Shown here one piece after another: positions 1 to 64,000 of a DNA stretch of 64,000 nucleotides. The stretch's first letter is position 1, and each line of letters opens with the position of its first letter. The position numbers and the translations under genes were made by a program. The notes beneath the pieces are model-generated. The model did no database searches. It was not told where the DNA came from and was given only the letters and a program-made list of their open reading frames with translations. This DNA is from Winogradskyella jejuensis (GTDB taxonomy: Bacteria > Bacteroidota > Bacteroidia > Flavobacteriales > Flavobacteriaceae). Location of the stretch: the NCBI RefSeq assembly GCF_900129745.1, contig NZ_FQWS01000001.1, forward strand, positions 806,001-870,000, given 5' to 3'.

Positions 1-1012
1 ACGGAATTATAGCTTCGCTTTCAGCATTAAAAAAGTTATTGTACCAAATCGTTAAAAGAGCAGCAATTACAGGAATATTCTTATTAAAATCTGCCGTTCT
101 AAAATGTTCATCCATTTTATGAGCACCAGACAAGAGACTTTCGAAATTATCATAGCCTAACGCTAAACTAATTGATAAACCTACAGCACTCCAAAGCGAA
201 AAACGACCACCTACCCAATCTTTCATTGGGAAAATATTAGCTTCATCAATTCCAAAATCTTTTACCACGCTCACATTGGTAGATACAGCAACAAAGTGAT
301 TGGCTACCGCTTCGCTAGGCATGCTTTGTAAAAACCAATCTCTAATAGAATTAGCATTAGACAATGTTTCTTGCGTAGTAAAGGTCTTTGATACAATTAC
401 AAAAAGTGTCGTCTCTGGGTTAAGATGCTTTACAATTTCCTGATAATGATCGCCGTCTACATTACTTACAAAATGCGTGTGGAGATGATTTTTATAAAAC
501 TGAAGTGAATCTACAACCATCGCTGGACCTAAATCTGAACCCCCAATTCCAATGTTTACTACATCTGTAATTGGTTTTCCTGTAAATCCTTTGTGGCTGC
601 CACTAGTTACTGCATTGGTAAAGTCTTTTATCTTGTTCTTAACGTCATAGACACCAGGAATTACATTTTCGCCATTTACAAAAACCTCAGCAGACTTTGG
701 CGCTCTTAATGCGGTGTGAAGCACTGCTCTACCTTCGGTTTGATTAATAATATCGCCTTCAAAATATTTTGAAATAGCATCTTTAAGATTCACTTCATTT
801 GCTAATTCTACCAACAGAGACAATGTTTTTGATGTCATCCTATTTTTTGAAAAATCAGCATAAAAGTCATCCCAAATAATAGTTAATTCTTCGGCTCGTT
901 TTGGATTTGATTTAAACAACTCCTTAAGATGAATATCTTTTATTTCTGAAAAATGAGACAAGAGTTTAGACCACGTCTTTGTAGTCATTAGATTAGTTGA
1001 TTTTAATGCCAT
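1..1012 (-). CDS. pgi: Glucose-6-phosphate isomerase, partial
   Basis: Interconverts glucose 6-phosphate and fructose 6-phosphate in the cytoplasm. Only the N-terminal 337 residues or so are present; the frame stays open and runs off the left edge of the window. I translated it from the ATG at 1012 (MALKSTNLMTTKTWSKL). Recognisable family blocks are NIGIGGSDLGP (phosphosugar-binding region), VSKTFTTQET and DWVGGRFSLWSAVGLS. It starts 2 bases after the M23 peptidase stop codon, so it is probably the last gene of the DUF3108-kynA-M23-pgi operon. Identity is certain; only the C-terminus is unseen. Confidence 0.96.
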   Translation of the reverse strand, partial: MALKSTNLMTTKTWSKLLSHFSEIKDIHLKELFKSNPKRAEELTIIWDDFYADFSKNRMTSKTLSLLVELANEVNLKDAISKYFEGDIINQTEGRAVLHTALRAPKSAEVFVNGENVIPGVYDVKNKIKDFTNAVTSGSHKGFTGKPITDVVNIGIGGSDLGPAMVVDSLQFYKNHLHTHFVSNVDGDHYQEIVKHLNPETTLFVIVSKTFTTQETLSNANSIRDWFLQSMPSEAVANHFVAVSTNVSVVKDFGIDEANIFPMKDWVGGRFSLWSAVGLSISLALGYDNFESLLSGAHKMDEHFRTADFNKNIPVIAALLTIWYNNFFNAESEAIIP

Positions 1013-1014
1013 AT

Positions 1015-2307
1015 TTATTGAATCTCTGAGAGGGTTTCCTCTGTTTCTGGCTGAAGTGAATCTTCAACCAAAATAATGTTATCTAGTTGTTGCTTTATTG
1101 GTGCGATATAGTCTAAAAACTTAACCTTTAAACTGTCTGAAATTGGTTTGGCCTCAGGTAGTTTTTCTTTAAAAGGATCGACTTGTTTTCCGTTTTTCCA
1201 AAAACGATAGCAAACATGGTTCCCAGCGGAACTTCCTGTATTACCAACATAGCCAATAACGTCACCCTGCTTTACAAATTCGCCCACTTTAGCTTTTCGG
1301 CGAGACATATGTAAATACTGTGTTTCGTAAGTGGAATTATGTCTAATTTTCACATATTTACCATTTCCTCTAGTGTAAGACGATTTAGTAACTGTACCGC
1401 TCGCTGTGGCTAAAATTGGTGTTCCGTTTGGTGCAGCAAAATCTGTCCCGCGATGCGCTTTTACACGATACCCGTAATGGGCAATTCGTCTTCTTAAATT
1501 ATAACGCGATGATACGCGTCCAAATCGTAGTGGTGATTTTAAAAAGGCACGTCTTAGGTTTTTTGCATCTTCGTTAAAATAATCTATGATGCCTTTTACG
1601 CTATCCGTCTCGAACTCAAAGGCGTAAAAGGGTTTTTTATTATGTTCAAAATAAGCAGCTTTTACATCATGAACACCTGCATAGGTGCTATCGTCTATAT
1701 ATTTGTCTGTATATATAACTTTAAACCGATCTCCTGGTTGTAAGCGGTTAAAATCTATCGTCCACGCGTAGATTTCGTTTGCCATTTTATTGGCTAAACG
1801 CTGACTAAGTCCTTTTTTATCTAACACTACGGAAATACCACTTCCTGGTGTTATTACACCAGACGCTTCCTTTTCGACATATTTTATTGGTTTTCTGCCC
1901 ATGTAGGTCTGTATAGAATCTTGAAAATCTATAACAACGTACTCTTCTTTATTGGGCTGGTAAATAAAGCTTTTTGGCGTTTCTAAGCTGTCTTTTGAGC
2001 AAAGCAGCGTGTAAGGCTTACCAAACCTTAGTGTCCTGATATCAAAAGTGTCTTTTACCTTTTCGGCAATTTGAAAAATTTTAGGGTATCCGATATTGTT
2101 TCTTTCTAAGATTTCTCCGAAGCTCTCGCCTCTTCGTATGGTATCTCTTTTAACTATAAAGTTGTCTAGGTTAAAGCCAAACTCGTATCGTTCTTCAACT
2201 TCTTCGACAACGGCCAAATCTTCTACTAGCTCTTCTTTTTTATCTTCTTTACAATTTAAAAAGGTTACAGAAATTACCGTTAACCATACTAATTGTTTCA
2301 AATGCAT
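1015..2307 (-). CDS. M23-family peptidoglycan endopeptidase lipoprotein
   Basis: Predicted envelope murein endopeptidase of the LytM/M23 type, 430 aa. The N-terminus (MHLKQLVWLTVISVTFLNC) is a lipoprotein signal with the lipobox Cys at residue 19. The C-terminal third has the LytM fold: HRGTD (His285, Asp289), YLHMS (His333) and the last motif around residue 364. That last motif reads H-V-C, whereas the family has H-x-H, so a zinc ligand is Cys rather than His. The frame is open to 2340, but that start lies inside kynA; the ATG at 2307 falls 14 bases after the kynA stop, follows a purine-rich GAGAACGA and gives a clean lipoprotein signal. The central region is the usual extension seen before LytM domains in this phylum. 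Whether it is catalytically active is open. Confidence 0.88.
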   Translation of the reverse strand: MHLKQLVWLTVISVTFLNCKEDKKEELVEDLAVVEEVEERYEFGFNLDNFIVKRDTIRRGESFGEILERNNIGYPKIFQIAEKVKDTFDIRTLRFGKPYTLLCSKDSLETPKSFIYQPNKEEYVVIDFQDSIQTYMGRKPIKYVEKEASGVITPGSGISVVLDKKGLSQRLANKMANEIYAWTIDFNRLQPGDRFKVIYTDKYIDDSTYAGVHDVKAAYFEHNKKPFYAFEFETDSVKGIIDYFNEDAKNLRRAFLKSPLRFGRVSSRYNLRRRIAHYGYRVKAHRGTDFAAPNGTPILATASGTVTKSSYTRGNGKYVKIRHNSTYETQYLHMSRRKAKVGEFVKQGDVIGYVGNTGSSAGNHVCYRFWKNGKQVDPFKEKLPEAKPISDSLKVKFLDYIAPIKQQLDNIILVEDSLQPETEETLSEIQ

Positions 2308-2321
2308 TAATCGTTCTCTAT

Positions 2322-3254
2322 TTATAAGTTTGTTCCCCAATTGTCTAATTCTTCTTTAGTCCATAAATCTGGAAAAAAAATACGCTTTTGATATTTTGGA
2401 TGCATATATTTCTTCCAATCGCTACCTCCAGTCGCTTCGCCATCACCAATACCACTATCGATGTAATGCTTTGCCGCATTATAGTGTGCCATTACCCAAG
2501 TTACATTTACCGTGTAATCGTAGTGCCGCATAGCTTTGACTAAATCTTTATCCGCTTGATTTTCTTTTGGTAATTCTTTATAGCGCGTCCAGAGATTCTT
2601 TGTATTATATCTTTCCATAAATCTTAAGAACTCGTCTTTGTAGCGTGCTTCAAAGTTTTTTAAAAGAGTAGATTTTTTTCCTGTCTTGTGGTCTTTACCA
2701 GCCGCTTGCCAATACAAATGCTCAAAGGCATGAGTGTAAGGTGTTTTTCTATCAATATCTTTTCTAAAGCGATAGTCTATAAGATTTATTAGCTCTGTAG
2801 ATGCAAACTCTATAAGTCTATATTGTGCACTTTGAAATCCACTTGCTGGCGTCAAGGTATATCTAAATTTCATGTATTGCTCTACTTCCATACCTTCTCT
2901 CATGATATTAAAAGATGTGGTTAGCATATCGAAATATCTTGAAATACGCATGATTTTACTTTCGAAAAACACAACATCTAGCTTTTCTTTTTCGGCTACC
3001 TGTGATATTTCCCAAAGTATCATTTTAAAAATCAACTCATTAATTTGATGGTAGGCAATAAAGACCATTTCATCTGGAAGTGTCGTTCTTTGGGTTTGAA
3101 GCGACAATAAAGCATCTGTCTTTATGTAATCCCAATAGGTAATAGGCTTACTATATAATAAACCTAAAAGATGGTCGTCTGTATCTTGATCAATACTGTC
3201 GTATTTCTCTTGAAGGGATTTTATAATATGTGAATAATCTGGTTGGTCTGACAT
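2322..3254 (-). CDS. kynA: Tryptophan 2,3-dioxygenase
   Basis: Haem-dependent cytoplasmic dioxygenase that opens the indole ring of L-tryptophan to N-formylkynurenine, the first step of the kynurenine pathway. The 310-aa protein carries the family's substrate-binding block (FIAYHQINELIFKMILWE), the LTPASGFQSAQYR block and the C-terminal TGGSDWKKYMHPKYQ segment, which corresponds to the TGG(S/T)xG substrate loop. It lies 5 bases after the DUF3108 gene and 14 bases before the M23 peptidase gene, all on one strand. hppD and hmgA follow upstream, so Trp and Tyr ring-cleavage enzymes are neighbours. No other kynurenine-pathway gene is in the window. Confidence 0.96.
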   Translation of the reverse strand: MSDQPDYSHIIKSLQEKYDSIDQDTDDHLLGLLYSKPITYWDYIKTDALLSLQTQRTTLPDEMVFIAYHQINELIFKMILWEISQVAEKEKLDVVFFESKIMRISRYFDMLTTSFNIMREGMEVEQYMKFRYTLTPASGFQSAQYRLIEFASTELINLIDYRFRKDIDRKTPYTHAFEHLYWQAAGKDHKTGKKSTLLKNFEARYKDEFLRFMERYNTKNLWTRYKELPKENQADKDLVKAMRHYDYTVNVTWVMAHYNAAKHYIDSGIGDGEATGGSDWKKYMHPKYQKRIFFPDLWTKEELDNWGTNL

Positions 3255-3259
3255 ATAAC

Positions 3260-4054
3260 TTAATCATCAAATTGAACGACAAAGGAGTGCTTGAGTCCTT
3301 TGTATTGATCTAAATCTGCGCGGAGCGAACCTACAGCTAAATCGGCTTGAATTTTTAAAGGGATTTTATTTTTATCGGCGCTTACCCAAAGCGTTAAACT
3401 CTCTTCTTCCTTAAATACACGACCAGCCATTACGTATGGTCTAAATTTTAATGTTTTTACTTTTATTCGGTTGCCGTTAACCCTTACTTTAATGGTTTCT
3501 CGACCTAAAAATTTGAGCCTAAACGGATAGTTTTCTTCATCAAAAAACATACTTAATTTTACAACATCTCCAACCTTAATTTTATCTGTATCGTAATTGT
3601 TTCTTAGATAATAGAATGCAGAAACCATGTCTTGTACATTGGTATTGATGTCTATCTCTTTTACTGTTTTGTACTTTTTATTGTTAACTGTTGCTTTTTT
3701 CTTGTTGTGGTCAAAAGCAATTTCAATATCCTTGGTATGTCCTCCTTCGTCTATCTTTCTAATAAACTTGTATGGCAAACCTGTTTTGGCATCAAAATAA
3801 CTCTCGTAACGGTCTTTTACTTTAAAAAACCATTTTATAGCTCCAGTAGTAGCTCCTTTGCCAACAACATGATAGACCTCTTTTCCATCAAACTTCTTTT
3901 GCTTGACATTTAGGGTAGCTTCACCAGCCTTAAGCCAGCCACTGTAGCTCATACGAAACTTGAACCACTCTCCATCTTGAAAAGCTGATTCTTGCTGCGC
4001 TAAAGCAATTTTGAAACTAGCAAATATTAAAAAAAATAGTAAAGGCTTTTTCAT
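3260..4054 (-). CDS. DUF3108 family exported protein
   Basis: A 264-aa exported protein of unknown function with a typical signal peptide (MKKPLLFFLIFASFKIALAQ). The mature part begins with the DUF3108 hallmark (FKFRMSYSGWLKAGEATLNV) and then follows the family pattern: a KWFFKVKDRYESYFD segment, a YKFIRKIDEGG strand and a late VFKEEESLTLWVSADKNKIPLKI segment. Members are predicted periplasmic or outer-membrane-associated beta-sheet proteins. I chose the ATG at 4054; the longer frame would begin with a TTG at 4072 that is part of the promoter -7 box. It is the first gene of the operon with kynA, the M23 peptidase and pgi. No function can be inferred beyond envelope location. Confidence 0.85.
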   Translation of the reverse strand: MKKPLLFFLIFASFKIALAQQESAFQDGEWFKFRMSYSGWLKAGEATLNVKQKKFDGKEVYHVVGKGATTGAIKWFFKVKDRYESYFDAKTGLPYKFIRKIDEGGHTKDIEIAFDHNKKKATVNNKKYKTVKEIDINTNVQDMVSAFYYLRNNYDTDKIKVGDVVKLSMFFDEENYPFRLKFLGRETIKVRVNGNRIKVKTLKFRPYVMAGRVFKEEESLTLWVSADKNKIPLKIQADLAVGSLRADLDQYKGLKHSFVVQFDD

Positions 4055-4069
4055 AATATATCTGTAATG

Positions 4070-4077
4070 CAAATGTA
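4070..4077 (-). promoter_or_regulatory. Probable -7 promoter box for the DUF3108-kynA operon
   Basis: TACATTTG on the minus strand matches the Bacteroidota sigma factor -7 consensus TAnnTTTG and lies 15 bases upstream of the ATG at 4054. No convincing -33 box is visible. Confidence 0.5.
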
Positions 4078-4147
4078 ACTTTTATATCTACACTTAATTA
4101 GTTATACTTCAACATTTACAATTACTATTCCAAAAGTATTAAAAGTA

Positions 4148-4178
4148 AAAAACACCATCAATTATTGATAGTGTTTTT
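4148..4178 (-). terminator. Terminator after hppD
   Basis: Hairpin with outer arms AAAAACAC/GTGTTTTT, one mismatch, then inner arms ATCAA/TTGAT. Read on the minus strand it is followed by a run of T. It sits 22 bases past the hppD stop and separates hmgA-hppD from the DUF3108-kynA operon. Confidence 0.75.
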
Positions 4179-4200
4179 AACGCAAATAAAACAGTGCTTA

Positions 4201-5361
4201 TTATAAAGTTCCTCTTTTTGCTTGCTCTCTTTCGATAGATTCAAAAAGCGCTTTAAAGTTTCCTGCACCGAAACCTTTTGCCCCCATTCTCTGAATAATT
4301 TCGAAAAATAAGGTTGGCCTATCTTCTACTGGTTTTGTGAAAATTTGCAGCAAATAACCTTCTTCATCGGCATCTATCATAATACCTAAGGCTTTCAACT
4401 TTTCGATATCTTCTCTAAGCTCATGGCTAAATTCTTCTAAACGACCCGGTACAGCTTTGTAATATTCTTCTGGTGGTGTAGATAGAAATTCGACCCCATT
4501 TTTTCGAAGTTGAGTTACCGTCTTGATGATATCATCTGTAGCTACGGCAATATGCTGTACGCCTGCGCCTTCATAAAAATCTAAATATTCTTCAATTTGA
4601 GAGCGTTTTTTGCCTTCAGCTGGTTCATTTATTGGAAATTTGATGCGTCCGTTTCCATTGGACATTACTTTACTCATCAAAGCGGAATACTCGGTATGGA
4701 TTTGCTTATCGTCAAAGGATAAAAAATTCTCAAATCCCATAACGTCTTCGTACCATTTTACCCAAACATCCATCTGATTCCAACCTACATTTCCAACCAT
4801 ATGGTCAATGTATTTTAAACCTGCTGATGGCGGATTGTAATCTGACTCCCATTTAACAAATCCTGGTAAAAATGCGCCTTTGTAGTTTTTACGCTCTACA
4901 AACATATGTACTGTTTCTCCGTAGGTGTAAATTCCTGCTCTAACCACTTCGCCGTGTTCATCTTTTTGCACCTTAGGCTCCATATACGATTTTGCACCTC
5001 TTGAGGTGGTTTCTTTATACGCTTGCTTTGCATCATCTACCCACAATGCTACAATTTTCACACCATCGCCATGTTTTACAATATGGTCGTTAATCGGTGA
5101 TTTACTATTTAGCGGCGTCGTAAGCATTAATTTAATTTTGTCTTGAGTTAACACATAACTCACCGAGTCTTTTGCCCCTGTTTCTAGCCCTCGATAGGCG
5201 TGAGACTGAAACCCGAAAGCCGTCTTATAAAAATGAGCTGCTTGTTTGGCATTGCCTACATAAAACTCTACGTAATCCGTACCTAAAAGCGGTAAGAAAT
5301 CTTGCGCGCCTTCAAATATTTTTTCTAGTCCGTAATTGACTGATTTTATTTCTTTACTCAT
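4201..5361 (-). CDS. hppD: 4-Hydroxyphenylpyruvate dioxygenase
   Basis: Fe(II)-dependent cytoplasmic enzyme that converts 4-hydroxyphenylpyruvate to homogentisate in tyrosine and phenylalanine catabolism. The 386-aa protein has two vicinal-oxygen-chelate (VOC) modules. The C-terminal module supplies the iron triad: His187 (YIDHMVGNV), His270 (GVQHIAVATDDI) and Glu354 (TLFFEIIQR). The C-terminal FGAGNFKALFESIEREQ helix, which gates the active site in the family, is intact. It lies 36 bases downstream of hmgA, whose product acts on its product, so the two are probably co-transcribed and end at the hairpin at 4148-4178. Confidence 0.97.
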   Translation of the reverse strand: MSKEIKSVNYGLEKIFEGAQDFLPLLGTDYVEFYVGNAKQAAHFYKTAFGFQSHAYRGLETGAKDSVSYVLTQDKIKLMLTTPLNSKSPINDHIVKHGDGVKIVALWVDDAKQAYKETTSRGAKSYMEPKVQKDEHGEVVRAGIYTYGETVHMFVERKNYKGAFLPGFVKWESDYNPPSAGLKYIDHMVGNVGWNQMDVWVKWYEDVMGFENFLSFDDKQIHTEYSALMSKVMSNGNGRIKFPINEPAEGKKRSQIEEYLDFYEGAGVQHIAVATDDIIKTVTQLRKNGVEFLSTPPEEYYKAVPGRLEEFSHELREDIEKLKALGIMIDADEEGYLLQIFTKPVEDRPTLFFEIIQRMGAKGFGAGNFKALFESIEREQAKRGTL

Positions 5362-5397
5362 GATAAGTAGTTATTTTAAATGAGTTATCTTTTATTT

Positions 5398-6555
5398 TTA
5401 TTCTAACCAAGATTTGTAGTAATCTTCATCTGCAATTTTTAGCGCTTCTTCAGTAACTTTTAAAGGCTTAAAAGTATCTACCATTACTGCCAATTCATCT
5501 GTTTTTACTTTGCCTATACTGCGCTCCATAGCTCCCGGATGTGGGCCATGAGGAATCCCAGCAGGATGCAGCGAAATATGACCAGCGTCAATATCATTAC
5601 GGCTCATAAAATCTCCATCAACGTAATACAAAACCTCATCACTATCTATGTTACTATGATTGTAAGGAGCTGGCACTGCAAGTGGATGGTAGTCGTATAA
5701 TCTTGGCACAAAACTACAGACCACAAAAGCATCGGTTTCAAAGGTTTGATGTACTGGTGGCGGTTGATGTACGCGACCTGTTATGGGTTCGAAATCATGA
5801 ATAGAAAAAGCATACGGATAATTATACCCATCATAGCCCACGACATCGAAAGGATGTGAAGCATAAACCATATCAAAAATTTCGTCTTGCTTTTTTACTT
5901 TGATTAAAAAATCTCCCGATTCGTTATAAGTTTCTAATTCATGAGGTCTTCTAATATCGCGCTCGCAAAATGGTGAATGCTCTAATAATTGTCCAAACCA
6001 ATTACGGTAACGTTTTGGTGTATAGATAGGACGATAAGACTCTACAATGAATAGTCGATTATCTTCAGTATCAAAATCTAGTTTGTAAATGATTCCTCTT
6101 GGTACTAACAAATAATCCCCATATTTAAAATCGAGATTACCCAAATGTGTTCTTAGTTTACCTGTTCCCTTATGAATAAAAATGAGCTCATCTGCATCCG
6201 TGTTTTTATAGAAATAATCTTTGGTAGATACCTTTGGTGCAGATAGAATAATATTACAATCGCTATTAGATAATACTATTTTTCGACTTTCTAAATAATC
6301 ATCCTCTGGTTTTACCTTAAACCCATGAAAACGATACGACTTCATGTTATTTGCTTTAGCAATTTTTGGTGCTACACTGTATTGCGCATTAATAGCTTTC
6401 ACCTGTGTTGGTCGCTGTTCGTGATAGCTATTGGTTGACATTCCATCGAAACCAATGGTGCCAAAAAGTTGCTCATAGTAAAAACTCCCATCAGGTTTTT
6501 TGAATTGTGTATGTCGTTTAGGAGGAATTTCTCCTAGCTTATGATAAAATGGCAT
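5398..6555 (-). CDS. hmgA: Homogentisate 1,2-dioxygenase
   Basis: Cytoplasmic non-haem iron dioxygenase that opens homogentisate to maleylacetoacetate. The 385-aa length and the N-terminus MPFYHKLGEIPPKRHTQF match the shorter bacterial subfamily. Likely iron ligands lie in PYNHSNIDSDE (His300 with Glu307 or Asp306) and GIPHGPHPG (His336 or His339). Conserved FGTIGFDGMS and PFDVVGYDGYNYPYAF blocks are present. It is the first gene of hmgA-hppD. No maleylacetoacetate isomerase or fumarylacetoacetase gene is in the window, so the rest of the pathway must be encoded elsewhere if present. Confidence 0.96.
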   Translation of the reverse strand: MPFYHKLGEIPPKRHTQFKKPDGSFYYEQLFGTIGFDGMSTNSYHEQRPTQVKAINAQYSVAPKIAKANNMKSYRFHGFKVKPEDDYLESRKIVLSNSDCNIILSAPKVSTKDYFYKNTDADELIFIHKGTGKLRTHLGNLDFKYGDYLLVPRGIIYKLDFDTEDNRLFIVESYRPIYTPKRYRNWFGQLLEHSPFCERDIRRPHELETYNESGDFLIKVKKQDEIFDMVYASHPFDVVGYDGYNYPYAFSIHDFEPITGRVHQPPPVHQTFETDAFVVCSFVPRLYDYHPLAVPAPYNHSNIDSDEVLYYVDGDFMSRNDIDAGHISLHPAGIPHGPHPGAMERSIGKVKTDELAVMVDTFKPLKVTEEALKIADEDYYKSWLE

Positions 6556-6580
6556 TTCTTTATTTGTTTAGCTGTTAAGT

Positions 6581-6605
6581 CGTTTAAATGTTGAATCGTT
6601 AAACG
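6581..6605. promoter_or_regulatory. Inverted repeat upstream of hmgA, possible operator
   Basis: CGTTTAA and TTAAACG form 7-bp arms separated by 11 bases, 26-50 bases upstream of the hmgA start. The position would suit a transcription factor site controlling the hmgA-hppD operon. No cognate regulator gene is adjacent, so this is a weak call. Confidence 0.3.
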
Positions 6606-6676
6606 TTCAAAAATTGACATTGTTTAAAGTTACAAAAAAAAGAAAGTGATAATTGTAACTATAGATTTTTGATGAG

Positions 6677-6722
6677 ATACTGAAACAACACTTCGACTTT
6701 GCTCAGTGCAACGGTTCAGTAT
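6677..6722. repeat. REP-like imperfect palindrome
   Basis: Outer arms ATACTGAA and TTCAGTAT pair perfectly over 8 bp, and inner arms CACT/AGTG pair around CTTCGACTTTGCTCAG. The core resembles the CTTCGACT..GCTCAGTG repeats I recall as dispersed in many Flavobacteriia genomes. Only this copy is visible in the window. Confidence 0.5.
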
Positions 6723-6849
6723 AATATAAATATCATTCTGGATTCCTTTTAATGAGGAAATGAAGGTAAAGTTTTAAATCTGTCCAGAATAATTTCATAA
6801 CTACACAAATATCGGAAAAATTATAAGATTTTGAATTATTTCAACTTTA

Positions 6850-9093
6850 TCAAAACCAGAACCCAACATTAAAGAACCAATAGCTTTCTTTTAGCTCTGG
6901 AGATATGGTGTACTTAACCTCTACTGGTCCTAAAAAAGTTTCTATAGAGTATCCAAGTGCATAACCTGAATAGTCTGGTGCAGTAAACCATTCGCCATCA
7001 TCAAAAATATTATCATCTATATTGGCAAAATTTGCTGAAAGCATGATATGATGTTTTTTAAACATCTCATAATCTAAAGTAATATCAGCCTTTACAAAAC
7101 TATTTCCTACTACCGAGACGTAATCGTAGCCATAAAATGAGCCAAAATTATTTATAAAATTCTGTCCGTAACCCCCAAATGCAAAATCTAAAAAGCTTGT
7201 AGAGCGGTCTCCTAACTGAAAACCTCCGGAAGTGTTTAAATGAACAGATAAATCTCCAAATGGACTAAAAGCATATCCTATATCGGCTTTAGCAATAGAA
7301 AAAGGCTCAAAATCGTTATTAAACCCATTTGCAGCAATGTACCAGTGCAATAGCCCATTAAACCAAAATCCATTATTTGGAAAATATTTATTGTCGTAAG
7401 TATCTACTTTAAAATTTCCGAAAAGGCTAAAATAATCCGTGTTTTCAAATACGAAATCCTCTGCAGTATTGTTGTTGTTTAAATTTTCTGTGGTAATCTT
7501 TAAGCGTTTATGCTCAAATCCAGCATTGAGCTCAAATTCTTTGGCTAGCAATGTCTGAAAATACAACTGATTTGTTTGGTCTTGCAACTCAACATCAACT
7601 TTATTAAGATTAACCAAAAGTGGGTCATCTGGCTGAAGTAGTAAATTGGCATTGACTAACCTATCGAACTGATTGTATCTAGACTTTAAGCCTATACTTA
7701 TGTAAAAGCCCTTGTCAATAAAATAATCAAAATCGTACCGTATGTTATCCCCGAGGATAACATCTAGTGAGGCAAAATCATTATCAAACAACATTCGTTT
7801 TCGCGTAATATTAACTAGTGCAGCACTTTTGTAAAGACCATCGTAGTGCAAACCTAATTTTAAAAAAGTATTGGACTTAGATTCTCTAATCTTAGCTTCT
7901 AAATCATAAACACCTTCTGTTTCTGTAGATACAAAATTATAGCGTATAGCATCAAAATTATTTGTAGCAACTAGATTATTTACACCTTTATTCAATTGGT
8001 CGAAAGTAATATTATCATCACCTCTTAATTTCAACTTCCCAAGAATGTAAGAGCGTGTGTAACGCTTATTTCCAGATAGGAGTACGCCTCTAATTTTTAT
8101 ACTATCTGCAATTTTTAAATTGTCTTTTTTCCAAAAGTCTATTTGCGTTTTTTTTAAATCTATTAGTTCTTGTAGTTCTTTACGAGCAGCAACCTCGCCT
8201 GTCTTAACTATATCTTTACCTTCACTAAATGAGATTACAGAGAAATTAGTAATATCTGGCTTTATGTAGATATCGGTAAGCTTTCGCTTTACCTTCATAT
8301 CGTTAATAGTTCTAAAATTATTTATCTGTAATAATATTTCTGGTGCAGACTCTAATTCTTTTCTATCTTTTAAATCATCTTGAACGTCTACTCCAATAAT
8401 AATATCAATACCCTTAGCCCTAAGCTCTTCTATTGGGTAATTGTTAGTTACACCACCATCTATATATATTTTATCGTCTATTGGAACCGGTTGAAATAAA
8501 GATGGAAAAGCCCCACTTGCTGTAACAGCTTCAGCAAGGTTACCCTTATCCATAATTACAGGCATTCCGGTTTCTATATTTGTTGACATGCAGAAAAATG
8601 GAACTGGCAGCTTTGAAAAATCATCTATGTTTTTAACTGGCAACAATAACTTATATAGCAGATTATACACATTTTGACCTCGAGACAAGCCAGATGGAAG
8701 CTTTACTTTAAAGCCATCAAAAGGTAAGTTTAAAGCATAGCGTTCAGAATTGTTTCGCTCGATTAAAGATTTAGAATTTCTTGAAAATTTATCATTAATC
8801 AATACATCAAAATCAATAGTTTTGAAAATAGAGTCTAACTGTTTTCCTGAATAACCTGAGGAATATAAAGACCCAATTATAGCGCCCATACTTGTTCCTG
8901 CTATATAATCTACTTTAATACCAAGACTATCTATTACTTTTAATGTTCCAATATGCGCAAAGCCTTTTGCTCCACCGCCACTAAGCACTAATCCAACCTT
9001 AGGACGTTCTGTATCTTGAGCCATACTAACAGAAATTGACAAACAAAACAAAAGGGTAAAAATTACAGGCAGGTATGTAAATTTGGATTTCAA
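6850..9093 (-). CDS. Patatin-like phospholipase with BamA-like barrel
   Basis: Predicted outer-membrane lipolytic enzyme, PlpD-like, about 747 aa. After the signal peptide (MKSKFTYLPVIFTLLFCLSISVSMAQ) comes a patatin domain with the oxyanion loop SGGGAKG, nucleophile Ser68 in GTSMG and Asp212 in the DGG motif. A POTRA-like segment (IRGVLLSGNKRYTRSYILGKL) and a C-terminal surface-antigen beta barrel ending in FFNVGFWF follow. The frame is open to 9144, giving a start inside uvrC and a badly placed signal peptide. A TTG at 9093, one base after the uvrC stop, gives a textbook signal sequence, so I prefer it. Co-transcribed with uvrC. The substrate is unknown; phospholipid is expected from the family. 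Confidence 0.88.
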   Translation of the reverse strand: MKSKFTYLPVIFTLLFCLSISVSMAQDTERPKVGLVLSGGGAKGFAHIGTLKVIDSLGIKVDYIAGTSMGAIIGSLYSSGYSGKQLDSIFKTIDFDVLINDKFSRNSKSLIERNNSERYALNLPFDGFKVKLPSGLSRGQNVYNLLYKLLLPVKNIDDFSKLPVPFFCMSTNIETGMPVIMDKGNLAEAVTASGAFPSLFQPVPIDDKIYIDGGVTNNYPIEELRAKGIDIIIGVDVQDDLKDRKELESAPEILLQINNFRTINDMKVKRKLTDIYIKPDITNFSVISFSEGKDIVKTGEVAARKELQELIDLKKTQIDFWKKDNLKIADSIKIRGVLLSGNKRYTRSYILGKLKLRGDDNITFDQLNKGVNNLVATNNFDAIRYNFVSTETEGVYDLEAKIRESKSNTFLKLGLHYDGLYKSAALVNITRKRMLFDNDFASLDVILGDNIRYDFDYFIDKGFYISIGLKSRYNQFDRLVNANLLLQPDDPLLVNLNKVDVELQDQTNQLYFQTLLAKEFELNAGFEHKRLKITTENLNNNNTAEDFVFENTDYFSLFGNFKVDTYDNKYFPNNGFWFNGLLHWYIAANGFNNDFEPFSIAKADIGYAFSPFGDLSVHLNTSGGFQLGDRSTSFLDFAFGGYGQNFINNFGSFYGYDYVSVVGNSFVKADITLDYEMFKKHHIMLSANFANIDDNIFDDGEWFTAPDYSGYALGYSIETFLGPVEVKYTISPELKESYWFFNVGFWF

Positions 9094-9094
9094 A

Positions 9095-10888
9095 TTATTC
9101 TTTATGATAATAGTTATATACTTTATTTGCTCTTGATACACCAACTATGGCTTCGAGTTCATCTAACTTGGCATTTGCAATCCGTTTTACGGTTTTAAAA
9201 CGCTTCATTAAATCTATAATTGTTTGTTCCCCTACGCCTGGTATATTTTCTAATTCGGTTTTAAGCGCTCCTTTACTACGTTTATTTCTATGATGCTCAA
9301 TTCCAAAGCGGTGTGCTTCGTTTCTAAGTTGCTGAATAATTTTCAGGGTTTCGCTTTTTTTATCTAAATATAAAGGAATTGGGTCATCTGGATAAAATAA
9401 TTCTTCTAAACGCTTTGCAATACCGATGATAGCGATTTTTCCTCTTAATCCTAAGATATCTAGACTCTTCAAAGCCGAAGATAATTGCCCTTTTCCTCCA
9501 TCTATAATAATAAGTTGTGGTAATGGCTGATCCTCTTCAAGTAGTCGTTTGTAGCGTCTAAATACCACCTCTTCCATTGAGGCAAAATCATCAGGACCTT
9601 CTACGGTTTTTATATTAAAATGGCGATAGTCTTTCTTACTTGGCTTTCCATTTTTAAATACCACACAAGCCGCTACAGGATTTGTGCCTTGTATGTTAGA
9701 ATTATCGAAACACTCGATATGTCTTGGCTCTTGAGATAATCTTAAATCTGCCTTCATTTGTGCCATAATACGATTAGCATGGCGGTCAGGATCTGTAATC
9801 TTAACCTGTTTTAACTTATCTAATCGGAAGTATTTTGCGTTTCGCTCTGACAAGTCTAAAATACTTTTCTTGTCACCAAGCTTGGGAACAGTAACCTTAA
9901 CGTTATCTCCCAAATCTATTTTAAAAGGGACATAAATCTCTTTTGATTTAGAATGAAAACGTTGACGAATTTCTGTTACTGCGAGTTCTAACAAATCTTT
10001 ATCTTCTTCTTGTAGTTTCTTCTTTATTTCTAGAGTATGTGACCGAATTATGGAGCCATAAGACAATTGTAAAAAGTTTACATAAGCATAGCTCTCGTCA
10101 CTAACAATAGAAAACACATCAACATTGCTAATTTTAGGATTTACAACTGTAGATTTAGATTGGTAGTTTTCTAATATATCTAGTTTTTCTTTTACTTTTT
10201 GAGCATCTTCAAACTGCATATTATCGGCAAATGTTTTCATTTGCTTTCTGAACTGCTGCAAGGAGTCTTTAAAATTTCCTTTTAAAATTTCACGAATAGC
10301 AGCAATATTTGCATGATATTCTTCTTCTGTTTCTAAGCCTTCGCATGCACCTTTACAATTTCCTAAATGGTATTCTAAACAGACTTTATATTTACCTGCT
10401 TCGACCTTCTCTTCAGCCAAATGGTAATTACATGTACGTAATTGATACAACCCTTTAATTAAATCGAGTAAGGTTTTTACCGTTTTCATACTGGTGTAAG
10501 GCCCAAAATACTCAGAACCGTCTTTTATAACTCTTCGTGTTGGAAAGACCCTAGGAAAACGTTCGTTTTTTACACAAATCCAAGGATAAGATTTGTCGTC
10601 TTTAAGCATCACGTTATATTTTGGCTGATACTTTTTTATAAGATTGTTTTCTAGAAGCAGCGCATCACTTTCTGTCTCTACAACAATATGTTTAATCGTA
10701 CTGATTTTTTTTACTAAAACTCGTGTTTTTCCGTAGTCGTGATTTTTAGTGAAATAAGAGCTTACCCGTTTTTTAATATCCTTTGCTTTACCAACATAGA
10801 TTAAGTTGTCTTCGGCATCGTAATACTGATATACGCCAGGTTGATGGGGCAAGGTTTTTATTTGGATATCGAGTGCTGTTTCGGACAT
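9095..10888 (-). CDS. uvrC: Excinuclease ABC subunit C
   Basis: Nuclease subunit of UvrABC nucleotide-excision repair that makes both incisions around a lesion. The 597-aa protein has the GIY-YIG nuclease domain at its N-terminus (PGVYQYYDAEDNLIYVGKAKDIKKR), a UVR UvrB-binding motif near residue 210 (FRKQMKTFADNMQFEDAQKVKEK in part), the RNase H-like C-terminal nuclease (ECFDNSNIQGTNPVAACVVF, IIDGGKGQL) and a terminal helix-hairpin-helix (ENIPGVGEQTIIDLMKRF). It is divergent from rimB. Confidence 0.98.
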   Translation of the reverse strand: MSETALDIQIKTLPHQPGVYQYYDAEDNLIYVGKAKDIKKRVSSYFTKNHDYGKTRVLVKKISTIKHIVVETESDALLLENNLIKKYQPKYNVMLKDDKSYPWICVKNERFPRVFPTRRVIKDGSEYFGPYTSMKTVKTLLDLIKGLYQLRTCNYHLAEEKVEAGKYKVCLEYHLGNCKGACEGLETEEEYHANIAAIREILKGNFKDSLQQFRKQMKTFADNMQFEDAQKVKEKLDILENYQSKSTVVNPKISNVDVFSIVSDESYAYVNFLQLSYGSIIRSHTLEIKKKLQEEDKDLLELAVTEIRQRFHSKSKEIYVPFKIDLGDNVKVTVPKLGDKKSILDLSERNAKYFRLDKLKQVKITDPDRHANRIMAQMKADLRLSQEPRHIECFDNSNIQGTNPVAACVVFKNGKPSKKDYRHFNIKTVEGPDDFASMEEVVFRRYKRLLEEDQPLPQLIIIDGGKGQLSSALKSLDILGLRGKIAIIGIAKRLEELFYPDDPIPLYLDKKSETLKIIQQLRNEAHRFGIEHHRNKRSKGALKTELENIPGVGEQTIIDLMKRFKTVKRIANAKLDELEAIVGVSRANKVYNYYHKE

Positions 10889-10893
10889 ACACT

Positions 10894-10901
10894 CAAAGGT
10901 A
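10894..10901 (-). promoter_or_regulatory. Possible -7 promoter box for uvrC
   Basis: TACCTTTG on the minus strand matches TAnnTTTG and ends 5 bases before the uvrC ATG. If used, the transcript would be almost leaderless, or translation would begin further in. Confidence 0.35.
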
Positions 10902-10977
10902 ATAAATCGTTTGAATTTGATGTTTTTTCAAAGGGTTTTATTACTACTTTCGCCGCACAAATTTTGAAACTTACTAA

Positions 10978-11403
10978 ATGGTAAAACAACTGCTTGGACG
11001 CGTTGATAAAATAGACTTTCCTAGTCTAGATTTATCAGATATTGATGTAAAAATTGATACTGGTGCGTATACATCTGCTATACATTGTTCTCGTATAAAC
11101 GAAATTGAAGGAAAACTACATTGTGTTTTTGAACATAAGGGTCATCCAAATTTTAAAACCAAGGAAATTATCTTTAACCAATACACCTATACGGATGTAA
11201 AAAGCAGTAATGGCATTAAAGAAAATAGATACAAAATAAAAACAGATGTTATTTTCTTTGGAAAAACTTATAAAATCAACTTAACTTTAAGCACTAGGGA
11301 CGACATGAAGTTTCCTGTTTTAATAGGACGTCAATTTTTAAAGAAAAAATTTCTTGTTGATGTCGATTTAGAAAATCAATCCTTTAATGCTTCACAGCAA
11401 TGA
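10978..11403 (+). CDS. rimB: RimB-like retropepsin-type protease
   Basis: A 141-aa member of the RimB (formerly ATP-dependent zinc protease) family, a single-domain retropepsin-like aspartic protease. The catalytic motif is [11 protein letters not shown] with the Asp in DTGA, and the flap and C-terminal [16 protein letters not shown] block match the family. In Pseudomonas the RimB protein acts with RimK on glutamate tails of ribosomal protein S6 (family knowledge). It overlaps rimK by 4 bases (ATGA), so translational coupling is likely. Confidence 0.85.
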
Positions 11404-12275
11404 ATATAGTTATCTTATCGCGTAATCCTAATCTTTACTCTACAAAACGATTAATAGAAGAAGGAGAAAATAGAGGACATGAAGTAGAAATAATAGACCC
11501 TCTAAAATGCGACATTATTATTGAACAAGAAAAACCAACTATATATTACAAAGACCGTTATTTGGACTATGTAGATGCTATTATACCTAGAATTGGTGCT
11601 TCGGTTACGTTTTTTGGTTGTGCTGTTGTTAGACAGTTTGAAATGATGAATGTCTTTACAACAGTTTCTTCAGATGCTATTTTACGCTCTAGAGATAAAT
11701 TACGAAGTTTTCAGCGTCTGTCTAAAGCAGGTATTGGTATGCCAAAAACCGTATTTACCAACTATTCTAGAGATGTCGAAGAGGTTTTAGAACATGTAGG
11801 TGGCCCACCAGTAATAATAAAACTCCTAGAAGGCACACAAGGCCTTGGTGTTGTATTAGCAGAGTCTAAAAATGCTGCTAAATCTGTACTAGAGGCATTT
11901 AATGGATTGCAAGCCAGGGCTTTAGTACAAGAATATATTAAAGAAGCAAAAGGTGCAGACCTTAGAGCACTAATCGTAGATGGACAAGTTGTTGGGGCTA
12001 TGAAGCGCCAAGGCGGCGAAGGTGAATTTCGCTCAAACTTACATCGTGGTGGGAGTGCCAATTTAATAAGACTTACCGAAGACGAGCTAAAACTAGCTAT
12101 AAAAGCGGCTCGTGCCTTAAAGCTACCTGTGTGCGGAGTTGACATGTTACAATCAGCTCGTGGGCCTTTAATCATGGAAGTCAATTCAACACCCGGGCTT
12201 GAAGGTATTGAAGGTGCTACACAAAAAAATATTGCGCGTGCTATCATTACATTTATTGAGCGTAACAGAAAATAA
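11400..12275 (+). CDS. rimK: Ribosomal protein S6-L-glutamate ligase
   Basis: ATP-grasp enzyme that adds glutamate residues to the C-terminus of ribosomal protein S6 and can synthesise poly-alpha-glutamate. The 291-aa length is typical. The protein shows the N-terminal pre-ATP-grasp fold ([22 protein letters not shown]), the ATP-binding segment [16 protein letters not shown], the [20 protein letters not shown] block and the Mg-binding end [13 protein letters not shown]. It is the second gene of rimB-rimK and is followed 36 bases later by a metallohydrolase. Confidence 0.95.
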
Positions 12276-12311
12276 AAGACAACTATTAAAAGATTTCCGT
12301 TTTAACGGAAA

Positions 12312-13286
12312 ATGAATATGAGTGAAAAAGAGGTTTTAGATATTTTAGGTAAAAAAGTAGCATTAGGTGAAAGTGCAAAAGTGAGTTTTAATGTTGCAAA
12401 ACTTCATACACAAAATACTATTGACGTTCCTGTAATTATTGAACGTTCTAAAAAACCTGGGCCCACGGTACTAATTACAGCTGGTATTCATGGAGATGAA
12501 GTTAATGGCGTTGAAATCGTAAGACAGGTCATTTCTAAAGGTATAAACAAACCTAAAAAGGGAACCATAATTTGTGTCCCCGTAATTAATGCTTTTGGAT
12601 TTGTACATATGGATCGTTTGTTTCCAGACGGCAGAGATTTAAATCGTGTCTTTCCTGGTAGTAAAAATGGCTCTTTAGCGAGTAGAGTTGCTCATAAATT
12701 AATGACGGAAATCGTACCTCATGCCGATTTGATTTTAGATTTTCATACTGGTGGAGCAGACCGTTTTAATTCCGCTCATATACGCATTGTAAAAGGCGAA
12801 TTGGTCTTAGACGAATTAGCTCAAGTCTTCGGTGCGCCGTTTATTTTTTATTCGAAAAATTTGAATAAATCCTTCAGAAATTCATGTTATAAATTGGGAA
12901 TTCCTATGCTACTTTTTGAAGGTGGCAAATCTTTCCATATAGATAACACCATTACCAATACAGGCGTTAACGGCGTGAAACGCGTTTTACATCATTTAGA
13001 AATGTTAAACCGAAAATTTAAAGTTTCACGTCCAAAAAAAGAAGTTCTAAAAATTGACGAAAGTAAATGGGTACGCGCCAAATACTCTGGTATGTTTAGA
13101 CCTACCATTAATGTAAATTCCAAAGTTGAAAAAGGGGATGTCATTGGTAATATTACAGACCCTTACGGTAGCTTTAACCATTTTGTAAAAGCCCCAAATA
13201 GTGGCTATGTTTTTAATGTTAATGAGTCGCCTATTATTTATCAAGGTGATGCTATTTTTCATATCTCTACAAAGCTTGAAGACTAA
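12312..13286 (+). CDS. AstE/AspA-like zinc metallohydrolase
   Basis: A 324-aa member of the succinylglutamate desuccinylase/aspartoacylase family (M14-like zinc carboxypeptidase fold). Zinc ligands are expected at His60 and Glu63 (TAGIHGDEVNG) and at the His of ILDFHTGG near residue 149. FPDGRDLNRVFPG supplies the substrate-binding Asn-Arg. The C-terminus is a beta-barrel-like lipoyl/HlyD-type hairpin (SKVEKGDVIGNITDPYG). A second in-frame ATG at 12318 could be the start. It sits directly after rimBK, so its substrate may be a glutamyl peptide or a polyglutamate tail (inference). Classical arginine-catabolic AstE is unlikely because no other ast gene is here. Confidence 0.85.
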   Translation: MNMSEKEVLDILGKKVALGESAKVSFNVAKLHTQNTIDVPVIIERSKKPGPTVLITAGIHGDEVNGVEIVRQVISKGINKPKKGTIICVPVINAFGFVHMDRLFPDGRDLNRVFPGSKNGSLASRVAHKLMTEIVPHADLILDFHTGGADRFNSAHIRIVKGELVLDELAQVFGAPFIFYSKNLNKSFRNSCYKLGIPMLLFEGGKSFHIDNTITNTGVNGVKRVLHHLEMLNRKFKVSRPKKEVLKIDESKWVRAKYSGMFRPTINVNSKVEKGDVIGNITDPYGSFNHFVKAPNSGYVFNVNESPIIYQGDAIFHISTKLED

Positions 13287-13852
13287 TGACAAAAGCTCAA
13301 TTACGAAAAAAATATAAAACACTACGACAAAAATTGAGCTTTGATGAAATTGAGGATAAAAGTCTAGCCATAGCCAATCAATTACTACAACTTAATATTT
13401 GGGAATTAGATTTCTATCACATCTTTTTGAGTATAGAAGAACAAAAGGAAATTAATACGGAATATATCTTAAATATCCTTGCCGGAAAAGACAAAAACAT
13501 TGTGGTCTCTAAAAGTAATTTTGAAGATTATAGTATGTCTCACTTTTTGCTTACAGATAATACCAAACTTAAGAAGAACGAATACAAAATCCCTGAACCC
13601 GTTAACGGCATACCTATTCAACCAGAACAAATAGATGTAGTTTTTGTTCCGCTTTTAGGTTTTGATATAAAAGGTAATCGTATAGGTTATGGCAAAGGAT
13701 TCTATGACCGATTTCTTTCTGAGTGTAAACCTGAAACTCTTAAAATTGGACTCTCTTTTTTTGAAGCTGAAACTAAAGAGTTTGAAATATTAGAAAATGA
13801 TATAAAGTTGGATTATTGTGTAAGTCCAAACAAGATTTATAGTTTTAATTAG
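13286..13852 (+). CDS. 5-Formyltetrahydrofolate cyclo-ligase
   Basis: ATP-dependent cytoplasmic enzyme that converts 5-formyl-THF to 5,10-methenyl-THF. The 188-aa protein has the N-terminal KAQLRKKYKTLRQKLS and the C-terminal signature VFVPLLGFDIKGNRIGYGKGFYDRFL. Its ATG overlaps the stop codon of the metallohydrolase (TAATG), so it is the last gene of the rimB operon. Its end overlaps the lspA end by 4 bases on the opposite strand. Confidence 0.95.
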   Translation: MTKAQLRKKYKTLRQKLSFDEIEDKSLAIANQLLQLNIWELDFYHIFLSIEEQKEINTEYILNILAGKDKNIVVSKSNFEDYSMSHFLLTDNTKLKKNEYKIPEPVNGIPIQPEQIDVVFVPLLGFDIKGNRIGYGKGFYDRFLSECKPETLKIGLSFFEAETKEFEILENDIKLDYCVSPNKIYSFN

Positions 13853-14478
13853 CCCTTGTTGACTTCTTTAAACGCTTTTCTATTAAACACAATCAAAATA
13901 CCAATACCTGTACTAATAGCTACATCCGCTACGTTAAAAACAGGGTCGAAAAAAGAGATATATTTACCTCCAAAAAAAGGCACCCAATCTGGTAATACGC
14001 CAGAAAATAATGGAAAGTGTAACATATCTACCACATTACCATAAAACACACCAGCATAACCGCCACGTTCTGGTAAAAATGTAGCTACTTGCCCATAGCT
14101 ATCACCAAAACACACACCATAGAATACGGAGTCTAAAATATTGCCTAAGGCTCCAGCGAAAATCAGTGAAATAGCAAAAATAAGCGTCCTTGTTTTTTGC
14201 TTTTTTATAACATCTAGCAACCAAAAGCCTATACCTGTAACTGCTATAATTCTAAATAGAGATAGGATAAGCTTGGCAGATTTATCGTTAATAAAAGAAA
14301 AAATGTCACTCAATTTAGTGCCCCAAGCCATGCCATCGTTTTCAACAAACAAAATCTTAAACCAAGAGAAAACCTCAACGTCTTCACCTAACTGAAAATG
14401 GGTCTTGATATAAATTTTACTGATTTGGTCTATCAATAAAATAACAATGATGACGAGTAAGGATTTTTTTAGTGACAT
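13849..14478 (-). CDS. lspA: Lipoprotein signal peptidase II
   Basis: Inner-membrane aspartic protease that removes signal peptides from diacylglyceryl-modified prolipoproteins. The 209-aa protein has four transmembrane helices (starting LLVIIVILLIDQISKIYI). The catalytic Asp residues are in GNILDS and NVADVAIS. It is longer than the enterobacterial enzyme because of an insertion of about 45 residues between these motifs (roughly residues 125-170, ending FGGKYISFFDPVF), which I regard as normal for this phylum. It is last in the operon ileS-dksA-like-DUF4097-like-lspA, 7 bases from its neighbour. Many lipoproteins in this window are expected substrates. Confidence 0.96.
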   Translation of the reverse strand: MSLKKSLLVIIVILLIDQISKIYIKTHFQLGEDVEVFSWFKILFVENDGMAWGTKLSDIFSFINDKSAKLILSLFRIIAVTGIGFWLLDVIKKQKTRTLIFAISLIFAGALGNILDSVFYGVCFGDSYGQVATFLPERGGYAGVFYGNVVDMLHFPLFSGVLPDWVPFFGGKYISFFDPVFNVADVAISTGIGILIVFNRKAFKEVNKG

Positions 14479-14485
14479 AACAATC

Positions 14486-15145
14486 TTACTCTTGTTTTTT
14501 TACGGTAATATTGCCACCAACAGTAGATAGTTTCCAGAGATTAAACCCAAGCATATCGCTAGGAAAATCTACTAAACCATGATGTGAATCTGTTGAGATA
14601 ACGGCATCTTTAGTCTTTACAAAAATATGTCCATCTATAGTTTTAATCGTTGCCAAACGTGCTAAGGCATTGATATTACAGCCACCTTGAGTGAGATTAA
14701 TTTTTAACTCATTAAAATTTCCACTAGCATTCACAGAACCAATATCACTTTTGATTAATAGGTTTAAATTATCTGGCATTTTAATCTCTAAAGTCGCTGC
14801 TACTACCTTGTGTGCATTTCTTTTGTCATCTGGTGTTTCATGTAAAACCGTACGCTTTAAAGAAACTATTAACTGCTTGCCTTTTACTTCAGAAACTACT
14901 TGAAACTCATTACCATATTCACCATCAGATAATGACTTTAATGTGATTGTTTCCGTCACTTCGGTAATCACATAGATATTAAAAATCTGGTCGCCATTCA
15001 TTATAATTTCAGAAATACCATTAGCAGAGAAGCTTTGCACCGCTTTATTCTGCGCAAAACCAAAAACTGAAATACACAAAAGGCCTGCAAATAAAAAAGT
15101 CTTGAAATGGGTATTCCAAGACTTTATGGTATTAAATTTATTCAA
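14486..15145 (-). CDS. Exported DUF4097/adhesin-like beta protein
   Basis: A 219-aa exported protein (signal region NTHFKTFLFAGLLCISVFGFAQ after a short N-terminal stretch). The mature part alternates short beta strands: IYVITEVTETITLKSL, ATLEIKMPDNLNLLIKSDIGSVNASGNFNELKINLTQGGCNINA, and IKTIDGHIFVKTKDAVIST. This pattern resembles the DUF4097/putative auto-transporter head (beta-helix) proteins. It lies between dksA-like and lspA in an operon where Bacteroidota often carry such a protein. No catalytic motif is visible; envelope or surface location is all I can infer. Confidence 0.7.
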   Translation of the reverse strand: MNKFNTIKSWNTHFKTFLFAGLLCISVFGFAQNKAVQSFSANGISEIIMNGDQIFNIYVITEVTETITLKSLSDGEYGNEFQVVSEVKGKQLIVSLKRTVLHETPDDKRNAHKVVAATLEIKMPDNLNLLIKSDIGSVNASGNFNELKINLTQGGCNINALARLATIKTIDGHIFVKTKDAVISTDSHHGLVDFPSDMLGFNLWKLSTVGGNITVKKQE

Positions 15146-15154
15146 AATGAATTA

Positions 15155-15538
15155 TTATTTCTGCATGTTTTTAGCCTCAATACTAAGTGTAGCATGAGGT
15201 ACTAATTTTAAACGCTCCTTGTTTATGAGTTTTCCCGTAACTCTACAAACGCCATATGTTTTGTTTTCTATTCTAATAATAGCATTTTTCAAGTCACGTA
15301 TAAACTTCTCTTGACGGATAGCTAAGGCCGAATTGGCTTCTTTACTCATCGTAGCGCTTCCTTCTTCAAAAGCCTTGAACGTTGGCGATGTATCGTCAGT
15401 ACCATTATTGTGGTCGTTCATATAAGCACTTTTTATTAATTCTAAATCGTGCTCAGCTTTATCAATTTTATCTTGAATAAGTACTCTAAATTCTTCTAAA
15501 TCCTTATCCGAATATCTGTTCTTTGTTTCCGAGGCCAT
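15155..15538 (-). CDS. TraR/DksA-family regulator lacking zinc cysteines
   Basis: A 127-aa DksA relative expected to bind in the RNA polymerase secondary channel. It has an N-terminal coiled coil and the C-terminal YGVCRVTGKLI...PHATLSIEAK globular domain. Of the four zinc cysteines of classical DksA only Cys98 remains; the other positions are Thr101, Ser119 and Ala122, as in zinc-independent DksA2-type proteins. The coiled-coil tip (NNGTDDTSPTFK, residues 44-55) does not show a clean DxxDxA motif. It lies 3 bases after ileS and is probably co-transcribed. Role in transcription control is inferred from the family. Confidence 0.87.
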   Translation of the reverse strand: MASETKNRYSDKDLEEFRVLIQDKIDKAEHDLELIKSAYMNDHNNGTDDTSPTFKAFEEGSATMSKEANSALAIRQEKFIRDLKNAIIRIENKTYGVCRVTGKLINKERLKLVPHATLSIEAKNMQK

Positions 15539-15541
15539 ATT

Positions 15542-18500
15542 TTAATGTTTTTGAATAAACAACTTGGTATTTACGTCGTCAAACACAATTTCTATACCAT
15601 TGTTTAGGTTATCTACAATTTTTAAATCGTCTGTTAAGGTTTCCGTTTTAATGTAAGCTTCATTTGTATTGACTGCATCATTAATATTAACGTCGTTTTG
15701 TATTTGTACGTCAATTCTGTCAGTAACTTCAAAACCAGAGTCTTTACGTAAATTTTGAATACGATTTACCAACTCTCTAGCAATCCCTTCTCTACGTAAT
15801 TCTTCATTAATAGTTACGTCTAATGCCACTGTTAATGCACCTTCATTAGCTACAAGCCATCCTTCGATATCTTGTGAGGTAATCTCAACATCATCGAGTC
15901 CCAATGTAATATTTTTTCCATTAATGTCAAGCTCAAAACGACCGTTTTGCTCCATTTTGTTAATATCTTCTGAAGTAAAACTATTTACTGCACTGGCAAT
16001 CAACTTCATATCTTTACCAAAACGAGGTCCTAAAGCTTTAAAATTGGGCTTAATCTGTTTTACTAATATATCCGAAGCGTCCTCAAGCAATTCAATTTCC
16101 TTGATATTTACTTCGTGCTTTATTAAATCTGAAACGGCTTCAATTTCTTCTTTTTGCTGTGCACTTGCCACAGGAATCATAATTTTCTGTAACGGTTGAC
16201 GTACCTTAATTTTCTCCTTTGCTCTTAAGGATAATACCAGAGAGGAAATGGTCTGGGCATTCTCCATTTTGCGTTCTAAAACCTTGTCTATTGCACTTTC
16301 ATCCGCTACAGGAAACTCTGCTAAATGCACACTTTCAAAATTTTCTTTCTTGGTGACTGCATTTAAATCTAAATATAATCGGTCCATAAAGAATGGTGCA
16401 ATTGGCGCTCCTAATTTAGCCAACGTTACCATACAGGTATAAAGCGTTTGGTATGCCGAAATTTTATCGGTTTGGTAATCGCCTTTCCAGAAACGTCTTC
16501 TACTTAAACGCACGTACCAGTTACTTAAGTATTCTTGGGTAAAGTTTGAAATGGCTCGTGCTGCCTTTGTTGGCTCGTATTCTGCATAAAATGCATCTAC
16601 TTTTTGAATTAATGTATTTAATTCCGAAAGTATCCAACGGTCTATTTCTGGTCGTTCGTTTAGCGGAATATCCGCTTCAGAATAATCGAAACCATCCAAA
16701 TTAGTATATAAGCTGAAGAATGAATACGTATTATAAAGTGTTCCGAAGAATTTACGCTTTACCTCTTCTATTCCATCGACATCAAACTTAAGATTATCCC
16801 AAGGATTTGCATTACTAATCATGTACCAACGTGTGGCATCTGCACCGTAAGTTGATAGTGTTTCGAATGGATCAGTGGCGTTACCCAGACGTTTAGACAT
16901 TTTCTGTCCGTTTTTGTCTAACACCAATCCGTTAGACACTACATTTTTATAAGCTACGGAATCAAAAACCATCGTCGCAATAGCATGAAGTGTATAAAAC
17001 CAACCACGTGTTTGGTCTACACCTTCGGCGATGAAGTCTGCTGGAAATGATTTATTCTCGTCAATCAATTCTTTATTTTCGAAAGGATAATGCCATTGTG
17101 CATAAGGCATAGAACCAGAGTCAAACCAAACATCTATCAAGTCGCTTTCGCGTTTCATCGGCTGCCCAGAATCTGAAACTAAAGTAATCTTATCAACAAT
17201 GTTTTTATGTAAATCTATCTTTTCGTAATTGGCTTCAGACATGTTACCAACTTCAAAATCGACAAAAATATCTTCGGTCATAAAACCTGCTTTGATAGAC
17301 TTGGCAATTTCAGCTTTTAAGTCTTCCACAGAGCCAATACAAACTTGCTCTTTTCCGTCTTCGGTACGCCAGATTGGTAACGGAATTCCCCAAAAACGCG
17401 AACGTGATAAATTCCAATCATTTGCATTTGCTAACCAGTTACCAAAACGACCTGTTCCTGTAGATTCTGGTTTCCAGTTAATGCCCATGTTTAGCTCGTG
17501 CATGCGACCTTTTACATCGGTCACTTTTATGAACCAAGAATCTAAAGGATAGTATAAAATTGGCTTATCTGTACGCCAGCAATTTGGATAACTGTGCTTG
17601 TATTTTTCAACCTTAAAGGCTTTATTTTCGGTTTTTAATTTGATGGCAAGCTCTACATCAATAGATTTTTCTGGTGCTTCGCCCTCGTCGTAATATTCGT
17701 TTTTAACGTATTTACCGCCAAACTCACCTAATTCTTTTCTGAATTTACCTTGTAAATCTACAAGCGGCACCAAATTATCGTTCTCATCTTTTACTAAAAA
17801 TGGTGGAATTTCTGGCGTGGCTTGCTTTGCCACTAAAGCATCATCCGCACCAAATGTTGGCGCCGTGTGAACAATTCCTGTTCCGTCTTCAGTTGTTACA
17901 AAATCTCCAGAGATAACTCTGAATGCGTTTTGTTTATTTTTGAATTCTAAGTTGAAGTCTAAAAGCTGCTCGTAAGTAATTCCGACTAAATCGGCACCTT
18001 TAAATTCCTTTACAACATAGTAAGGGATTTTTTTATCACCTGAATTATAAGCTAAAAGCTCAGACTTTTCTTCAACCAAATTGAATTTTCCAGCAAATTG
18101 TTTGTTTACCAAACTCTTTGCTAAAACAACGTTCATTGGTTTAAACGTATACTGATTATAAGTTTCAATTAAAACATAATCAATCTTAGGCCCAACCGTT
18201 AAAGCCGTATTACTTGGCAATGTCCATGGTGTTGTTGTCCATGCCAAAAAGTAGACGTCGCCTTCGTTTTGTAAAAAATCTGGAAGAGTATCTGCGTTGG
18301 CTTTAAATTGCGCCACAACCGTCGTATCAGTCACATCTTGATACGTTCCTGGTTGATTGAGCTCATGAGAACTTAAACCTGTTCCTGCTTTTGGAGAATA
18401 GGGTTGAATCGTATAACCTTTGTACAATAAATCTTTATCGTAAATCTGTTTCAGCAACCACCAAACAGATTCCATATATTTGGATTTGTAGGTCACATAT

Positions 18501-18946
18501 GGATCATCCATATTAACCCAATAGCCCATTTTTTGGGTCAAATCATTCCAAATATCTGTGTAACGCATCACTGCTTTTTTACACGCGGCATTGTATTCTT
18601 CTACCGTAATTTTTTTGCCAATATCTTCTTTGGTAATGCCAAGTTCTTTTTCAACTCCAAGTTCAATTGGTAAACCGTGCGTGTCCCAACCTGCTTTTCG
18701 TTTTACCTGAAAACCTTTCATGGTTTTATAACGCGGAAAAATATCCTTAATAGCACGTGCTAAAACATGGTGAACACCTGGCAATCCGTTGGCTGAAGGT
18801 GGACCTTCAAAAAAAACGTAAGGTGGTTTTCCTTCGCGAGTGGTTACAGATTTATTGAAGATATCGTTAGCTTCCCAATAGTTACTAATTTCATCGGCAA
18901 CATTTGGTAAGTTAAGTCCTTTATATTCAGGGAACTTTTGACTCAT
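15542..18946 (-). CDS. ileS: Isoleucine-tRNA ligase with swapped GVHH motif
   Basis: Charges tRNA-Ile with isoleucine. The 1134-aa protein belongs to the long, eukaryote-like IleRS2 type. The class I signature usually written HxGH reads G57-V58-H59-H60 here (within ANGLPGVHHVLA), a GxHH arrangement I checked from the DNA at 18767-18778. The second signature is intact (GQKMSKRLGN). The editing domain and a long C-terminal extension are present. I chose the ATG at 18946 (MSQKFPEYKGLNLP); the frame extends to a GTG at 19021 but the extra 25 residues look non-native. First gene of the ileS-dksA-like-DUF4097-like-lspA cluster. IleRS2 enzymes are generally mupirocin-resistant. Confidence 0.98.
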   Translation of the reverse strand: MSQKFPEYKGLNLPNVADEISNYWEANDIFNKSVTTREGKPPYVFFEGPPSANGLPGVHHVLARAIKDIFPRYKTMKGFQVKRKAGWDTHGLPIELGVEKELGITKEDIGKKITVEEYNAACKKAVMRYTDIWNDLTQKMGYWVNMDDPYVTYKSKYMESVWWLLKQIYDKDLLYKGYTIQPYSPKAGTGLSSHELNQPGTYQDVTDTTVVAQFKANADTLPDFLQNEGDVYFLAWTTTPWTLPSNTALTVGPKIDYVLIETYNQYTFKPMNVVLAKSLVNKQFAGKFNLVEEKSELLAYNSGDKKIPYYVVKEFKGADLVGITYEQLLDFNLEFKNKQNAFRVISGDFVTTEDGTGIVHTAPTFGADDALVAKQATPEIPPFLVKDENDNLVPLVDLQGKFRKELGEFGGKYVKNEYYDEGEAPEKSIDVELAIKLKTENKAFKVEKYKHSYPNCWRTDKPILYYPLDSWFIKVTDVKGRMHELNMGINWKPESTGTGRFGNWLANANDWNLSRSRFWGIPLPIWRTEDGKEQVCIGSVEDLKAEIAKSIKAGFMTEDIFVDFEVGNMSEANYEKIDLHKNIVDKITLVSDSGQPMKRESDLIDVWFDSGSMPYAQWHYPFENKELIDENKSFPADFIAEGVDQTRGWFYTLHAIATMVFDSVAYKNVVSNGLVLDKNGQKMSKRLGNATDPFETLSTYGADATRWYMISNANPWDNLKFDVDGIEEVKRKFFGTLYNTYSFFSLYTNLDGFDYSEADIPLNERPEIDRWILSELNTLIQKVDAFYAEYEPTKAARAISNFTQEYLSNWYVRLSRRRFWKGDYQTDKISAYQTLYTCMVTLAKLGAPIAPFFMDRLYLDLNAVTKKENFESVHLAEFPVADESAIDKVLERKMENAQTISSLVLSLRAKEKIKVRQPLQKIMIPVASAQQKEEIEAVSDLIKHEVNIKEIELLEDASDILVKQIKPNFKALGPRFGKDMKLIASAVNSFTSEDINKMEQNGRFELDINGKNITLGLDDVEITSQDIEGWLVANEGALTVALDVTINEELRREGIARELVNRIQNLRKDSGFEVTDRIDVQIQNDVNINDAVNTNEAYIKTETLTDDLKIVDNLNNGIEIVFDDVNTKLFIQKH

Positions 18947-19045
18947 TTTTCGCATTTCTAATAAGGATGCGAAAATACTAATTTTTGTGTAATTTCCTGA
19001 GCTGAAAGACTCAAAAAACACCTAATTACTCTGATGTAAACTATT

Positions 19046-19726
19046 TTAGCTTAAAGAAATACTAGAGTCTAAATCAACTAACTTATTTTTAAGCGCATAA
19101 ATTACTAAACCTGCAATATTATTAGATTCTGTTTTTAAGAGTAAATTGCTACGATGTGTCTCTACTGTTCTTGCACTTATACCTAACCTTTCTCCTATGT
19201 CTTTTGTTTTTAGCTGTCTACAAATCAACTCTAAAACTTGGAGTTCTCTATCTGTGAAATAATCTGCATCAAGCTCTGATTTAATTGATTTATTACTCTC
19301 TGCATCTTCTGCTATGTATTGCTGGACAGTATCATCGTAACAAAAACCTTTTTCGTGGACCTCTTTAATTGTAGAAACCATTAATGATGGCGAACTGTTT
19401 TTTGCCAAATACGCTGAAGCCCCAATTGAAATCATATTAAGTATAAATGGCTTACTAAAATAACTTGTTAATGCTATTATTTTAACCTCAGGAAACTCAT
19501 CTCTGATAATTTTAGTTGTTTCAACACCGTTAAGTTCTGGCATTTTTAAATCTGTGACTATGATACTCGGTTTAACCTTAGCTGTTCTTAATTTTTTTAT
19601 GAGTTTTTGTCCATTTTCTGCATCGAAAAGTACATCTATACTTTCTTCATTTTGAAGTATAGCCTTAACGCCTTGACGAAAAAGCAACTCGTCATCAGCA
19701 ATAGCTATTTTAATCTCATTTTCCAT
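19046..19726 (-). CDS. NarL/LuxR-type response regulator
   Basis: A 226-aa two-component response regulator. The N-terminal receiver domain has the acidic pair in IADDELL and the phospho-acceptor Asp59 (IIVTDLKMPELNG). The C-terminal LuxR helix-turn-helix starts about residue 155 (YFTDRELQVLELICRQLKTKDIGERLGISARTVETHRSNL). It overlaps the histidine kinase by 11 bases, so the kinase is its partner. Its targets are unknown; autoregulation of this operon is possible but nothing in the sequence shows it. Confidence 0.93.
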   Translation of the reverse strand: MENEIKIAIADDELLFRQGVKAILQNEESIDVLFDAENGQKLIKKLRTAKVKPSIIVTDLKMPELNGVETTKIIRDEFPEVKIIALTSYFSKPFILNMISIGASAYLAKNSSPSLMVSTIKEVHEKGFCYDDTVQQYIAEDAESNKSIKSELDADYFTDRELQVLELICRQLKTKDIGERLGISARTVETHRSNLLLKTESNNIAGLVIYALKNKLVDLDSSISLS

Positions 19727-20516
19727 ATTTACAGCGGATTAAAAAAGTACTTCCTTTGTTAATTTGACTATCAAATTCTAAACTACCATTTAAAATTCTT
19801 ACTCGACTACTAATATTTTGTAATCCAATCCCAGCTTTTTGCTTTACTTCATCTACATCAAAACCAACACCATTATCTTGATACCTTAGCGAATATCCAG
19901 AGTCTTTTTGCTGTATAAATATAACTAATTCGTCTGCCTTTCCGTGGCGAATAGAATTATTAATAAGCTCCTGCACTATTCTAAAAACGTGCAATTGATG
20001 ACTTTCTGACAATGAAAAATCTTCAATATCATGCTGAATGTCTATGTTTGTATTTTTACTGAATTCTTCGAATAGTTCCTCTAGTGCTGCTTTTAACCCA
20101 AATTTTTCTAGAATGGGCGGTAATAAATCGTGAGCAATTTTTCTAGAGCTTTCTAGTGTTGTAGATGTAATACCCAAAATTTGTTCTAGAGTTTCTTTTT
20201 GCTTTTTGGTTATTTCTTTATCGCCTAAAAGCACATTAGTTGTTAGGCTCACAATATTAAGCTTAGAACTAATCGCATCGTGCAAATCTTGGGCTATTCG
20301 TTTTCTTTCTTCTTCTTGTATTGCAATAGATGTTTGCAATATTTTCTGTTGATGTTCTATTTTTAGATTGGCTTTTTCGCGCTCTTTTTCAATTACTTTT
20401 TTTCTTGAAAAAAAGAAAAACAGAATAAGCCCTAAAGTAACTAGAGCCAAAAATATAGTTGCAACGAGAAGAACTAAAATTACACTGCCTTCTTCACCCG
20501 GAAATTTTTCCACCAT
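19716..20516 (-). CDS. HisKA_3-type sensor histidine kinase
   Basis: A 266-aa kinase with one N-terminal transmembrane helix (VILVLLVATIFLALVTLGLILFFFF), a coiled linker, the HisKA_3 phospho-acceptor His79 (RIAQDLHDAISSKLN) and a HATPase_c domain (ELINNSIRHGKADELVIF; NGVGFDV; GIGLQNISSRV). There is no periplasmic or PAS sensor domain, so the input must come from another protein or the membrane. I chose the ATG at 20516 (MVEKFPGEEG); the longer frame to 20570 lies deeper inside the 7TM gene. Even so it overlaps that gene by 37 bases. Confidence 0.92.
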   Translation of the reverse strand: MVEKFPGEEGSVILVLLVATIFLALVTLGLILFFFFSRKKVIEKEREKANLKIEHQQKILQTSIAIQEEERKRIAQDLHDAISSKLNIVSLTTNVLLGDKEITKKQKETLEQILGITSTTLESSRKIAHDLLPPILEKFGLKAALEELFEEFSKNTNIDIQHDIEDFSLSESHQLHVFRIVQELINNSIRHGKADELVIFIQQKDSGYSLRYQDNGVGFDVDEVKQKAGIGLQNISSRVRILNGSLEFDSQINKGSTFLIRCKYGK

Positions 20517-21127
20517 TCTACTACAAATAAAAGTAAACAAATATTCCAGAATATCGCATTTAAGCTCCAAAGGTAACCTGCAATGTATTTTGTTGACTCC
20601 TCAGAATTAAGGACATAAGCCAAAATAAATAGCAAGGTACTAATTGTTATATAGATTAGCAGCCCAATATTAACATACATATAAGGTAATTTTTGCTCTA
20701 TTGCATTATATGTATACATAACAGCAAAAACACTAATGGGAAAAGAACAAATAAATACCTCAAAAGGATGAAATGCTACAATATTATAATAACCTAATAG
20801 ACCGCCTAAGTAATATATGGTGAGCAAAGGAATTACTAATTTTAACGTTACACTAACTGTCTTTTTTTGCTTCCCAAATAATAACACCATGTAAAATAAG
20901 GACAATGTTAGAAAACGTAATGAAAAGTAAAAGTGAGATATAAACAAGTTATTTTTTCCTAAGCTATGATAATAGCTAGTAATTGAACTTATAATTAATA
21001 TAACAGATAAAAAAGTAAAGAATATAATATAGCGTTTGCTTCTACTATTTTTCTTGTAACTTATTAAATACAATATAAATACAATTACAGTTAAAGCATC
21101 TGAAATGTATGACAGCAAATAATCCAC
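20480..21127 (-). CDS. Seven-helix membrane protein, unknown function
   Basis: A 215-aa integral membrane protein with about seven predicted helices (roughly residues 5-22, 33-52, 65-85, 93-112, 118-138, 147-168 and 180-205) and short basic loops, ending in a basic cytoplasmic tail (EWWKNFRVKKAV). I do not recognise the family; it has no obvious catalytic residues. Its end overlaps the histidine kinase gene by 37 bases. The kinase lacks a sensor domain, so this protein is a candidate receptor or modulator for it (inference). Confidence 0.75.
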   Translation of the reverse strand: MDYLLSYISDALTVIVFILYLISYKKNSRSKRYIIFFTFLSVILIISSITSYYHSLGKNNLFISHFYFSLRFLTLSLFYMVLLFGKQKKTVSVTLKLVIPLLTIYYLGGLLGYYNIVAFHPFEVFICSFPISVFAVMYTYNAIEQKLPYMYVNIGLLIYITISTLLFILAYVLNSEESTKYIAGYLWSLNAIFWNICLLLFVVEWWKNFRVKKAV

Positions 21128-21136
21128 TAAATAAAA

Positions 21137-21550
21137 TTATTTATGATTTAAAGGGCTATTTTCATCGCAGTGCCTTGGACAAGGCAATGAAAAATCAAAA
21201 GCTCCACTACCGTTTAAATCTGATTTATTGAAAGGAGCATCAATTTCTCCCTCTACCATATCTCGTTCTACACCTGTACTATCTTTCATAGTTCCTACCA
21301 TTACTAGTGTCTGCCCATTTGCATCCGCTTGTTTAGGATTAACAGCTAAATAAGCGCGTATACTTGAGCTTTGTACATCATGCAATGTAATTACACCTTT
21401 GCTTTCTTGTAGTACTTTCATTTCTTTAAGAATATCAACAATAGTTTCACAACTGATTAAAAATGCTTTAGCGTCACCAGACTTCATGTTGTCTTGATAA
21501 TTTTTTGTCCAGTTTTTAGCGTCTTCAATAGAAATTAAATTTTTACTCAT
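21137..21550 (-). CDS. Small orphan protein of the kinase operon
   Basis: A 137-aa soluble protein with no signal peptide and no family I recognise. It starts MSKNLISIEDAKNWTKNYQDNMKSGD and has a helical N-terminal half, then a more beta-like half (SSSIRAYLAVNPKQAD; LVMVGTMKDSTGVERDM). The end is unusual, with a CPRHC motif in a polar tail. It is 9 bases upstream of the 7TM gene and is the first gene of the 7TM-kinase-regulator operon. It could be a cytoplasmic ligand-binding or adaptor protein; that is inference. Confidence 0.7.
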   Translation of the reverse strand: MSKNLISIEDAKNWTKNYQDNMKSGDAKAFLISCETIVDILKEMKVLQESKGVITLHDVQSSSIRAYLAVNPKQADANGQTLVMVGTMKDSTGVERDMVEGEIDAPFNKSDLNGSGAFDFSLPCPRHCDENSPLNHK

Positions 21551-21622
21551 AAGGATTTAGTTTTTAGGGATTAATTCTTAAAAATACAGAAATTTATTAC
21601 AAAAAGTCAACAACAATATTAA

Positions 21623-22993
21623 TTATGAAACTAAAAATCCAACTAAATCCTCAATCTTAGAAATTAGTTGAACTTTAATTTTAGTGTTCTTTAGACTTAT
21701 CTTGTTATATTTTGATACAAATATGGTAGAAAATCCTAATTTTTCAGCTTCAATGATTCGCTGTTCTACGCGCTGAACTGGCCTTATTTCTCCAGACAAA
21801 CCCACTTCTGCAGCAAAACAAAAGTCGCTTTGCAAGGCTTCGTCTTCATTAGAGGATAATATAGCGGCTACTACGGCTAAATCTATAGCAGGGTCATCGA
21901 CCGTTATGCCTCCTGTGATGTTTAAAAACACATCTTTTGCACCTAATCTAAAACCTGCTCGCTTCTCTAAAACAGCCAATAGCATATTGAGTCTCTTTGC
22001 GTTAAAACCCGTTGCAGAACGTTGTGGTGTACCATAAACTGCAGTACTTACCAATGCTTGAACTTCTATCATTAGTGGACGCATGCCTTCTAAAGTTGCT
22101 GCAATAGCATTCCCCGACAACTCACCATCTTTTTCGGAGATTAAAATCTCTGAAGGATTACTCACTTCTCGTAATCCAGACCCTTGCATCTCATAGATTC
22201 CTAACTCGTTTGTTGAACCAAAACGGTTTTTGTTGGTACGCAATATTCTAAAAACATGATTGCGGTCACCTTCAAACTGAAGTACCGTATCTACCATATG
22301 CTCTAAAATTTTTGGCCCTGCAATATTTCCGTCTTTGGTAATATGCCCAATAAGTAAAACAGGAGTTGCTGTTTCTTTAGCAAATTTGATAAGCTCTGTT
22401 GTGCATTCTTTTATTTGAGAGATACTTCCTGATGAAGACTCAATATAATCACTATGAAGGGTTTGAATAGAATCTACAATAACAATATCTGGCTCTAAAG
22501 CTTCAATTTGTTTAAAAATATTCTGCGTTTTTGTTTCGGTTAGGATATAGCAATTCTCGCTATTGGGTTGAATACGCTCAGCACGCATTTTTATTTGTTT
22601 TTGGCTTTCTTCTCCAGAAACATAAAGTGTTTTATACTTTAACTTTAAAGCTATTTGAAGTAACAACGTACTTTTCCCAATCCCAGGTTCTCCACCGAGT
22701 AATGTTAATGAGCCTGGCACCATTCCGCCACCAAGTACACGATTAAACTCCTCATCTTGCATATTCAGCCTTGCATCTTGGCTACCATCAATCTCTTTGA
22801 TTTTTAATGGTTTTGATACACGTTTTGAAGATGTTAATGATGGCGATTTCCAATCGCTTTTTTCTGGCTTTTGAATAACTTCTTCAACAATAGTATTCCA
22901 TTGTTTGCAAGCCGTACATTGGCCTTGCCATTTGCTATACTGACTGCCACAACTCTGGCAGAAAAAAGTTGTTTTTACTTTTGTTTTCGCCAT
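21623..22993 (-). CDS. radA: DNA repair protein RadA
   Basis: Branch-migration ATPase of homologous recombination, 456 aa. The N-terminal C4 zinc finger is visible (FCQSCGSQYSKWQGQCTAC). The RecA-like core has Walker A GGEPGIGKSTLL, the RadA-specific KNRFG motif (TNKNRFGSTNE), and a C-terminal Lon-protease-like domain (ITGGITVDDPAIDLAVVAAI). It is the last gene of the panC-panD-ybhN-like-esterase-radA run, 2 bases after the esterase-like gene. Confidence 0.98.
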   Translation of the reverse strand: MAKTKVKTTFFCQSCGSQYSKWQGQCTACKQWNTIVEEVIQKPEKSDWKSPSLTSSKRVSKPLKIKEIDGSQDARLNMQDEEFNRVLGGGMVPGSLTLLGGEPGIGKSTLLLQIALKLKYKTLYVSGEESQKQIKMRAERIQPNSENCYILTETKTQNIFKQIEALEPDIVIVDSIQTLHSDYIESSSGSISQIKECTTELIKFAKETATPVLLIGHITKDGNIAGPKILEHMVDTVLQFEGDRNHVFRILRTNKNRFGSTNELGIYEMQGSGLREVSNPSEILISEKDGELSGNAIAATLEGMRPLMIEVQALVSTAVYGTPQRSATGFNAKRLNMLLAVLEKRAGFRLGAKDVFLNITGGITVDDPAIDLAVVAAILSSNEDEALQSDFCFAAEVGLSGEIRPVQRVEQRIIEAEKLGFSTIFVSKYNKISLKNTKIKVQLISKIEDLVGFLVS

Positions 22994-22995
22994 AT

Positions 22996-24144
22996 TTAAT
23001 ACCCAAAATCACGCTTAATAGCTTCGGCCTTTTCTAGCATATCATCTTTGGTAATGCCGCCGATTTCTTCCAAAATATAACCAGATTGAAATACCTTCAT
23101 TGCTTTTTTAGATTCTCCAATGTTTTCTAAATACAAGCCTTTGTAATAGCTAGGTAATACCGTATCTGGATAATGAGCTTTAGCTAGCTTAGATAAATCT
23201 TCATAATATTCCCATTTTTGGTTCTTTTTAATGGCAGCAGCTATGGCTTTAAAATCATTAATTAAGATTTGCTTTTCTATTCCAAAAAGGTCTTTTATAA
23301 TTTGATACTTTTTTTCAAGATACTCTACTGGAGAACCTTCGAGCTTAAGTATGGATTCTTTATATTCTTTTTTACTGATAGGCTGAAAAACAAAAAATAT
23401 AGATTCTAAAGCCTTGGGTATGGCGTGCGCTGGCATGGCATAATGTGTTGGACCGTCGAACTCTTTGAAAGTATAAAGCAGGTTATTACTTTCTACACTT
23501 TTTAAGGTATTATCTAATATTTTAGCTGATTCCATGATGTGTTTTACATCCATATTAGACACTGCCAAGTAATAAAACACTTTCTGCTCAACTGTTTTTA
23601 ATCGCTCACTAAGATAGTTTTCCATATCCAAAGCCAAGTCTGGACTTATAGCTACATAAGCATTAAAGACAGGATTGCTTCTTATTAAATAGTAATTAAT
23701 GAAATTTGCCGTTTCTCCATGACCAACAGCAACTCTAAAGGTTTCTGTTTTGTAATTATCTTCGATAAAAGGAATGAGCTCTTTACCAACAAATTCGAAA
23801 AATTCTGCACCACTTTCTATAGGCAGAGAATTTTGTTCTGAGTAAGCGAGGTCATCTTCTCTAGATTCTACTTGGTTAATGCCAACTACAATAGATTCAG
23901 GAATATCTTCCCAATAGGCATAGTAATCTACATTTCCTGCTACAGCTTCAAATAAATAATCGCCATCAAAGACATAAATTACGGGATATGCTTTATCATC
24001 ATCGTCTGAATATCCTCTAGGAAGCAGTATCTTCAACTCTCTATCCTCTCCTAAAATTTGGGAGGATATAGATTTGTAAGTCGCTTGAGAAAAACACAAT
24101 AAACCTGTGAATAGCAGTAGAAATGTTACCTTGACCTTATTCAT
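22996..24144 (-). CDS. Esterase-fold protein with degenerate nucleophile
   Basis: A 382-aa exported protein (signal MNKVKVTFLLLFTGLLCFSQ) of the alpha/beta-hydrolase esterase family related to siderophore and S-formylglutathione esterases (YPVIYVFDGDYLF). The nucleophile elbow reads V-G-H-G-E-T (Gly143), where active members have G-H-S-x-G-G; I checked this in the DNA around 23716-23718. So it may not hydrolyse by the usual Ser mechanism. A possible His lies in PTHYAMP. The C-terminal part (from about residue 300) is helical and TPR-like (YKGLYLENIGESKKAMKVFQSGY). It sits between a flippase-like gene and radA. Function unknown. Confidence 0.8.
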   Translation of the reverse strand: MNKVKVTFLLLFTGLLCFSQATYKSISSQILGEDRELKILLPRGYSDDDDKAYPVIYVFDGDYLFEAVAGNVDYYAYWEDIPESIVVGINQVESREDDLAYSEQNSLPIESGAEFFEFVGKELIPFIEDNYKTETFRVAVGHGETANFINYYLIRSNPVFNAYVAISPDLALDMENYLSERLKTVEQKVFYYLAVSNMDVKHIMESAKILDNTLKSVESNNLLYTFKEFDGPTHYAMPAHAIPKALESIFFVFQPISKKEYKESILKLEGSPVEYLEKKYQIIKDLFGIEKQILINDFKAIAAAIKKNQKWEYYEDLSKLAKAHYPDTVLPSYYKGLYLENIGESKKAMKVFQSGYILEEIGGITKDDMLEKAEAIKRDFGY

Positions 24145-24188
24145 TTTTTAGTTGGTTATGGGTTACTAAGGCAAGGTAAAAAATATTT

Positions 24189-25148
24189 CTAAACCATAGT
24201 GTGCTTTCTGTTATAGATTGGCAAGTATATCAATGAAAGTCCGCCTAAAATAATTGTCATCAAAGTTTGCGAGCCCCAAAGCACCCAACCAAAGGCAAAA
24301 CTAGGATTTTTAGCAATATTAAAAATTGAAAATGCCGCGTAAACTGCTGCAGGATAAGCGCCAGTACCACCATTAGTTGCAGCAATACTAAAACTTGCTG
24401 AAATAAATCCTATTAAAACCGCTGCTATTGGAATACCTTCTAAACTATCGAAAGCAAAAGTAGTTGTATAGAACATTAACAGATACATCCCCCAAATAAA
24501 AAGCGTGTGACCAATAAAAGCCCACTTTTTCTTCATTTTAAAGATGCTTAATGCTCCCTCAATAAGTCCTCTTATAAAATTATTTATTTTTTGAATTATT
24601 TTAATCTCACTTTTCCTAAAAGCGAATAAAACTACTAACCCTACAACTCCAATAACTCCTAGTATTAAAAGTGTTTTTACACTTAATTTTTCGGAAAAAA
24701 ACTGAACTATAAACTGAAATTGAAGTATTAAGGTTATCAGGATGATAATAAGCATTACAATCATGTCTGCAACACGCTCAGCTATAATAGTTCCAAAACC
24801 TTTTTCGAAAGGAACACCTTCATAATTGGTTAAAATTGATGCCCTAGCCACTTCTCCAGACCTAGGGATACCATAGTTTATAAGATATGTAGCAAAAACG
24901 GCCATAAGGCTATTTTTAAACTTTACGTTATATCCTAAAGGTTCTAACATAAAGAGCCAACGATAAGCTCTGGACATATGACTTAATGTAAGACAAAATA
25001 CGCTTAGTAAAATCCAACGATAGTCAGCATTCTTAGCCTCTTCTATAATTTTATCTAAGGGAACTTTACTTAAAGAATACCAAACCAGGCCAATACTCAA
25101 TAAAATGGGTAGAGCAATGGTTAATACTTTTTTAAGTTTTGGTTGCAA
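24189..25148 (-). CDS. YbhN/UPF0104 flippase-like membrane protein
   Basis: A 319-aa multi-helix protein of the lysylphosphatidylglycerol synthase transmembrane-region (YbhN, UPF0104) family. Typical blocks are SHMSRAYRWLFML, YLINYGIPRSGEVARASILTNYEGVPFEKGFGTIIAERVADM and the late AATNGGTGAYPAAVYAAF. Relatives are flippase-like proteins, some for phospholipids or isoprenoid-linked lipids; the lipid here cannot be read from sequence. There is no MprF-type synthase domain. It is 4 bases after panD, inside the panC operon. Confidence 0.88.
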   Translation of the reverse strand: MQPKLKKVLTIALPILLSIGLVWYSLSKVPLDKIIEEAKNADYRWILLSVFCLTLSHMSRAYRWLFMLEPLGYNVKFKNSLMAVFATYLINYGIPRSGEVARASILTNYEGVPFEKGFGTIIAERVADMIVMLIIILITLILQFQFIVQFFSEKLSVKTLLILGVIGVVGLVVLFAFRKSEIKIIQKINNFIRGLIEGALSIFKMKKKWAFIGHTLFIWGMYLLMFYTTTFAFDSLEGIPIAAVLIGFISASFSIAATNGGTGAYPAAVYAAFSIFNIAKNPSFAFGWVLWGSQTLMTIILGGLSLIYLPIYNRKHTMV

Positions 25149-25152
25149 GGAA

Positions 25153-25503
25153 CTATTTTAAAAGATTATTCTCTTCATTAGGAAATACTAAAGAGGGCTT
25201 AAAGACTTTGGCGTCTTCTATATCCATAAAAGCATAGGTAATAAGTATAAGCACATCACCAGGAGCTACCAAACGCGCAGCAGCACCATTAAGTGTTATC
25301 TCTCCGCTGTTTCGTGGACCAGGAATAGCATATGTTTCAAGACGTGCACCATTGTTATTATTAACAATTTGTACTTTTTCACCTTGAATAATATTTGCAG
25401 CGTCCATTAAGTCTTCGTCAATAGTAATGCTACCAATATAATTAAGGTCTGCACCTGTAACTTTTACGCGATGAATTTTAGATTTTACTACTTGAATTTG
25501 CAT
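25153..25503 (-). CDS. panD: Aspartate 1-decarboxylase proenzyme
   Basis: Pyruvoyl-dependent enzyme that makes beta-alanine from L-aspartate for pantothenate synthesis. The 116-aa proenzyme self-cleaves between Gly24 and Ser25 ([10 protein letters not shown]) to form the pyruvoyl group. [17 protein letters not shown] and [19 protein letters not shown] are the typical blocks. It lies 13 bases after panC, which uses its product. Confidence 0.97.
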
Positions 25504-25516
25504 GAGGCAAAGGTAA

Positions 25517-26368
25517 TTAATTTAGGGCGATATTATCTATTAATCTTATATCGTCTGCATATGCAGCTATAAAAGCTCTATATGTTTTTTTTGTTGATTT
25601 TCTTTTTACTGGTTTTAGGGTTTTTACATCCGCAATTAAAAAATACTCTAGCTCTAAAAGCTCTTGTCTTTCAAATTGCTTCGTCACCCATTCCGTAACT
25701 GCTTTAGCACTTTTTGTGCCAAACTTTGCTTTGGCAGTTTTTAATGTTTTGTAGATAAATGGCGCTGCTGCTCTGTACTCTGGCTTCAATCTTTCGTTAC
25801 GAGAACTCATAGCTAAACCATCTGATGCTCTAAAAATTGGGCAACCTATTATTTTAGTTGGTATTTTATGAAGTTCTACCAGCTTTTTTACAATTTGTAA
25901 CTGCTGAAAATCCTTTTGACCAAAATACGCATGGTCTGGTTGAACAATTTCTAAAAGGCGTTTTACAATTGTACCCACGCCATCGAAATGCCCTGGACGA
26001 AAGGCTCCTTCCATTTCATACTCTAACCCATCAAACTTAAAACTTTGGGACACTGTATTGCTTTCATAAATATCTTCTACACTAGGAGCGTAGACAAATA
26101 TCTTTGAATCTGACACTGTTTTAAGTAATTCTACATCCCTTTCAAGAGTTCTGGGATACTTTTCTAAATCTTCAGCGTTATTAAACTGAGTAGGGTTTAC
26201 AAAAATACTTACTACTACGTAATCGTTATTCTTTAATCCAAAATTGACTAGAGATAAATGCCCTTGATGAAGCGCACCCATGGTAGGCACAAAACCAATA
26301 AACTGACTTTCAGCTTTTAGAAATTTTACAAAATGTATTAAATCCGATTTTTTATGAAAAATTTTCAA
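25517..26368 (-). CDS. panC: Pantothenate synthetase
   Basis: Condenses pantoate and beta-alanine with ATP to give pantothenate. The 283-aa protein has the HxGH-like block [27 protein letters not shown] and the MSSRNERL segment. It is the first gene of an operon with panD, and is divergent from the glycogen-synthase-like gene. Confidence 0.97.
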
Positions 26369-26393
26369 CTCTGTAACATAAGTTTAACGGGTG

Positions 26394-26401
26394 CAAACTT
26401 A
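26394..26401 (-). promoter_or_regulatory. Probable -7 promoter box for panC
   Basis: TAAGTTTG on the minus strand matches TAnnTTTG, 25 bases upstream of the panC ATG. No clear -33 box at the expected spacing. Confidence 0.45.
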
Positions 26402-26432
26402 AGATTTTACTAGCAAATCGCATAAATTTTTG

Positions 26433-26440
26433 TAATTTTG
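26433..26440 (+). promoter_or_regulatory. Probable -7 promoter box for the GlgA-like operon
   Basis: TAATTTTG matches TAnnTTTG, 37 bases upstream of the ATG at 26478, facing away from panC. Confidence 0.45.
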
Positions 26441-26477
26441 CATGTTTTTTACTTTGAATTTCTAAATCAATCACTTT

Positions 26478-27287
26478 ATGAAAGATAAACGAATATTATA
26501 TGTGTCCTCTGAGGTAGTTCCGTATTTACCAGAAACCGAGATTTCTTCAATGTCTTTTGAAGCGCCACGAATGGTAAATAAACAAGGAGGGCAGATACGA
26601 ATATTTATGCCGCGATTTGGAAATATCAATGAGCGCAGACATCAATTACATGAAGTTATAAGATTATCTGGTATTAACCTTGTTATTAATGACATGGATA
26701 TGCCTTTGATTATAAAAGTAGCTTCTATACCCAAAGAACGTATTCAGGTTTACTTTATAGATAACGAAGAATATTTTAAACGCAAGGCAACACTGACTGA
26801 CGAAAATGGAAGTCTCTTCCCTGATAATGACGAACGTGCTATATTTTTTGCAAAAGGCGTTATTGAAACAGTAAAGAAACTAAATTGGGCACCAGACATT
26901 ATTCATGTTAATGGTTGGTTGGCATCATTATTGCCACTTTATTTAAAAGAGTTTTATAAAACTGAACCTTTATTTACAGAAAGTAAAATTGTGACTTCGG
27001 TATACAATCAAAACTTTGAAGGTTCGTTAGATAAAGACATGAAAAAGAAAGTAAGTTTTGATGGTCTTGATGAAGAAGCTATTAAACCATTGTCTGAGCC
27101 TAATTATACTAATTTAATGAAAATTGCAATAGACAATTCTGATGCAGTTATAAAAGGCTCTGAAGTATTACCAAAAGAATTAGATAGTTACATCGATGGT
27201 TTAGACAAGCCTACACTTGGTTACCACTCTCCTGAGGAGTTTGCAGAACCATATTCAGAATTTTATACCAACAGTGTACTTCAATAG
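26478..27287 (+). CDS. Half-length glycogen/starch synthase-like protein
   Basis: A 269-aa protein that matches only the N-terminal Rossmann domain of GT5 glycogen/starch synthases (ILYVSSEVVPY, then IRIFMPRFGNINERRHQLHEV, IIHVNGWLASLLPLYLKE). The ADP-glucose-binding KxGGL loop is replaced by TEISSMSFEAPR, and the whole C-terminal nucleotide-sugar domain is absent, so glycosyl transfer is unlikely. The frame ends cleanly with no downstream continuation; this is not a recent frameshift. It is the first gene before a DUF4270 lipoprotein (11 bases) and glmS (12 bases). I recall this truncated form being common next to panC in Bacteroidota. Function unknown. Confidence 0.82.
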   Translation: MKDKRILYVSSEVVPYLPETEISSMSFEAPRMVNKQGGQIRIFMPRFGNINERRHQLHEVIRLSGINLVINDMDMPLIIKVASIPKERIQVYFIDNEEYFKRKATLTDENGSLFPDNDERAIFFAKGVIETVKKLNWAPDIIHVNGWLASLLPLYLKEFYKTEPLFTESKIVTSVYNQNFEGSLDKDMKKKVSFDGLDEEAIKPLSEPNYTNLMKIAIDNSDAVIKGSEVLPKELDSYIDGLDKPTLGYHSPEEFAEPYSEFYTNSVLQ

Positions 27288-27298
27288 TTAAAGTATTT

Positions 27299-29017
27299 AT
27301 GAGATTAAATAAAATTGCCCTAAGAAATTTTACAATAGCCATTGTTATTGGCTTTGGAGTGATTGCTTGTGATAAAGATTTTGCAACAATTGACTCAGAC
27401 ATAATTAATGAAGATACAGCTACTAATTTCAATACTACTTCAGAGAAGTATGAGGTAATAAGTTTTACAAACAGGCTAGACCCCATACAAACTAATGGTC
27501 TTGGAATTAATATGCTCGGAGTATATGATGATCCAATCTATGGTCATACAATTGCTAGTGTTTTAACTCAAGTGAGTAACAATCTCGTTAATCCAACTTT
27601 TGGGGTTGAAGGTACAGAAGACGAAATTTCATTAGACTCAGTAGTTTTAACAATTCCCCTTTTTAGTACTAATACAGGTATTTCTGAAGAGAATAGTCTT
27701 GAATATAGATTAGATTCTGTTTTTTCGTCGAATGATTTAAATGCAATTAAATTAAGTATTTTTGAAAATAATTATTTTCTAAGGGACTTTAATCCTAATG
27801 GAGATTTTGACGAGAGCCAGTCATACTTCTCTAATAAGTCTGCATCTATAAACGAACCTATCACAAGTATAGATTTAGAATCAACAACCATAGCCGTTAT
27901 TGATTCTTTAGTAATTAGCGATGAAGAAATCATTTTAACTGACGGTGATGAAACTGAGCCTCAAATCACACAAAGATTATCACCTAGAATCCGAGAAGTT
28001 TGGACAAAAGATAATAGCGAAGATGAAGATGTTATTGATTATTGGATGACTAAAATTTTAGCCCAAGAAACACAGTCGACTCTCAGTAACTCCAATAATT
28101 TTAACGATTACTTTAGAGGTCTATTTTTCAAAGCTGAACCGTACCAGAACGATGGTTCTTTTATGATTTTAAATTTAGCTCAGCAAGATGCAAACATAAC
28201 ATTACATTACTCTTTTGAATCTCCTACAGAAGAAGGTGAAAGAAATCAAGCAACATATGTTCTTACGTTTGGCCCTACTCGTGTAAATTTCTTCGAGAAT
28301 GATTACACTATTCCTTTTGCTGACGGCGATGATGTTAATGGTGATGAAAAACTATTTCTCAAAGGTGGAGAAGGCTCTGTAGCAACCATTAAATTATTTA
28401 ATGGAGAAACTAATGACGATGACCCCACTACTGATAATGTATTTGAAACTTGGAGAAATGAATTTGTAACTCTAAATAGTGAGGGTGAATTCGAATCTGC
28501 CAAAAGACTCATAAATGAGGCTAATCTAATTTTTTATGTAAATCAAGAAGATATCATTGGTGAAATGGCAAATAATGAATTACCCGAAAGACTTTACTTA
28601 TATAACAAAACCAATGGCTCGCCTCTAGCTGATTATTTTCAGGACTCACAGAACAATACATTACCTCAAATTTCCATTCCTAATCACCTAGGTATATTAG
28701 AGAGGGATGATGAAGGGAATGGTTTTAGGTACAAAATGAGAATTACTTCACATATAAATAATCTCTTGTTGAATAATACAGATAATATAGAACTTGGTTT
28801 AGCTGTTTCTGGTAATGTAAATCTTGAAGCTACTGTCCCACAATATATGGTACAAACATCCACTAATAATGACGAAACTGTTCCTGTAAGTTCTATTATA
28901 ACACCAAGAGGTACTATATTATATGGTAGCGCAGATTCTAATAATGAAATTAATGAACGCTTGTTTTTAGAAATATTCTATACGTGTTTAGAAACAGATA
29001 GTAATTGCCCAAATTAA
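27299..29017 (+). CDS. DUF4270 family lipoprotein
   Basis: A 572-aa lipoprotein with signal and lipobox (IAIVIGFGVIAC, Cys24) followed by an acidic stretch. The body fits DUF4270: an early repeat of surface-type beta strands (SFTNRLDPIQTNGLGINMLGVYDDPIYGHTIA in part), a middle EEIILTDGDE region, and a C-terminal block ending in a cysteine pair (FYTCLETDSNC). It sits between the half-length GlgA-like gene and glmS in an operon. Family function is unknown; an outer-membrane or surface role is likely. Confidence 0.88.
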   Translation: MRLNKIALRNFTIAIVIGFGVIACDKDFATIDSDIINEDTATNFNTTSEKYEVISFTNRLDPIQTNGLGINMLGVYDDPIYGHTIASVLTQVSNNLVNPTFGVEGTEDEISLDSVVLTIPLFSTNTGISEENSLEYRLDSVFSSNDLNAIKLSIFENNYFLRDFNPNGDFDESQSYFSNKSASINEPITSIDLESTTIAVIDSLVISDEEIILTDGDETEPQITQRLSPRIREVWTKDNSEDEDVIDYWMTKILAQETQSTLSNSNNFNDYFRGLFFKAEPYQNDGSFMILNLAQQDANITLHYSFESPTEEGERNQATYVLTFGPTRVNFFENDYTIPFADGDDVNGDEKLFLKGGEGSVATIKLFNGETNDDDPTTDNVFETWRNEFVTLNSEGEFESAKRLINEANLIFYVNQEDIIGEMANNELPERLYLYNKTNGSPLADYFQDSQNNTLPQISIPNHLGILERDDEGNGFRYKMRITSHINNLLLNNTDNIELGLAVSGNVNLEATVPQYMVQTSTNNDETVPVSSIITPRGTILYGSADSNNEINERLFLEIFYTCLETDSNCPN

Positions 29018-29029
29018 TATATTAGTTAT

Positions 29030-30877
29030 ATGTGTGGAATCGTAGGATACATTGGCCATAGAGAAGCATACCCCATCATACTCAAAGGGCTCCAAAGACT
29101 TGAATATAGAGGTTATGATAGTGCCGGAATAGCACTTTATGACGGAAGTAATATAAAACTATCTAAAACTCAAGGTAAAGTTGCCGACTTAAAAGAAAGA
29201 CTTGAAAACGAAATTTCTACATCAGGAAGTTTAGGTATTGGTCACACGCGTTGGGCAACTCATGGTGTTCCAAATGATGTAAATTCTCATCCGCACTATT
29301 CAAATTCTGGAGATTTGGTAATTATACACAATGGCATCATCGAAAATTATGAAGCTATTAAAACCGAATTAATCAAGCGTGGCTATACGTTTAAGTCAGA
29401 CACAGATACGGAAGTTTTAATTAACCTAATTGAAGAGGTAAAGAAAAAGGAAAATGTAAAGCTTGGTAAAGCCGTACAAATTGCACTTAATGAAGTAGTA
29501 GGAGCTTATGCCATTGCCGTTTTTGATAAAAATAAACCTAATGAAATTGTTGTTGCCAAATTAGGAAGTCCACTCGCCATTGGAGTTGGTGATGAGGAAT
29601 TCTTTATAGCAAGTGACGCTTCTCCGTTTATAGAATTTACCAAAAACGCCATTTATTTAGAAGATGAAGAAATGGCGGTTGTACGTCTTGGTAAGAAAAT
29701 AAAAATCAGAAAAATCAAGGACGATTCGCTTGTAAATCCTCTCATGCAGGAGTTAAAATTCAATTTAGAGCAAATTGAAAAAGGAGGTTACGACCATTTC
29801 ATGCTTAAAGAAATATACGAACAACCTCATGCTATAAAAGACACATACAGAGGTCGATTACTCGCCAAAGATGGCATTATACGAATGGCAGGTGTTGAAA
29901 ATCATAAAGAAAAATTTCTTAACGCTAATCGTATAATTATTGTTGCTTGTGGCACCTCTTGGCACGCTGGTTTAGTTGCAGAATATATATTTGAAGACAT
30001 TGCAAGAATACCTGTTGAGGTAGAATACGCTTCTGAGTTCAGATACAGAAATCCAGTCATTACAAATAAAGATGTGGTTATTGCTATATCGCAATCTGGC
30101 GAAACAGCAGATACTTTAGCGGCTATAAAATTAGCTAAGCAACATGGTGCGTTTGTATTTGGAGTATGTAATGTTGTGGGTTCAAGTATCGCAAGAGAAA
30201 CAGATGCAGGTGCTTACACACACGCAGGACCAGAAATTGGCGTAGCTTCAACAAAAGCGTTTACAACTCAGATTACTGTTCTTACTTTAATTGCTTTAAA
30301 GTTAGCTAAAGAAAAAGGAGCTATTTCAAATTCTGATTTCCATTATCACTTAGAACAGTTAGAACTAATCCCAGATAAAGTTTCTAAAGCACTCGAATCA
30401 GACACACACATAAAAGCAGTTGCTGAAACTTATAAAGATGCTACAAACTGTCTTTACTTAGGACGCGGCTACAATTTCCCTGTAGCCTTGGAAGGTGCTC
30501 TAAAACTAAAAGAGATATCTTATATTCATGCTGAAGGTTACCCTGCCGCTGAGATGAAACATGGCCCTATAGCCCTAATTGATGAGCAAATGCCTGTTTT
30601 TGTTATAGCAACAAAAATGGGACACTATGAGAAGGTAGTCAGCAATATTCAAGAAATAAAATCTAGAAAGGGTAAAATTATTGCAATTGTAACTGAAGGC
30701 GATACAGATGTAAAAAAACTAGCTGATCATACAATTGAAGTCCCTGAAACTTTAGAGTCACTTAGTCCTTTATTGACTACTATTCCACTTCAACTATTAT
30801 CATACCATATTGCAGTGATGTTAAACAAAAATGTAGACCAACCTAGAAATCTAGCAAAATCGGTCACTGTAGAGTAA
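29030..30877 (+). CDS. glmS: Glutamine-fructose-6-phosphate aminotransferase
   Basis: Makes glucosamine 6-phosphate, the first step to UDP-GlcNAc for peptidoglycan and LPS. The 615-aa protein starts MCGIVGYIG with the N-terminal glutaminase Cys. HTRWATHGVPNDVNSHPH is the glutaminase block; the two SIS isomerase domains show ACGTSWHAGLVAEY, ISQSGETADT and the C-terminal end QPRNLAKSVTVE. Third gene of its operon, closed by the hairpin at 30901. A glmS ribozyme is not expected in this phylum and none is visible. Confidence 0.98.
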   Translation: MCGIVGYIGHREAYPIILKGLQRLEYRGYDSAGIALYDGSNIKLSKTQGKVADLKERLENEISTSGSLGIGHTRWATHGVPNDVNSHPHYSNSGDLVIIHNGIIENYEAIKTELIKRGYTFKSDTDTEVLINLIEEVKKKENVKLGKAVQIALNEVVGAYAIAVFDKNKPNEIVVAKLGSPLAIGVGDEEFFIASDASPFIEFTKNAIYLEDEEMAVVRLGKKIKIRKIKDDSLVNPLMQELKFNLEQIEKGGYDHFMLKEIYEQPHAIKDTYRGRLLAKDGIIRMAGVENHKEKFLNANRIIIVACGTSWHAGLVAEYIFEDIARIPVEVEYASEFRYRNPVITNKDVVIAISQSGETADTLAAIKLAKQHGAFVFGVCNVVGSSIARETDAGAYTHAGPEIGVASTKAFTTQITVLTLIALKLAKEKGAISNSDFHYHLEQLELIPDKVSKALESDTHIKAVAETYKDATNCLYLGRGYNFPVALEGALKLKEISYIHAEGYPAAEMKHGPIALIDEQMPVFVIATKMGHYEKVVSNIQEIKSRKGKIIAIVTEGDTDVKKLADHTIEVPETLESLSPLLTTIPLQLLSYHIAVMLNKNVDQPRNLAKSVTVE

Positions 30878-30900
30878 ATTTACACATTTAAAATTTTATT

Positions 30901-30945
30901 AAATCCATAAAATAAGTGACTTATTTTATGGATTTTTTGTTTTTA
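30901..30945 (+). terminator. Terminator after glmS
   Basis: A perfect 16-bp stem (AAATCCATAAAATAAG with its reverse complement) around a 3-base TGA loop, followed by a T-rich run (TTTTGTTTTT). It begins 24 bases after the glmS stop. Confidence 0.88.
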
Positions 30946-31060
30946 CATAGCGTTTATTGCCAAAAAACTGCTATGCGTGCATAATTTTAGCGTATTTTCT
31001 TATCATCTTTTCATATATTTATTTAAATTGGCAATCTAATAAATTAACTAATTCTTTAAC

Positions 31061-33832
31061 ATGAAGACAACCTTAAAGCTTTTTGTAATGCTTTTATCTG
31101 TGATTTCTTTTGCACAAACCACAGTTAAAGGAACAATTACGGATAACACAGGGCAACCCCTACCTGGTGCTAATATTATTATTGAAGGGACAACAATTGG
31201 TACAAGTTCAGATTTTGATGGTAAATATATCATCACAACTGACCAAGCACCTCCTTTTAAACTTGTAGTAACTTACACAGGTTTCGAAACTCAAACTTTA
31301 GACGTTACATCTAACAATCAAACGGTAGATGTAAAAATGATTGAGGGTAACGAGCTGGATGAGATTGTTATTTCTGCATCTAGAACACCAGAGCGTATTT
31401 TCGAGTCTCCTGTAACCGTTGAACGCTTTGGCTTAAAAGAGATTAAAAATACACCATCCGCAGATTTCTATGGTGGGTTGGAAAACCTTAAAGGTGTAGA
31501 TATCAATACAAACAGTTTAACCTTTAAATCAATTAACACGAGAGGTTTTGCTACATTTGCAAATACACGTTTCATGCAATTAGTGGACGGTATGGACAAC
31601 TCTGCACCAGCGCTTAACTTTCCGTTGGGAAATTTATTAGGCATGGTCGAAACTGATGTACAAAGTGTTGAAATTCTTCCAGGTGCTTCTTCTGCTTTAT
31701 ATGGAGCTAATGCATTTAACGGTATCTTATTTATGACTAGTAAAAACCCTTTTGACCACCAAGGAATTAGAGGTTACTTTAAACAAGGTATTACTTCCCA
31801 AGAAGCTGCTGGAGATAATTCTTATACAGATTTTGGTATAAGTATGTCTCATAAATTCAGTGATAAATTTGCAGCAAAAGTAAACTTTGGATATTTAAAA
31901 GGAACTGATTGGTTTGCTAATAATATAGATGACAAAAATTTACCTGGAGGAACTAGAGAATCTAATATAAACTACAATGGTGTTAATGTTTACGGAGATG
32001 AAGTAGCAGCTAATATAAGAGACCTTTCTGGACTAGGTGTAATACCGGATGTTGTAGTTAGTCGTACTGGATTTGTAGAACAAGATTTAACTGACTACTC
32101 TGCCGAAAGTATTAAAGCAGATTGGGGTTTATATTTCCGTCCTTGGGCTAACGATTTCGAAATACAATATGTAGGTAAAGTTGGTACTGGTTCTACTATT
32201 TATCAAGGAGCTCAACGATATAGAATTGATGGCTTTTCCTTACAGCAACATAAGTTAGAAGTAAGAAACGACAACTTCTTTGTTAGAGGGTATGTTACTT
32301 CTGATAAGGCTGGTGACACATACGTAATGGATGTTTTAGGTCCTAACTTATTAAATGAATTAAAATCGCATGCAGATTGGTTTGGAGATTACATAGCTAC
32401 ATACGCAGGTATTGAATTGTCTGGTAACCCTCAAGGCTTGACAGATGCTGAAAAACATGCTGCTTCACGTGCTGTTGCAGAAAGTGGTATCCCAGCAGTT
32501 GGTTCTGAAGAGTTTCAGCAAGCATTTGATAGAGTTACTAGTGATACTAACTTCTTAACAGGTGCTGGATTTAAAGATAATTCTAAGATATACCATGGAG
32601 ATGCTAACTACAATTTTGGAGAAACTTTCGACTTTGCTGAAGTTCAAGTAGGTGGTTCTTACAGAACATATAGATTAAACTCTTTTGGAACCATCTATGC
32701 AGATGCTGAAGGTCCAATTACATATTCCGAATTAGGTATATACACACAACTGCAACGTTCTTTAGAACTAAATGAAAATTTAGAATTAAAACTGACGGGT
32801 TCTGTAAGATATGATAAGTCAGAATTATTTGATGGCTTCTTCTCCCCAAGAATTTCTGCAGGATTAACAGTTAATGAAAACCACAACATCCGTGCATCTT
32901 TCCAGACTGGATTTAGAAATCCAGATACACAAGCACTATATATTGGTTTAGAAACTAATGCAGGTACATTAATTGGTGGAGCAACTGATATTGGTAATCG
33001 TTTTACAAGAGATTATGGGGTCAGCCAGTTTGCTCAAAATAATTTAGGCCAACCAGCCTTACTTCCTCAAACCGGAGCGGCTGCTTACACAAATTCTTTT
33101 GCTCAAGATCAAAATGGTAATCTTGTTGTTGGTAATTCAAACTTTACAGAGCCTGAACAAGTAGCTTCATTTGAGTTAGGTTACCGTGGTAAAGTAGAAG
33201 GTTTTGTTATTGATGCATCAGCATATTATAGTACTTATAACGATTTCTTAGCCAACGAAAATGTTATTGCGCCTTTATACGGAAACGTTGACCCAGATGG
33301 TGACGGAGTTTTAGATGTTACTGATCCACAAACGCAATTAGCACTTGGTGCTTTGCAAAACGGAGATACTGTTGGTTACCAAACCTATACAAATGCCGAT
33401 GAAACTGTTAATTCATACGGTGCTTCAGTTTCAGTTTCTACTAAGATATTTGGTGGTTTTGATATAAATGCAAATTACACATGGTCACGATTAGATTTTG
33501 ATGTTGCTGGAAATCCAAACTTCCAGACTAATTTTAACACACCAGAGCATAAAGTAAAATTAGGATTTGGAAAAACAGATTTAATTAAAAACTTAGGATT
33601 TAATGTAGCATGGAGATGGAGTGATAATTACTTCTGGGAAGCATCATTTGGTAATGGAGAAATACCTGCATTCAATGTATTAGACGCACAGGTTAATTAC
33701 AGAATACCAAGTTTAAAATCAACATTAAAAGCAGGGGCTACGAATCTTTTAGCTAAAGAATACTTTACCGCTTTTGGTACTGGTTTAATAGGCTCTCAAT
33801 ATTATTTGTCATTAACTATTAATAATCTTTAA
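31061..33832 (+). CDS. TonB-dependent receptor with regulatory-like domain
   Basis: A 923-aa outer-membrane receptor. Signal peptide MKTTLKLFVMLLSVISFAQ, then a carboxypeptidase-regulatory-like beta sandwich (residues about 20-100, VKGTITDNTGQPLPGANIIIEGT), then a plug domain (IVISASRTPERIFES; INTRGFATFANTRF; VEILPGASSALYGANAFNGILFM), then the beta barrel ending in a hydrophobic final strand (YYLSLTINNL). An extracellular loop contains DPDGDGVLDVTD, a calcium-binding-type motif (DNA about 33290-33325). No clear TonB box or FecR/anti-sigma extension. A GDSL lipoprotein follows 12 bases later. Substrate not determinable. Confidence 0.92.
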   Translation: MKTTLKLFVMLLSVISFAQTTVKGTITDNTGQPLPGANIIIEGTTIGTSSDFDGKYIITTDQAPPFKLVVTYTGFETQTLDVTSNNQTVDVKMIEGNELDEIVISASRTPERIFESPVTVERFGLKEIKNTPSADFYGGLENLKGVDINTNSLTFKSINTRGFATFANTRFMQLVDGMDNSAPALNFPLGNLLGMVETDVQSVEILPGASSALYGANAFNGILFMTSKNPFDHQGIRGYFKQGITSQEAAGDNSYTDFGISMSHKFSDKFAAKVNFGYLKGTDWFANNIDDKNLPGGTRESNINYNGVNVYGDEVAANIRDLSGLGVIPDVVVSRTGFVEQDLTDYSAESIKADWGLYFRPWANDFEIQYVGKVGTGSTIYQGAQRYRIDGFSLQQHKLEVRNDNFFVRGYVTSDKAGDTYVMDVLGPNLLNELKSHADWFGDYIATYAGIELSGNPQGLTDAEKHAASRAVAESGIPAVGSEEFQQAFDRVTSDTNFLTGAGFKDNSKIYHGDANYNFGETFDFAEVQVGGSYRTYRLNSFGTIYADAEGPITYSELGIYTQLQRSLELNENLELKLTGSVRYDKSELFDGFFSPRISAGLTVNENHNIRASFQTGFRNPDTQALYIGLETNAGTLIGGATDIGNRFTRDYGVSQFAQNNLGQPALLPQTGAAAYTNSFAQDQNGNLVVGNSNFTEPEQVASFELGYRGKVEGFVIDASAYYSTYNDFLANENVIAPLYGNVDPDGDGVLDVTDPQTQLALGALQNGDTVGYQTYTNADETVNSYGASVSVSTKIFGGFDINANYTWSRLDFDVAGNPNFQTNFNTPEHKVKLGFGKTDLIKNLGFNVAWRWSDNYFWEASFGNGEIPAFNVLDAQVNYRIPSLKSTLKAGATNLLAKEYFTAFGTGLIGSQYYLSLTINNL

Positions 33833-33844
33833 TAATATACACTA

Positions 33845-35425
33845 ATGAAAAATTTTAAATATATAACACTATCATTACTAGCATTAGGCTTTATTGCCTG
33901 TGAAAATGAAGAATTAGACGAGCTTAGAAATAGAGGTAATGACCAAGAACCTACCGCTGCCGTAGATTTTACTGCAGGATCTTTAGATGTATCAAACTTT
34001 GTATCTCTAGGAAACTCATTAACTGCTGGTTTTGCAGATGGTGCTTTATACAAAGCGGGACAAGAAAATTCGACGCCCGCGATTATGGCACAACAGTTTG
34101 CTGCTTTAGCTAACGGAGGTTCTTTTACGCAACCATTAATGAATGATAATGTAGGTGGTCTATTAGCAGGCGGAAATCAATTGCCTGGTTTTGGTCCAAG
34201 ATTAGTTTTTGATGGCTCTGGTCCAGCTCCTTTACAAGCTTTAGTTCCATCTGCCGCTCCAACAACCGATATCGTATTAAACAATCCTAGTGGTCCTTTT
34301 AATAACTTAGGAGTTCCAGGTGCTAAAAGTTTTCATTTATTAGCGCCAGGTTATGGTAATTTAAGTGGTGTATTTGCAATGCCTGCTACAGCCAATCCTT
34401 ATTATGTGAGAATGACTAATAATAATCAATCTAACAATCCTAATGCTTCAATAGTTGAGGAAACCATAGCACAGCAACCATCATTTATGTCCTTGTGGAT
34501 AGGAAATAACGATGTATTAGGTTATGCACTCTCTGGTGGTGATGGTTCTAACCCAATTACGCCAATGGCTGGTCCTCCAGGTGTTGGTTTCGAGCAAACC
34601 TACCAAGCTATAGTTGCTAGTATCGCAGGAAATGTTCCTGGAGTACAAGGTATTTTAGGAAACATACCTAATGTTACAGCTATACCGCATTTTACAACAG
34701 TGCCTCACAACCCAGTTCCTTTAGATGCTGCTACTGCAGGTGCAGTTAATCAAGCCTATTCTGCATATAATAATGGAATTGTTCAAGCTTTTGCTTTTTT
34801 GGTGGCTAATACGCCTTTAACACAAGAACAAGCAGACGCTGAAATTGCTAGAAGAACTATAAGTTTTGAAGCAGGCTCAAGCAATGCAGTTGTAATTATA
34901 GATGAAGACTTGACTGATTTAACTGGCATTAACCCTGGGTTAACAAATATGAGACAAGCTACAGCAGAAGACTTATTGGTATTACCTGCAGCTTCTTTTA
35001 TCGGTACTTTAGCTGTACCTGGAAATCCATTATCCGTTAATGGCGTAGCTATTCCTTTATCAGACAGATGGGTTTTAACTCCTGAAGAGCAAGATGAAAT
35101 TGCTGATGCAACTGCTCAATATAATGGTGTAATTTCTGCTGTTGCAAATGCAAACGGTTTTGCCTTATTAGATGCCAACACATTATTAGACCAATTAGCT
35201 TCTTCTGGTATAGAAACTAGTGGACAAGTATTAACTTCTGACTTAGTTACAGGTGGTGCATTCTCATTAGACGGTGTTCACCCAACGTCTAGAGGTTACG
35301 CTTTAATTGCAAATGAAATGCTGAAAGCTATAGATGCAGCATACGGCACAAATTTTGAAGCCTCGGGTAATCTTGTAGATGTTTCGACATATAATACTAA
35401 TTATTCGCCAGGATTATTACAGTAA
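33845..35425 (+). CDS. GDSL/SGNH-type esterase lipoprotein
   Basis: A 526-aa lipoprotein (signal and lipobox LLALGFIAC, Cys19) with an SGNH hydrolase fold. Block I reads FVSLGNSLTAGFADG: the catalytic Ser is present, but the usual GDSL Asp is Asn. Block III is SLWIGNNDVLG with the oxyanion Asn, and block V is DGVHPTSRGYALI with the Asp-His pair. The region between blocks is a large Gly/Pro/Ala-rich insertion, so it is longer than simple lipases. It is paired with the upstream TonB receptor and closes at the hairpin at 35449. Substrate is probably an acyl or acetyl ester; which one is unknown. Confidence 0.87.
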   Translation: MKNFKYITLSLLALGFIACENEELDELRNRGNDQEPTAAVDFTAGSLDVSNFVSLGNSLTAGFADGALYKAGQENSTPAIMAQQFAALANGGSFTQPLMNDNVGGLLAGGNQLPGFGPRLVFDGSGPAPLQALVPSAAPTTDIVLNNPSGPFNNLGVPGAKSFHLLAPGYGNLSGVFAMPATANPYYVRMTNNNQSNNPNASIVEETIAQQPSFMSLWIGNNDVLGYALSGGDGSNPITPMAGPPGVGFEQTYQAIVASIAGNVPGVQGILGNIPNVTAIPHFTTVPHNPVPLDAATAGAVNQAYSAYNNGIVQAFAFLVANTPLTQEQADAEIARRTISFEAGSSNAVVIIDEDLTDLTGINPGLTNMRQATAEDLLVLPAASFIGTLAVPGNPLSVNGVAIPLSDRWVLTPEEQDEIADATAQYNGVISAVANANGFALLDANTLLDQLASSGIETSGQVLTSDLVTGGAFSLDGVHPTSRGYALIANEMLKAIDAAYGTNFEASGNLVDVSTYNTNYSPGLLQ

Positions 35426-35448
35426 AATCCTGAATAAATAATACTTGA

Positions 35449-35477
35449 AGCACGCTAAAAATTAGCGTGCTTTTTTT
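35449..35477 (+). terminator. Terminator after the GDSL lipoprotein gene
   Basis: 10-bp perfect stem AGCACGCTAA/TTAGCGTGCT with a 3-base A loop, followed by seven T. Confidence 0.9.
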
Positions 35478-35524
35478 ATGTAAAAAAGCTTGACAAAAAA
35501 GGCCGCATTTTTTAAATAAAACTC

Positions 35525-35532
35525 TATCTTTG
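35525..35532 (+). promoter_or_regulatory. Probable -7 promoter box for atpD-atpC
   Basis: TATCTTTG matches TAnnTTTG, leaving a leader of about 80 bases before the atpD ATG. The leader is otherwise unremarkable. A TTGACA at 35490 is too far upstream to be its partner. Confidence 0.5.
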
Positions 35533-35614
35533 CAGCGCGAAAAACAGAGCTAAATTTCATTATGAGATAGTCTCGGTTTTCATTTTTAAACTATTGCAAA
35601 ACAAAAACATATAA

Positions 35615-37126
<1,512 letters not shown>

Positions 37127-37143
37127 TCTAAAACTTCAAAACT

Positions 37144-37419
37144 ATGTATTTAGAAATAGTATCACCAGAAGCTACATTGTTTAGCGGAGAAGTAACAAGT
37201 GTTACTGTTCCAGGTGCAAATGGCGAATTTGAAATGCTTAATAGCCACGCTCCTATTGTATCTATTCTTAAAGCTGGTAATGTAAAGATTAGTGGCGATA
37301 TTTCTCTTGAAGAAGATGTTGAAGACAAGTTTACCAAAGAAGATGGTAAAACCATGTTAGCTATCAACTCTGGGACATTAGAGATTAACGACAATAAAAT
37401 AATTATCCTTGCAGATTAA
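37144..37419 (+). CDS. atpC: F1 ATP synthase subunit epsilon
   Basis: A 91-aa epsilon subunit containing only the N-terminal beta-sandwich domain (MYLEIVSPEATLFSGEVTSVTVPGANGEFEML). It lacks the C-terminal two-helix inhibitory domain found in E. coli (about 138 aa), so ATP-hydrolysis inhibition of the canonical kind is not expected. It lies 17 bases after atpD. The short form is usual in this phylum. Confidence 0.96.
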   Translation: MYLEIVSPEATLFSGEVTSVTVPGANGEFEMLNSHAPIVSILKAGNVKISGDISLEEDVEDKFTKEDGKTMLAINSGTLEINDNKIIILAD

Positions 37420-37442
37420 TTTTGCAAGAATTATTAATCCAT

Positions 37443-37476
37443 AAAAAAACGCGAAGCAATTGCTTCGCGTTTTTTA
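37443..37476. terminator. Bidirectional terminator between atpC and the S24 gene
   Basis: A near-perfect palindrome with core ACGCGAAGCAAT/ATTGCTTCGCGT, flanked by A-run and T-run, serves the plus-strand atpC and the minus-strand S24 regulator gene, whose stop codon it overlaps. Confidence 0.88.
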
Positions 37477-38244
37477 TTGCATTTGTTTTACAGCCTCTAA
37501 TTCTACCTTTAATTCTTGAAACATCATCATAATACTACTGAGTTTTAATTCCTTTTCATCATACTCTTGGGTATTGATGCAACAGGTAAATTCCCAAAGT
37601 TCCAATATGCTGTCTTTAGCAACCAAGTAAGGTTGATACGTTTTGTTATCTGAGCTAAGTAATAAATGTTGTTTGTCATTTTCAGGAAGGTAGATACGTT
37701 TGTAAACCAAACCATCGTCCTTAGTTAATACGACATACGTCTTCCCGCTTTTAATATCTGCAATATCTTCTATAAATTTTGCTACTATAAAAGACCCATC
37801 CTTAACCGGTAACATGGAATCGCCTTTTATAGGAAATGCCCTGTGCGTTCCAGTAGGTAAAAACGGTAGCTTAATTTTTTGTAGTTGTTCTATATATTCT
37901 GGGTCATCGTAGCCAGACAAATAACCTGCAGAGGCTTTTGCTGGTACAATTTCTATAAGGTCTTCGTTATTTTCATTTACCGTCACAGGAAATAGTACGC
38001 GCTTATTACCGACTTCTATAAAAGAAGTATCCTTTGCCTTTCGTAAATCCTTACGCACCAAAATATCTATGGGAATATCAAAATAATTGGATAAATCTAT
38101 CAACCGCTCAATTGGTGGTTCACTTCTTCCCTCTTCATAAGACCCAACAACGGAACGTGTCCAATTAAGGTCATCTGCAAAACGTTCTTGGGATAATTGC
38201 TTTAAAGTTCTAAGATGCTTTATGTTGGCTTGAATGGGCTTCAT
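37474..38244 (-). CDS. LexA-like XRE/S24 autocleaving repressor
   Basis: A 256-aa regulator joining an N-terminal XRE helix-turn-helix (LRTLKQLSQERFADDLNWTRSVVGSYEEGRS) to a C-terminal S24/LexA peptidase domain. The cleavage site is likely Ala106-Gly107 (AKASAGYLSG). The Ser-Lys dyad is Ser143 (KGDSMLP) and Lys182 (LVYKRIY), 39 residues apart as in LexA-type proteins. The tail is coiled (FQELKVELEAVKQ). It is divergent from a DnaE-type and a Y-family polymerase gene, so it probably represses this mutagenic cassette and itself until DNA damage triggers self-cleavage (inference). Confidence 0.9.
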   Translation of the reverse strand: MKPIQANIKHLRTLKQLSQERFADDLNWTRSVVGSYEEGRSEPPIERLIDLSNYFDIPIDILVRKDLRKAKDTSFIEVGNKRVLFPVTVNENNEDLIEIVPAKASAGYLSGYDDPEYIEQLQKIKLPFLPTGTHRAFPIKGDSMLPVKDGSFIVAKFIEDIADIKSGKTYVVLTKDDGLVYKRIYLPENDKQHLLLSSDNKTYQPYLVAKDSILELWEFTCCINTQEYDEKELKLSSIMMMFQELKVELEAVKQMQ

Positions 38245-38266
38245 TAAAAATTATATTTAACAGTAT

Positions 38267-38285
38267 TTGCTACAAATATAAGCAA
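38267..38285. promoter_or_regulatory. Inverted repeat at the S24 repressor promoter
   Basis: TTGCT and AGCAA arms separated by 9 bases that contain CAAATATA (38273-38280), which is a TATATTTG -7 box on the minus strand. The repeat therefore brackets the -7 box of the repressor gene and is a candidate autoregulatory operator that could also govern the polymerase genes. Confidence 0.5.
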
Positions 38286-38321
38286 CAAAAACTACATATG
38301 ATAGCTAATTTTGTTAATCCT

Positions 38322-41300
38322 ATGTATTTAAACTGTCACACCTATTACAGCCTACGCTACGGCACTATAAAACCTGAGCAATTGCTTGCCATTGCTTCAG
38401 AAAATGGCGTGCAAACTTTAGCATTAACCGACATTAATACCACCTCAGCGTGTTTGGATATTGTACGTCTATCTAAAAAATATAAGATAAAACCTGTTCT
38501 TGGTGTAGATTTTAGAAACAAGGCACATCAAGAATTTATTCTCATTGCAAAAAACAACAATGGATTTAAAAATATCAATGATTATCTGTCTAAATTTCTT
38601 CATAATCGTGATTTAAAAATTCCTGAACGACCTGACGTTATTTTGGAAGATTGTTTCGTGATTTATCCCTACCAAAAAGGCAAGAATTTCAACTTAAAAT
38701 CTAATGAGTTTTTAGGCATTACACCTAAAGACCTTAATCATTTGAAATTTTCGAAATGGAGTCAATTTAGAGAGAAATTAGTGGTATTGAAAACCGTTTC
38801 TTTTCAAAATAAAAAAGGATTTAATACACATCGTTTACTACGTGCTATTGATAATAATACCTTATTGAGTAAGCTACCAAAAACTGAAGAAGGTAGCGAA
38901 CATGATATGATGTTGCCTTATGAGAAACTGTGTCATACATATTCTGAATTTCCAAAATTGATACATAATACAAAACAACTTTTAGAGGATTGTAGCATTG
39001 ATTTCAATTTTGAAAATAACGAGCCCAAAAATCAAAAGTGTCTAACTGAAAATGAAGCTTCAGACTATGCTCTATTAGAAAAACTGACCTATGCTGGTAT
39101 TCCCTATCGTTATGGTAATGATGCTGAGCCAAAAATTTACCAACGTATTAAAAAAGAACTTCATATAATAAAAGAGAAAGGTTTTGTATCCTATTTTCTA
39201 ATCAACTGGAAAATCTTAGAATATGCACGTAGCAAAGGATATTTCTACGTTGGTCGCGGAAGTGGTGCCAATAGTATTATTGCATATTTGCTTCGTATTA
39301 CAGATGTAGATCCTATTGAACTGGATCTGTACTTTGAGCGTTTCATTAATCTCTTTCGACAAAATCCGCCAGATTTTGATATCGACTTTTCATGGAAGGA
39401 TAGAGATGATATTACACATTTCATTTTCGACAACTTTAAAAATACTGCTTTAATAACGGTTTATAACACCTTTAAATTCAAAGCATCGGTACGCGAACTA
39501 GGTAAAGTCTTTGGCTTACCAAAGTCTGAAATGGATATGCTAACACGAGGTAAGTTCAATATCAGTCAGTTGGACAGGCTCTCGCAACTCGTTCTTAAAT
39601 ACAGCCAATACATTGAGGGTTTCCCCAACTACTTAGGCATTCATGCAGGCGGTATTTTAATTTCGGAAAAGCCGATTCATTATTATGGGGCAACATTCAT
39701 GCCTCCTAAAGGATTTCCCACCACGCAATTTGATATGGTCGTTGCCGAAGATATTGGACTCTACAAGTTCGATATTTTAAGTCAGCGAGGTTTGGGGAAA
39801 ATTAAAGATGCTGTAGACATTGTAGCGTATAACCATCCTCATCAACCCAAACTCGACATTCACGATATTAAGCGGTTTAAACAAGACGAACGCATAAAAC
39901 ACCTATTGCGAAATGCTAAAGCTATTGGTTGCTTTTATGTAGAATCTCCTGCCATGCGTATGCTGCTAAAAAAACTACAAGTAGACAACTATTTAGGTTT
40001 GGTCGCTGCGAGTTCCGTAATTCGTCCTGGTGTGGCTAAAAGTGGCATGATGCGTCAATACATTTTGCGCTATCGTTATCCTGAAAAGCGGCAAGAGGCA
40101 CATCCTGTGTTGGCAGAACTGATGCCAGAAACTTTTGGTGTTATGGTCTATCAAGAAGATGTGATTAAGGTGGCGCATCATTTTGGCGGTTTGGATTTGG
40201 GTGAAGCCGATATGTTACGTCGTGGCATGTCTGGTAAATTCCGTTCGCGTGACGAGTTTTTAAAAGTAAAGCAACAATTTTTTGATAACTGCATAAACGA
40301 TGGAAAACCTTATGAATTTGTGGCTGACGTATGGCGACAAATTGAAAGTTTTGCTGGCTATGCCTTTGCTAAAGGGCATTCGGCATCCTATGCTGTTGAG
40401 AGCTATCAAAGCCTGTTTTTAAAGGCCTATTATCCTTTGGAATATATGACGGCCACTATCAACAATTTTGGTGGATTTTACCAAACAGAGCTTTATGTTC
40501 ATGAGGCTAGAATGCATGGTGGCAAGATTGAAGCGCCTTGCATAAACACTAGTTTTGCACCAGCCATTATCAATGGTGACGTTATTTTTTTGGGATTTAT
40601 GTTTTTACAATCTTTAGAATCTAAAATCATAGAGCGTATTCTTGAGGAACGCGAAAATTATGGGTTGTTTAAATCTCTTGATGATTTTATAGAGCGTGTT
40701 CCTATTTCTGTAGAACAGATTACCATTCTTATAAAAATAAATGCGTTTCGCTTTACTGAGATTAATAAACGTGAGCTATTATGGGAAGCACATCTAAAGA
40801 TCAGTAAAACTATTACTCAAGAACATATTGTGACGCTATTTAAAACCCAGCGTATCAGTTACAATACACCAGAATTGCCGAGTACGGCATTGGAAAATGC
40901 CTTTGATGAAATAGAGCTATTAGGTTTTCCGCTATGCAATCCCTTTCACTTATTAGAGCAACCATCCACGAGTAAATTACGTGCAAATCATCTGCTAAGG
41001 CTAGAGGGAAAATTTGTAAAAATTGAAGGCTATTTGGTGACAACAAAAAACACAAAAACCGCCAATGGAAAGTTGATGCACTTCGGGACGTTTTTGGATC
41101 GTGATGGTGATTTTATAGATACGGTTCACTTTCCACCTATCGCAGCAAAATATCCTTTTAGAGGAAAAGGGATTTATGAAATTATAGGAAAAGTGATGAT
41201 AGAATTTGATTGTGTTACTGTTGAAGTTTCAAAGCTAGAACGTTTAGCTATTATTGAAGACCCACGCTATTCCATAAAATCATTAAATCCAACATTTCAA

Positions 41301-41342
41301 AGGAAGAAAAGTTTCAAAGACCTTAAAGCACAATATGAATAA
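38322..41342 (+). CDS. DnaE-type error-prone polymerase III alpha
   Basis: A 1006-aa C-family DNA polymerase. It has an N-terminal PHP domain (MYLNCHTYYSLRYGTIKPEQLL, where the usual HVHSxYS is partly changed), the polymerase core with catalytic Asp353 and Asp355 (NPPDFDIDFSW) and Asp484 (KFDILSQRGLG), a helix-hairpin-helix region (FIERVPISVEQITILIKINAF), and an OB-fold near the end. It is shorter than replicative DnaE (about 1160) and, paired with a Y-family polymerase and a LexA-like repressor, fits the DnaE2 mutagenesis type. The frame opens at an ATG at 38298; the ATG at 38322 gives the family N-terminus. Overlaps the next gene by 8 bases. Confidence 0.9.
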   Translation: MYLNCHTYYSLRYGTIKPEQLLAIASENGVQTLALTDINTTSACLDIVRLSKKYKIKPVLGVDFRNKAHQEFILIAKNNNGFKNINDYLSKFLHNRDLKIPERPDVILEDCFVIYPYQKGKNFNLKSNEFLGITPKDLNHLKFSKWSQFREKLVVLKTVSFQNKKGFNTHRLLRAIDNNTLLSKLPKTEEGSEHDMMLPYEKLCHTYSEFPKLIHNTKQLLEDCSIDFNFENNEPKNQKCLTENEASDYALLEKLTYAGIPYRYGNDAEPKIYQRIKKELHIIKEKGFVSYFLINWKILEYARSKGYFYVGRGSGANSIIAYLLRITDVDPIELDLYFERFINLFRQNPPDFDIDFSWKDRDDITHFIFDNFKNTALITVYNTFKFKASVRELGKVFGLPKSEMDMLTRGKFNISQLDRLSQLVLKYSQYIEGFPNYLGIHAGGILISEKPIHYYGATFMPPKGFPTTQFDMVVAEDIGLYKFDILSQRGLGKIKDAVDIVAYNHPHQPKLDIHDIKRFKQDERIKHLLRNAKAIGCFYVESPAMRMLLKKLQVDNYLGLVAASSVIRPGVAKSGMMRQYILRYRYPEKRQEAHPVLAELMPETFGVMVYQEDVIKVAHHFGGLDLGEADMLRRGMSGKFRSRDEFLKVKQQFFDNCINDGKPYEFVADVWRQIESFAGYAFAKGHSASYAVESYQSLFLKAYYPLEYMTATINNFGGFYQTELYVHEARMHGGKIEAPCINTSFAPAIINGDVIFLGFMFLQSLESKIIERILEERENYGLFKSLDDFIERVPISVEQITILIKINAFRFTEINKRELLWEAHLKISKTITQEHIVTLFKTQRISYNTPELPSTALENAFDEIELLGFPLCNPFHLLEQPSTSKLRANHLLRLEGKFVKIEGYLVTTKNTKTANGKLMHFGTFLDRDGDFIDTVHFPPIAAKYPFRGKGIYEIIGKVMIEFDCVTVEVSKLERLAIIEDPRYSIKSLNPTFQRKKSFKDLKAQYE

Positions 41343-42552
41343 TAATCGCTCTATAGTGCACATGGATTTAGACACCTTTTTTGTGTCCTGCGAACGCTTA
41401 CTCGACAGCCGACTTAACGGAAAACCTGTACTTATTGGTGGAACTAGTGATCGTGGTGTTGTCGCTTCTTGTAGCTATGAAGCTCGAAAATTCGGAATCC
41501 ATTCTGCCATGCCTATGCGTATGGCAAAACAGCTTTGTCCAGAAGCTATTGTGCTTAGGGGAAATTCTGGCATTTATACTAAATTTTCTAATGACGTCAC
41601 AGAAGTTATAAAAGAAAGTGTGCCACTTTATGAAAAAACATCCATTGATGAGTTTTATCTGGACCTCACAGGAATGGATAAATTTTTTGGCTGCCATAAA
41701 TTAGCTTCAGAATTGCGGCAACGTATTATCAGAGAAACTGGCTTACCCATTTCTTTTGGATTGTCACTAAATAAAACGGTTTCAAAAATTGCAACAGGCG
41801 AGGCGAAACCCAACAATGAAATTAGAATTATTTCTGGTGATGAAAAGCCGTTTTTAGCACCACTTTCGGTAAAGAAGATTCCAATGGTTGGTAACGTAAC
41901 TTACAAGGCCTTATGCGATTTAGGTGTAAAACGTATAAAAACTGTACAAGACATGCCTATGGAACTGATGCATAAAGTCTTGGGTAAAAATGGATTATCC
42001 ATCTGGAAAAAAGCCAACGGTATTGATAACAGTCCTGTAATACAATACCATGAGCGTAAGTCTATTTCTACAGAACGCACCTTTGGGCAAGACACTACAG
42101 ATATGCATAAGCTTAAAGGCCTGGTCATTGCTATGGCAGAAAATTTGGCTTTCCAACTGCGTCGTGGTCATAAGCTCACGGCTTGTATCACTTTTAAAAT
42201 TCGATATTCCGATTTTCAAACCTATACACAACAGCAGCGTATTCCTTACAGCGCCATGGATTACAACATTATTCCTGTGGTGTTGGATTTATTTAAAAAA
42301 CTTTATAATCGTAGATTATTAGTGCGTCTCATTGGTGTAAAGTTTAGTCATTTGGTAGAAGGTGGTCATCAAGTCAACCTTTTTGAAGACAACGAAATGC
42401 ATCTCAATTTAGCAAATGCCATGGATAAGATGCGCAAACGTTATGGCGATAGGGTTGTAATGAGTGCCGCTGGTATGGAAGCTAAAACCATTAGTCGCTG
42501 GAATCCTTTTAATGGGGAACCACCACCTCTATTGGCGAATAGGCATCAGTAA
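41335..42552 (+). CDS. dinB: Y-family DNA polymerase IV-like protein
   Basis: A 405-aa translesion polymerase. Catalytic residues are Asp11 (HMDLDTFF) and Asp105-Glu106 (SIDEFYLD); the DinB-type FGLSLNKTVSKIATGEAKP block and little-finger domain follow. QVNLF (346-350) is a likely beta-clamp-binding motif. All catalytic residues are intact, so this is not an inactive ImuB-type scaffold. Coupled to the DnaE-type gene (8-base overlap). No ImuA homologue is here. Confidence 0.93.
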   Translation: MNNNRSIVHMDLDTFFVSCERLLDSRLNGKPVLIGGTSDRGVVASCSYEARKFGIHSAMPMRMAKQLCPEAIVLRGNSGIYTKFSNDVTEVIKESVPLYEKTSIDEFYLDLTGMDKFFGCHKLASELRQRIIRETGLPISFGLSLNKTVSKIATGEAKPNNEIRIISGDEKPFLAPLSVKKIPMVGNVTYKALCDLGVKRIKTVQDMPMELMHKVLGKNGLSIWKKANGIDNSPVIQYHERKSISTERTFGQDTTDMHKLKGLVIAMAENLAFQLRRGHKLTACITFKIRYSDFQTYTQQQRIPYSAMDYNIIPVVLDLFKKLYNRRLLVRLIGVKFSHLVEGGHQVNLFEDNEMHLNLANAMDKMRKRYGDRVVMSAAGMEAKTISRWNPFNGEPPPLLANRHQ

Positions 42553-42554
42553 AT

Positions 42555-45380
42555 CTAGCGTTTCAATGTAAAATGAGAAGTAAAGGTTCTTGAGCTACCA
42601 TCATTTCCTAAATAGTCCACTCTAAACCAATAATCACTAGTAGGCATTAGTGCACCATTATAAGTTCCATTCCAACCGGTTCCTCTAGGACTTATGGTTT
42701 TTAATAATTTACCAAACCTATCGAATATATATATTCGAGCAATCGTTTGATTACTTAAACATTCGATATTCCATGAGTCATTAAAACCATCTCCATTAGG
42801 TGTGAAAAACTTTGGATAGTCTAAAACACGAAATATTTCTATAGCATCTATACTACAATTATTAATTTGACGTGCTCTAATAATATGTTCATCACAACCT
42901 CTAATATTTGAAAACGTATTTTGAGTCGTCCAAATACCATTGTCTAATTGATACTCATACATCCCATCACCTCCAGTTACAGTAGCAACTACCATTTGAT
43001 TATCACTAAATGGTTCCGAAATCAATTCAACAGAAAGTTCCAATTCGTTTACCGGTAAAACCTCTATTTCTTTCTCAATTGCCGAAGCACATTGATTTGG
43101 GTTTGGAGTAAAAATATATTCTGTAGTTATTTGATTATTTACAGGTTCTGACCAATTTCCTGTAATTCCCTCATTAGAGACATTAGGCAAAATCAAATCT
43201 GTATCTCCTTGACAAATAAAATCTGGTAGACTAAATGATGGTATTGTAGGCTGAAGCACTTCAATTATTAATGAGCCACTCGCTACACAACCTTGACCAG
43301 CATCCGGCGTAAAAGTATACGTTGTGGTGTTTTGATTGTCTAATGCTGGCGACCATATGCCGGTAATTCCATTATTTGAAACAAGTGGTAATTCTTGCAA
43401 AAACTCACCTGGGCATATAGGATTAACGAAGTCAAATTCTGGAATACTATTAGGAATAACTGTAATTGTTAAATCTGTAGTATTAGCACATTCGCCAGCA
43501 TTTGGCGTAAATGTATAAGTGGTAGTTGTTGTATTATTTAGAGCAGGTGACCACGTTCCGGCAATTCCATTATTAGAAGCTGTTGGTAATGGTGCTAATG
43601 CTTCACCTTCACAAATAGGATTAATTGGGTCAAAAATTGGTAATACAGGTATATCCACTACAACATCTAGTGTGGTTGCGACGGCACATTCTCCAGCATT
43701 TGGCGTAAATGTATATGTAGTTGTAATGGTATTATTTGGAGCTGGAGACCATGTTCCTGTAATTCCGTTATTGGATGTCGTTGGCAGTGGTGCTAAAGCT
43801 TCGCCTTCACAAATAGAGTCAATTGCGTCGAAAACTGGCAATACAGGTGTATTGACTATAATATCTAATGTTGTAGACGTCGCACATTCGCCTACATTTG
43901 GTGTAAAAGTATACGTGGTTGTAGTGGTATTATTTAAAGCGGGTGACCATGTTCCTGTAATTCCATCGTTAGAAGTCGTTGGCAATGGCGCTAAAGCTTC
44001 ACCTTCGCAAATAGGTGCCACAGTATCAAAACTTGGAATAACTGGTGTCGTAACATCAATTTGTAGCGTAGCTGTATCCACACAACCTTGCCCAGTGTCT
44101 GGCATAAACGTATATGTAGTCGTCGCCATATTGTTAAGAGCTGGTGACCATGTGCCAGTAATTCCATTATTAGAAGTCGTTGGCAATGCAGTTAGTGTTT
44201 CTCCTTGGCAAATGGGAGCTACAGTATTAAATGTCGGTAACGTAAGCGGAATGACAACAATATCTGTAGTAATAGTATTTGCACAGTCAATATTTGGTGT
44301 AAATGTATAAGTTGTTGTTTGTGTATTATTTAAAGCGGGTGACCATGTTCCTGTTATACCCTCAAGAGACGTTGTTGGTAATGATGTTAATGAGCCTCCT
44401 TCGCAAATTTGAGAAACAACATTAAAAGTAGGGGTTTGGTTTGGTAAAACCGTTAGAATAAAATCATCTACTGTTGTATCTCCGCAAACATCTCCAATTG
44501 TCACAGTGTATGTTGTACTACTATTTGGAGAAAATGATGGATTTGCAATATTAGGATTGCTTACTCCGTTTGTTGGAGACCAAGAATAGGTTACACCACT
44601 TGGAATCGTAGCGTCTACTTGAATGTTATCATTTTCGCAAATGGTTTCATCCTGAAGCTGCAAATTATCTATAAATGAAATACTATTAAAGCATACCTGA
44701 TGTAAGTTAGATAAACCTCCTGTTGAGCCTACAAAACCAAAAAAGATACTATCATCACCTGAAAAAATAGTGTTCTTTACGTCTTGATTTAAACTTAACC
44801 TTAACACACAATCAAAATAGACATTAAGCGTGGTTGTGGAAGCTATCCATTCAATTTTTATTTCATGCGTAGTGCCATCTTCAATATTAATAGATGTATT
44901 GCTAGCTTGTACTGGACCAGCCAAATTATCAGCACTATTATGAAATGGATTACCATTGCGCATTATAGCAATATGGTCAAAAGACGGGTCGGCTAAAAGC
45001 CCTTCTTGAGGAGTATTATTTAAATACGTATCAAACTCGACAACTAATGAGGGTGATATTCCCTGATAACCTAACCCACCTCCAAGACCGCCAATTAATG
45101 GTGTAGCATCCCGTTTGAAGACTAAGGCCATGCCGTCTGCACCATTTGCATCTTTACTACCAAAATTATTTTGATAATTAATAGTAAAATCATCATCAAA
45201 ATCTATGGCATTATCATACCAAACACCACCAGATTGATTTAAAAGGTCAGGAGTGATAATAAAACAATTATTACCTAGGCTTTGAGCATCTCCTACAGTT
45301 GTTGCATTGAGTTGTGCATGTAGCAAAGAACATGAAAAATATAAGGATATGAAGACTATATAATTTTTTGTGCTCAACAT
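42555..45380 (-). CDS. Lectin-like T9SS type B secreted repeat protein
   Basis: A 941-aa secreted protein. Signal peptide MLSTKNYIVFISLYFSCSLLHAQ; residues about 25-245 form a legume-lectin-like (L-type lectin) domain (DGMALVFKRDATPLIGGLGGGLGYQGI; SLVVEFDTYLN). A PKD-like segment follows (residues 245-312), then seven tandem repeats of about 66 residues (318-776), each containing GITGTWSPALNN-TTTYTFTPN and ICEGE. The end (residues about 855-941, FFTPNGDGFNDSWNIECL, IYIFDRFGKLLKTISP) is the type B gliding-motility/T9SS C-terminal sorting domain. A surface adhesin binding glycans is likely from the domains; the ligand is unknown. Stop codons of this gene and the polymerase gene are 2 bases apart. 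Confidence 0.92.
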   Translation of the reverse strand: MLSTKNYIVFISLYFSCSLLHAQLNATTVGDAQSLGNNCFIITPDLLNQSGGVWYDNAIDFDDDFTINYQNNFGSKDANGADGMALVFKRDATPLIGGLGGGLGYQGISPSLVVEFDTYLNNTPQEGLLADPSFDHIAIMRNGNPFHNSADNLAGPVQASNTSINIEDGTTHEIKIEWIASTTTLNVYFDCVLRLSLNQDVKNTIFSGDDSIFFGFVGSTGGLSNLHQVCFNSISFIDNLQLQDETICENDNIQVDATIPSGVTYSWSPTNGVSNPNIANPSFSPNSSTTYTVTIGDVCGDTTVDDFILTVLPNQTPTFNVVSQICEGGSLTSLPTTSLEGITGTWSPALNNTQTTTYTFTPNIDCANTITTDIVVIPLTLPTFNTVAPICQGETLTALPTTSNNGITGTWSPALNNMATTTYTFMPDTGQGCVDTATLQIDVTTPVIPSFDTVAPICEGEALAPLPTTSNDGITGTWSPALNNTTTTTYTFTPNVGECATSTTLDIIVNTPVLPVFDAIDSICEGEALAPLPTTSNNGITGTWSPAPNNTITTTYTFTPNAGECAVATTLDVVVDIPVLPIFDPINPICEGEALAPLPTASNNGIAGTWSPALNNTTTTTYTFTPNAGECANTTDLTITVIPNSIPEFDFVNPICPGEFLQELPLVSNNGITGIWSPALDNQNTTTYTFTPDAGQGCVASGSLIIEVLQPTIPSFSLPDFICQGDTDLILPNVSNEGITGNWSEPVNNQITTEYIFTPNPNQCASAIEKEIEVLPVNELELSVELISEPFSDNQMVVATVTGGDGMYEYQLDNGIWTTQNTFSNIRGCDEHIIRARQINNCSIDAIEIFRVLDYPKFFTPNGDGFNDSWNIECLSNQTIARIYIFDRFGKLLKTISPRGTGWNGTYNGALMPTSDYWFRVDYLGNDGSSRTFTSHFTLKR
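43053..44429 (-). repeat. Seven tandem repeats within the lectin-like gene
   Basis: Repeat units of about 198 bp encode residues 318-776 of the T9SS protein (approximate starts at residues 318, 383, 450, 516, 582, 648, 715). The middle three (450-647) are closest to each other, and the outermost are most diverged, a pattern expected from recent internal duplication. Confidence 0.85.
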
Positions 45381-45471
45381 TTAAAGTTTAATGTATGAAG
45401 ATATTAAAGAATACAGTCAGGCACAATAGAATTAACTTATTGTATAGTTTTTGTATGGTTAATAAACGGAA

Positions 45472-45678
45472 CTAATCCTCAATATACTCTAGGATATCAC
45501 TTGGCTGACAGTCTAGTGCTTTACAAATAGCTTCTAATGTAGAAAATCGTATAGCCTTAGCTTTACCCGATTTTAATATGGAAAGATTTGCCTCGGTAAT
45601 GCCTATGATTTCTGCGAGTTCTTTGCTTTTCATGTTGCGTTCTGAGAGCACTATGTCTAAATTTACTTTTATAGACAT
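45472..45678 (-). CDS. Small XRE-family repressor, YozG-like
   Basis: A 68-aa protein that is just a helix-turn-helix (MSIKVNLDIVLSERNMKSKELAEIIGITEANLSILKSGKAKAIRFSTLEAICKALDCQPSDILEYIED in pieces). This is the Cro/cI-type HTH_26 class. It is 3 bases after the last of three DUF2975 genes and is last in the operon. It is the likely DNA-binding protein for the twin palindromes at the operon promoter (inference). Confidence 0.9.
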   Translation of the reverse strand: MSIKVNLDIVLSERNMKSKELAEIIGITEANLSILKSGKAKAIRFSTLEAICKALDCQPSDILEYIED

Positions 45679-45681
45679 GGC

Positions 45682-46206
45682 TTATATAGTTAATTCATTA
45701 TCCTCTTCTACTTCTTTTCCGCGCTTAAAAATTTCAGCCAAAATATAAAAGGCTAGACCAGCAGGAATTAAAAACGTAAATTCTGCTTTGAGTTCATTAA
45801 AAAAGTTAAACGTAGACTCTCCAATTAAAGCAAGTAAAAAACGTAATACTAAGACATTTACCGTGTACCAAATAAAGATGTTTCCTATCTTTTTGAAATA
45901 ACAGATGTTCTTATCACTAAAATAGTTACCATTTTCAATTTCTTTCAAAATAGATAAGAAATAACTAAAGCCATAAATAAGATAGCCTCGCCAGAAAAAT
46001 AAAGCCGCACTAATAATATAGTAACTCCATTCTATAGCATTTTTTGAGGTAAACCAGTTTTCGCTTTTGTCTGCAGTCCTAGCCCAATTCTGAAATTTTT
46101 CAAACTGATTAAAATCGAACTCTCGCATATCGTTTAAGAGGACAGAAACTGCTGCCAGTAAAACTCCCCAAGTTATAATCGTTAGTATGTTTGTGTTTTC
46201 TTTCAT
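45682..46206 (-). CDS. DUF2975 membrane protein (paralogue 1)
   Basis: A 174-aa protein with about four transmembrane helices (LTIITWGVLLAAVSVLL; WSYYIISAALFFWRGYLIYG; IFIWYTVNVLVLRFLLAL; FLIPAGLAFYILAEIF). A conserved cytoplasmic block IENGNYFSDKNICYFKKIG precedes helix 3. The C-terminus is EEDNELTI, shared with the two neighbouring paralogues. Function unknown; DUF2975 genes often accompany a small XRE regulator. 2 bases after paralogue 2. Confidence 0.85.
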   Translation of the reverse strand: MKENTNILTIITWGVLLAAVSVLLNDMREFDFNQFEKFQNWARTADKSENWFTSKNAIEWSYYIISAALFFWRGYLIYGFSYFLSILKEIENGNYFSDKNICYFKKIGNIFIWYTVNVLVLRFLLALIGESTFNFFNELKAEFTFLIPAGLAFYILAEIFKRGKEVEEDNELTI

Positions 46207-46208
46207 AA

Positions 46209-46718
46209 TTATACAGTTAAATCATTTTCCTCTTTTATAGCCTTAGCATCTCTAAGAACCGTACTCATAAGCATTAAAAACAATCCTATGGCTATTAAAA
46301 ACAAATAGACCAATGCTTTCTCACTTAAACCAATTGAAAATTGAAATTTAAAAAACACATCACTTATTACATTAACACACCATGCAGAAACTCCAGTAAT
46401 AATCATAAGTTTTCCAGAAATGGATAGTACTTTTATAAGTTCACCATTATAAAAATCTTTTTTTAAAAATAACTTAGTAGCCTTTCTCAAATTCCAAAGT
46501 GCCTTAATAAAAATAGCATAAACTCCAAGCCTTAAGATTGTGTAAACATAAAGCATAGCCTCAGTCTTAAAATTGATTAAGTCCACCTCTAGATTGATAA
46601 AATCCTGTTTTATACCAAAGAGGAGCGTTACGAAAAAGAAAATCCCCAAACCAATAGCTATTAGTAGAAGGAAAATAATAACATTTAGTATAAAATAAAG
46701 TGTTTTTATAGAGTTCAT
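46209..46718 (-). CDS. DUF2975 membrane protein (paralogue 2)
   Basis: A 169-aa four-helix membrane protein (helix 1 LYFILNVIIFLLLIAIGLGIFFFV; final helix VYLFLIAIGLFLMLMSTVL). Carries the same block before helix 3 (FLKKDFYNGELIKVLSISGK) and the C-terminal tail KEENDLTV. Moderately diverged from its neighbours, so the duplication is old. 2 bases from each neighbour in a tight operon. Confidence 0.85.
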   Translation of the reverse strand: MNSIKTLYFILNVIIFLLLIAIGLGIFFFVTLLFGIKQDFINLEVDLINFKTEAMLYVYTILRLGVYAIFIKALWNLRKATKLFLKKDFYNGELIKVLSISGKLMIITGVSAWCVNVISDVFFKFQFSIGLSEKALVYLFLIAIGLFLMLMSTVLRDAKAIKEENDLTV

Positions 46719-46720
46719 AA

Positions 46721-47281
46721 TTATATAGTTAAATCGTTTTCTTGTTTTAAAAGTCTTCCGTTTTCAAACGCGTTACTAAATACCAACAAAAACAATCCTA
46801 TAATTAATAAGAATAAATTGAAATTCTCAATTGAAGATGCTACAGCTGCTGATTGATGCCCAGTTCCGAAATTTCCGCCAATTACCGAAACATTGGCGTA
46901 AGTACTAAAAACAAAAGCGGTTATGATTCGAATTAATCCAGTACCAAGTGCAATTATTACGAATAAGCGACCAGATTTTTTTAGATTTCTAATAACGTCT
47001 TCAGAATAAAACTGTCGTTTTTGTAGAGGTTCAATACACTTCTTAAGGTAATAAATTGACACAATGAACAAGATAAAACCTAATAAATTAGTAAAAGGTA
47101 CTATCCAAATGTTCCAAGAATAAAATGAATCAAACATCATAGTATAGCCTTGAAACATTAAGGGTATTGATTCTGGAGAAATGAAGAACATCAAAATTAG
47201 AGCAAACACAGCAATTGAAAACGCTATCATTCCCCAAAACAACAAATTAATTAAGTTTTTTAACAAGCCAATAGTTTTCAT
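46721..47281 (-). CDS. DUF2975 membrane protein (paralogue 3)
   Basis: A 186-aa four-helix protein, first gene of the XRE/DUF2975 operon. The conserved block is CIEPLQKRQFYSEDVIRNLKKSGR and the tail is LKQENDLTI. I chose the ATG at 47281 (MKTIGLLKNLINLLFWG); the frame extends to a TTG at 47305 which is the end of the -7 promoter box, so it would not be transcribed. The leader of about 15 bases carries one operator palindrome. Confidence 0.85.
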   Translation of the reverse strand: MKTIGLLKNLINLLFWGMIAFSIAVFALILMFFISPESIPLMFQGYTMMFDSFYSWNIWIVPFTNLLGFILFIVSIYYLKKCIEPLQKRQFYSEDVIRNLKKSGRLFVIIALGTGLIRIITAFVFSTYANVSVIGGNFGTGHQSAAVASSIENFNLFLLIIGLFLLVFSNAFENGRLLKQENDLTI

Positions 47282-47283
47282 AA

Positions 47284-47336
47284 AATTATTGTTTTTCAAT
47301 AACAAATATATAAAAATTATTGTTTTTCAATAATTT
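47284..47336. promoter_or_regulatory. Twin palindromic operators of the DUF2975/XRE operon
   Basis: Two copies of TTATTG-TTTTT-CAATAA are centred at 47294 and 47325, 31 bp apart (about three helical turns). Copy 2 extends to 8-bp arms AATTATTG/CAATAATT. Copy 2 overlaps the -33 TTG and copy 1 lies at and just past the expected transcription start, so both would block the promoter. Confidence 0.72.
47303..47330 (-). promoter_or_regulatory. Promoter of the DUF2975/XRE operon
   Basis: On the minus strand TTG (47330-47328) and TATATTTG (47310-47303) are separated by 17 bases, a good match to the Bacteroidota promoter (-33 TTG, -7 TAnnTTTG). The expected start of transcription is near 47297, inside operator copy 1. 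Confidence 0.65.
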
Positions 47337-47387
47337 TTATATATCATATTTTAGTGAACTAATACTTTTTCAACTTAGAAATAATTC

Positions 47388-47395
47388 TACCTTTG
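47388..47395 (+). promoter_or_regulatory. Probable -7 promoter box for the BtuB-like receptor
   Basis: TACCTTTG matches TAnnTTTG, 18 bases before the ATG at 47414. A TTG within it is in frame with the receptor, which gives a false upstream start. Confidence 0.5.
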
Positions 47396-47413
47396 CCGAA
47401 AATTAGACTTAAA

Positions 47414-49246
47414 ATGAGCTTTAAAACCAATTTTCTTTACATAGCTATATCAGTACTAGGAACTTGCACTCTATTCGCACAAAACCTACCTTTAGAAGAA
47501 TTAGATTCGGTTACTGTAACCTCTACACAGCGTATTAATCTACCCTTCAAAAAAAATTCTAGAACTATAACTATTATTACCAAGGCAGATATTAAAAACA
47601 GTGCTGCAGTTAACGTTGCAGATTTGTTACAACAAGTGGCTGGTGTAGATATTCGTCGTCGTGGTACAGGCGGAAGCCAAGCTGACCTTTATATTCGTGG
47701 CGGTGGTTTTGACCAAACGCTTTTACTAATCGATGGCATAAAAATGGACGACTCCCAAACAGGACATCATACCATGAATGCGGCACTACCTGTAGAAGTT
47801 ATTGAGCGTATAGAAATCGTAAAAGGCCCAGCAGCTCGTGTTTTTGGACAGAATGCATTTACAGGAGCCATTAATATTGTGACTAAAAAAACTGTGGAAA
47901 ACACGGTTTCTGCAAATATAGAAGCAGGTTCGTTTGGACAATTAAACGGAAATGTAACTGCCGGTGTAGATTTAGAAAATTCATCCCACATTGTTCATGT
48001 TGGGCGTGTCACTTCTGAAGGCTATCGCTTTAACTCGGACTACGATAATGCCAACTATTTTATAAAAAGCACCTTTAACGAAGACAAGCAACCTATACAA
48101 ATGATTGCCACGTTTATGGAGCGTAAATTTGGTGCACAAAACTTTTACACACCGCCAAGTCGTGGATTTACCGAATACGAAGAAACTCAAAACAGCTTAG
48201 TTGCCTTTACGACCACTTTTAAAAACGAAAAATTTAAAATATCGCCGCGTATGTATTGGAGACGTAACCAAGACATGTTTTTATTAAGGCGGGAAGACCC
48301 TTCATTTTTTAGAAACTTTCACATCACAAATAAAGTCGGTGCAGAAGCCAATGCATCATATAGTTCAAATTTAGGAATTACAGGTTTTGGTCTAGATTTA
48401 GCAAGCGTATCTATTAATAGTAACAACTTAGGAAATAGAGACCGTTTTATGGCTACTGCGTTCTTAGAACATCGTTTTAAATTAGATGATGGCAAATTAG
48501 ATATTACACCGGGCGTGGCTATGACCTATTTTTCAGACTTTAAGTTTAATGCCTTCCCCGGAATTGACATAGGATATGCTATTACAAATAACCTAAGAGC
48601 TTATGGTAATGTTGGTTTTACCTACAGAATACCAACGTATACAGATTTGTTTTACAGCGATCCAGCAACTGCCGGAAATCCAGATTTAGAACCCGAAGAA
48701 GCTTTTGCCCAAGAAATAGGCTTAAAATACTTCTCTCCAAAATTTAACGCATCTATTGCTGTGTTTAATAGAGATGCCGAAAATTTAATAGATTACATCA
48801 GACCTAACGTAAACGAAGGTATTTTTACAGCTACAAATATTAGAGAAGTGAATACTAAAGGTCTTGAATTTGATGCTGCTTATAATTTTAAAATTTCAGA
48901 ATTTAATCAGACGCTAGGTTTTGGTTATTCTTATTTAGACGATAATATAATGGACCAAAATCCTGAATTATCTAGGTATTCTTTAAATACATTAAGGCAT
49001 CAATTTATTACAAGATTAAGTACACAATTGTTTAAAAACTTACGCCAAAATATTGTTTACAAACATGCTGAACGTACTACAGGCCAAAGTTATAATGTTT
49101 GGGACGCTTCATTGGTAATGAAACTAAAACAAATGGAATTCACTGTTACAGCTAGCAATATTTTTGACGCAGATTATATCGAGGCTGGTTTTGTTCCTAT
49201 GCCACCAAGCAATGTGTTATTCGGGTTGCGATATACACTAAACTAA
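47414..49246 (+). CDS. TonB-dependent receptor, BtuB-like
   Basis: A 610-aa outer-membrane receptor without a regulatory-like N-terminal domain. Signal peptide MSFKTNFLYIAISVLGTCTLFAQ, a possible TonB box (LDSVTVTSTQRI), a plug (VADLLQQVAGVDIRRRGTGGSQADLYIRGGGFDQTLLLIDGIKM; IEIVKGPAARVFGQNAFTGAINI), and a short barrel ending VLFGLRYTLN. Size and plug resemble cobalamin receptors (BtuB class), but no cobalamin riboswitch is seen upstream and no B12 gene is near, so the substrate is open. I chose the ATG at 47414 over a TTG at 47393 inside the -7 box. Confidence 0.88.
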   Translation: MSFKTNFLYIAISVLGTCTLFAQNLPLEELDSVTVTSTQRINLPFKKNSRTITIITKADIKNSAAVNVADLLQQVAGVDIRRRGTGGSQADLYIRGGGFDQTLLLIDGIKMDDSQTGHHTMNAALPVEVIERIEIVKGPAARVFGQNAFTGAINIVTKKTVENTVSANIEAGSFGQLNGNVTAGVDLENSSHIVHVGRVTSEGYRFNSDYDNANYFIKSTFNEDKQPIQMIATFMERKFGAQNFYTPPSRGFTEYEETQNSLVAFTTTFKNEKFKISPRMYWRRNQDMFLLRREDPSFFRNFHITNKVGAEANASYSSNLGITGFGLDLASVSINSNNLGNRDRFMATAFLEHRFKLDDGKLDITPGVAMTYFSDFKFNAFPGIDIGYAITNNLRAYGNVGFTYRIPTYTDLFYSDPATAGNPDLEPEEAFAQEIGLKYFSPKFNASIAVFNRDAENLIDYIRPNVNEGIFTATNIREVNTKGLEFDAAYNFKISEFNQTLGFGYSYLDDNIMDQNPELSRYSLNTLRHQFITRLSTQLFKNLRQNIVYKHAERTTGQSYNVWDASLVMKLKQMEFTVTASNIFDADYIEAGFVPMPPSNVLFGLRYTLN

Positions 49247-49265
49247 AAAAAAGGCTTTAAAATTT

Positions 49266-49303
49266 AAAAGCTGTCTAAAACATATTTTTAGACAGCTTTT
49301 TTG
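49266..49303 (+). terminator. Terminator after the BtuB-like receptor
   Basis: 15-bp perfect stem AAAAGCTGTCTAAAA/TTTTAGACAGCTTTT with a CATAT loop, followed by a T-rich run. Confidence 0.9.
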
Positions 49304-49378
49304 TTTGCGTATATTTCAAAAAATATTTACGGTCTACTGTAACAAAACCAAAGTTTTATCTACTGATATATAGAAAGT

Positions 49379-49420
49379 AAATTGAACCTGCGTATTCTAA
49401 ACGTTCAATTTTATTTGAAC
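49379..49420 (+). repeat. Competing inverted-repeat segments in the flotillin leader
   Basis: AAATTGAAC (49379-49387) pairs with GTTCAATTT (49403-49411); the GTTCAA of the latter can instead pair with TTGAAC at 49415-49420. The two hairpins exclude each other. Function unknown. Confidence 0.4.
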
Positions 49421-49591
49421 TAACCATCAAAAAACTTCAAACACATCCTAATTACAGGAATTCAAATGCATCTTTTTTATAAAAATGTACCATTTTTTGA
49501 CGGCTAAACTCAAGCAGAATAACTTTCATTTCTACAATCAAAAACTAATTTTCGGTTGTATATTTATTAATTCATCTAAAGCCTTGTAATT

Positions 49592-50218
49592 ATGATAGAC
49601 TGGTTTTCTAATTTGGAGTTTTTCTCTAAAGTGTATTGGAGTATTGCGCTAATTGGCTCAATTGTATTCGTAGTTGTAATGCTTATGGCATTTGCAGGTG
49701 GAGATGCTGATGATATTGGTGATTTAGATTCTGACATGGATGCCGATATTGGTGCTGGTTTTCAGTTTATAAGTTTTAAAAATTTAGTAGGCTTCTTTAC
49801 CATTTTTGGTTGGAGTGGTATTGCTTGTATCGATGCTGGTCTAGGGACTATTCCTACGGTTATTATTTCTGTAGTTTGTGGACTGCTAATGATGCTTATT
49901 ATGGCAACACTATTCTATTTTATTTACAAACTGAGCGATAGTGGTACGTTAGATTATAAAAACGCTATTGATGCCGTTGGCGAAGTTTATTTAACCATTG
50001 GCTCAGACCGCTCTAAAATGGGCAAAGTTAGCGTAACTATACAAGGCACAATGCGCGAGCTAGATGCCCTTACTGATTCTCTTACTGATTTAAAATCTGG
50101 TACTATTATAAAAGTCGTCGATGTGACCTCCAACGGTATTTTAATCGTAACTCAAAACAAAAAGCCTATAGAGGCTTTACAACTTGACATGAATGACACC
50201 AAAAAATTAAATGCTTAA
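49592..50218 (+). CDS. NfeD/YuaF-like membrane OB-fold protein
   Basis: A 208-aa membrane protein partner of flotillins. It has an N-terminal helix (VYWSIALIGSIVFVVVMLMAFAGG), an Asp-rich extracytoplasmic stretch (DADDIGDLDSDMDADIG), two further helices (LVGFFTIFGWSGIACI; VIISVVCGLLMMLIMATLFYFIY), then a C-terminal OB-fold (VGEVYLTIGSDRSKMGKVSVTIQGTMRELDAL) of the NfeD type. 18 bases before the flotillin gene. Likely helps stabilise or localise flotillin assemblies. Confidence 0.88.
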   Translation: MIDWFSNLEFFSKVYWSIALIGSIVFVVVMLMAFAGGDADDIGDLDSDMDADIGAGFQFISFKNLVGFFTIFGWSGIACIDAGLGTIPTVIISVVCGLLMMLIMATLFYFIYKLSDSGTLDYKNAIDAVGEVYLTIGSDRSKMGKVSVTIQGTMRELDALTDSLTDLKSGTIIKVVDVTSNGILIVTQNKKPIEALQLDMNDTKKLNA

Positions 50219-50236
50219 TATCTTAAATACTAACCT

Positions 50237-51664
50237 ATGAAACACTCTTTTTTCCTCTTACAAAACATGCTAGAAGGCATTGGTTCTACAATGACTATTC
50301 TGTTTGTTGCACTGTTTGTTATTTTAACTTTGTTTATACTTATTAAACGCTATAAACGCTGTCCGTCGGACCGTATATTAGTAGTTTACGGTAAAGTTGG
50401 TGGTGGTCAGTCTGCCAAATGTATTCATGGTGGAGCAGCTTTTATTTTACCAGTAATTCAAGATTATGAATTCCTAGACTTAACACCAATTTCTATAGAA
50501 GTTAACTTGGTTAATGCACTATCAAAACAAAATATTCGTGTTAACGTACCTTCTCGTTTTACCATTGGTGTGTCTACAGAGCCAGGCGTTATGCAAAACG
50601 CTGCTGAACGTTTATTGGGCTTAGGCCAAAATGAAATACAAGATTTAGCACAAGAGATTATTTTTGGTCAATTACGTTTGGTAGTTGCTTCAATGGATAT
50701 TGAGGAAATAAATTCTGACCGTGATAAGTTCCTCGCTAATATTTCTCAATCTGTTGAATCTGAATTGAAGAAGGTTGGATTAAAATTAATCAACGTAAAT
50801 ATTACCGATATTGTTGACGAGTCTGGCTATATCGAAGCACTTGGTAAAGAGGCAGCTGCTCACGCCATTAACGCAGCACGTAAGTCTGTTGCCGAAAAAA
50901 CTAGAGATGGTTCTATTGGTGAGGCCAATGCTGTGCAAGATGAAAGAACCCAAGTTGCAGCAGCAAATGCCCAAGCAGTTGAAGGAGAAAACACCGCTAA
51001 GATTGCAGTTGCAAATTCCGATTCATTACGTCGTCAGCGCGAAGCAGAGGCTGAGCGTGTGGCAATCGCAGCAGAAAAAGTACAGTCGGCAAAAGCCTTA
51101 GAAGAGTCTTATGCTGCTGAGCAACAAGCCGAACTGGCAAGAGCAGAGCGCGAGCGTTCATCGCAAATGGCCGATGTTATTGTCCCTGCAGAAATTGATA
51201 AACGTAAAGTAGAAATTGATGCCGAAGCTGAAGCTGAGCGTATTAGAAGACGTGCAAAAGGAGAAGCTGATGCTATTTTGTTTAAAGCCCAAGCTGAAGC
51301 AAAAGGACTGTATGAAGTCTTAACCAAACAAGCCGCAGGTCTCGATGAAATAGTTAAAGCCGCAGGTAATAACTCTAAAGATGCTGTTTTATTATTAATT
51401 GCAGATAAATTACCAGAGTTGGTAAAAACGCAAGCCGAAGCTATTAAAAACATAAAAATAGATAAAGTAACCGTTTGGGAAAATGGTGGCGGAAAAGATG
51501 GACAAACATCGACCTCTAACTTTATTTCTGGTATGTACAAAGCGGTACCGCCATTACAAGAAATGTTTAATATGGCAGGAATGGACTTGCCTGAGTACTT
51601 AAAAGGAAAAGATAAAAAAGAGATGGATGCAGATGATGCTGAAGTTGAAAAATCTGAAGAATAA
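50237..51664 (+). CDS. Flotillin/SPFH-domain protein
   Basis: A 475-aa flotillin that organises membrane microdomains. An N-terminal membrane anchor (MTILFVALFVILTLFILIKRY) is followed by the SPFH domain (PSDRILVVYGKVGGGQSAKCIHGGAAFILPVIQDYEFLDLTPISIEV), a long Ala/Glu-rich coiled coil (about residues 230-380 with EAEAERIRRRAKGEADAILFKAQAEAKG) and a C-terminal oligomerisation region. Charged tail KKEMDADDAEVEKSEE. In operon with the NfeD-like gene; the operon ends at the hairpin at 51677. Confidence 0.94.
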   Translation: MKHSFFLLQNMLEGIGSTMTILFVALFVILTLFILIKRYKRCPSDRILVVYGKVGGGQSAKCIHGGAAFILPVIQDYEFLDLTPISIEVNLVNALSKQNIRVNVPSRFTIGVSTEPGVMQNAAERLLGLGQNEIQDLAQEIIFGQLRLVVASMDIEEINSDRDKFLANISQSVESELKKVGLKLINVNITDIVDESGYIEALGKEAAAHAINAARKSVAEKTRDGSIGEANAVQDERTQVAAANAQAVEGENTAKIAVANSDSLRRQREAEAERVAIAAEKVQSAKALEESYAAEQQAELARAERERSSQMADVIVPAEIDKRKVEIDAEAEAERIRRRAKGEADAILFKAQAEAKGLYEVLTKQAAGLDEIVKAAGNNSKDAVLLLIADKLPELVKTQAEAIKNIKIDKVTVWENGGGKDGQTSTSNFISGMYKAVPPLQEMFNMAGMDLPEYLKGKDKKEMDADDAEVEKSEE

Positions 51665-51676
51665 ATCCTAATTACA

Positions 51677-51707
51677 AAAATTCCACCTTCATGGGTGGAA
51701 TTTTCAT
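51677..51707 (+). terminator. Terminator after the flotillin gene
   Basis: 11-bp perfect stem AAAATTCCACC/GGTGGAATTTT with a 6-base TTCATG loop, 12 bases past the flotillin stop. Its T-run is short (TTTT). It overlaps the GTG at 51695 where the next frame opens. Confidence 0.75.
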
Positions 51708-51718
51708 TCTACAATCTA

Positions 51719-52192
51719 ATGGATAAATTCACTTTTAAAAGAACGCTTCCTATTTGGAAACTTATTTTAGGCTTTATAGCTTTAGTAGTTGGCATTGCTT
51801 CGTTATTTAGTAGTTTTACTGGTTTTATTATTCTAGGTATCGGAATTTACTTTCTTTTAGTTGATGGATCAGAATTTGATTTTATAAATGGAAAGTATAG
51901 AAAAATAAAATCAATCCTTGGAGTATCAATTGGTAAGTGGGAAACGCTTCCAGATATTGAGTATGTATCTGTTTTTAAAACAAATGAAGTCACTACATTA
52001 CGTTCTAGATCGGCAGAAGCTAATGTGAAAAATGAAATTTTTAAACTAAATCTATTTTATAATAGAAACAAAAGAATCGAGGCTTATAGAACATATGACA
52101 ACAATGATGCTTTTAAAAAAGCAAAGGAAATAGGCGCTTTATTAAATGTTGATGTTTTAGATGCTACCATGAGAGAATCTAAATGGTTGTAG
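51719..52192 (+). CDS. Small two-helix membrane protein
   Basis: A 157-aa protein with two adjacent transmembrane helices (LPIWKLILGFIALVVGIASLF; TGFIILGIGIYFLLV) and a cytoplasmic domain (GKYRKIKSILGVSIGKWETLPDIEYVSVFKTNE...). The middle resembles PH-like small membrane proteins, but I do not assign a family. Its frame opens at a GTG at 51695 in the terminator stem; I prefer the ATG at 51719 (MDKFTFKRTLP). It follows the flotillin gene but is separated from it by a terminator. Confidence 0.75.
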   Translation: MDKFTFKRTLPIWKLILGFIALVVGIASLFSSFTGFIILGIGIYFLLVDGSEFDFINGKYRKIKSILGVSIGKWETLPDIEYVSVFKTNEVTTLRSRSAEANVKNEIFKLNLFYNRNKRIEAYRTYDNNDAFKKAKEIGALLNVDVLDATMRESKWL

Positions 52193-52246
52193 TTGATTTT
52201 TCATCTTGAGAACTTTTACAATTAATTAAAATTGATAACATTTTAT

Positions 52247-52254
52247 TAATTTTG
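52247..52254 (+). promoter_or_regulatory. Probable -7 promoter box for the JmjC-like gene
   Basis: TAATTTTG matches TAnnTTTG, 20 bases before the TTG start of the JmjC-like gene. Confidence 0.45.
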
Positions 52255-52274
52255 AAGTATAAAATCATTCAATC

Positions 52275-53144
52275 TTGGAATTAAATCTACAAGACATTCC
52301 TCGTGTAAAAACAATTACCAAAGAGGATTTTATTAAACACTACTTTAAACCTCAAAAGCCTGTAGTAATTGAGCGTTTTATTGAAGATTGGCCTGCATAT
52401 TCCAAATGGAATCTTGACTACATGAAAGAGACAGCAGGAGATAAAATCGTGCCTCTATACGATGACAGACCCGTAGATTACAAAGATGGATTTAATGAAG
52501 CTCATGCCAAAATGAAGATGAGCGATTATGTAGATTTACTCAAGCGCGAGCCTACTAAGTATCGTATTTTCCTTTGGAATATCTTAAAAGAAGTACCTCA
52601 ACTTCAGAACGATTTTAATTATCCTGATTTTGGTTTACGCCTTATGAAAGGCTTACCAATGCTATTCTTCGGCGGAAGAGATTCATATACATTTATGCAT
52701 TATGATATTGATTTGGCTAATATTTTTCATTTTCATTTTGAAGGAGAAAAACAATGCATCCTCTTTGATCAAAAGCAAAATAAGCATTTGTATAAAATAC
52801 CGCACTCGTTAATCACAAGAGAGGATATCGACTTTGCCAATCCAGATTTTGAAAAATGGCCAGCACTAAAAAATGCAACGGGCTGGGTTTGCAATCTAAA
52901 TCATGGTGAAGTGCTTTACATGCCCGAAGGGTATTGGCATTATATGCGTTACATTACGCCTGGTTTTTCCATGAGTTTGCGTGCTATTGCTCGTAATCCT
53001 AAAAATTTGGGCAAAGCCGTTTATAATGTATTTGTTATGCGGAGTTTTGACAATCTTATGCGCCGTATTAAAGGCCAGAAGTGGATAGATTGGAAGAATG
53101 AACAAGCCATTTTAAGAACAAATAAAGCCCAAAACGCTATTTAA
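52275..53144 (+). CDS. JmjC/cupin-like Fe(II)-2-oxoglutarate dioxygenase
   Basis: A 289-aa cupin-like (JmjC) protein. The N-terminus matches the family (PRVKTITKEDFIKHYFKPQKPVVIERFIEDWPAYSKW). Iron ligands are probably His and Asp in MHYDIDLANIFHFHFEG and the distal His in MPEGYWHYMRY. The fold suggests a protein or small-molecule hydroxylase; no substrate can be named. The start is TTG (no ATG in the first 40 residues), supported by a -7 box 20 bases upstream. Its end overlaps recX by 8 bases on the opposite strand. Confidence 0.87.
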   Translation: MELNLQDIPRVKTITKEDFIKHYFKPQKPVVIERFIEDWPAYSKWNLDYMKETAGDKIVPLYDDRPVDYKDGFNEAHAKMKMSDYVDLLKREPTKYRIFLWNILKEVPQLQNDFNYPDFGLRLMKGLPMLFFGGRDSYTFMHYDIDLANIFHFHFEGEKQCILFDQKQNKHLYKIPHSLITREDIDFANPDFEKWPALKNATGWVCNLNHGEVLYMPEGYWHYMRYITPGFSMSLRAIARNPKNLGKAVYNVFVMRSFDNLMRRIKGQKWIDWKNEQAILRTNKAQNAI

Positions 53145-53610
53145 TAAGTTCATTAAGTTTTTCGTAAACTAGATTAGATTCCCAGCCGCGGTACAACAAA
53201 TAGTCAGCAACCTTCTTTTTCTTTTTGTAAATATTTGTTTCTTTAACTTGTGCAATGCGCTTTTCTGTAAGTTCATGTAGGGTTTGGTAATAGTCATCTA
53301 AGTCTATTTCTTTTAAGGCAGAATCAATACTGTAATTAGAAATTTCACGGAATTTCAATTCTCTAATAATTCTATTTTTTCCCCATTTTTTTATCCTAAA
53401 TTTTCCTCGTGCAAACGCCTTAGCAAAACGTTCTTCATTTAAATAATTATTAGCAATTAAATGTACCATAATTTGGTCTATTGCCTCGGGAATCATCCTC
53501 ATTTTCAATAATTTATCTTTGACTTCTTTATGACAACGTTCTTGGTAAGCACAGTAGTTTTCGAGTAGTTTTTGCGCTTCATCGACAGAATAGGTTTTTT
53601 GAGGGTTCAT
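53137..53610 (-). CDS. recX: RecX regulatory protein
   Basis: A 157-aa inhibitor of RecA filaments built from three-helix repeats (YCAYQERCHKEVKDKLLKMRMIPEAIDQIMVHLIANNYLNEERFAKAFARGKFRIKKWGKNRIIRELKFREIS). recA is not in this window. It is convergent with the JmjC-like gene and overlaps it by 8 bases. Confidence 0.94.
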   Translation of the reverse strand: MNPQKTYSVDEAQKLLENYCAYQERCHKEVKDKLLKMRMIPEAIDQIMVHLIANNYLNEERFAKAFARGKFRIKKWGKNRIIRELKFREISNYSIDSALKEIDLDDYYQTLHELTEKRIAQVKETNIYKKKKKVADYLLYRGWESNLVYEKLNELIK

Positions 53611-53670
53611 TTGGTAAAAATAGCCTCTAATTTGTTTACTTTGATAAAGATTTATTTAAATTAATCTGTT

Positions 53671-56600
53671 ATGTTAAGAAAATTACCCCTTATACTGCTA
53701 TTACTTGTATCTTTTATTAACCTAAGTTATAGTCAAACTACAATTTATTCTGAAGACTTCACTGGACAAGATGGAAAAGGTGCAATAGGACCTGGCCCAA
53801 TCACAGATGTATCAGGTGTTTCATGGACTGTAGATATTAGTAATGCTTCTCTTACAGCCACAAATGATTATTTTCAAGTTAGAAATGAAATGTTTGAAGC
53901 TAGAGACCTTGACACAGACGCCACATGGCTATCTCCTGTTATTGATATTACAAACTTCACTAATGTTCAATTCTCTTTAGAGGCTTCAGAAAATGATACC
54001 ACTGACACCCTCGAAGATGCTGACACTTTTGTAACAGAATATAGAATTGATGGTGGTGCATGGACACTAGCCGCAAATAATGGCACTATAATCAACGATT
54101 TCCCTCTTACTGTTGTATCAGACACAGGCTTGTCTGGTTCTACTATAGAGCTTAGAGTTACAATAACAGTTAATGGTAATGATGAAAGGCCACTGTTAGA
54201 TAATATCCTTGTAGAAGGTACTGCTCCTGTGATACCTACTGTTAATGTAAGTCCGTCATCTATAACTGGATTAGGGTATGTAGAAGGGGATGCTTCTTTA
54301 ACAGAACAAAGTTTTGGTGTTGTCGGTTCTACACTTACAACAGATATAGTTATAACTGCACCGACAAATTTTGAAATTTCTTTGACTTCTGGTACAGGTT
54401 TTGGGGGCTCAGTTAATTTAACACCAGCTTCTGGTGATGTAGCACTTACAAACATATATGTAAGGCTTATTTCTGGTCTAACAGTAAATACTTACAGTGG
54501 TAATATTACATTAGCTAGTACAGGTATTACAACTATAAATGTACCTGTTGATGGTGAAGTTACTGCTACAATCCCTAATTGTTCTGAATTAATTATTAGT
54601 GAATATCATGAACCTCAAGGCGCTGGAACTGGAAATAATAAATACATAGAGCTCTATAATCCTACAAACAGTACAATAGACTTAACCGCTTATAGAATTG
54701 CTAGATATAGTAATGGAGGAACACTTCCTAATATTGCTAATCTATCTGGCACTGTAGGCCCGTATTCAACCTTCTTGTTATCTAGAAATGGTGCAGCAAT
54801 AACAGGAGATTTAGTTATCACAGGTAACGCTTTAAATTTTAGTGGTAACGACGTAATGGCTTTACAAACCATCAATGGTGAAAATATAGATGTGATAGGA
54901 TTTATCGGAGATGGATCAAATTTTGCTCAGAACACAGTATTAAGAAGAAACCAAGATGTTACAATACCAACAGTTGCATATGATGTCTCTCAATGGACTA
55001 CTGCACCTGTAAATGATACGAGCGACCTTGGATTACATGTAAATGATTGTGCTTGTCTTACATCTACAACGTGGGATGGCACATCTTGGAGTGCAGGGAC
55101 ACCAGATGCTTTTACCGCTGCTATTCTTGATGGGGATTACACTGTCGATGCAACAAATCCAAGTTTTACTGCTTGTAGCCTAGTTATTAATTCTGGTGGA
55201 AGCTTGACTATTAGTAATGGTTATCATATTGAAATCATGAATGATATAACAGTAGTTGATGACGGTTCAGCTTCAAACGAAATTACTGTAGAGACTAGAG
55301 GTAGCCTAGTTCAACGTGGAGACGGTGCCTTAGCAGGCTCATTTACTCTTGGAACTGATGCTACATCTGTAGTCAACAAAACCACATCACCATTAACTAA
55401 TTGGTATGATGTCACATATTGGAGTTCTCCAGTTGTAGATGAAAGTACTGATGGAGCATTGTTTAACAGTAGTAGAGTATTTTGGTTCGATGCAAACAAC
55501 TATATTGATGCAGATGGAGACAACCTAGATGATGATGCAAATGCATGGATTAGAGAGCAAGGTGATTTCCCAATGACGCCTGGTCAAGGTTTTGCAGGTA
55601 GTCATAATCAAATTGGTTTTTTAGGACCAGGATTCTCTTATAGTTATGTTTTTGAAGGCGCTTATAACACAGGAGATATTACTTACCCAGTTGTTAATGA
55701 CCCAACAAATGGACTACATTGGAATCTCATAGGTAATCCATACCCTTCAGCAATAGATATTGACGCATTTTTTAATCAAAACGGGACTGTTGCCCCTGGT
55801 AATAATACTGTTTATGAAGTTGTGTATATGTGGTCTCAGGTTAATCCAGTAGATGGTGCTAACCCAGGGAATGAGGTGCTTAACTATAATCAAAACGATT
55901 ATATAACTGTTAATGCCCTAGGTGAAGCTGGAAATGGTACTACCGCTGCGCCATCTAGACAAATTCCTTCAGGACAAGCATTTTTTGTTCCTTCAGCATC
56001 TAGCGGTAATGTTGTATTTACAAATAGTATGCGTGTAAGTGGAGATAACTCGAATGATGAATTCTTTAGAAGCTCATCAGCACAAACTTCAAGTTCAGTA
56101 GAGAAGTTAAATATTAATTTAAGCTCGGATATTGGAATATACAGTCAGATTTGTGTTGCATACGCGGATATAGCTACGGACGAGGATGATGGTAATACTA
56201 TAGATACAAGCAGGAATTATGCAGGCAACGCTGGCGTACTCTACTCCTTGGATAACAATGGAGACGGCTTCTATGTCATTCAGGGTAAAGCTAAGTCTAG
56301 TCTTAATGAAGATGAAACAGTGAAATTAGGTTTTGGTGCTTACATAACAACTACTGAAACTTATAAACTTGAACTTGTAAAAAGAGAAGGTGAATATTTA
56401 ACATCAAATCCTATCTATTTAAAAGATAATATGTTGAATATAGTACACGATTTAACTAGTGAAGCTTATATATTTACTTCTGAAGGTGGTACTTTTGATG
56501 AGCGTTTTGAAATTGTGTTCAAGAATCAGGCTCTTTCAGTTGAAGAGATTGACTTTAATGAAAACAGTTTAATCATAACAGAAGTTGAAAAGGATAAGAT

Positions 56601-56799
56601 TATGTTTGAGCTTAAGAGTTCTTCTCTGACTATAGACACCATTGCGATTTATGATTTACAAGGTCGACTAGTTTATGATTTAGAAGGTGATTCTAATTCT
56701 GAAACTTATAATCTTTCTAACCTTAATAGCCAAGTATATATCGCTAAGGTTAAACTGTCTAACGGGTTGGTTATTTCTAAAAAATCTATCAAAAAATAA
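53671..56799 (+). CDS. T9SS type A protein with lamin-tail domain
   Basis: A 1042-aa secreted protein. Signal peptide MLRKLPLILLLLVSFINLSYS; N-terminal jelly-roll-like region (WLSPVIDITNFTNVQFSLEASE); a DUF-type strand domain (residues about 190-300); a lamin-tail domain around residues 308-420 (SELIISEYHEPQGAGTGNNKYIELYNPTNSTIDLTAYRIARY), known from secreted nucleases and adhesins; a Gly-rich beta region; and a C-terminal type A sorting domain (IAIYDLQGRLVYDLEGD..KLSNGLVISKKSIKK). No nuclease motif is visible, so no enzymatic function is assigned. The region is closed by a shared terminator. Confidence 0.88.
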   Translation: MLRKLPLILLLLVSFINLSYSQTTIYSEDFTGQDGKGAIGPGPITDVSGVSWTVDISNASLTATNDYFQVRNEMFEARDLDTDATWLSPVIDITNFTNVQFSLEASENDTTDTLEDADTFVTEYRIDGGAWTLAANNGTIINDFPLTVVSDTGLSGSTIELRVTITVNGNDERPLLDNILVEGTAPVIPTVNVSPSSITGLGYVEGDASLTEQSFGVVGSTLTTDIVITAPTNFEISLTSGTGFGGSVNLTPASGDVALTNIYVRLISGLTVNTYSGNITLASTGITTINVPVDGEVTATIPNCSELIISEYHEPQGAGTGNNKYIELYNPTNSTIDLTAYRIARYSNGGTLPNIANLSGTVGPYSTFLLSRNGAAITGDLVITGNALNFSGNDVMALQTINGENIDVIGFIGDGSNFAQNTVLRRNQDVTIPTVAYDVSQWTTAPVNDTSDLGLHVNDCACLTSTTWDGTSWSAGTPDAFTAAILDGDYTVDATNPSFTACSLVINSGGSLTISNGYHIEIMNDITVVDDGSASNEITVETRGSLVQRGDGALAGSFTLGTDATSVVNKTTSPLTNWYDVTYWSSPVVDESTDGALFNSSRVFWFDANNYIDADGDNLDDDANAWIREQGDFPMTPGQGFAGSHNQIGFLGPGFSYSYVFEGAYNTGDITYPVVNDPTNGLHWNLIGNPYPSAIDIDAFFNQNGTVAPGNNTVYEVVYMWSQVNPVDGANPGNEVLNYNQNDYITVNALGEAGNGTTAAPSRQIPSGQAFFVPSASSGNVVFTNSMRVSGDNSNDEFFRSSSAQTSSSVEKLNINLSSDIGIYSQICVAYADIATDEDDGNTIDTSRNYAGNAGVLYSLDNNGDGFYVIQGKAKSSLNEDETVKLGFGAYITTTETYKLELVKREGEYLTSNPIYLKDNMLNIVHDLTSEAYIFTSEGGTFDERFEIVFKNQALSVEEIDFNENSLIITEVEKDKIMFELKSSSLTIDTIAIYDLQGRLVYDLEGDSNSETYNLSNLNSQVYIAKVKLSNGLVISKKSIKK

Positions 56800-56817
56800 T
56801 TGTCTATTTATTATAAT

Positions 56818-56854
56818 AAAAAAAGCCTCTTAGTAAATTTAAGAGGCTTTTTTA
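56818..56854. terminator. Bidirectional terminator between T9SS protein and TonB receptor
   Basis: Stem AAAAGCCTCTTA/TAAGAGGCTTTT (12 bp) with a 7-base loop, flanked by A-run and T-run; it serves the plus-strand T9SS gene and the minus-strand TonB receptor gene, whose stop codon it overlaps. Confidence 0.88.
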
Positions 56855-59275
56855 TAAACTATATGTAACAGAAAATATAAAGTTTCTACCAGCACCAGAA
56901 ATACCTGAAGAATAAGGTCTGTAACGTTGATCTGTAATATTTTCTAGGCTAGCCGTAATTTCAAAGCTGTCACTGACTTTAAACTGTGCTCTTAAGTTTA
57001 AAGTATACCAAGATGGTGAATACGGATTTCCGTTTTCGTCTGTTGCATAAAGGTATTCTTTATTTATTTCGGATGGTGCTAAATCTTCAAAAGATAATTC
57101 ATCGTTATAAATAGCAAAAGCATCAAAATTCCATTTTTTAAATTGCCATGTTAGATGTGTACGTCCAAAATTTGGAGCAATATGCCTCACAGGGACTTCA
57201 ATACCGTTATCTTCCTCCACACCACCAATGATATTGTATTGTGATTTTAACTTTAAATTTTTAGTGAAATTTATTTCAGCACCAACTTCAAATCCATAAA
57301 TATATTCTTCAGATGCATTTTGAATGGCTTGGACAGTACTTAACTCCCCATCATATAAGATTTCTGTTTGTCCATTTAGAGTAAAGTTTCTTCGAATAAG
57401 TGCATTATCTAAAAAAGTATAATACGTTGCCATATCAAGTCTAACAACATTTTCAAAGTTTAGTTTTAGTCCTAATTCCGCTCCATAAGCATACTCGGGA
57501 TTTAATCCATTATTGGGCACCACAACTGAGCCTGGCTCAGAGTCAAACACTTTACCAATATCATCAATATTTGGTGCTCTGAATGCTGTAGAGGCATTAA
57601 AATTCCACTCTATGGTCTTATTAGGTATCCATCTAATACCAGCTGTACCCGTAAGTGCTCCAGCATTGACTTTAGAAGTATTAAAAGGTAAGTTCAAAAA
57701 AGTATTGTTAGCCGTAAAATCGGCATTAGCTACAATATGATTGTATCGTAATCCTGACTGAAAAACAAATTTTTCATTGGGTCTATATTTATAACTGGTA
57801 TAGGCCGCGATAGATTGCCAAGTAGCATCATCTGGATATCTCGAGATAGACACAGTACTTTGATTTGTATTGATATTAGTTTCTAAACCATAAGAACCCA
57901 CAATATTATATAAATATTCAATCCCATAAAATAAGCTAGACGTTTCGCTTAAGGTTTTTTCTAAATCTAAATTAAATAATAACGCATCAACAGTTTCAGA
58001 CCGAGTTCTCCGCGTATCAGATTGAAAGGTTCTGTCTATCCGACTCTCTTGAAAATTTTGATAGGCAACAGTTGCCTGAATCTTGTCATAAAATGAAGAA
58101 TTACTACTAAGTTTTGTTGCAGAAAAATTACTCATAAACCATTTCTGTGGTCCATAATTCCACTCTGCCGATCTTAATCCTGTACCTTCAGGCCTTATTA
58201 ATCTATCATATCTCCCATACTCTGAAGTTGTAGAAAAATGAAGTCCTAAATCGAATTTTAAATTATCCGCGGGCTCATAATGCACTTTTTGCATCAGATT
58301 TATTTGGTTGTAACCTGTTGGAGACTGTATCTGAGGGTCTGGGTTGTCAATTAATGTATCTACGCCATTGATGGTTTCTACATATTGAGTCTGGAGATAT
58401 TCGTCTGGACCATGACTACCCATTCTTAAATCATCAAAATCTGTGTAACTAATACTAGTTAAAAAACCCCATTTTTTATATCCTAAGTTTATATCTGTAT
58501 GAGCTGTTTTTTCATTATTAGCCGAAGAGTATCTGACTACAGCATTTGTTTTTAAAAACAATTCATCCTTGAAAGACAATTGAGGTTTTTTGGTATAAAA
58601 ACTCATAACACCTCCAATAGCATCGCTTCCATAAACCACAGAACCAGAACCTAGTGTTACTTCTGTTCTCTGAATAGCAAATGGGTCTATAGATATAACA
58701 TTCTGTAGATTTCCACCCCTAAAGATTGCGTTGTTCATCCGCACACCATCAACCGCGATTAACAATCTGTTCGTAGAAAACCCCCTTATGATAGGACTAC
58801 CACCTCCAAGCTGACTCTTTTGAATAAAAATATTACCTGTAGCTTGTAATGCATCTGCACTAGTTTGTGGATTAGCTATAGCAATATCATTAGCACTAAG
58901 GCTTACTATACTTTGGGGTATGTCTCTTTTACTTTGCTCAAATTTTGAAGCGGAAACTACAACCTGGCTTAAGTTTTCACTTTCAGAAATCATTAATACT
59001 GTATTGTTGTTTGTAGCTAAAATAGCCTTTGAAGATTCAAATTTTTTGTAAGTATAACTTTGAAATATAATAAGTTCGTTTAAAAAGAAATCATCAATAC
59101 TGGCCTTACCGTCGATATCGGTTACAACTATTTTTGTTTTATTAAAATTATATAAAACTACTCCAGGAATGGGCTCGTTAGAAATTTTATCTTTAACCGT
59201 AATAGTTTGTGCACTAGCTACAATAGTGAAAAATAATATTGAAAAAAGGGTTAATATTGATTTTGGAAAATTCAA
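56852..59275 (-). CDS. TonB-dependent receptor, haem/siderophore-like
   Basis: An 807-aa outer-membrane receptor. Signal MNFPKSILTLFSILFFTIVASAQ, a carboxypeptidase-regulatory-like domain (TITVKDKISNEPIPGVVLYNFNKTKIVVTDIDGKASI), a plug (VVVSASKFEQSKRDIPQSIVSLSANDIAI; GGGSPIIRGFSTNRLLIAVDGVRMNNAIFRGGNLQNVISIDPFAIQRTEVTLGSGSVVYGSDAIGGVM) typical of haemoglobin/siderophore receptors, and a barrel ending NFIFSVTYSL. It lies 16 bases after recO, so it is co-transcribed with porZ-recO. Substrate not determinable; iron-related is likely from the plug. Confidence 0.9.
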   Translation of the reverse strand: MNFPKSILTLFSILFFTIVASAQTITVKDKISNEPIPGVVLYNFNKTKIVVTDIDGKASIDDFFLNELIIFQSYTYKKFESSKAILATNNNTVLMISESENLSQVVVSASKFEQSKRDIPQSIVSLSANDIAIANPQTSADALQATGNIFIQKSQLGGGSPIIRGFSTNRLLIAVDGVRMNNAIFRGGNLQNVISIDPFAIQRTEVTLGSGSVVYGSDAIGGVMSFYTKKPQLSFKDELFLKTNAVVRYSSANNEKTAHTDINLGYKKWGFLTSISYTDFDDLRMGSHGPDEYLQTQYVETINGVDTLIDNPDPQIQSPTGYNQINLMQKVHYEPADNLKFDLGLHFSTTSEYGRYDRLIRPEGTGLRSAEWNYGPQKWFMSNFSATKLSSNSSFYDKIQATVAYQNFQESRIDRTFQSDTRRTRSETVDALLFNLDLEKTLSETSSLFYGIEYLYNIVGSYGLETNINTNQSTVSISRYPDDATWQSIAAYTSYKYRPNEKFVFQSGLRYNHIVANADFTANNTFLNLPFNTSKVNAGALTGTAGIRWIPNKTIEWNFNASTAFRAPNIDDIGKVFDSEPGSVVVPNNGLNPEYAYGAELGLKLNFENVVRLDMATYYTFLDNALIRRNFTLNGQTEILYDGELSTVQAIQNASEEYIYGFEVGAEINFTKNLKLKSQYNIIGGVEEDNGIEVPVRHIAPNFGRTHLTWQFKKWNFDAFAIYNDELSFEDLAPSEINKEYLYATDENGNPYSPSWYTLNLRAQFKVSDSFEITASLENITDQRYRPYSSGISGAGRNFIFSVTYSL

Positions 59276-59291
59276 AATTTATATGCGAATC

Positions 59292-60014
59292 TTAACGAAA
59301 AACTTCGTTTAAAACAGTTAACGATTTTGGCTTTTTAAAACCTTCCAAATGTAATTCAAAATATAACAATAGCACACCTAAAAAGTCTTGTCTTTCTCGT
59401 GCATTAAGTTTTATATTATGAAGTTCATCAAAATTTATGCCCTGAAGCTCTTTTAAGAGTGTTAAATTTTTACCTGAAATAGAATATTGCCCGTAAGAAA
59501 CATTTTCAAAATAGCCTGATTGAAGATTGAAATATTTTGAATTATCTCTAGGTGCATCTAGTTGAAACCCTAGATATCTTGATAGCTTAAGAAGGTATAG
59601 CAAGTGAAAATTTGCAAAACTATCCTCACTATCTAAATATTGAAAGGCTGTTTCTATAAATTGAAACAAATCTTCGTTCCTCTCTTCTTCCTTCAAAACA
59701 ATAGACATTAACTCCGACAGAAACAGTACAATGGCGCTTTTGTATACGTTAGTATAAAGCGTTTTGTATAAATAATTAGTCTTTATTTCTTTGAGATAAT
59801 GTAGTGACTGGTTTGGTTTATAATTTTCTTCTACAGAAAGCTGCATTAAAGGTTGAAAATACACGGCCTTAGCTCTACTAGACTTAGAAGATTTTAGTCC
59901 ACCTTTAATAAGATAACTAACCGTACCTCTGTGTTTAGTATAAGTTTTAACGATTAGGTCGTAATCTTTGTACTTTAGTTTGCTTAATACTATGAGATTG
60001 GTTTTAGTGAGCAT
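59292..60014 (-). CDS. recO: DNA repair protein RecO
   Basis: A 240-aa recombination mediator with an N-terminal OB-fold (NLIVLSKLKYKDYDLIVKTYTKHRGTVSYLIKGGLKSSKSSRAKAVYFQPLMQLSVEE) and a helical domain. The four zinc cysteines seen in some RecO proteins are absent. 14 bases after porZ. Confidence 0.95.
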   Translation of the reverse strand: MLTKTNLIVLSKLKYKDYDLIVKTYTKHRGTVSYLIKGGLKSSKSSRAKAVYFQPLMQLSVEENYKPNQSLHYLKEIKTNYLYKTLYTNVYKSAIVLFLSELMSIVLKEEERNEDLFQFIETAFQYLDSEDSFANFHLLYLLKLSRYLGFQLDAPRDNSKYFNLQSGYFENVSYGQYSISGKNLTLLKELQGINFDELHNIKLNARERQDFLGVLLLYFELHLEGFKKPKSLTVLNEVFR

Positions 60015-60028
60015 AAAAAGTCGAGAAG

Positions 60029-62401
60029 CTATCTTACGATGAGGAGTTTAATAATTTTACTCTCAAAAGTGTCCAAATCATTAATAATGATAAGATAAAC
60101 ACCTGACGCCACAACATTATTAGCTAGATTTTTTCCATTCCAGATTCCTGTACCTCCATCTATGGCTAAGTTTGTTCTTAGATTAGAATTCCTACGATTT
60201 ACTCGCGATTGAGCTTCAGCTACTAAATTTCCTGTTACGTCTGTTATCTTTACGTTTACATTTTCAGTTAATCCAACTATCTTAACTCCTTTATTAATAT
60301 TATTTAAATCGTTAGACCCTAACACATTATACTCAGGACGAACAGGGTTTGGGTACGCGTAAGCATCTGATAATTCTTCTACAGGAGAAGAACCCCCTGC
60401 TCTAAATGCCAATAGACCATTTGGCGTAGAAAAGTATACTGTTCCATTAGTTTCATCTATTGATATATCATTAATTGCATTTGTTGGCAAAGGCGAATTC
60501 TCCTTAGTAAAGTGGTATATTGTTGTTTGTCCATTGGGTGTAAAATAAAAAACCCCTGAATCTTGTGTCCCTATCCATTTGTTATTAGAGCCATCTACTT
60601 CAATATCTGAAATAGCTTGGTTTTCTAGTAGTTCTCGAGCTAAACCGTCTTCTAGAAATATTATTGGTTCAACTTCAGGATTATCGTCTTCAAAAAATCC
60701 TGAAGTATTAAATAAAACTCTTAATCCAAAAGCAGTTCCTATCCATAATTGTCCAGAATTATCTACCGCAAGAGACCTAATCCATGTCGTGGGTAGCCCT
60801 TGAGTTTCATCTTTTATTTGCTTAATTCTAGGGCTTTCATTTTCATTGAAGGCTATAAGTCCATTAAAAAAGGAACCTATCCATTTTGTCCCTGTATTAT
60901 TATCTATGGCTATGTCATAAAAACCTAATTCATCATCAACAGGGTCTTCAATAAAATCTGCAAAACTAAAAGTCTGCCACTGGTCGTTAGCTGGATTGTA
61001 CGATTTTAAAGCTAAATCTACTCGGCTTGTTAGATTCCATAAATTACCTTCTGAATCAAACTCAGCGGCTCCTGTTCTTATATCCACAAAAGTTGGAAAT
61101 GCTGATTGAAGTGGGCTATTGGTCTCATCGAAAAAATTGGTGGCTTCAAAATTATTAAACTCTAATATACCATCTATGAAAGAACTCACAAAAACCTGAT
61201 TTGGATTATTAGGGTTTATGGTAATCTTGTTTAACTCTCGCATCCCTAAAAGACTATCAAAAGGGATGTTTGACCACTCCTCATTTCTTAATATACTTAC
61301 TCCTCTGTTATTCAGAGGATATGGATTTAAGAACTGATCATGTTCTCCAAAAGTTACCCATACGCCATCTCTAAAAGCTTGAATTCTAAATCCGTTGTTT
61401 CTTAGTGGTCCATCAGGTCTTATCTCTGTAAATAATGAGAGGTTATTTGTATCGGTTTTTAACACTCCAAAACTTGTTGTACCTATATATACATCAGAAT
61501 CAAAACTAATGGCTGAAGAATATTGGGTATTAAAATCTGGTGATTGGTCTATTTGAGCTGTAAGACTTGCAGCAGAATTAAAGATAAAAACAGATTCTGC
61601 AGTAGTATATAATAGTTTTTCATTAGTAGATTCAGAATCTAACGGTAAAACATTAAAGTTAAAAACTGGTGTAGGAATGTCATTTACAAACTCAATTAGG
61701 TTTCTATCTGTTCTTAGACCGTATAAGCGGTCTTCTGATTTCTCGATTGATACATAACTGCCTGTTGCTATGGTTTCCCATTGACCTGAATCAATTAAGT
61801 TAGGGTTTGATAAAAGTCCTTTCTTTAAACCATTACCTCCGTTACACGCAGCGTAAATAAAATCATTAAAAACAGTCGTTTTCTCAACAGGTATTTGCGC
61901 ATTGCTATTACCAATAAAGTAGGTGTCTCCAAACTCTAGTCTTTCTAAATCGTATACAGATATTCCAAAATTTGTAGCTATATAAGCAAATCCTTGATAT
62001 TCATTAAAATCGTTTATAGTTTTTATGCTTGGGTCTATACTTTCTTTTTCTATAATATCTACAACTGTAAGTACGCTCTGGTCAGATTCAAAATAAATCT
62101 CAATAAGGCCATTTTTATAACCAATGAGTAATAATTGATTTGATGCGCTATACTCTATAGTAGAGATTAGCTCTCCTGAAAGCCCCTGAATTGTTGTTAT
62201 CTTTTCTATTTCATTAGTGTTTACGTCGTAACTAAACACAACATTCTCTGAGGCTGCATAAATTTTAGTATCGCTTTTTGTAATATCTACAATTTCGAAA
62301 AAAGAAAAATAGTCTTCCCATAAAGCCGAAAAATCTTGGGATTTAACTTTTTGGGCACTTAGGGAAAGTATTAAAAAAACGAATAGGTATCGTTTTAACA
62401 T
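60029..62401 (-). CDS. porZ: T9SS component PorZ (beta-propeller)
   Basis: A 790-aa secreted protein with two beta-propeller domains (KIYAASENVVFSYDVNTNEI; GIDTGEWETI-like blades; GTKWIGSFFNGLIAFNEN, QLWIGTAFGLRVL, NKWIGTQDSGVFYF, VYFSTPNGLLAFRAG) and a C-terminal T9SS sorting domain (AYPNPVRPEYN...VYLIIINDLDTFESKIIKLLIVR). PorZ is part of the cell-surface attachment complex that processes T9SS cargo. Its neighbourhood with recO is typical for Flavobacteriia. I chose the ATG at 62401 (MLKRYLFVFLILSLSAQKV), since the TTG at 62422 lies in the -7 box. Confidence 0.85.
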   Translation of the reverse strand: MLKRYLFVFLILSLSAQKVKSQDFSALWEDYFSFFEIVDITKSDTKIYAASENVVFSYDVNTNEIEKITTIQGLSGELISTIEYSASNQLLLIGYKNGLIEIYFESDQSVLTVVDIIEKESIDPSIKTINDFNEYQGFAYIATNFGISVYDLERLEFGDTYFIGNSNAQIPVEKTTVFNDFIYAACNGGNGLKKGLLSNPNLIDSGQWETIATGSYVSIEKSEDRLYGLRTDRNLIEFVNDIPTPVFNFNVLPLDSESTNEKLLYTTAESVFIFNSAASLTAQIDQSPDFNTQYSSAISFDSDVYIGTTSFGVLKTDTNNLSLFTEIRPDGPLRNNGFRIQAFRDGVWVTFGEHDQFLNPYPLNNRGVSILRNEEWSNIPFDSLLGMRELNKITINPNNPNQVFVSSFIDGILEFNNFEATNFFDETNSPLQSAFPTFVDIRTGAAEFDSEGNLWNLTSRVDLALKSYNPANDQWQTFSFADFIEDPVDDELGFYDIAIDNNTGTKWIGSFFNGLIAFNENESPRIKQIKDETQGLPTTWIRSLAVDNSGQLWIGTAFGLRVLFNTSGFFEDDNPEVEPIIFLEDGLARELLENQAISDIEVDGSNNKWIGTQDSGVFYFTPNGQTTIYHFTKENSPLPTNAINDISIDETNGTVYFSTPNGLLAFRAGGSSPVEELSDAYAYPNPVRPEYNVLGSNDLNNINKGVKIVGLTENVNVKITDVTGNLVAEAQSRVNRRNSNLRTNLAIDGGTGIWNGKNLANNVVASGVYLIIINDLDTFESKIIKLLIVR

Positions 62402-62419
62402 CGTTATCTTAAGTTTGTT

Positions 62420-62427
62420 CAAATATA
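62420..62427 (-). promoter_or_regulatory. Probable -7 promoter box for porZ
   Basis: TATATTTG on the minus strand matches TAnnTTTG, 18 bases before the porZ ATG. Confidence 0.5.
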
Positions 62428-62465
62428 TTTATTACTAACGTTATATTTTGGGTTATCATATATAA

Positions 62466-62499
62466 AAAAAGCTCCCACAAGAAACTGCAGGAGCTTTTT
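62466..62499 (-). terminator. Terminator after gdhA
   Basis: 10-bp stem AAAAAGCTCC/GGAGCTTTTT with a 14-base loop, 18 bases past the gdhA stop, followed by a T-run on the minus strand. Confidence 0.8.
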
Positions 62500-62517
62500 A
62501 ATAATTTTCAGTGAAAA

Positions 62518-63861
62518 TTACACTATTCCTTGAGCTAACATGGCATCTGCAACTTTTACAAAACCCGCAATATTAGCGCCTTTTATATAGTCAATTGAGC
62601 CATCTTCATTTTTGCCGTATTCTACACAAGAATCATGGATATCTTCCATAATATCTTTTAGCCTTGCATCTACCTCTTCTCTTGACCAGCTTAATCTCAA
62701 AGAATTTTGACTCATTTCGAGACCAGAGGTAGCTACACCACCTGCGTTTGAGGCTTTCCCGGGAGCAAATAAGATTTTTGCATTTTGAAATTCGTGTATA
62801 GCTTCTGGAGTAGATGGCATATTTGCACCTTCAGAAACACATAGACAACCATTTTCTATAAGCTGTTTAGCTTCTTCTCCGTTTAATTCGTTTTGAGTAG
62901 CGCATGGCAATGCTATATCACAAGCAACAGACCAAGGTCTTTCCCCTTCGAAATACTTTGCATCAGGATATTTATCTACGTACTCACTAATACGACCTCT
63001 CTTTTCGTTTTTAAGCTTCATTACAAATGCTAATTTTTCAGAATCAATCCCTTCTTCGTCATGGATATATCCTCCAGAATCAGAAAAAGTTAAAACTTTT
63101 GCTCCTAACTCTATAGCTTTTTCAGCCGCGTATTGTGCAACATTACCTGAGCCTGAAATTACTACTTTTTTACCTTTGAAAGAATCTCCTTTGGTTTTAA
63201 GCATGTTTTCGGCAAAATATACGTTACCATATCCGGTTGCTTCGGGACGTATTAAAGAACCTCCCCATGATTGCCCTTTACCAGTTAGAACACCTGTAAA
63301 TGAATTCTTCAGCTTCTTATACATGCCAAACATAAAGCCAATCTCACGCGCTCCAACACCTATATCACCGGCAGGAACATCTGTGTTATGACCAATATGT
63401 CTTGATAACTCTGACATGAAAGCATGACAAAAACGCATAATTTCATTATCACTTTTGCCCTTAGGGTCAAAGTCAGAACCCCCTTTACCACCGCCCATTG
63501 GTAGAGTTGTTAATGCATTTTTAAAAACCTGCTCAAATGCTAAGAACTTTAAAATACTCGCATTTACAGAAGGATGAAAACGTAGTCCTCCTTTATATGG
63601 ACCAATTGCAGAATTCATTTGAATTCTATATCCTCTGTTGACCTGAATTTCGCCAGAATCATCTACCCAACATACTCTAAAAGAAATTAATCTTTCTGGT
63701 TCAACCATTCTTAACAGAATATTTTTTCCATGATAAATGTCGTGCTCAACGATGTAAGGAATTACTGTTTCAGCAACTTCTTGCACTGCTTGAAGAAATT
63801 CTGGCTCATGACCATTACGTTGCTTAACAAGGTCTAAAAAAGCATCTATCTTATCTTTCAT
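62518..63861 (-). CDS. gdhA: NADP-dependent glutamate dehydrogenase
   Basis: Converts 2-oxoglutarate and ammonia to glutamate. The 447-aa length matches the hexameric NADP-type enzyme of bacteria. The active-site block is PMGGGKGGSDFDPKGKSDNEIMRFCHAFMSEL and the Rossmann block is VVISGSGNVAQYAAEKAIELGAK. It is a single-gene unit with its own -7 box and terminator. Confidence 0.98.
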   Translation of the reverse strand: MKDKIDAFLDLVKQRNGHEPEFLQAVQEVAETVIPYIVEHDIYHGKNILLRMVEPERLISFRVCWVDDSGEIQVNRGYRIQMNSAIGPYKGGLRFHPSVNASILKFLAFEQVFKNALTTLPMGGGKGGSDFDPKGKSDNEIMRFCHAFMSELSRHIGHNTDVPAGDIGVGAREIGFMFGMYKKLKNSFTGVLTGKGQSWGGSLIRPEATGYGNVYFAENMLKTKGDSFKGKKVVISGSGNVAQYAAEKAIELGAKVLTFSDSGGYIHDEEGIDSEKLAFVMKLKNEKRGRISEYVDKYPDAKYFEGERPWSVACDIALPCATQNELNGEEAKQLIENGCLCVSEGANMPSTPEAIHEFQNAKILFAPGKASNAGGVATSGLEMSQNSLRLSWSREEVDARLKDIMEDIHDSCVEYGKNEDGSIDYIKGANIAGFVKVADAMLAQGIV

Positions 63862-63897
63862 TTAAAAAAATTTTAGTGTATTCTTAATTTAATCTAA

Positions 63898-63905
63898 CAA
63901 AGATA
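63898..63905 (-). promoter_or_regulatory. Probable -7 promoter box for gdhA
   Basis: TATCTTTG on the minus strand matches TAnnTTTG, 36 bases upstream of the gdhA ATG. The rest of the region to the window end (63906-64000) is very AT-rich and shows no gene. Confidence 0.45.
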
Positions 63906-64000
63906 CATTATCTGTAAAAAAATCGATTTATTTTTTTAATATTATCAATATATTTTTGATATTTAATTTTTAGCTTAGTTGCTTAGTATTGAATAATATT

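Follow-up and report, generated by a model that had tools for sequence, protein, structure and literature searches.

The window analyzed here, a 64,000-nucleotide stretch of the Winogradskyella jejuensis genome, carries on its minus strand at positions 45472 to 47281 three genes for DUF2975 membrane proteins, with a gene for a small XRE repressor in last place. The operon's first gene encodes membrane protein c (46721..47281; 186 amino acids counted from the ATG at 47281; C terminus QENDLTI) and is followed by the genes for protein b (46209..46718; 169 amino acids; EENDLTV) and protein a (45682..46206; 174 amino acids; EDNELTI), all on the minus strand. Scores against the DUF2975 profile PF11188 were 47.6, 33.1, and 36.7 bits for proteins a, b, and c (E values of 2e-12, 6e-8, and 4.7e-9) at a cutoff of 27, and DUF2975 was the only Pfam family above cutoff in these proteins. 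The 68-amino-acid repressor (45472..45678, minus strand) belongs to HTH_26, matching PF13443 over positions 1 to 63 of 63 at 88.5 bits (E value of 3.4e-25; cutoff of 22), and its score of 15.5 bits for HTH_5 (arsR) lies below the cutoff of 22. The genome as a whole contains only these three DUF2975 matches and six HTH_26 matches, among which the repressor of the operon is the best by far. Gene order, strand, and Pfam scores agree with the single operon of three DUF2975 genes and a 68-residue XRE gene put forward in a preliminary description of this DNA. The first gene most likely starts with the ATG at 47281-47279, and both palindromes described below therefore lie upstream of it. An earlier TTG start (47305), given by the open reading frame lister, would place one palindrome inside the first gene.

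Two palindromes of the sequence TTATTG-AAAAA-CAATAA occupy the promoter on the minus strand. The distal copy, operator A (47317..47333), contains the TTG at 47330-47328, which lies 17 bp from the -7 box TATATTTG (47303..47310, minus strand); the proximal copy, operator B (47286..47302), covers the start-site region, begins directly after this box, and ends 4 nucleotides before the ATG. The two perfect copies have the same sequence and are spaced by 31 bp, bearing out the twin TTATTG-N5-CAATAA sites of the preliminary description. Since the TTG stands 17 bp from the -7 box and the proximal copy follows the box, the layout it described, with one palindrome over the -33 box and the other over the start site, appears to be right; the -7 and -33 assignments presume the Bacteroidota promoter consensus, and a similar -7 box is present in loci of the host family. 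Exactly two copies of the perfect pattern exist in the 3,028,375-base genome, both at this promoter. The relaxed pattern TTATYG-N5-CRATAA adds a single genome site, and because this lies within an open reading frame a wider regulon is not indicated. With up to three mismatches allowed, the window showed no excess of pattern matches (108 against a shuffle mean of 107.4). A chance origin of the perfect palindromes was rejected by their uniqueness in the genome and by the shuffles of family loci given below. Comparison of loci makes it very probable that the XRE protein acts at these sites as the repressor of its own promoter.

Among genomes of the host family, 129 of 299 contained DUF2975 matches; the figure was 106 of 395 for the host phylum, 68 of 299 for the phylum that includes a Bacillus, 36 of 299 for that of a Rhizobium, and 28 of 274 for one class within this last phylum. 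Part of these matches, the best scoring first, were fetched as loci, and a scan that used an XRE alignment supplied 80 further loci from named organisms. Of 122 family loci, 120 include an XRE gene, and in 119 it comes after DUF2975 and shares its strand; the exceptions were one locus with the XRE gene first and two without one. In the XRE scan, a recognized DUF2975 gene lay within 220 nucleotides before the XRE gene in 75 of 80 loci. Among the other five, L198 and L226 encode diverged membrane proteins whose tails are related, L182 carries one more gene between DUF2975 and XRE, and L212 and L214 carry NfeD- and flotillin-like genes in the place of DUF2975. A flotillin link was considered and is weak, because related genes occurred in 5 of 400 loci. 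Each XRE locus contains one to four DUF2975 genes, and the distance from the DUF2975 stop to the start of the XRE domain has a median of 3 nucleotides (371 pairs).

The palindromes were expected by the preliminary description at homologous loci, where their absence would have counted against its reading, and they proved to be conserved across phyla. Exact TTATYG-N5-CRATAA sites lie upstream of the first gene in 95 of 122 family loci (mean of 0.06 in 200 dinucleotide shuffles), and pairs of them 31 to 33 bp apart were seen in 48 of the 122 (mean of 0 in 200 dinucleotide shuffles); the twin layout at this spacing was counted in 52 of the 122. The family loci hold 143 exact sites in 32,584 upstream bases versus 15 in 565,297 bases elsewhere, and 74 of the 106 family loci with a site have a -7-like TA..TT[TG]G match at a distance of 23 to 26 bp from the start of the operator. 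At one mismatch or fewer, the operator was found upstream in 305 of 363 DUF2975-XRE loci from several phyla, the count covering 363 of 371 loci after exclusion of 8 with fewer than 200 bases upstream; shuffled upstream regions contained it in 0.3 to 1.3%. Counted by group, the operator was present in 109 of 118 from the family, plus the window, 50 of 57 from Bacteroidota, 54 of 62 from the Bacillus phylum, 60 of 75 from the XRE scan, and 31 of 58 from the Pseudomonadota set, where 27 of 58 loci lacked the operator at this stringency, four of them with fewer than 200 upstream bases. The 31-bp twin layout is uncommon outside the host family. Of the tight cooperative autorepression suggested in the preliminary description, the comparison supports the autorepression; cooperativity stays a suggestion. 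Loci without twins have a single strong site, often with a weaker neighbor 21 bp away, as in 25 of 62 Bacillus-phylum loci, a spacing counted without a shuffle control. Of the 19 loci that lack XRE, 4 also have the operator. Three of these (L096, L133, and L280) keep the tail discussed below, and their genomes carry a second, XRE-bearing locus (L007, L347, and L371/L375, respectively), which suggests that such loci may be regulated in trans by an XRE protein encoded elsewhere.

The preliminary description assigned the C-terminal pattern E-x-(D/N)-x-LT(I/V) to all three membrane proteins. The tail is indeed shared, and the pattern as worded does not fit the third protein (QENDLTI); [ED]-N-[DE]-L-T-[IV] at positions -6 to -1 describes the tail better, and E-N-[DE]-L-T-[IV] is the consensus of the loci compared. 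In the window, the tail codons are at 45685..45702 (DNELTI, protein a), 46212..46229 (ENDLTV, protein b), and 46724..46741 (ENDLTI, protein c) on the minus strand, and the last two match the DNA pattern used below. Among 155 family proteins, 129 have the strict C terminus EN-x-LT[IV]. A loose rule (E or D at -6 and I, V, or L at -1) was applied to 477 DUF2975 frames in 400 loci, 457 of them in loci with XRE. It held for 442 of 457 frames with XRE in the locus versus 6 of 20 without (Fisher P value of 8e-15) in a table that pools loci found via DUF2975 and via XRE and counts some genomes twice; with distinct frames only, the figures were 438 of 453 and 6 of 19. Two of the 14 XRE-less proteins that fail the rule (L399 and L401) still end in QQELTI. 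The tail is kept in 77 of 81 paralogs that do not adjoin the XRE gene. The variants EN..FV and DLEGTV occur mainly in the Pseudomonadota set, DLEGTV being present in three family loci as well.

Run as a DNA pattern against 199 family genomes, EN[DE]LT[IV]-stop matched 89 times, in 70 of the genomes, and the reversed control 13 times (counted by hand). Seventy-three of the matches were paired by eye with family DUF2975 profile matches, and the other 16 fell outside the places listed for the profile in the family. Two of these 16 were in loci already in the set (L043 and L100), two were in genome G076, and twelve were inspected. Nine of the twelve consist of a DUF2975-like gene followed by XRE, one (L460) has XRE without an intact DUF2975 frame, and two (L462 and L463) lack both a DUF2975-like gene and XRE. 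In genome G010, which is without any PF11188 match, the tail pattern brought to light a DUF2975-like gene with XRE after it (L461). The tail can thus serve as a search handle for diverged DUF2975-like genes.

Covariation between the two proteins was scored as mutual information with average-product correction over 371 nonidentical DUF2975-XRE pairs (371 of 375 after removal of identical rows, the same set being used for the tree), comparing the XRE columns with 159 DUF2975 profile columns and 8 tail positions. The top interprotein pair was tail position -2 with XRE residue 42 (z of 12.9), and -2 with 46, -3 with 34, and -3 with 40 were all within the top nine. On the DUF2975 side, the top columns were those of the tail, above every column of the body; the body columns 87 and 108 were also coupled (z of 8.1 and 7.6), indicating that shared ancestry was not wholly removed. 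The last DUF2975 profile columns, which are the same residues as the tail, score as well. Gly42 was present in 32 of 34 pairs with F, Y, I, M, or L at tail position -2 and in none of the remaining 337 pairs, the two exceptions (L388 and L407) pairing a bulky tail with Ala42. This rule was valid in all four groups compared. The switch occurs in Bacteroidota, in one Ignavibacteria genome, in one genome of the Bacillus phylum, and in Proteobacteria. On a tree built without the tail and without the covarying XRE columns, residue 42 changed 4 times and the tail 5 times; a sign test on independent pairs had 2 pairs on supported branches, too few for significance. Over 20,000 simulations of independent traits on this tree, the association never rose above 0.919, short of the 0.967 observed, and in 500 within-group shuffles of partners the mutual information was at most 0.085 versus 0.338 observed. 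The suggestion in the preliminary description that the tail signals to or sequesters the repressor gains support from the co-occurrence of tail and XRE and from this residue covariation and, less independently, from the fusion models described next.

Residues 34 to 46 of XRE form, by homology, the end of the recognition helix and the loop to the next helix; codons 40 to 46 (A-K-A-I-R-F-S) are at 45541..45561 on the minus strand. In a profile alignment, the loop GKAKAIRF aligns weakly (E value of 0.064) with GVTKRPRF of 434 Cro, which we take to be a loop that contacts the DNA backbone; a literature search for Arg43 of the 434 repressor and Asn40 of CylR2 returned no data on DNA contacts. The class of the loop also tracks the center of the operator: the spacer of the best sites was TAAAA/TTTTA in 17 of 19 Gly42 loci versus 33 of 284 Ala42 loci, an association likewise limited by ancestry since Gly42 arose few times. 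Natural in-frame loci read through the stop between the genes were modeled with AlphaFold as single chains, using alignments of 100 and 103 rows drawn from 123 usable of 130 in-frame loci. The L106 fusion (mean pLDDT of 81.1; pTM of 0.70) was a poor choice, because its XRE lacks the usual N terminus; its only bridge residues are 155, which directly follows the tail, and 195 (XRE 40). In the L305 fusion, which has a normal XRE (mean pLDDT of 83.1; pTM of 0.74), the lone bridge residues besides a hairpin and the XRE terminal strands are 196 (the last tail residue) and 255 (XRE 43). The tail is thus predicted to sit on the XRE loop in both models, with bridge pairing assigned from secondary-structure strings and a register that differs between the two; as the models share loci with the covariation analysis, they are not independent proof. 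A fold search gave mainly XRE chains among the 50 matches listed; in a second search, which barely sampled the membrane part of DUF2975, that part had a few matches to other membrane or helix-bundle proteins (Z of 8.0 to 9.6).

Covariation of one loop with both the tail and the operator center is the pattern that competition between them would leave. We consider it reasonably likely that the module contains an autorepressor and a membrane partner whose tail competes with the DNA for the autorepressor's DNA-contact loop, so that a change in the state of the membrane partner would lead to derepression. XRE, presumably as a dimer, would bind TTATYG-N5-CRATAA over the -33 box and the start site and repress its own operon. 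The DUF2975 tail, presumably cytoplasmic, would bind the XRE loop at 40 to 46, together with residue 34. If the loop also touches the operator, tail and DNA would compete, and a membrane protein that accumulates or changes state could pull XRE off the promoter by its tail and hold it at the membrane, inducing the operon. That a stimulus acting on the membrane is the input to DUF2975 is our guess. Binding of the tail to the 40-46 loop is probable; that this binding removes XRE from the DNA and induces the operon is a step we favor with moderate confidence, and we infer that its direction is induction rather than co-repression. Opinion can be evenly divided on the broader proposal of a pan-bacterial, one-step membrane-to-DNA device, in which a six-residue acidic and hydrophobic C-terminal peptide would compete with DNA for the helix-3/helix-4 loop of a 68-residue repressor, a bump-and-hole fit of tail position -2 and XRE residue 42 would keep cognate pairs matched, and the operator center would coevolve with the same loop.

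The evidence for tail-XRE contact leaves the sign of its effect unfixed. The tail could instead strengthen the hold of XRE on the operator and thereby either anchor the promoter to the membrane in its repressed state or report the abundance of the membrane protein by negative feedback, and the presence of both partners in one operon is as in a homeostatic loop. We regard such co-repression as unlikely: the loop aligns, if weakly, with the presumed DNA-backbone loop of 434 Cro and its class tracks the operator spacer, so that a tail bound there should clash with DNA. It is also possible to suppose that the tail and XRE never touch, the tail being a protease recognition or membrane-assembly signal and the covariation a product of co-inherited ancestry. 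Both genes are nearly always together and the tail and loop classes changed just four to five times on the tree, as this would have it. However, the tail columns outrank every body column of DUF2975, neither the within-group shuffles nor any of the simulations reached the observed values, and 14 of 20 XRE-less DUF2975 proteins fail the tail rule, though two end in QQELTI, making an absence of contact rather improbable.

Competition of tail and DNA for the loop may also be set against two readings of the operon itself. A membrane toxin (DUF2975) countered by an antitoxin that is also the autorepressor (XRE) would suit a small operon of this kind, and a YoaS-like/Xre pair did surface in a toxin-antitoxin screen; according to the available text of that study, its authors excluded the pair on the grounds that a membrane component was not known from any type II system (PMC2701414). 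The one to four DUF2975 genes per XRE locus are unlike a strict pair, and we hold a toxin-antitoxin function to be very unlikely. Barely credible is conservation of the tail at the DNA level only, as the translation initiation region of the XRE gene. The DUF2975 stop is indeed close to the XRE start, but the tail is kept in the upstream paralogs far from that start, synonymous codons vary among the 89 tail-pattern matches, and loci with gaps of 57 and 88 nucleotides keep the tail, while a locus with a 144-nucleotide gap has a diverged one. The distant paralogs and the synonymous variation led us to reject an origin of the tail as a translation signal.

We take the YoaS-like family to be DUF2975, and B. 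subtilis scores for PF11188 in a control search; the XRE of the window presumably belongs to the YozG-type subfamily. The module has the arrangement of the YoaS-like/Xre pair, with the membrane gene directly before the Xre gene in one operon. That pair, likewise a conserved membrane protein with an Xre regulator, appears in a 2009 table by Makarova, Wolf, and Koonin as 32 pairs with the membrane protein labeled a "likely permease"; in the available text it was set aside, and operator, tail, contact site, and mechanism are not given (PMC2701414). The YozG-type proteins are, like the window's XRE, small XRE regulators; in the available parts of the two relevant articles, one on Mycoplasma associates YozG-like XREs with restriction-modification genes and describes the group as barely characterized, and one on B. 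subtilis mentions yozG only in a list of genes whose expression ratio is 0.3154 (PMC12376442, PMC4326333). In view of the association with restriction-modification genes, DUF2975 is not the sole context of the subfamily. Searches of open-licence literature did not find an operator, tail, or docking site for DUF2975/XRE; the searchable literature gave no assigned function for DUF2975, the YoaS/B. subtilis paper having set the pair aside, and no mechanism for YozG/YoaS, for XRE with a membrane-protein tail, or for membrane sequestration of XRE. The gene pair has been known since 2009; the operator, the tail, the proposed docking loop, and the tail-loop covariation appear to be new here.

CylR1/CylR2 of Enterococcus faecalis is similarly made up of a membrane protein, predicted to have three helices, and a small XRE on one transcript; CylR1, likened here by description only, is required for induction, and its action on CylR2 is stated in the available text as not understood (PMC3709268). 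CylR2, of 66 amino acids, was among the best structural matches of the modeled L305 XRE (Z of 10.6 and 10.2; rmsd of 1.8 to 2.0 over 65 to 66 residues; identity of 21 to 23%), and other XREs score alike. The XRE repressors 434 Cro, P22 c2, and SinR have the same helix-turn-helix fold as that of the module, and we know of no membrane partner for them. SdpR, of the SdpI/SdpR system of Bacillus subtilis, is ArsR-like; with only DUF2975 above the Pfam cutoff in the membrane proteins and HTH_5 below it in the repressor, the module does not belong to the SdpI-family/ArsR-type systems. SdpI/SdpR, in which a polytopic membrane protein is encoded together with an autorepressor and, upon a signal, sequesters this autorepressor at the membrane, has the logic that we propose for DUF2975/XRE but differs in its protein families and its known ligand, and its available description implies no short-tail/loop mechanism (PMC1626106).

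The analysis provides an operator found from Bacteroidota to the Bacillus phylum, a defined peptide with a defined loop as its proposed docking site, and a double mutant predicted to be compensatory. With these, how a membrane protein signals to a minimal XRE becomes a question for simple peptide-binding and reporter assays. A gene judged by eye to encode an ABC-transporter ATPase follows XRE in a cluster of 16 loci; of the 12 listed, at least six have EQDL/DQDL-[YFI]I tails. Such a neighbor fits a response to membrane-active compounds and proves nothing.

Loci in which residue 42 of the XRE protein is glycine were distinguished by the center of their operator. Among those with a site, the five-base spacer of the palindrome TTATYG-N5-CRATAA was TAAAA/TTTTA in 17 of 19, unlike in the Ala42 loci; examples of Gly42 loci are L104, L213, L297, and L309. 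In upstream regions from the Bacillus phylum, the Bacteroidota, and the family loci, the strong palindrome often had a weaker one 21 bp away, a distance of two helical turns; the frequency of this spacing is a raw count.

Tail and operator also occur at loci that carry no XRE gene of their own. The DUF2975 genes of L096, L133, and L280 have both, and another locus in each of these genomes bears an XRE gene, which makes them candidates for regulation in trans. In L463 (1504-1723), an unclassified protein of 73 aa ends in ENDLTI with no XRE gene nearby, a match that is probably due to chance. Open frames of 404 codons in L018 and L159 match DUF2975, with two matches within the L018 frame, and may possibly be fusions of two DUF2975 proteins.

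Close to its DUF2975-XRE operon, the window carries one gene resembling NfeD and one resembling flotillin (Band_7), at 49592-51664 on the plus strand. In two Bacteroidales loci, L212 (1466-3491) and L214 (1396-3494), such a pair is followed directly by an XRE gene, and TTATTGTTTTTCAATAA is found 39 to 50 bp upstream of the NfeD start, as if flotillin stood in the place of DUF2975 as the XRE partner. The NfeD/flotillin observation extends to L037, L059, and L170.

Other genes adjoin the operon. A gene downstream of it in the window (42555-45380, minus strand) encodes an L-type lectin of 941 aa that contains repeated modules and a CHU_C type IX secretion domain; related genes lie 3' of XRE in four other loci. 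In 16 loci that form a cluster (L119, L174, L175, L196, L209, L213, L344, and others), several of them Gly42 loci, the gene 3' of XRE encodes an ABC-transporter ATPase, as assigned by eye. In L182, a serine-hydrolase/class C beta-lactamase-like gene (2425-3520), also assigned by eye, separates the DUF2975 genes from XRE.
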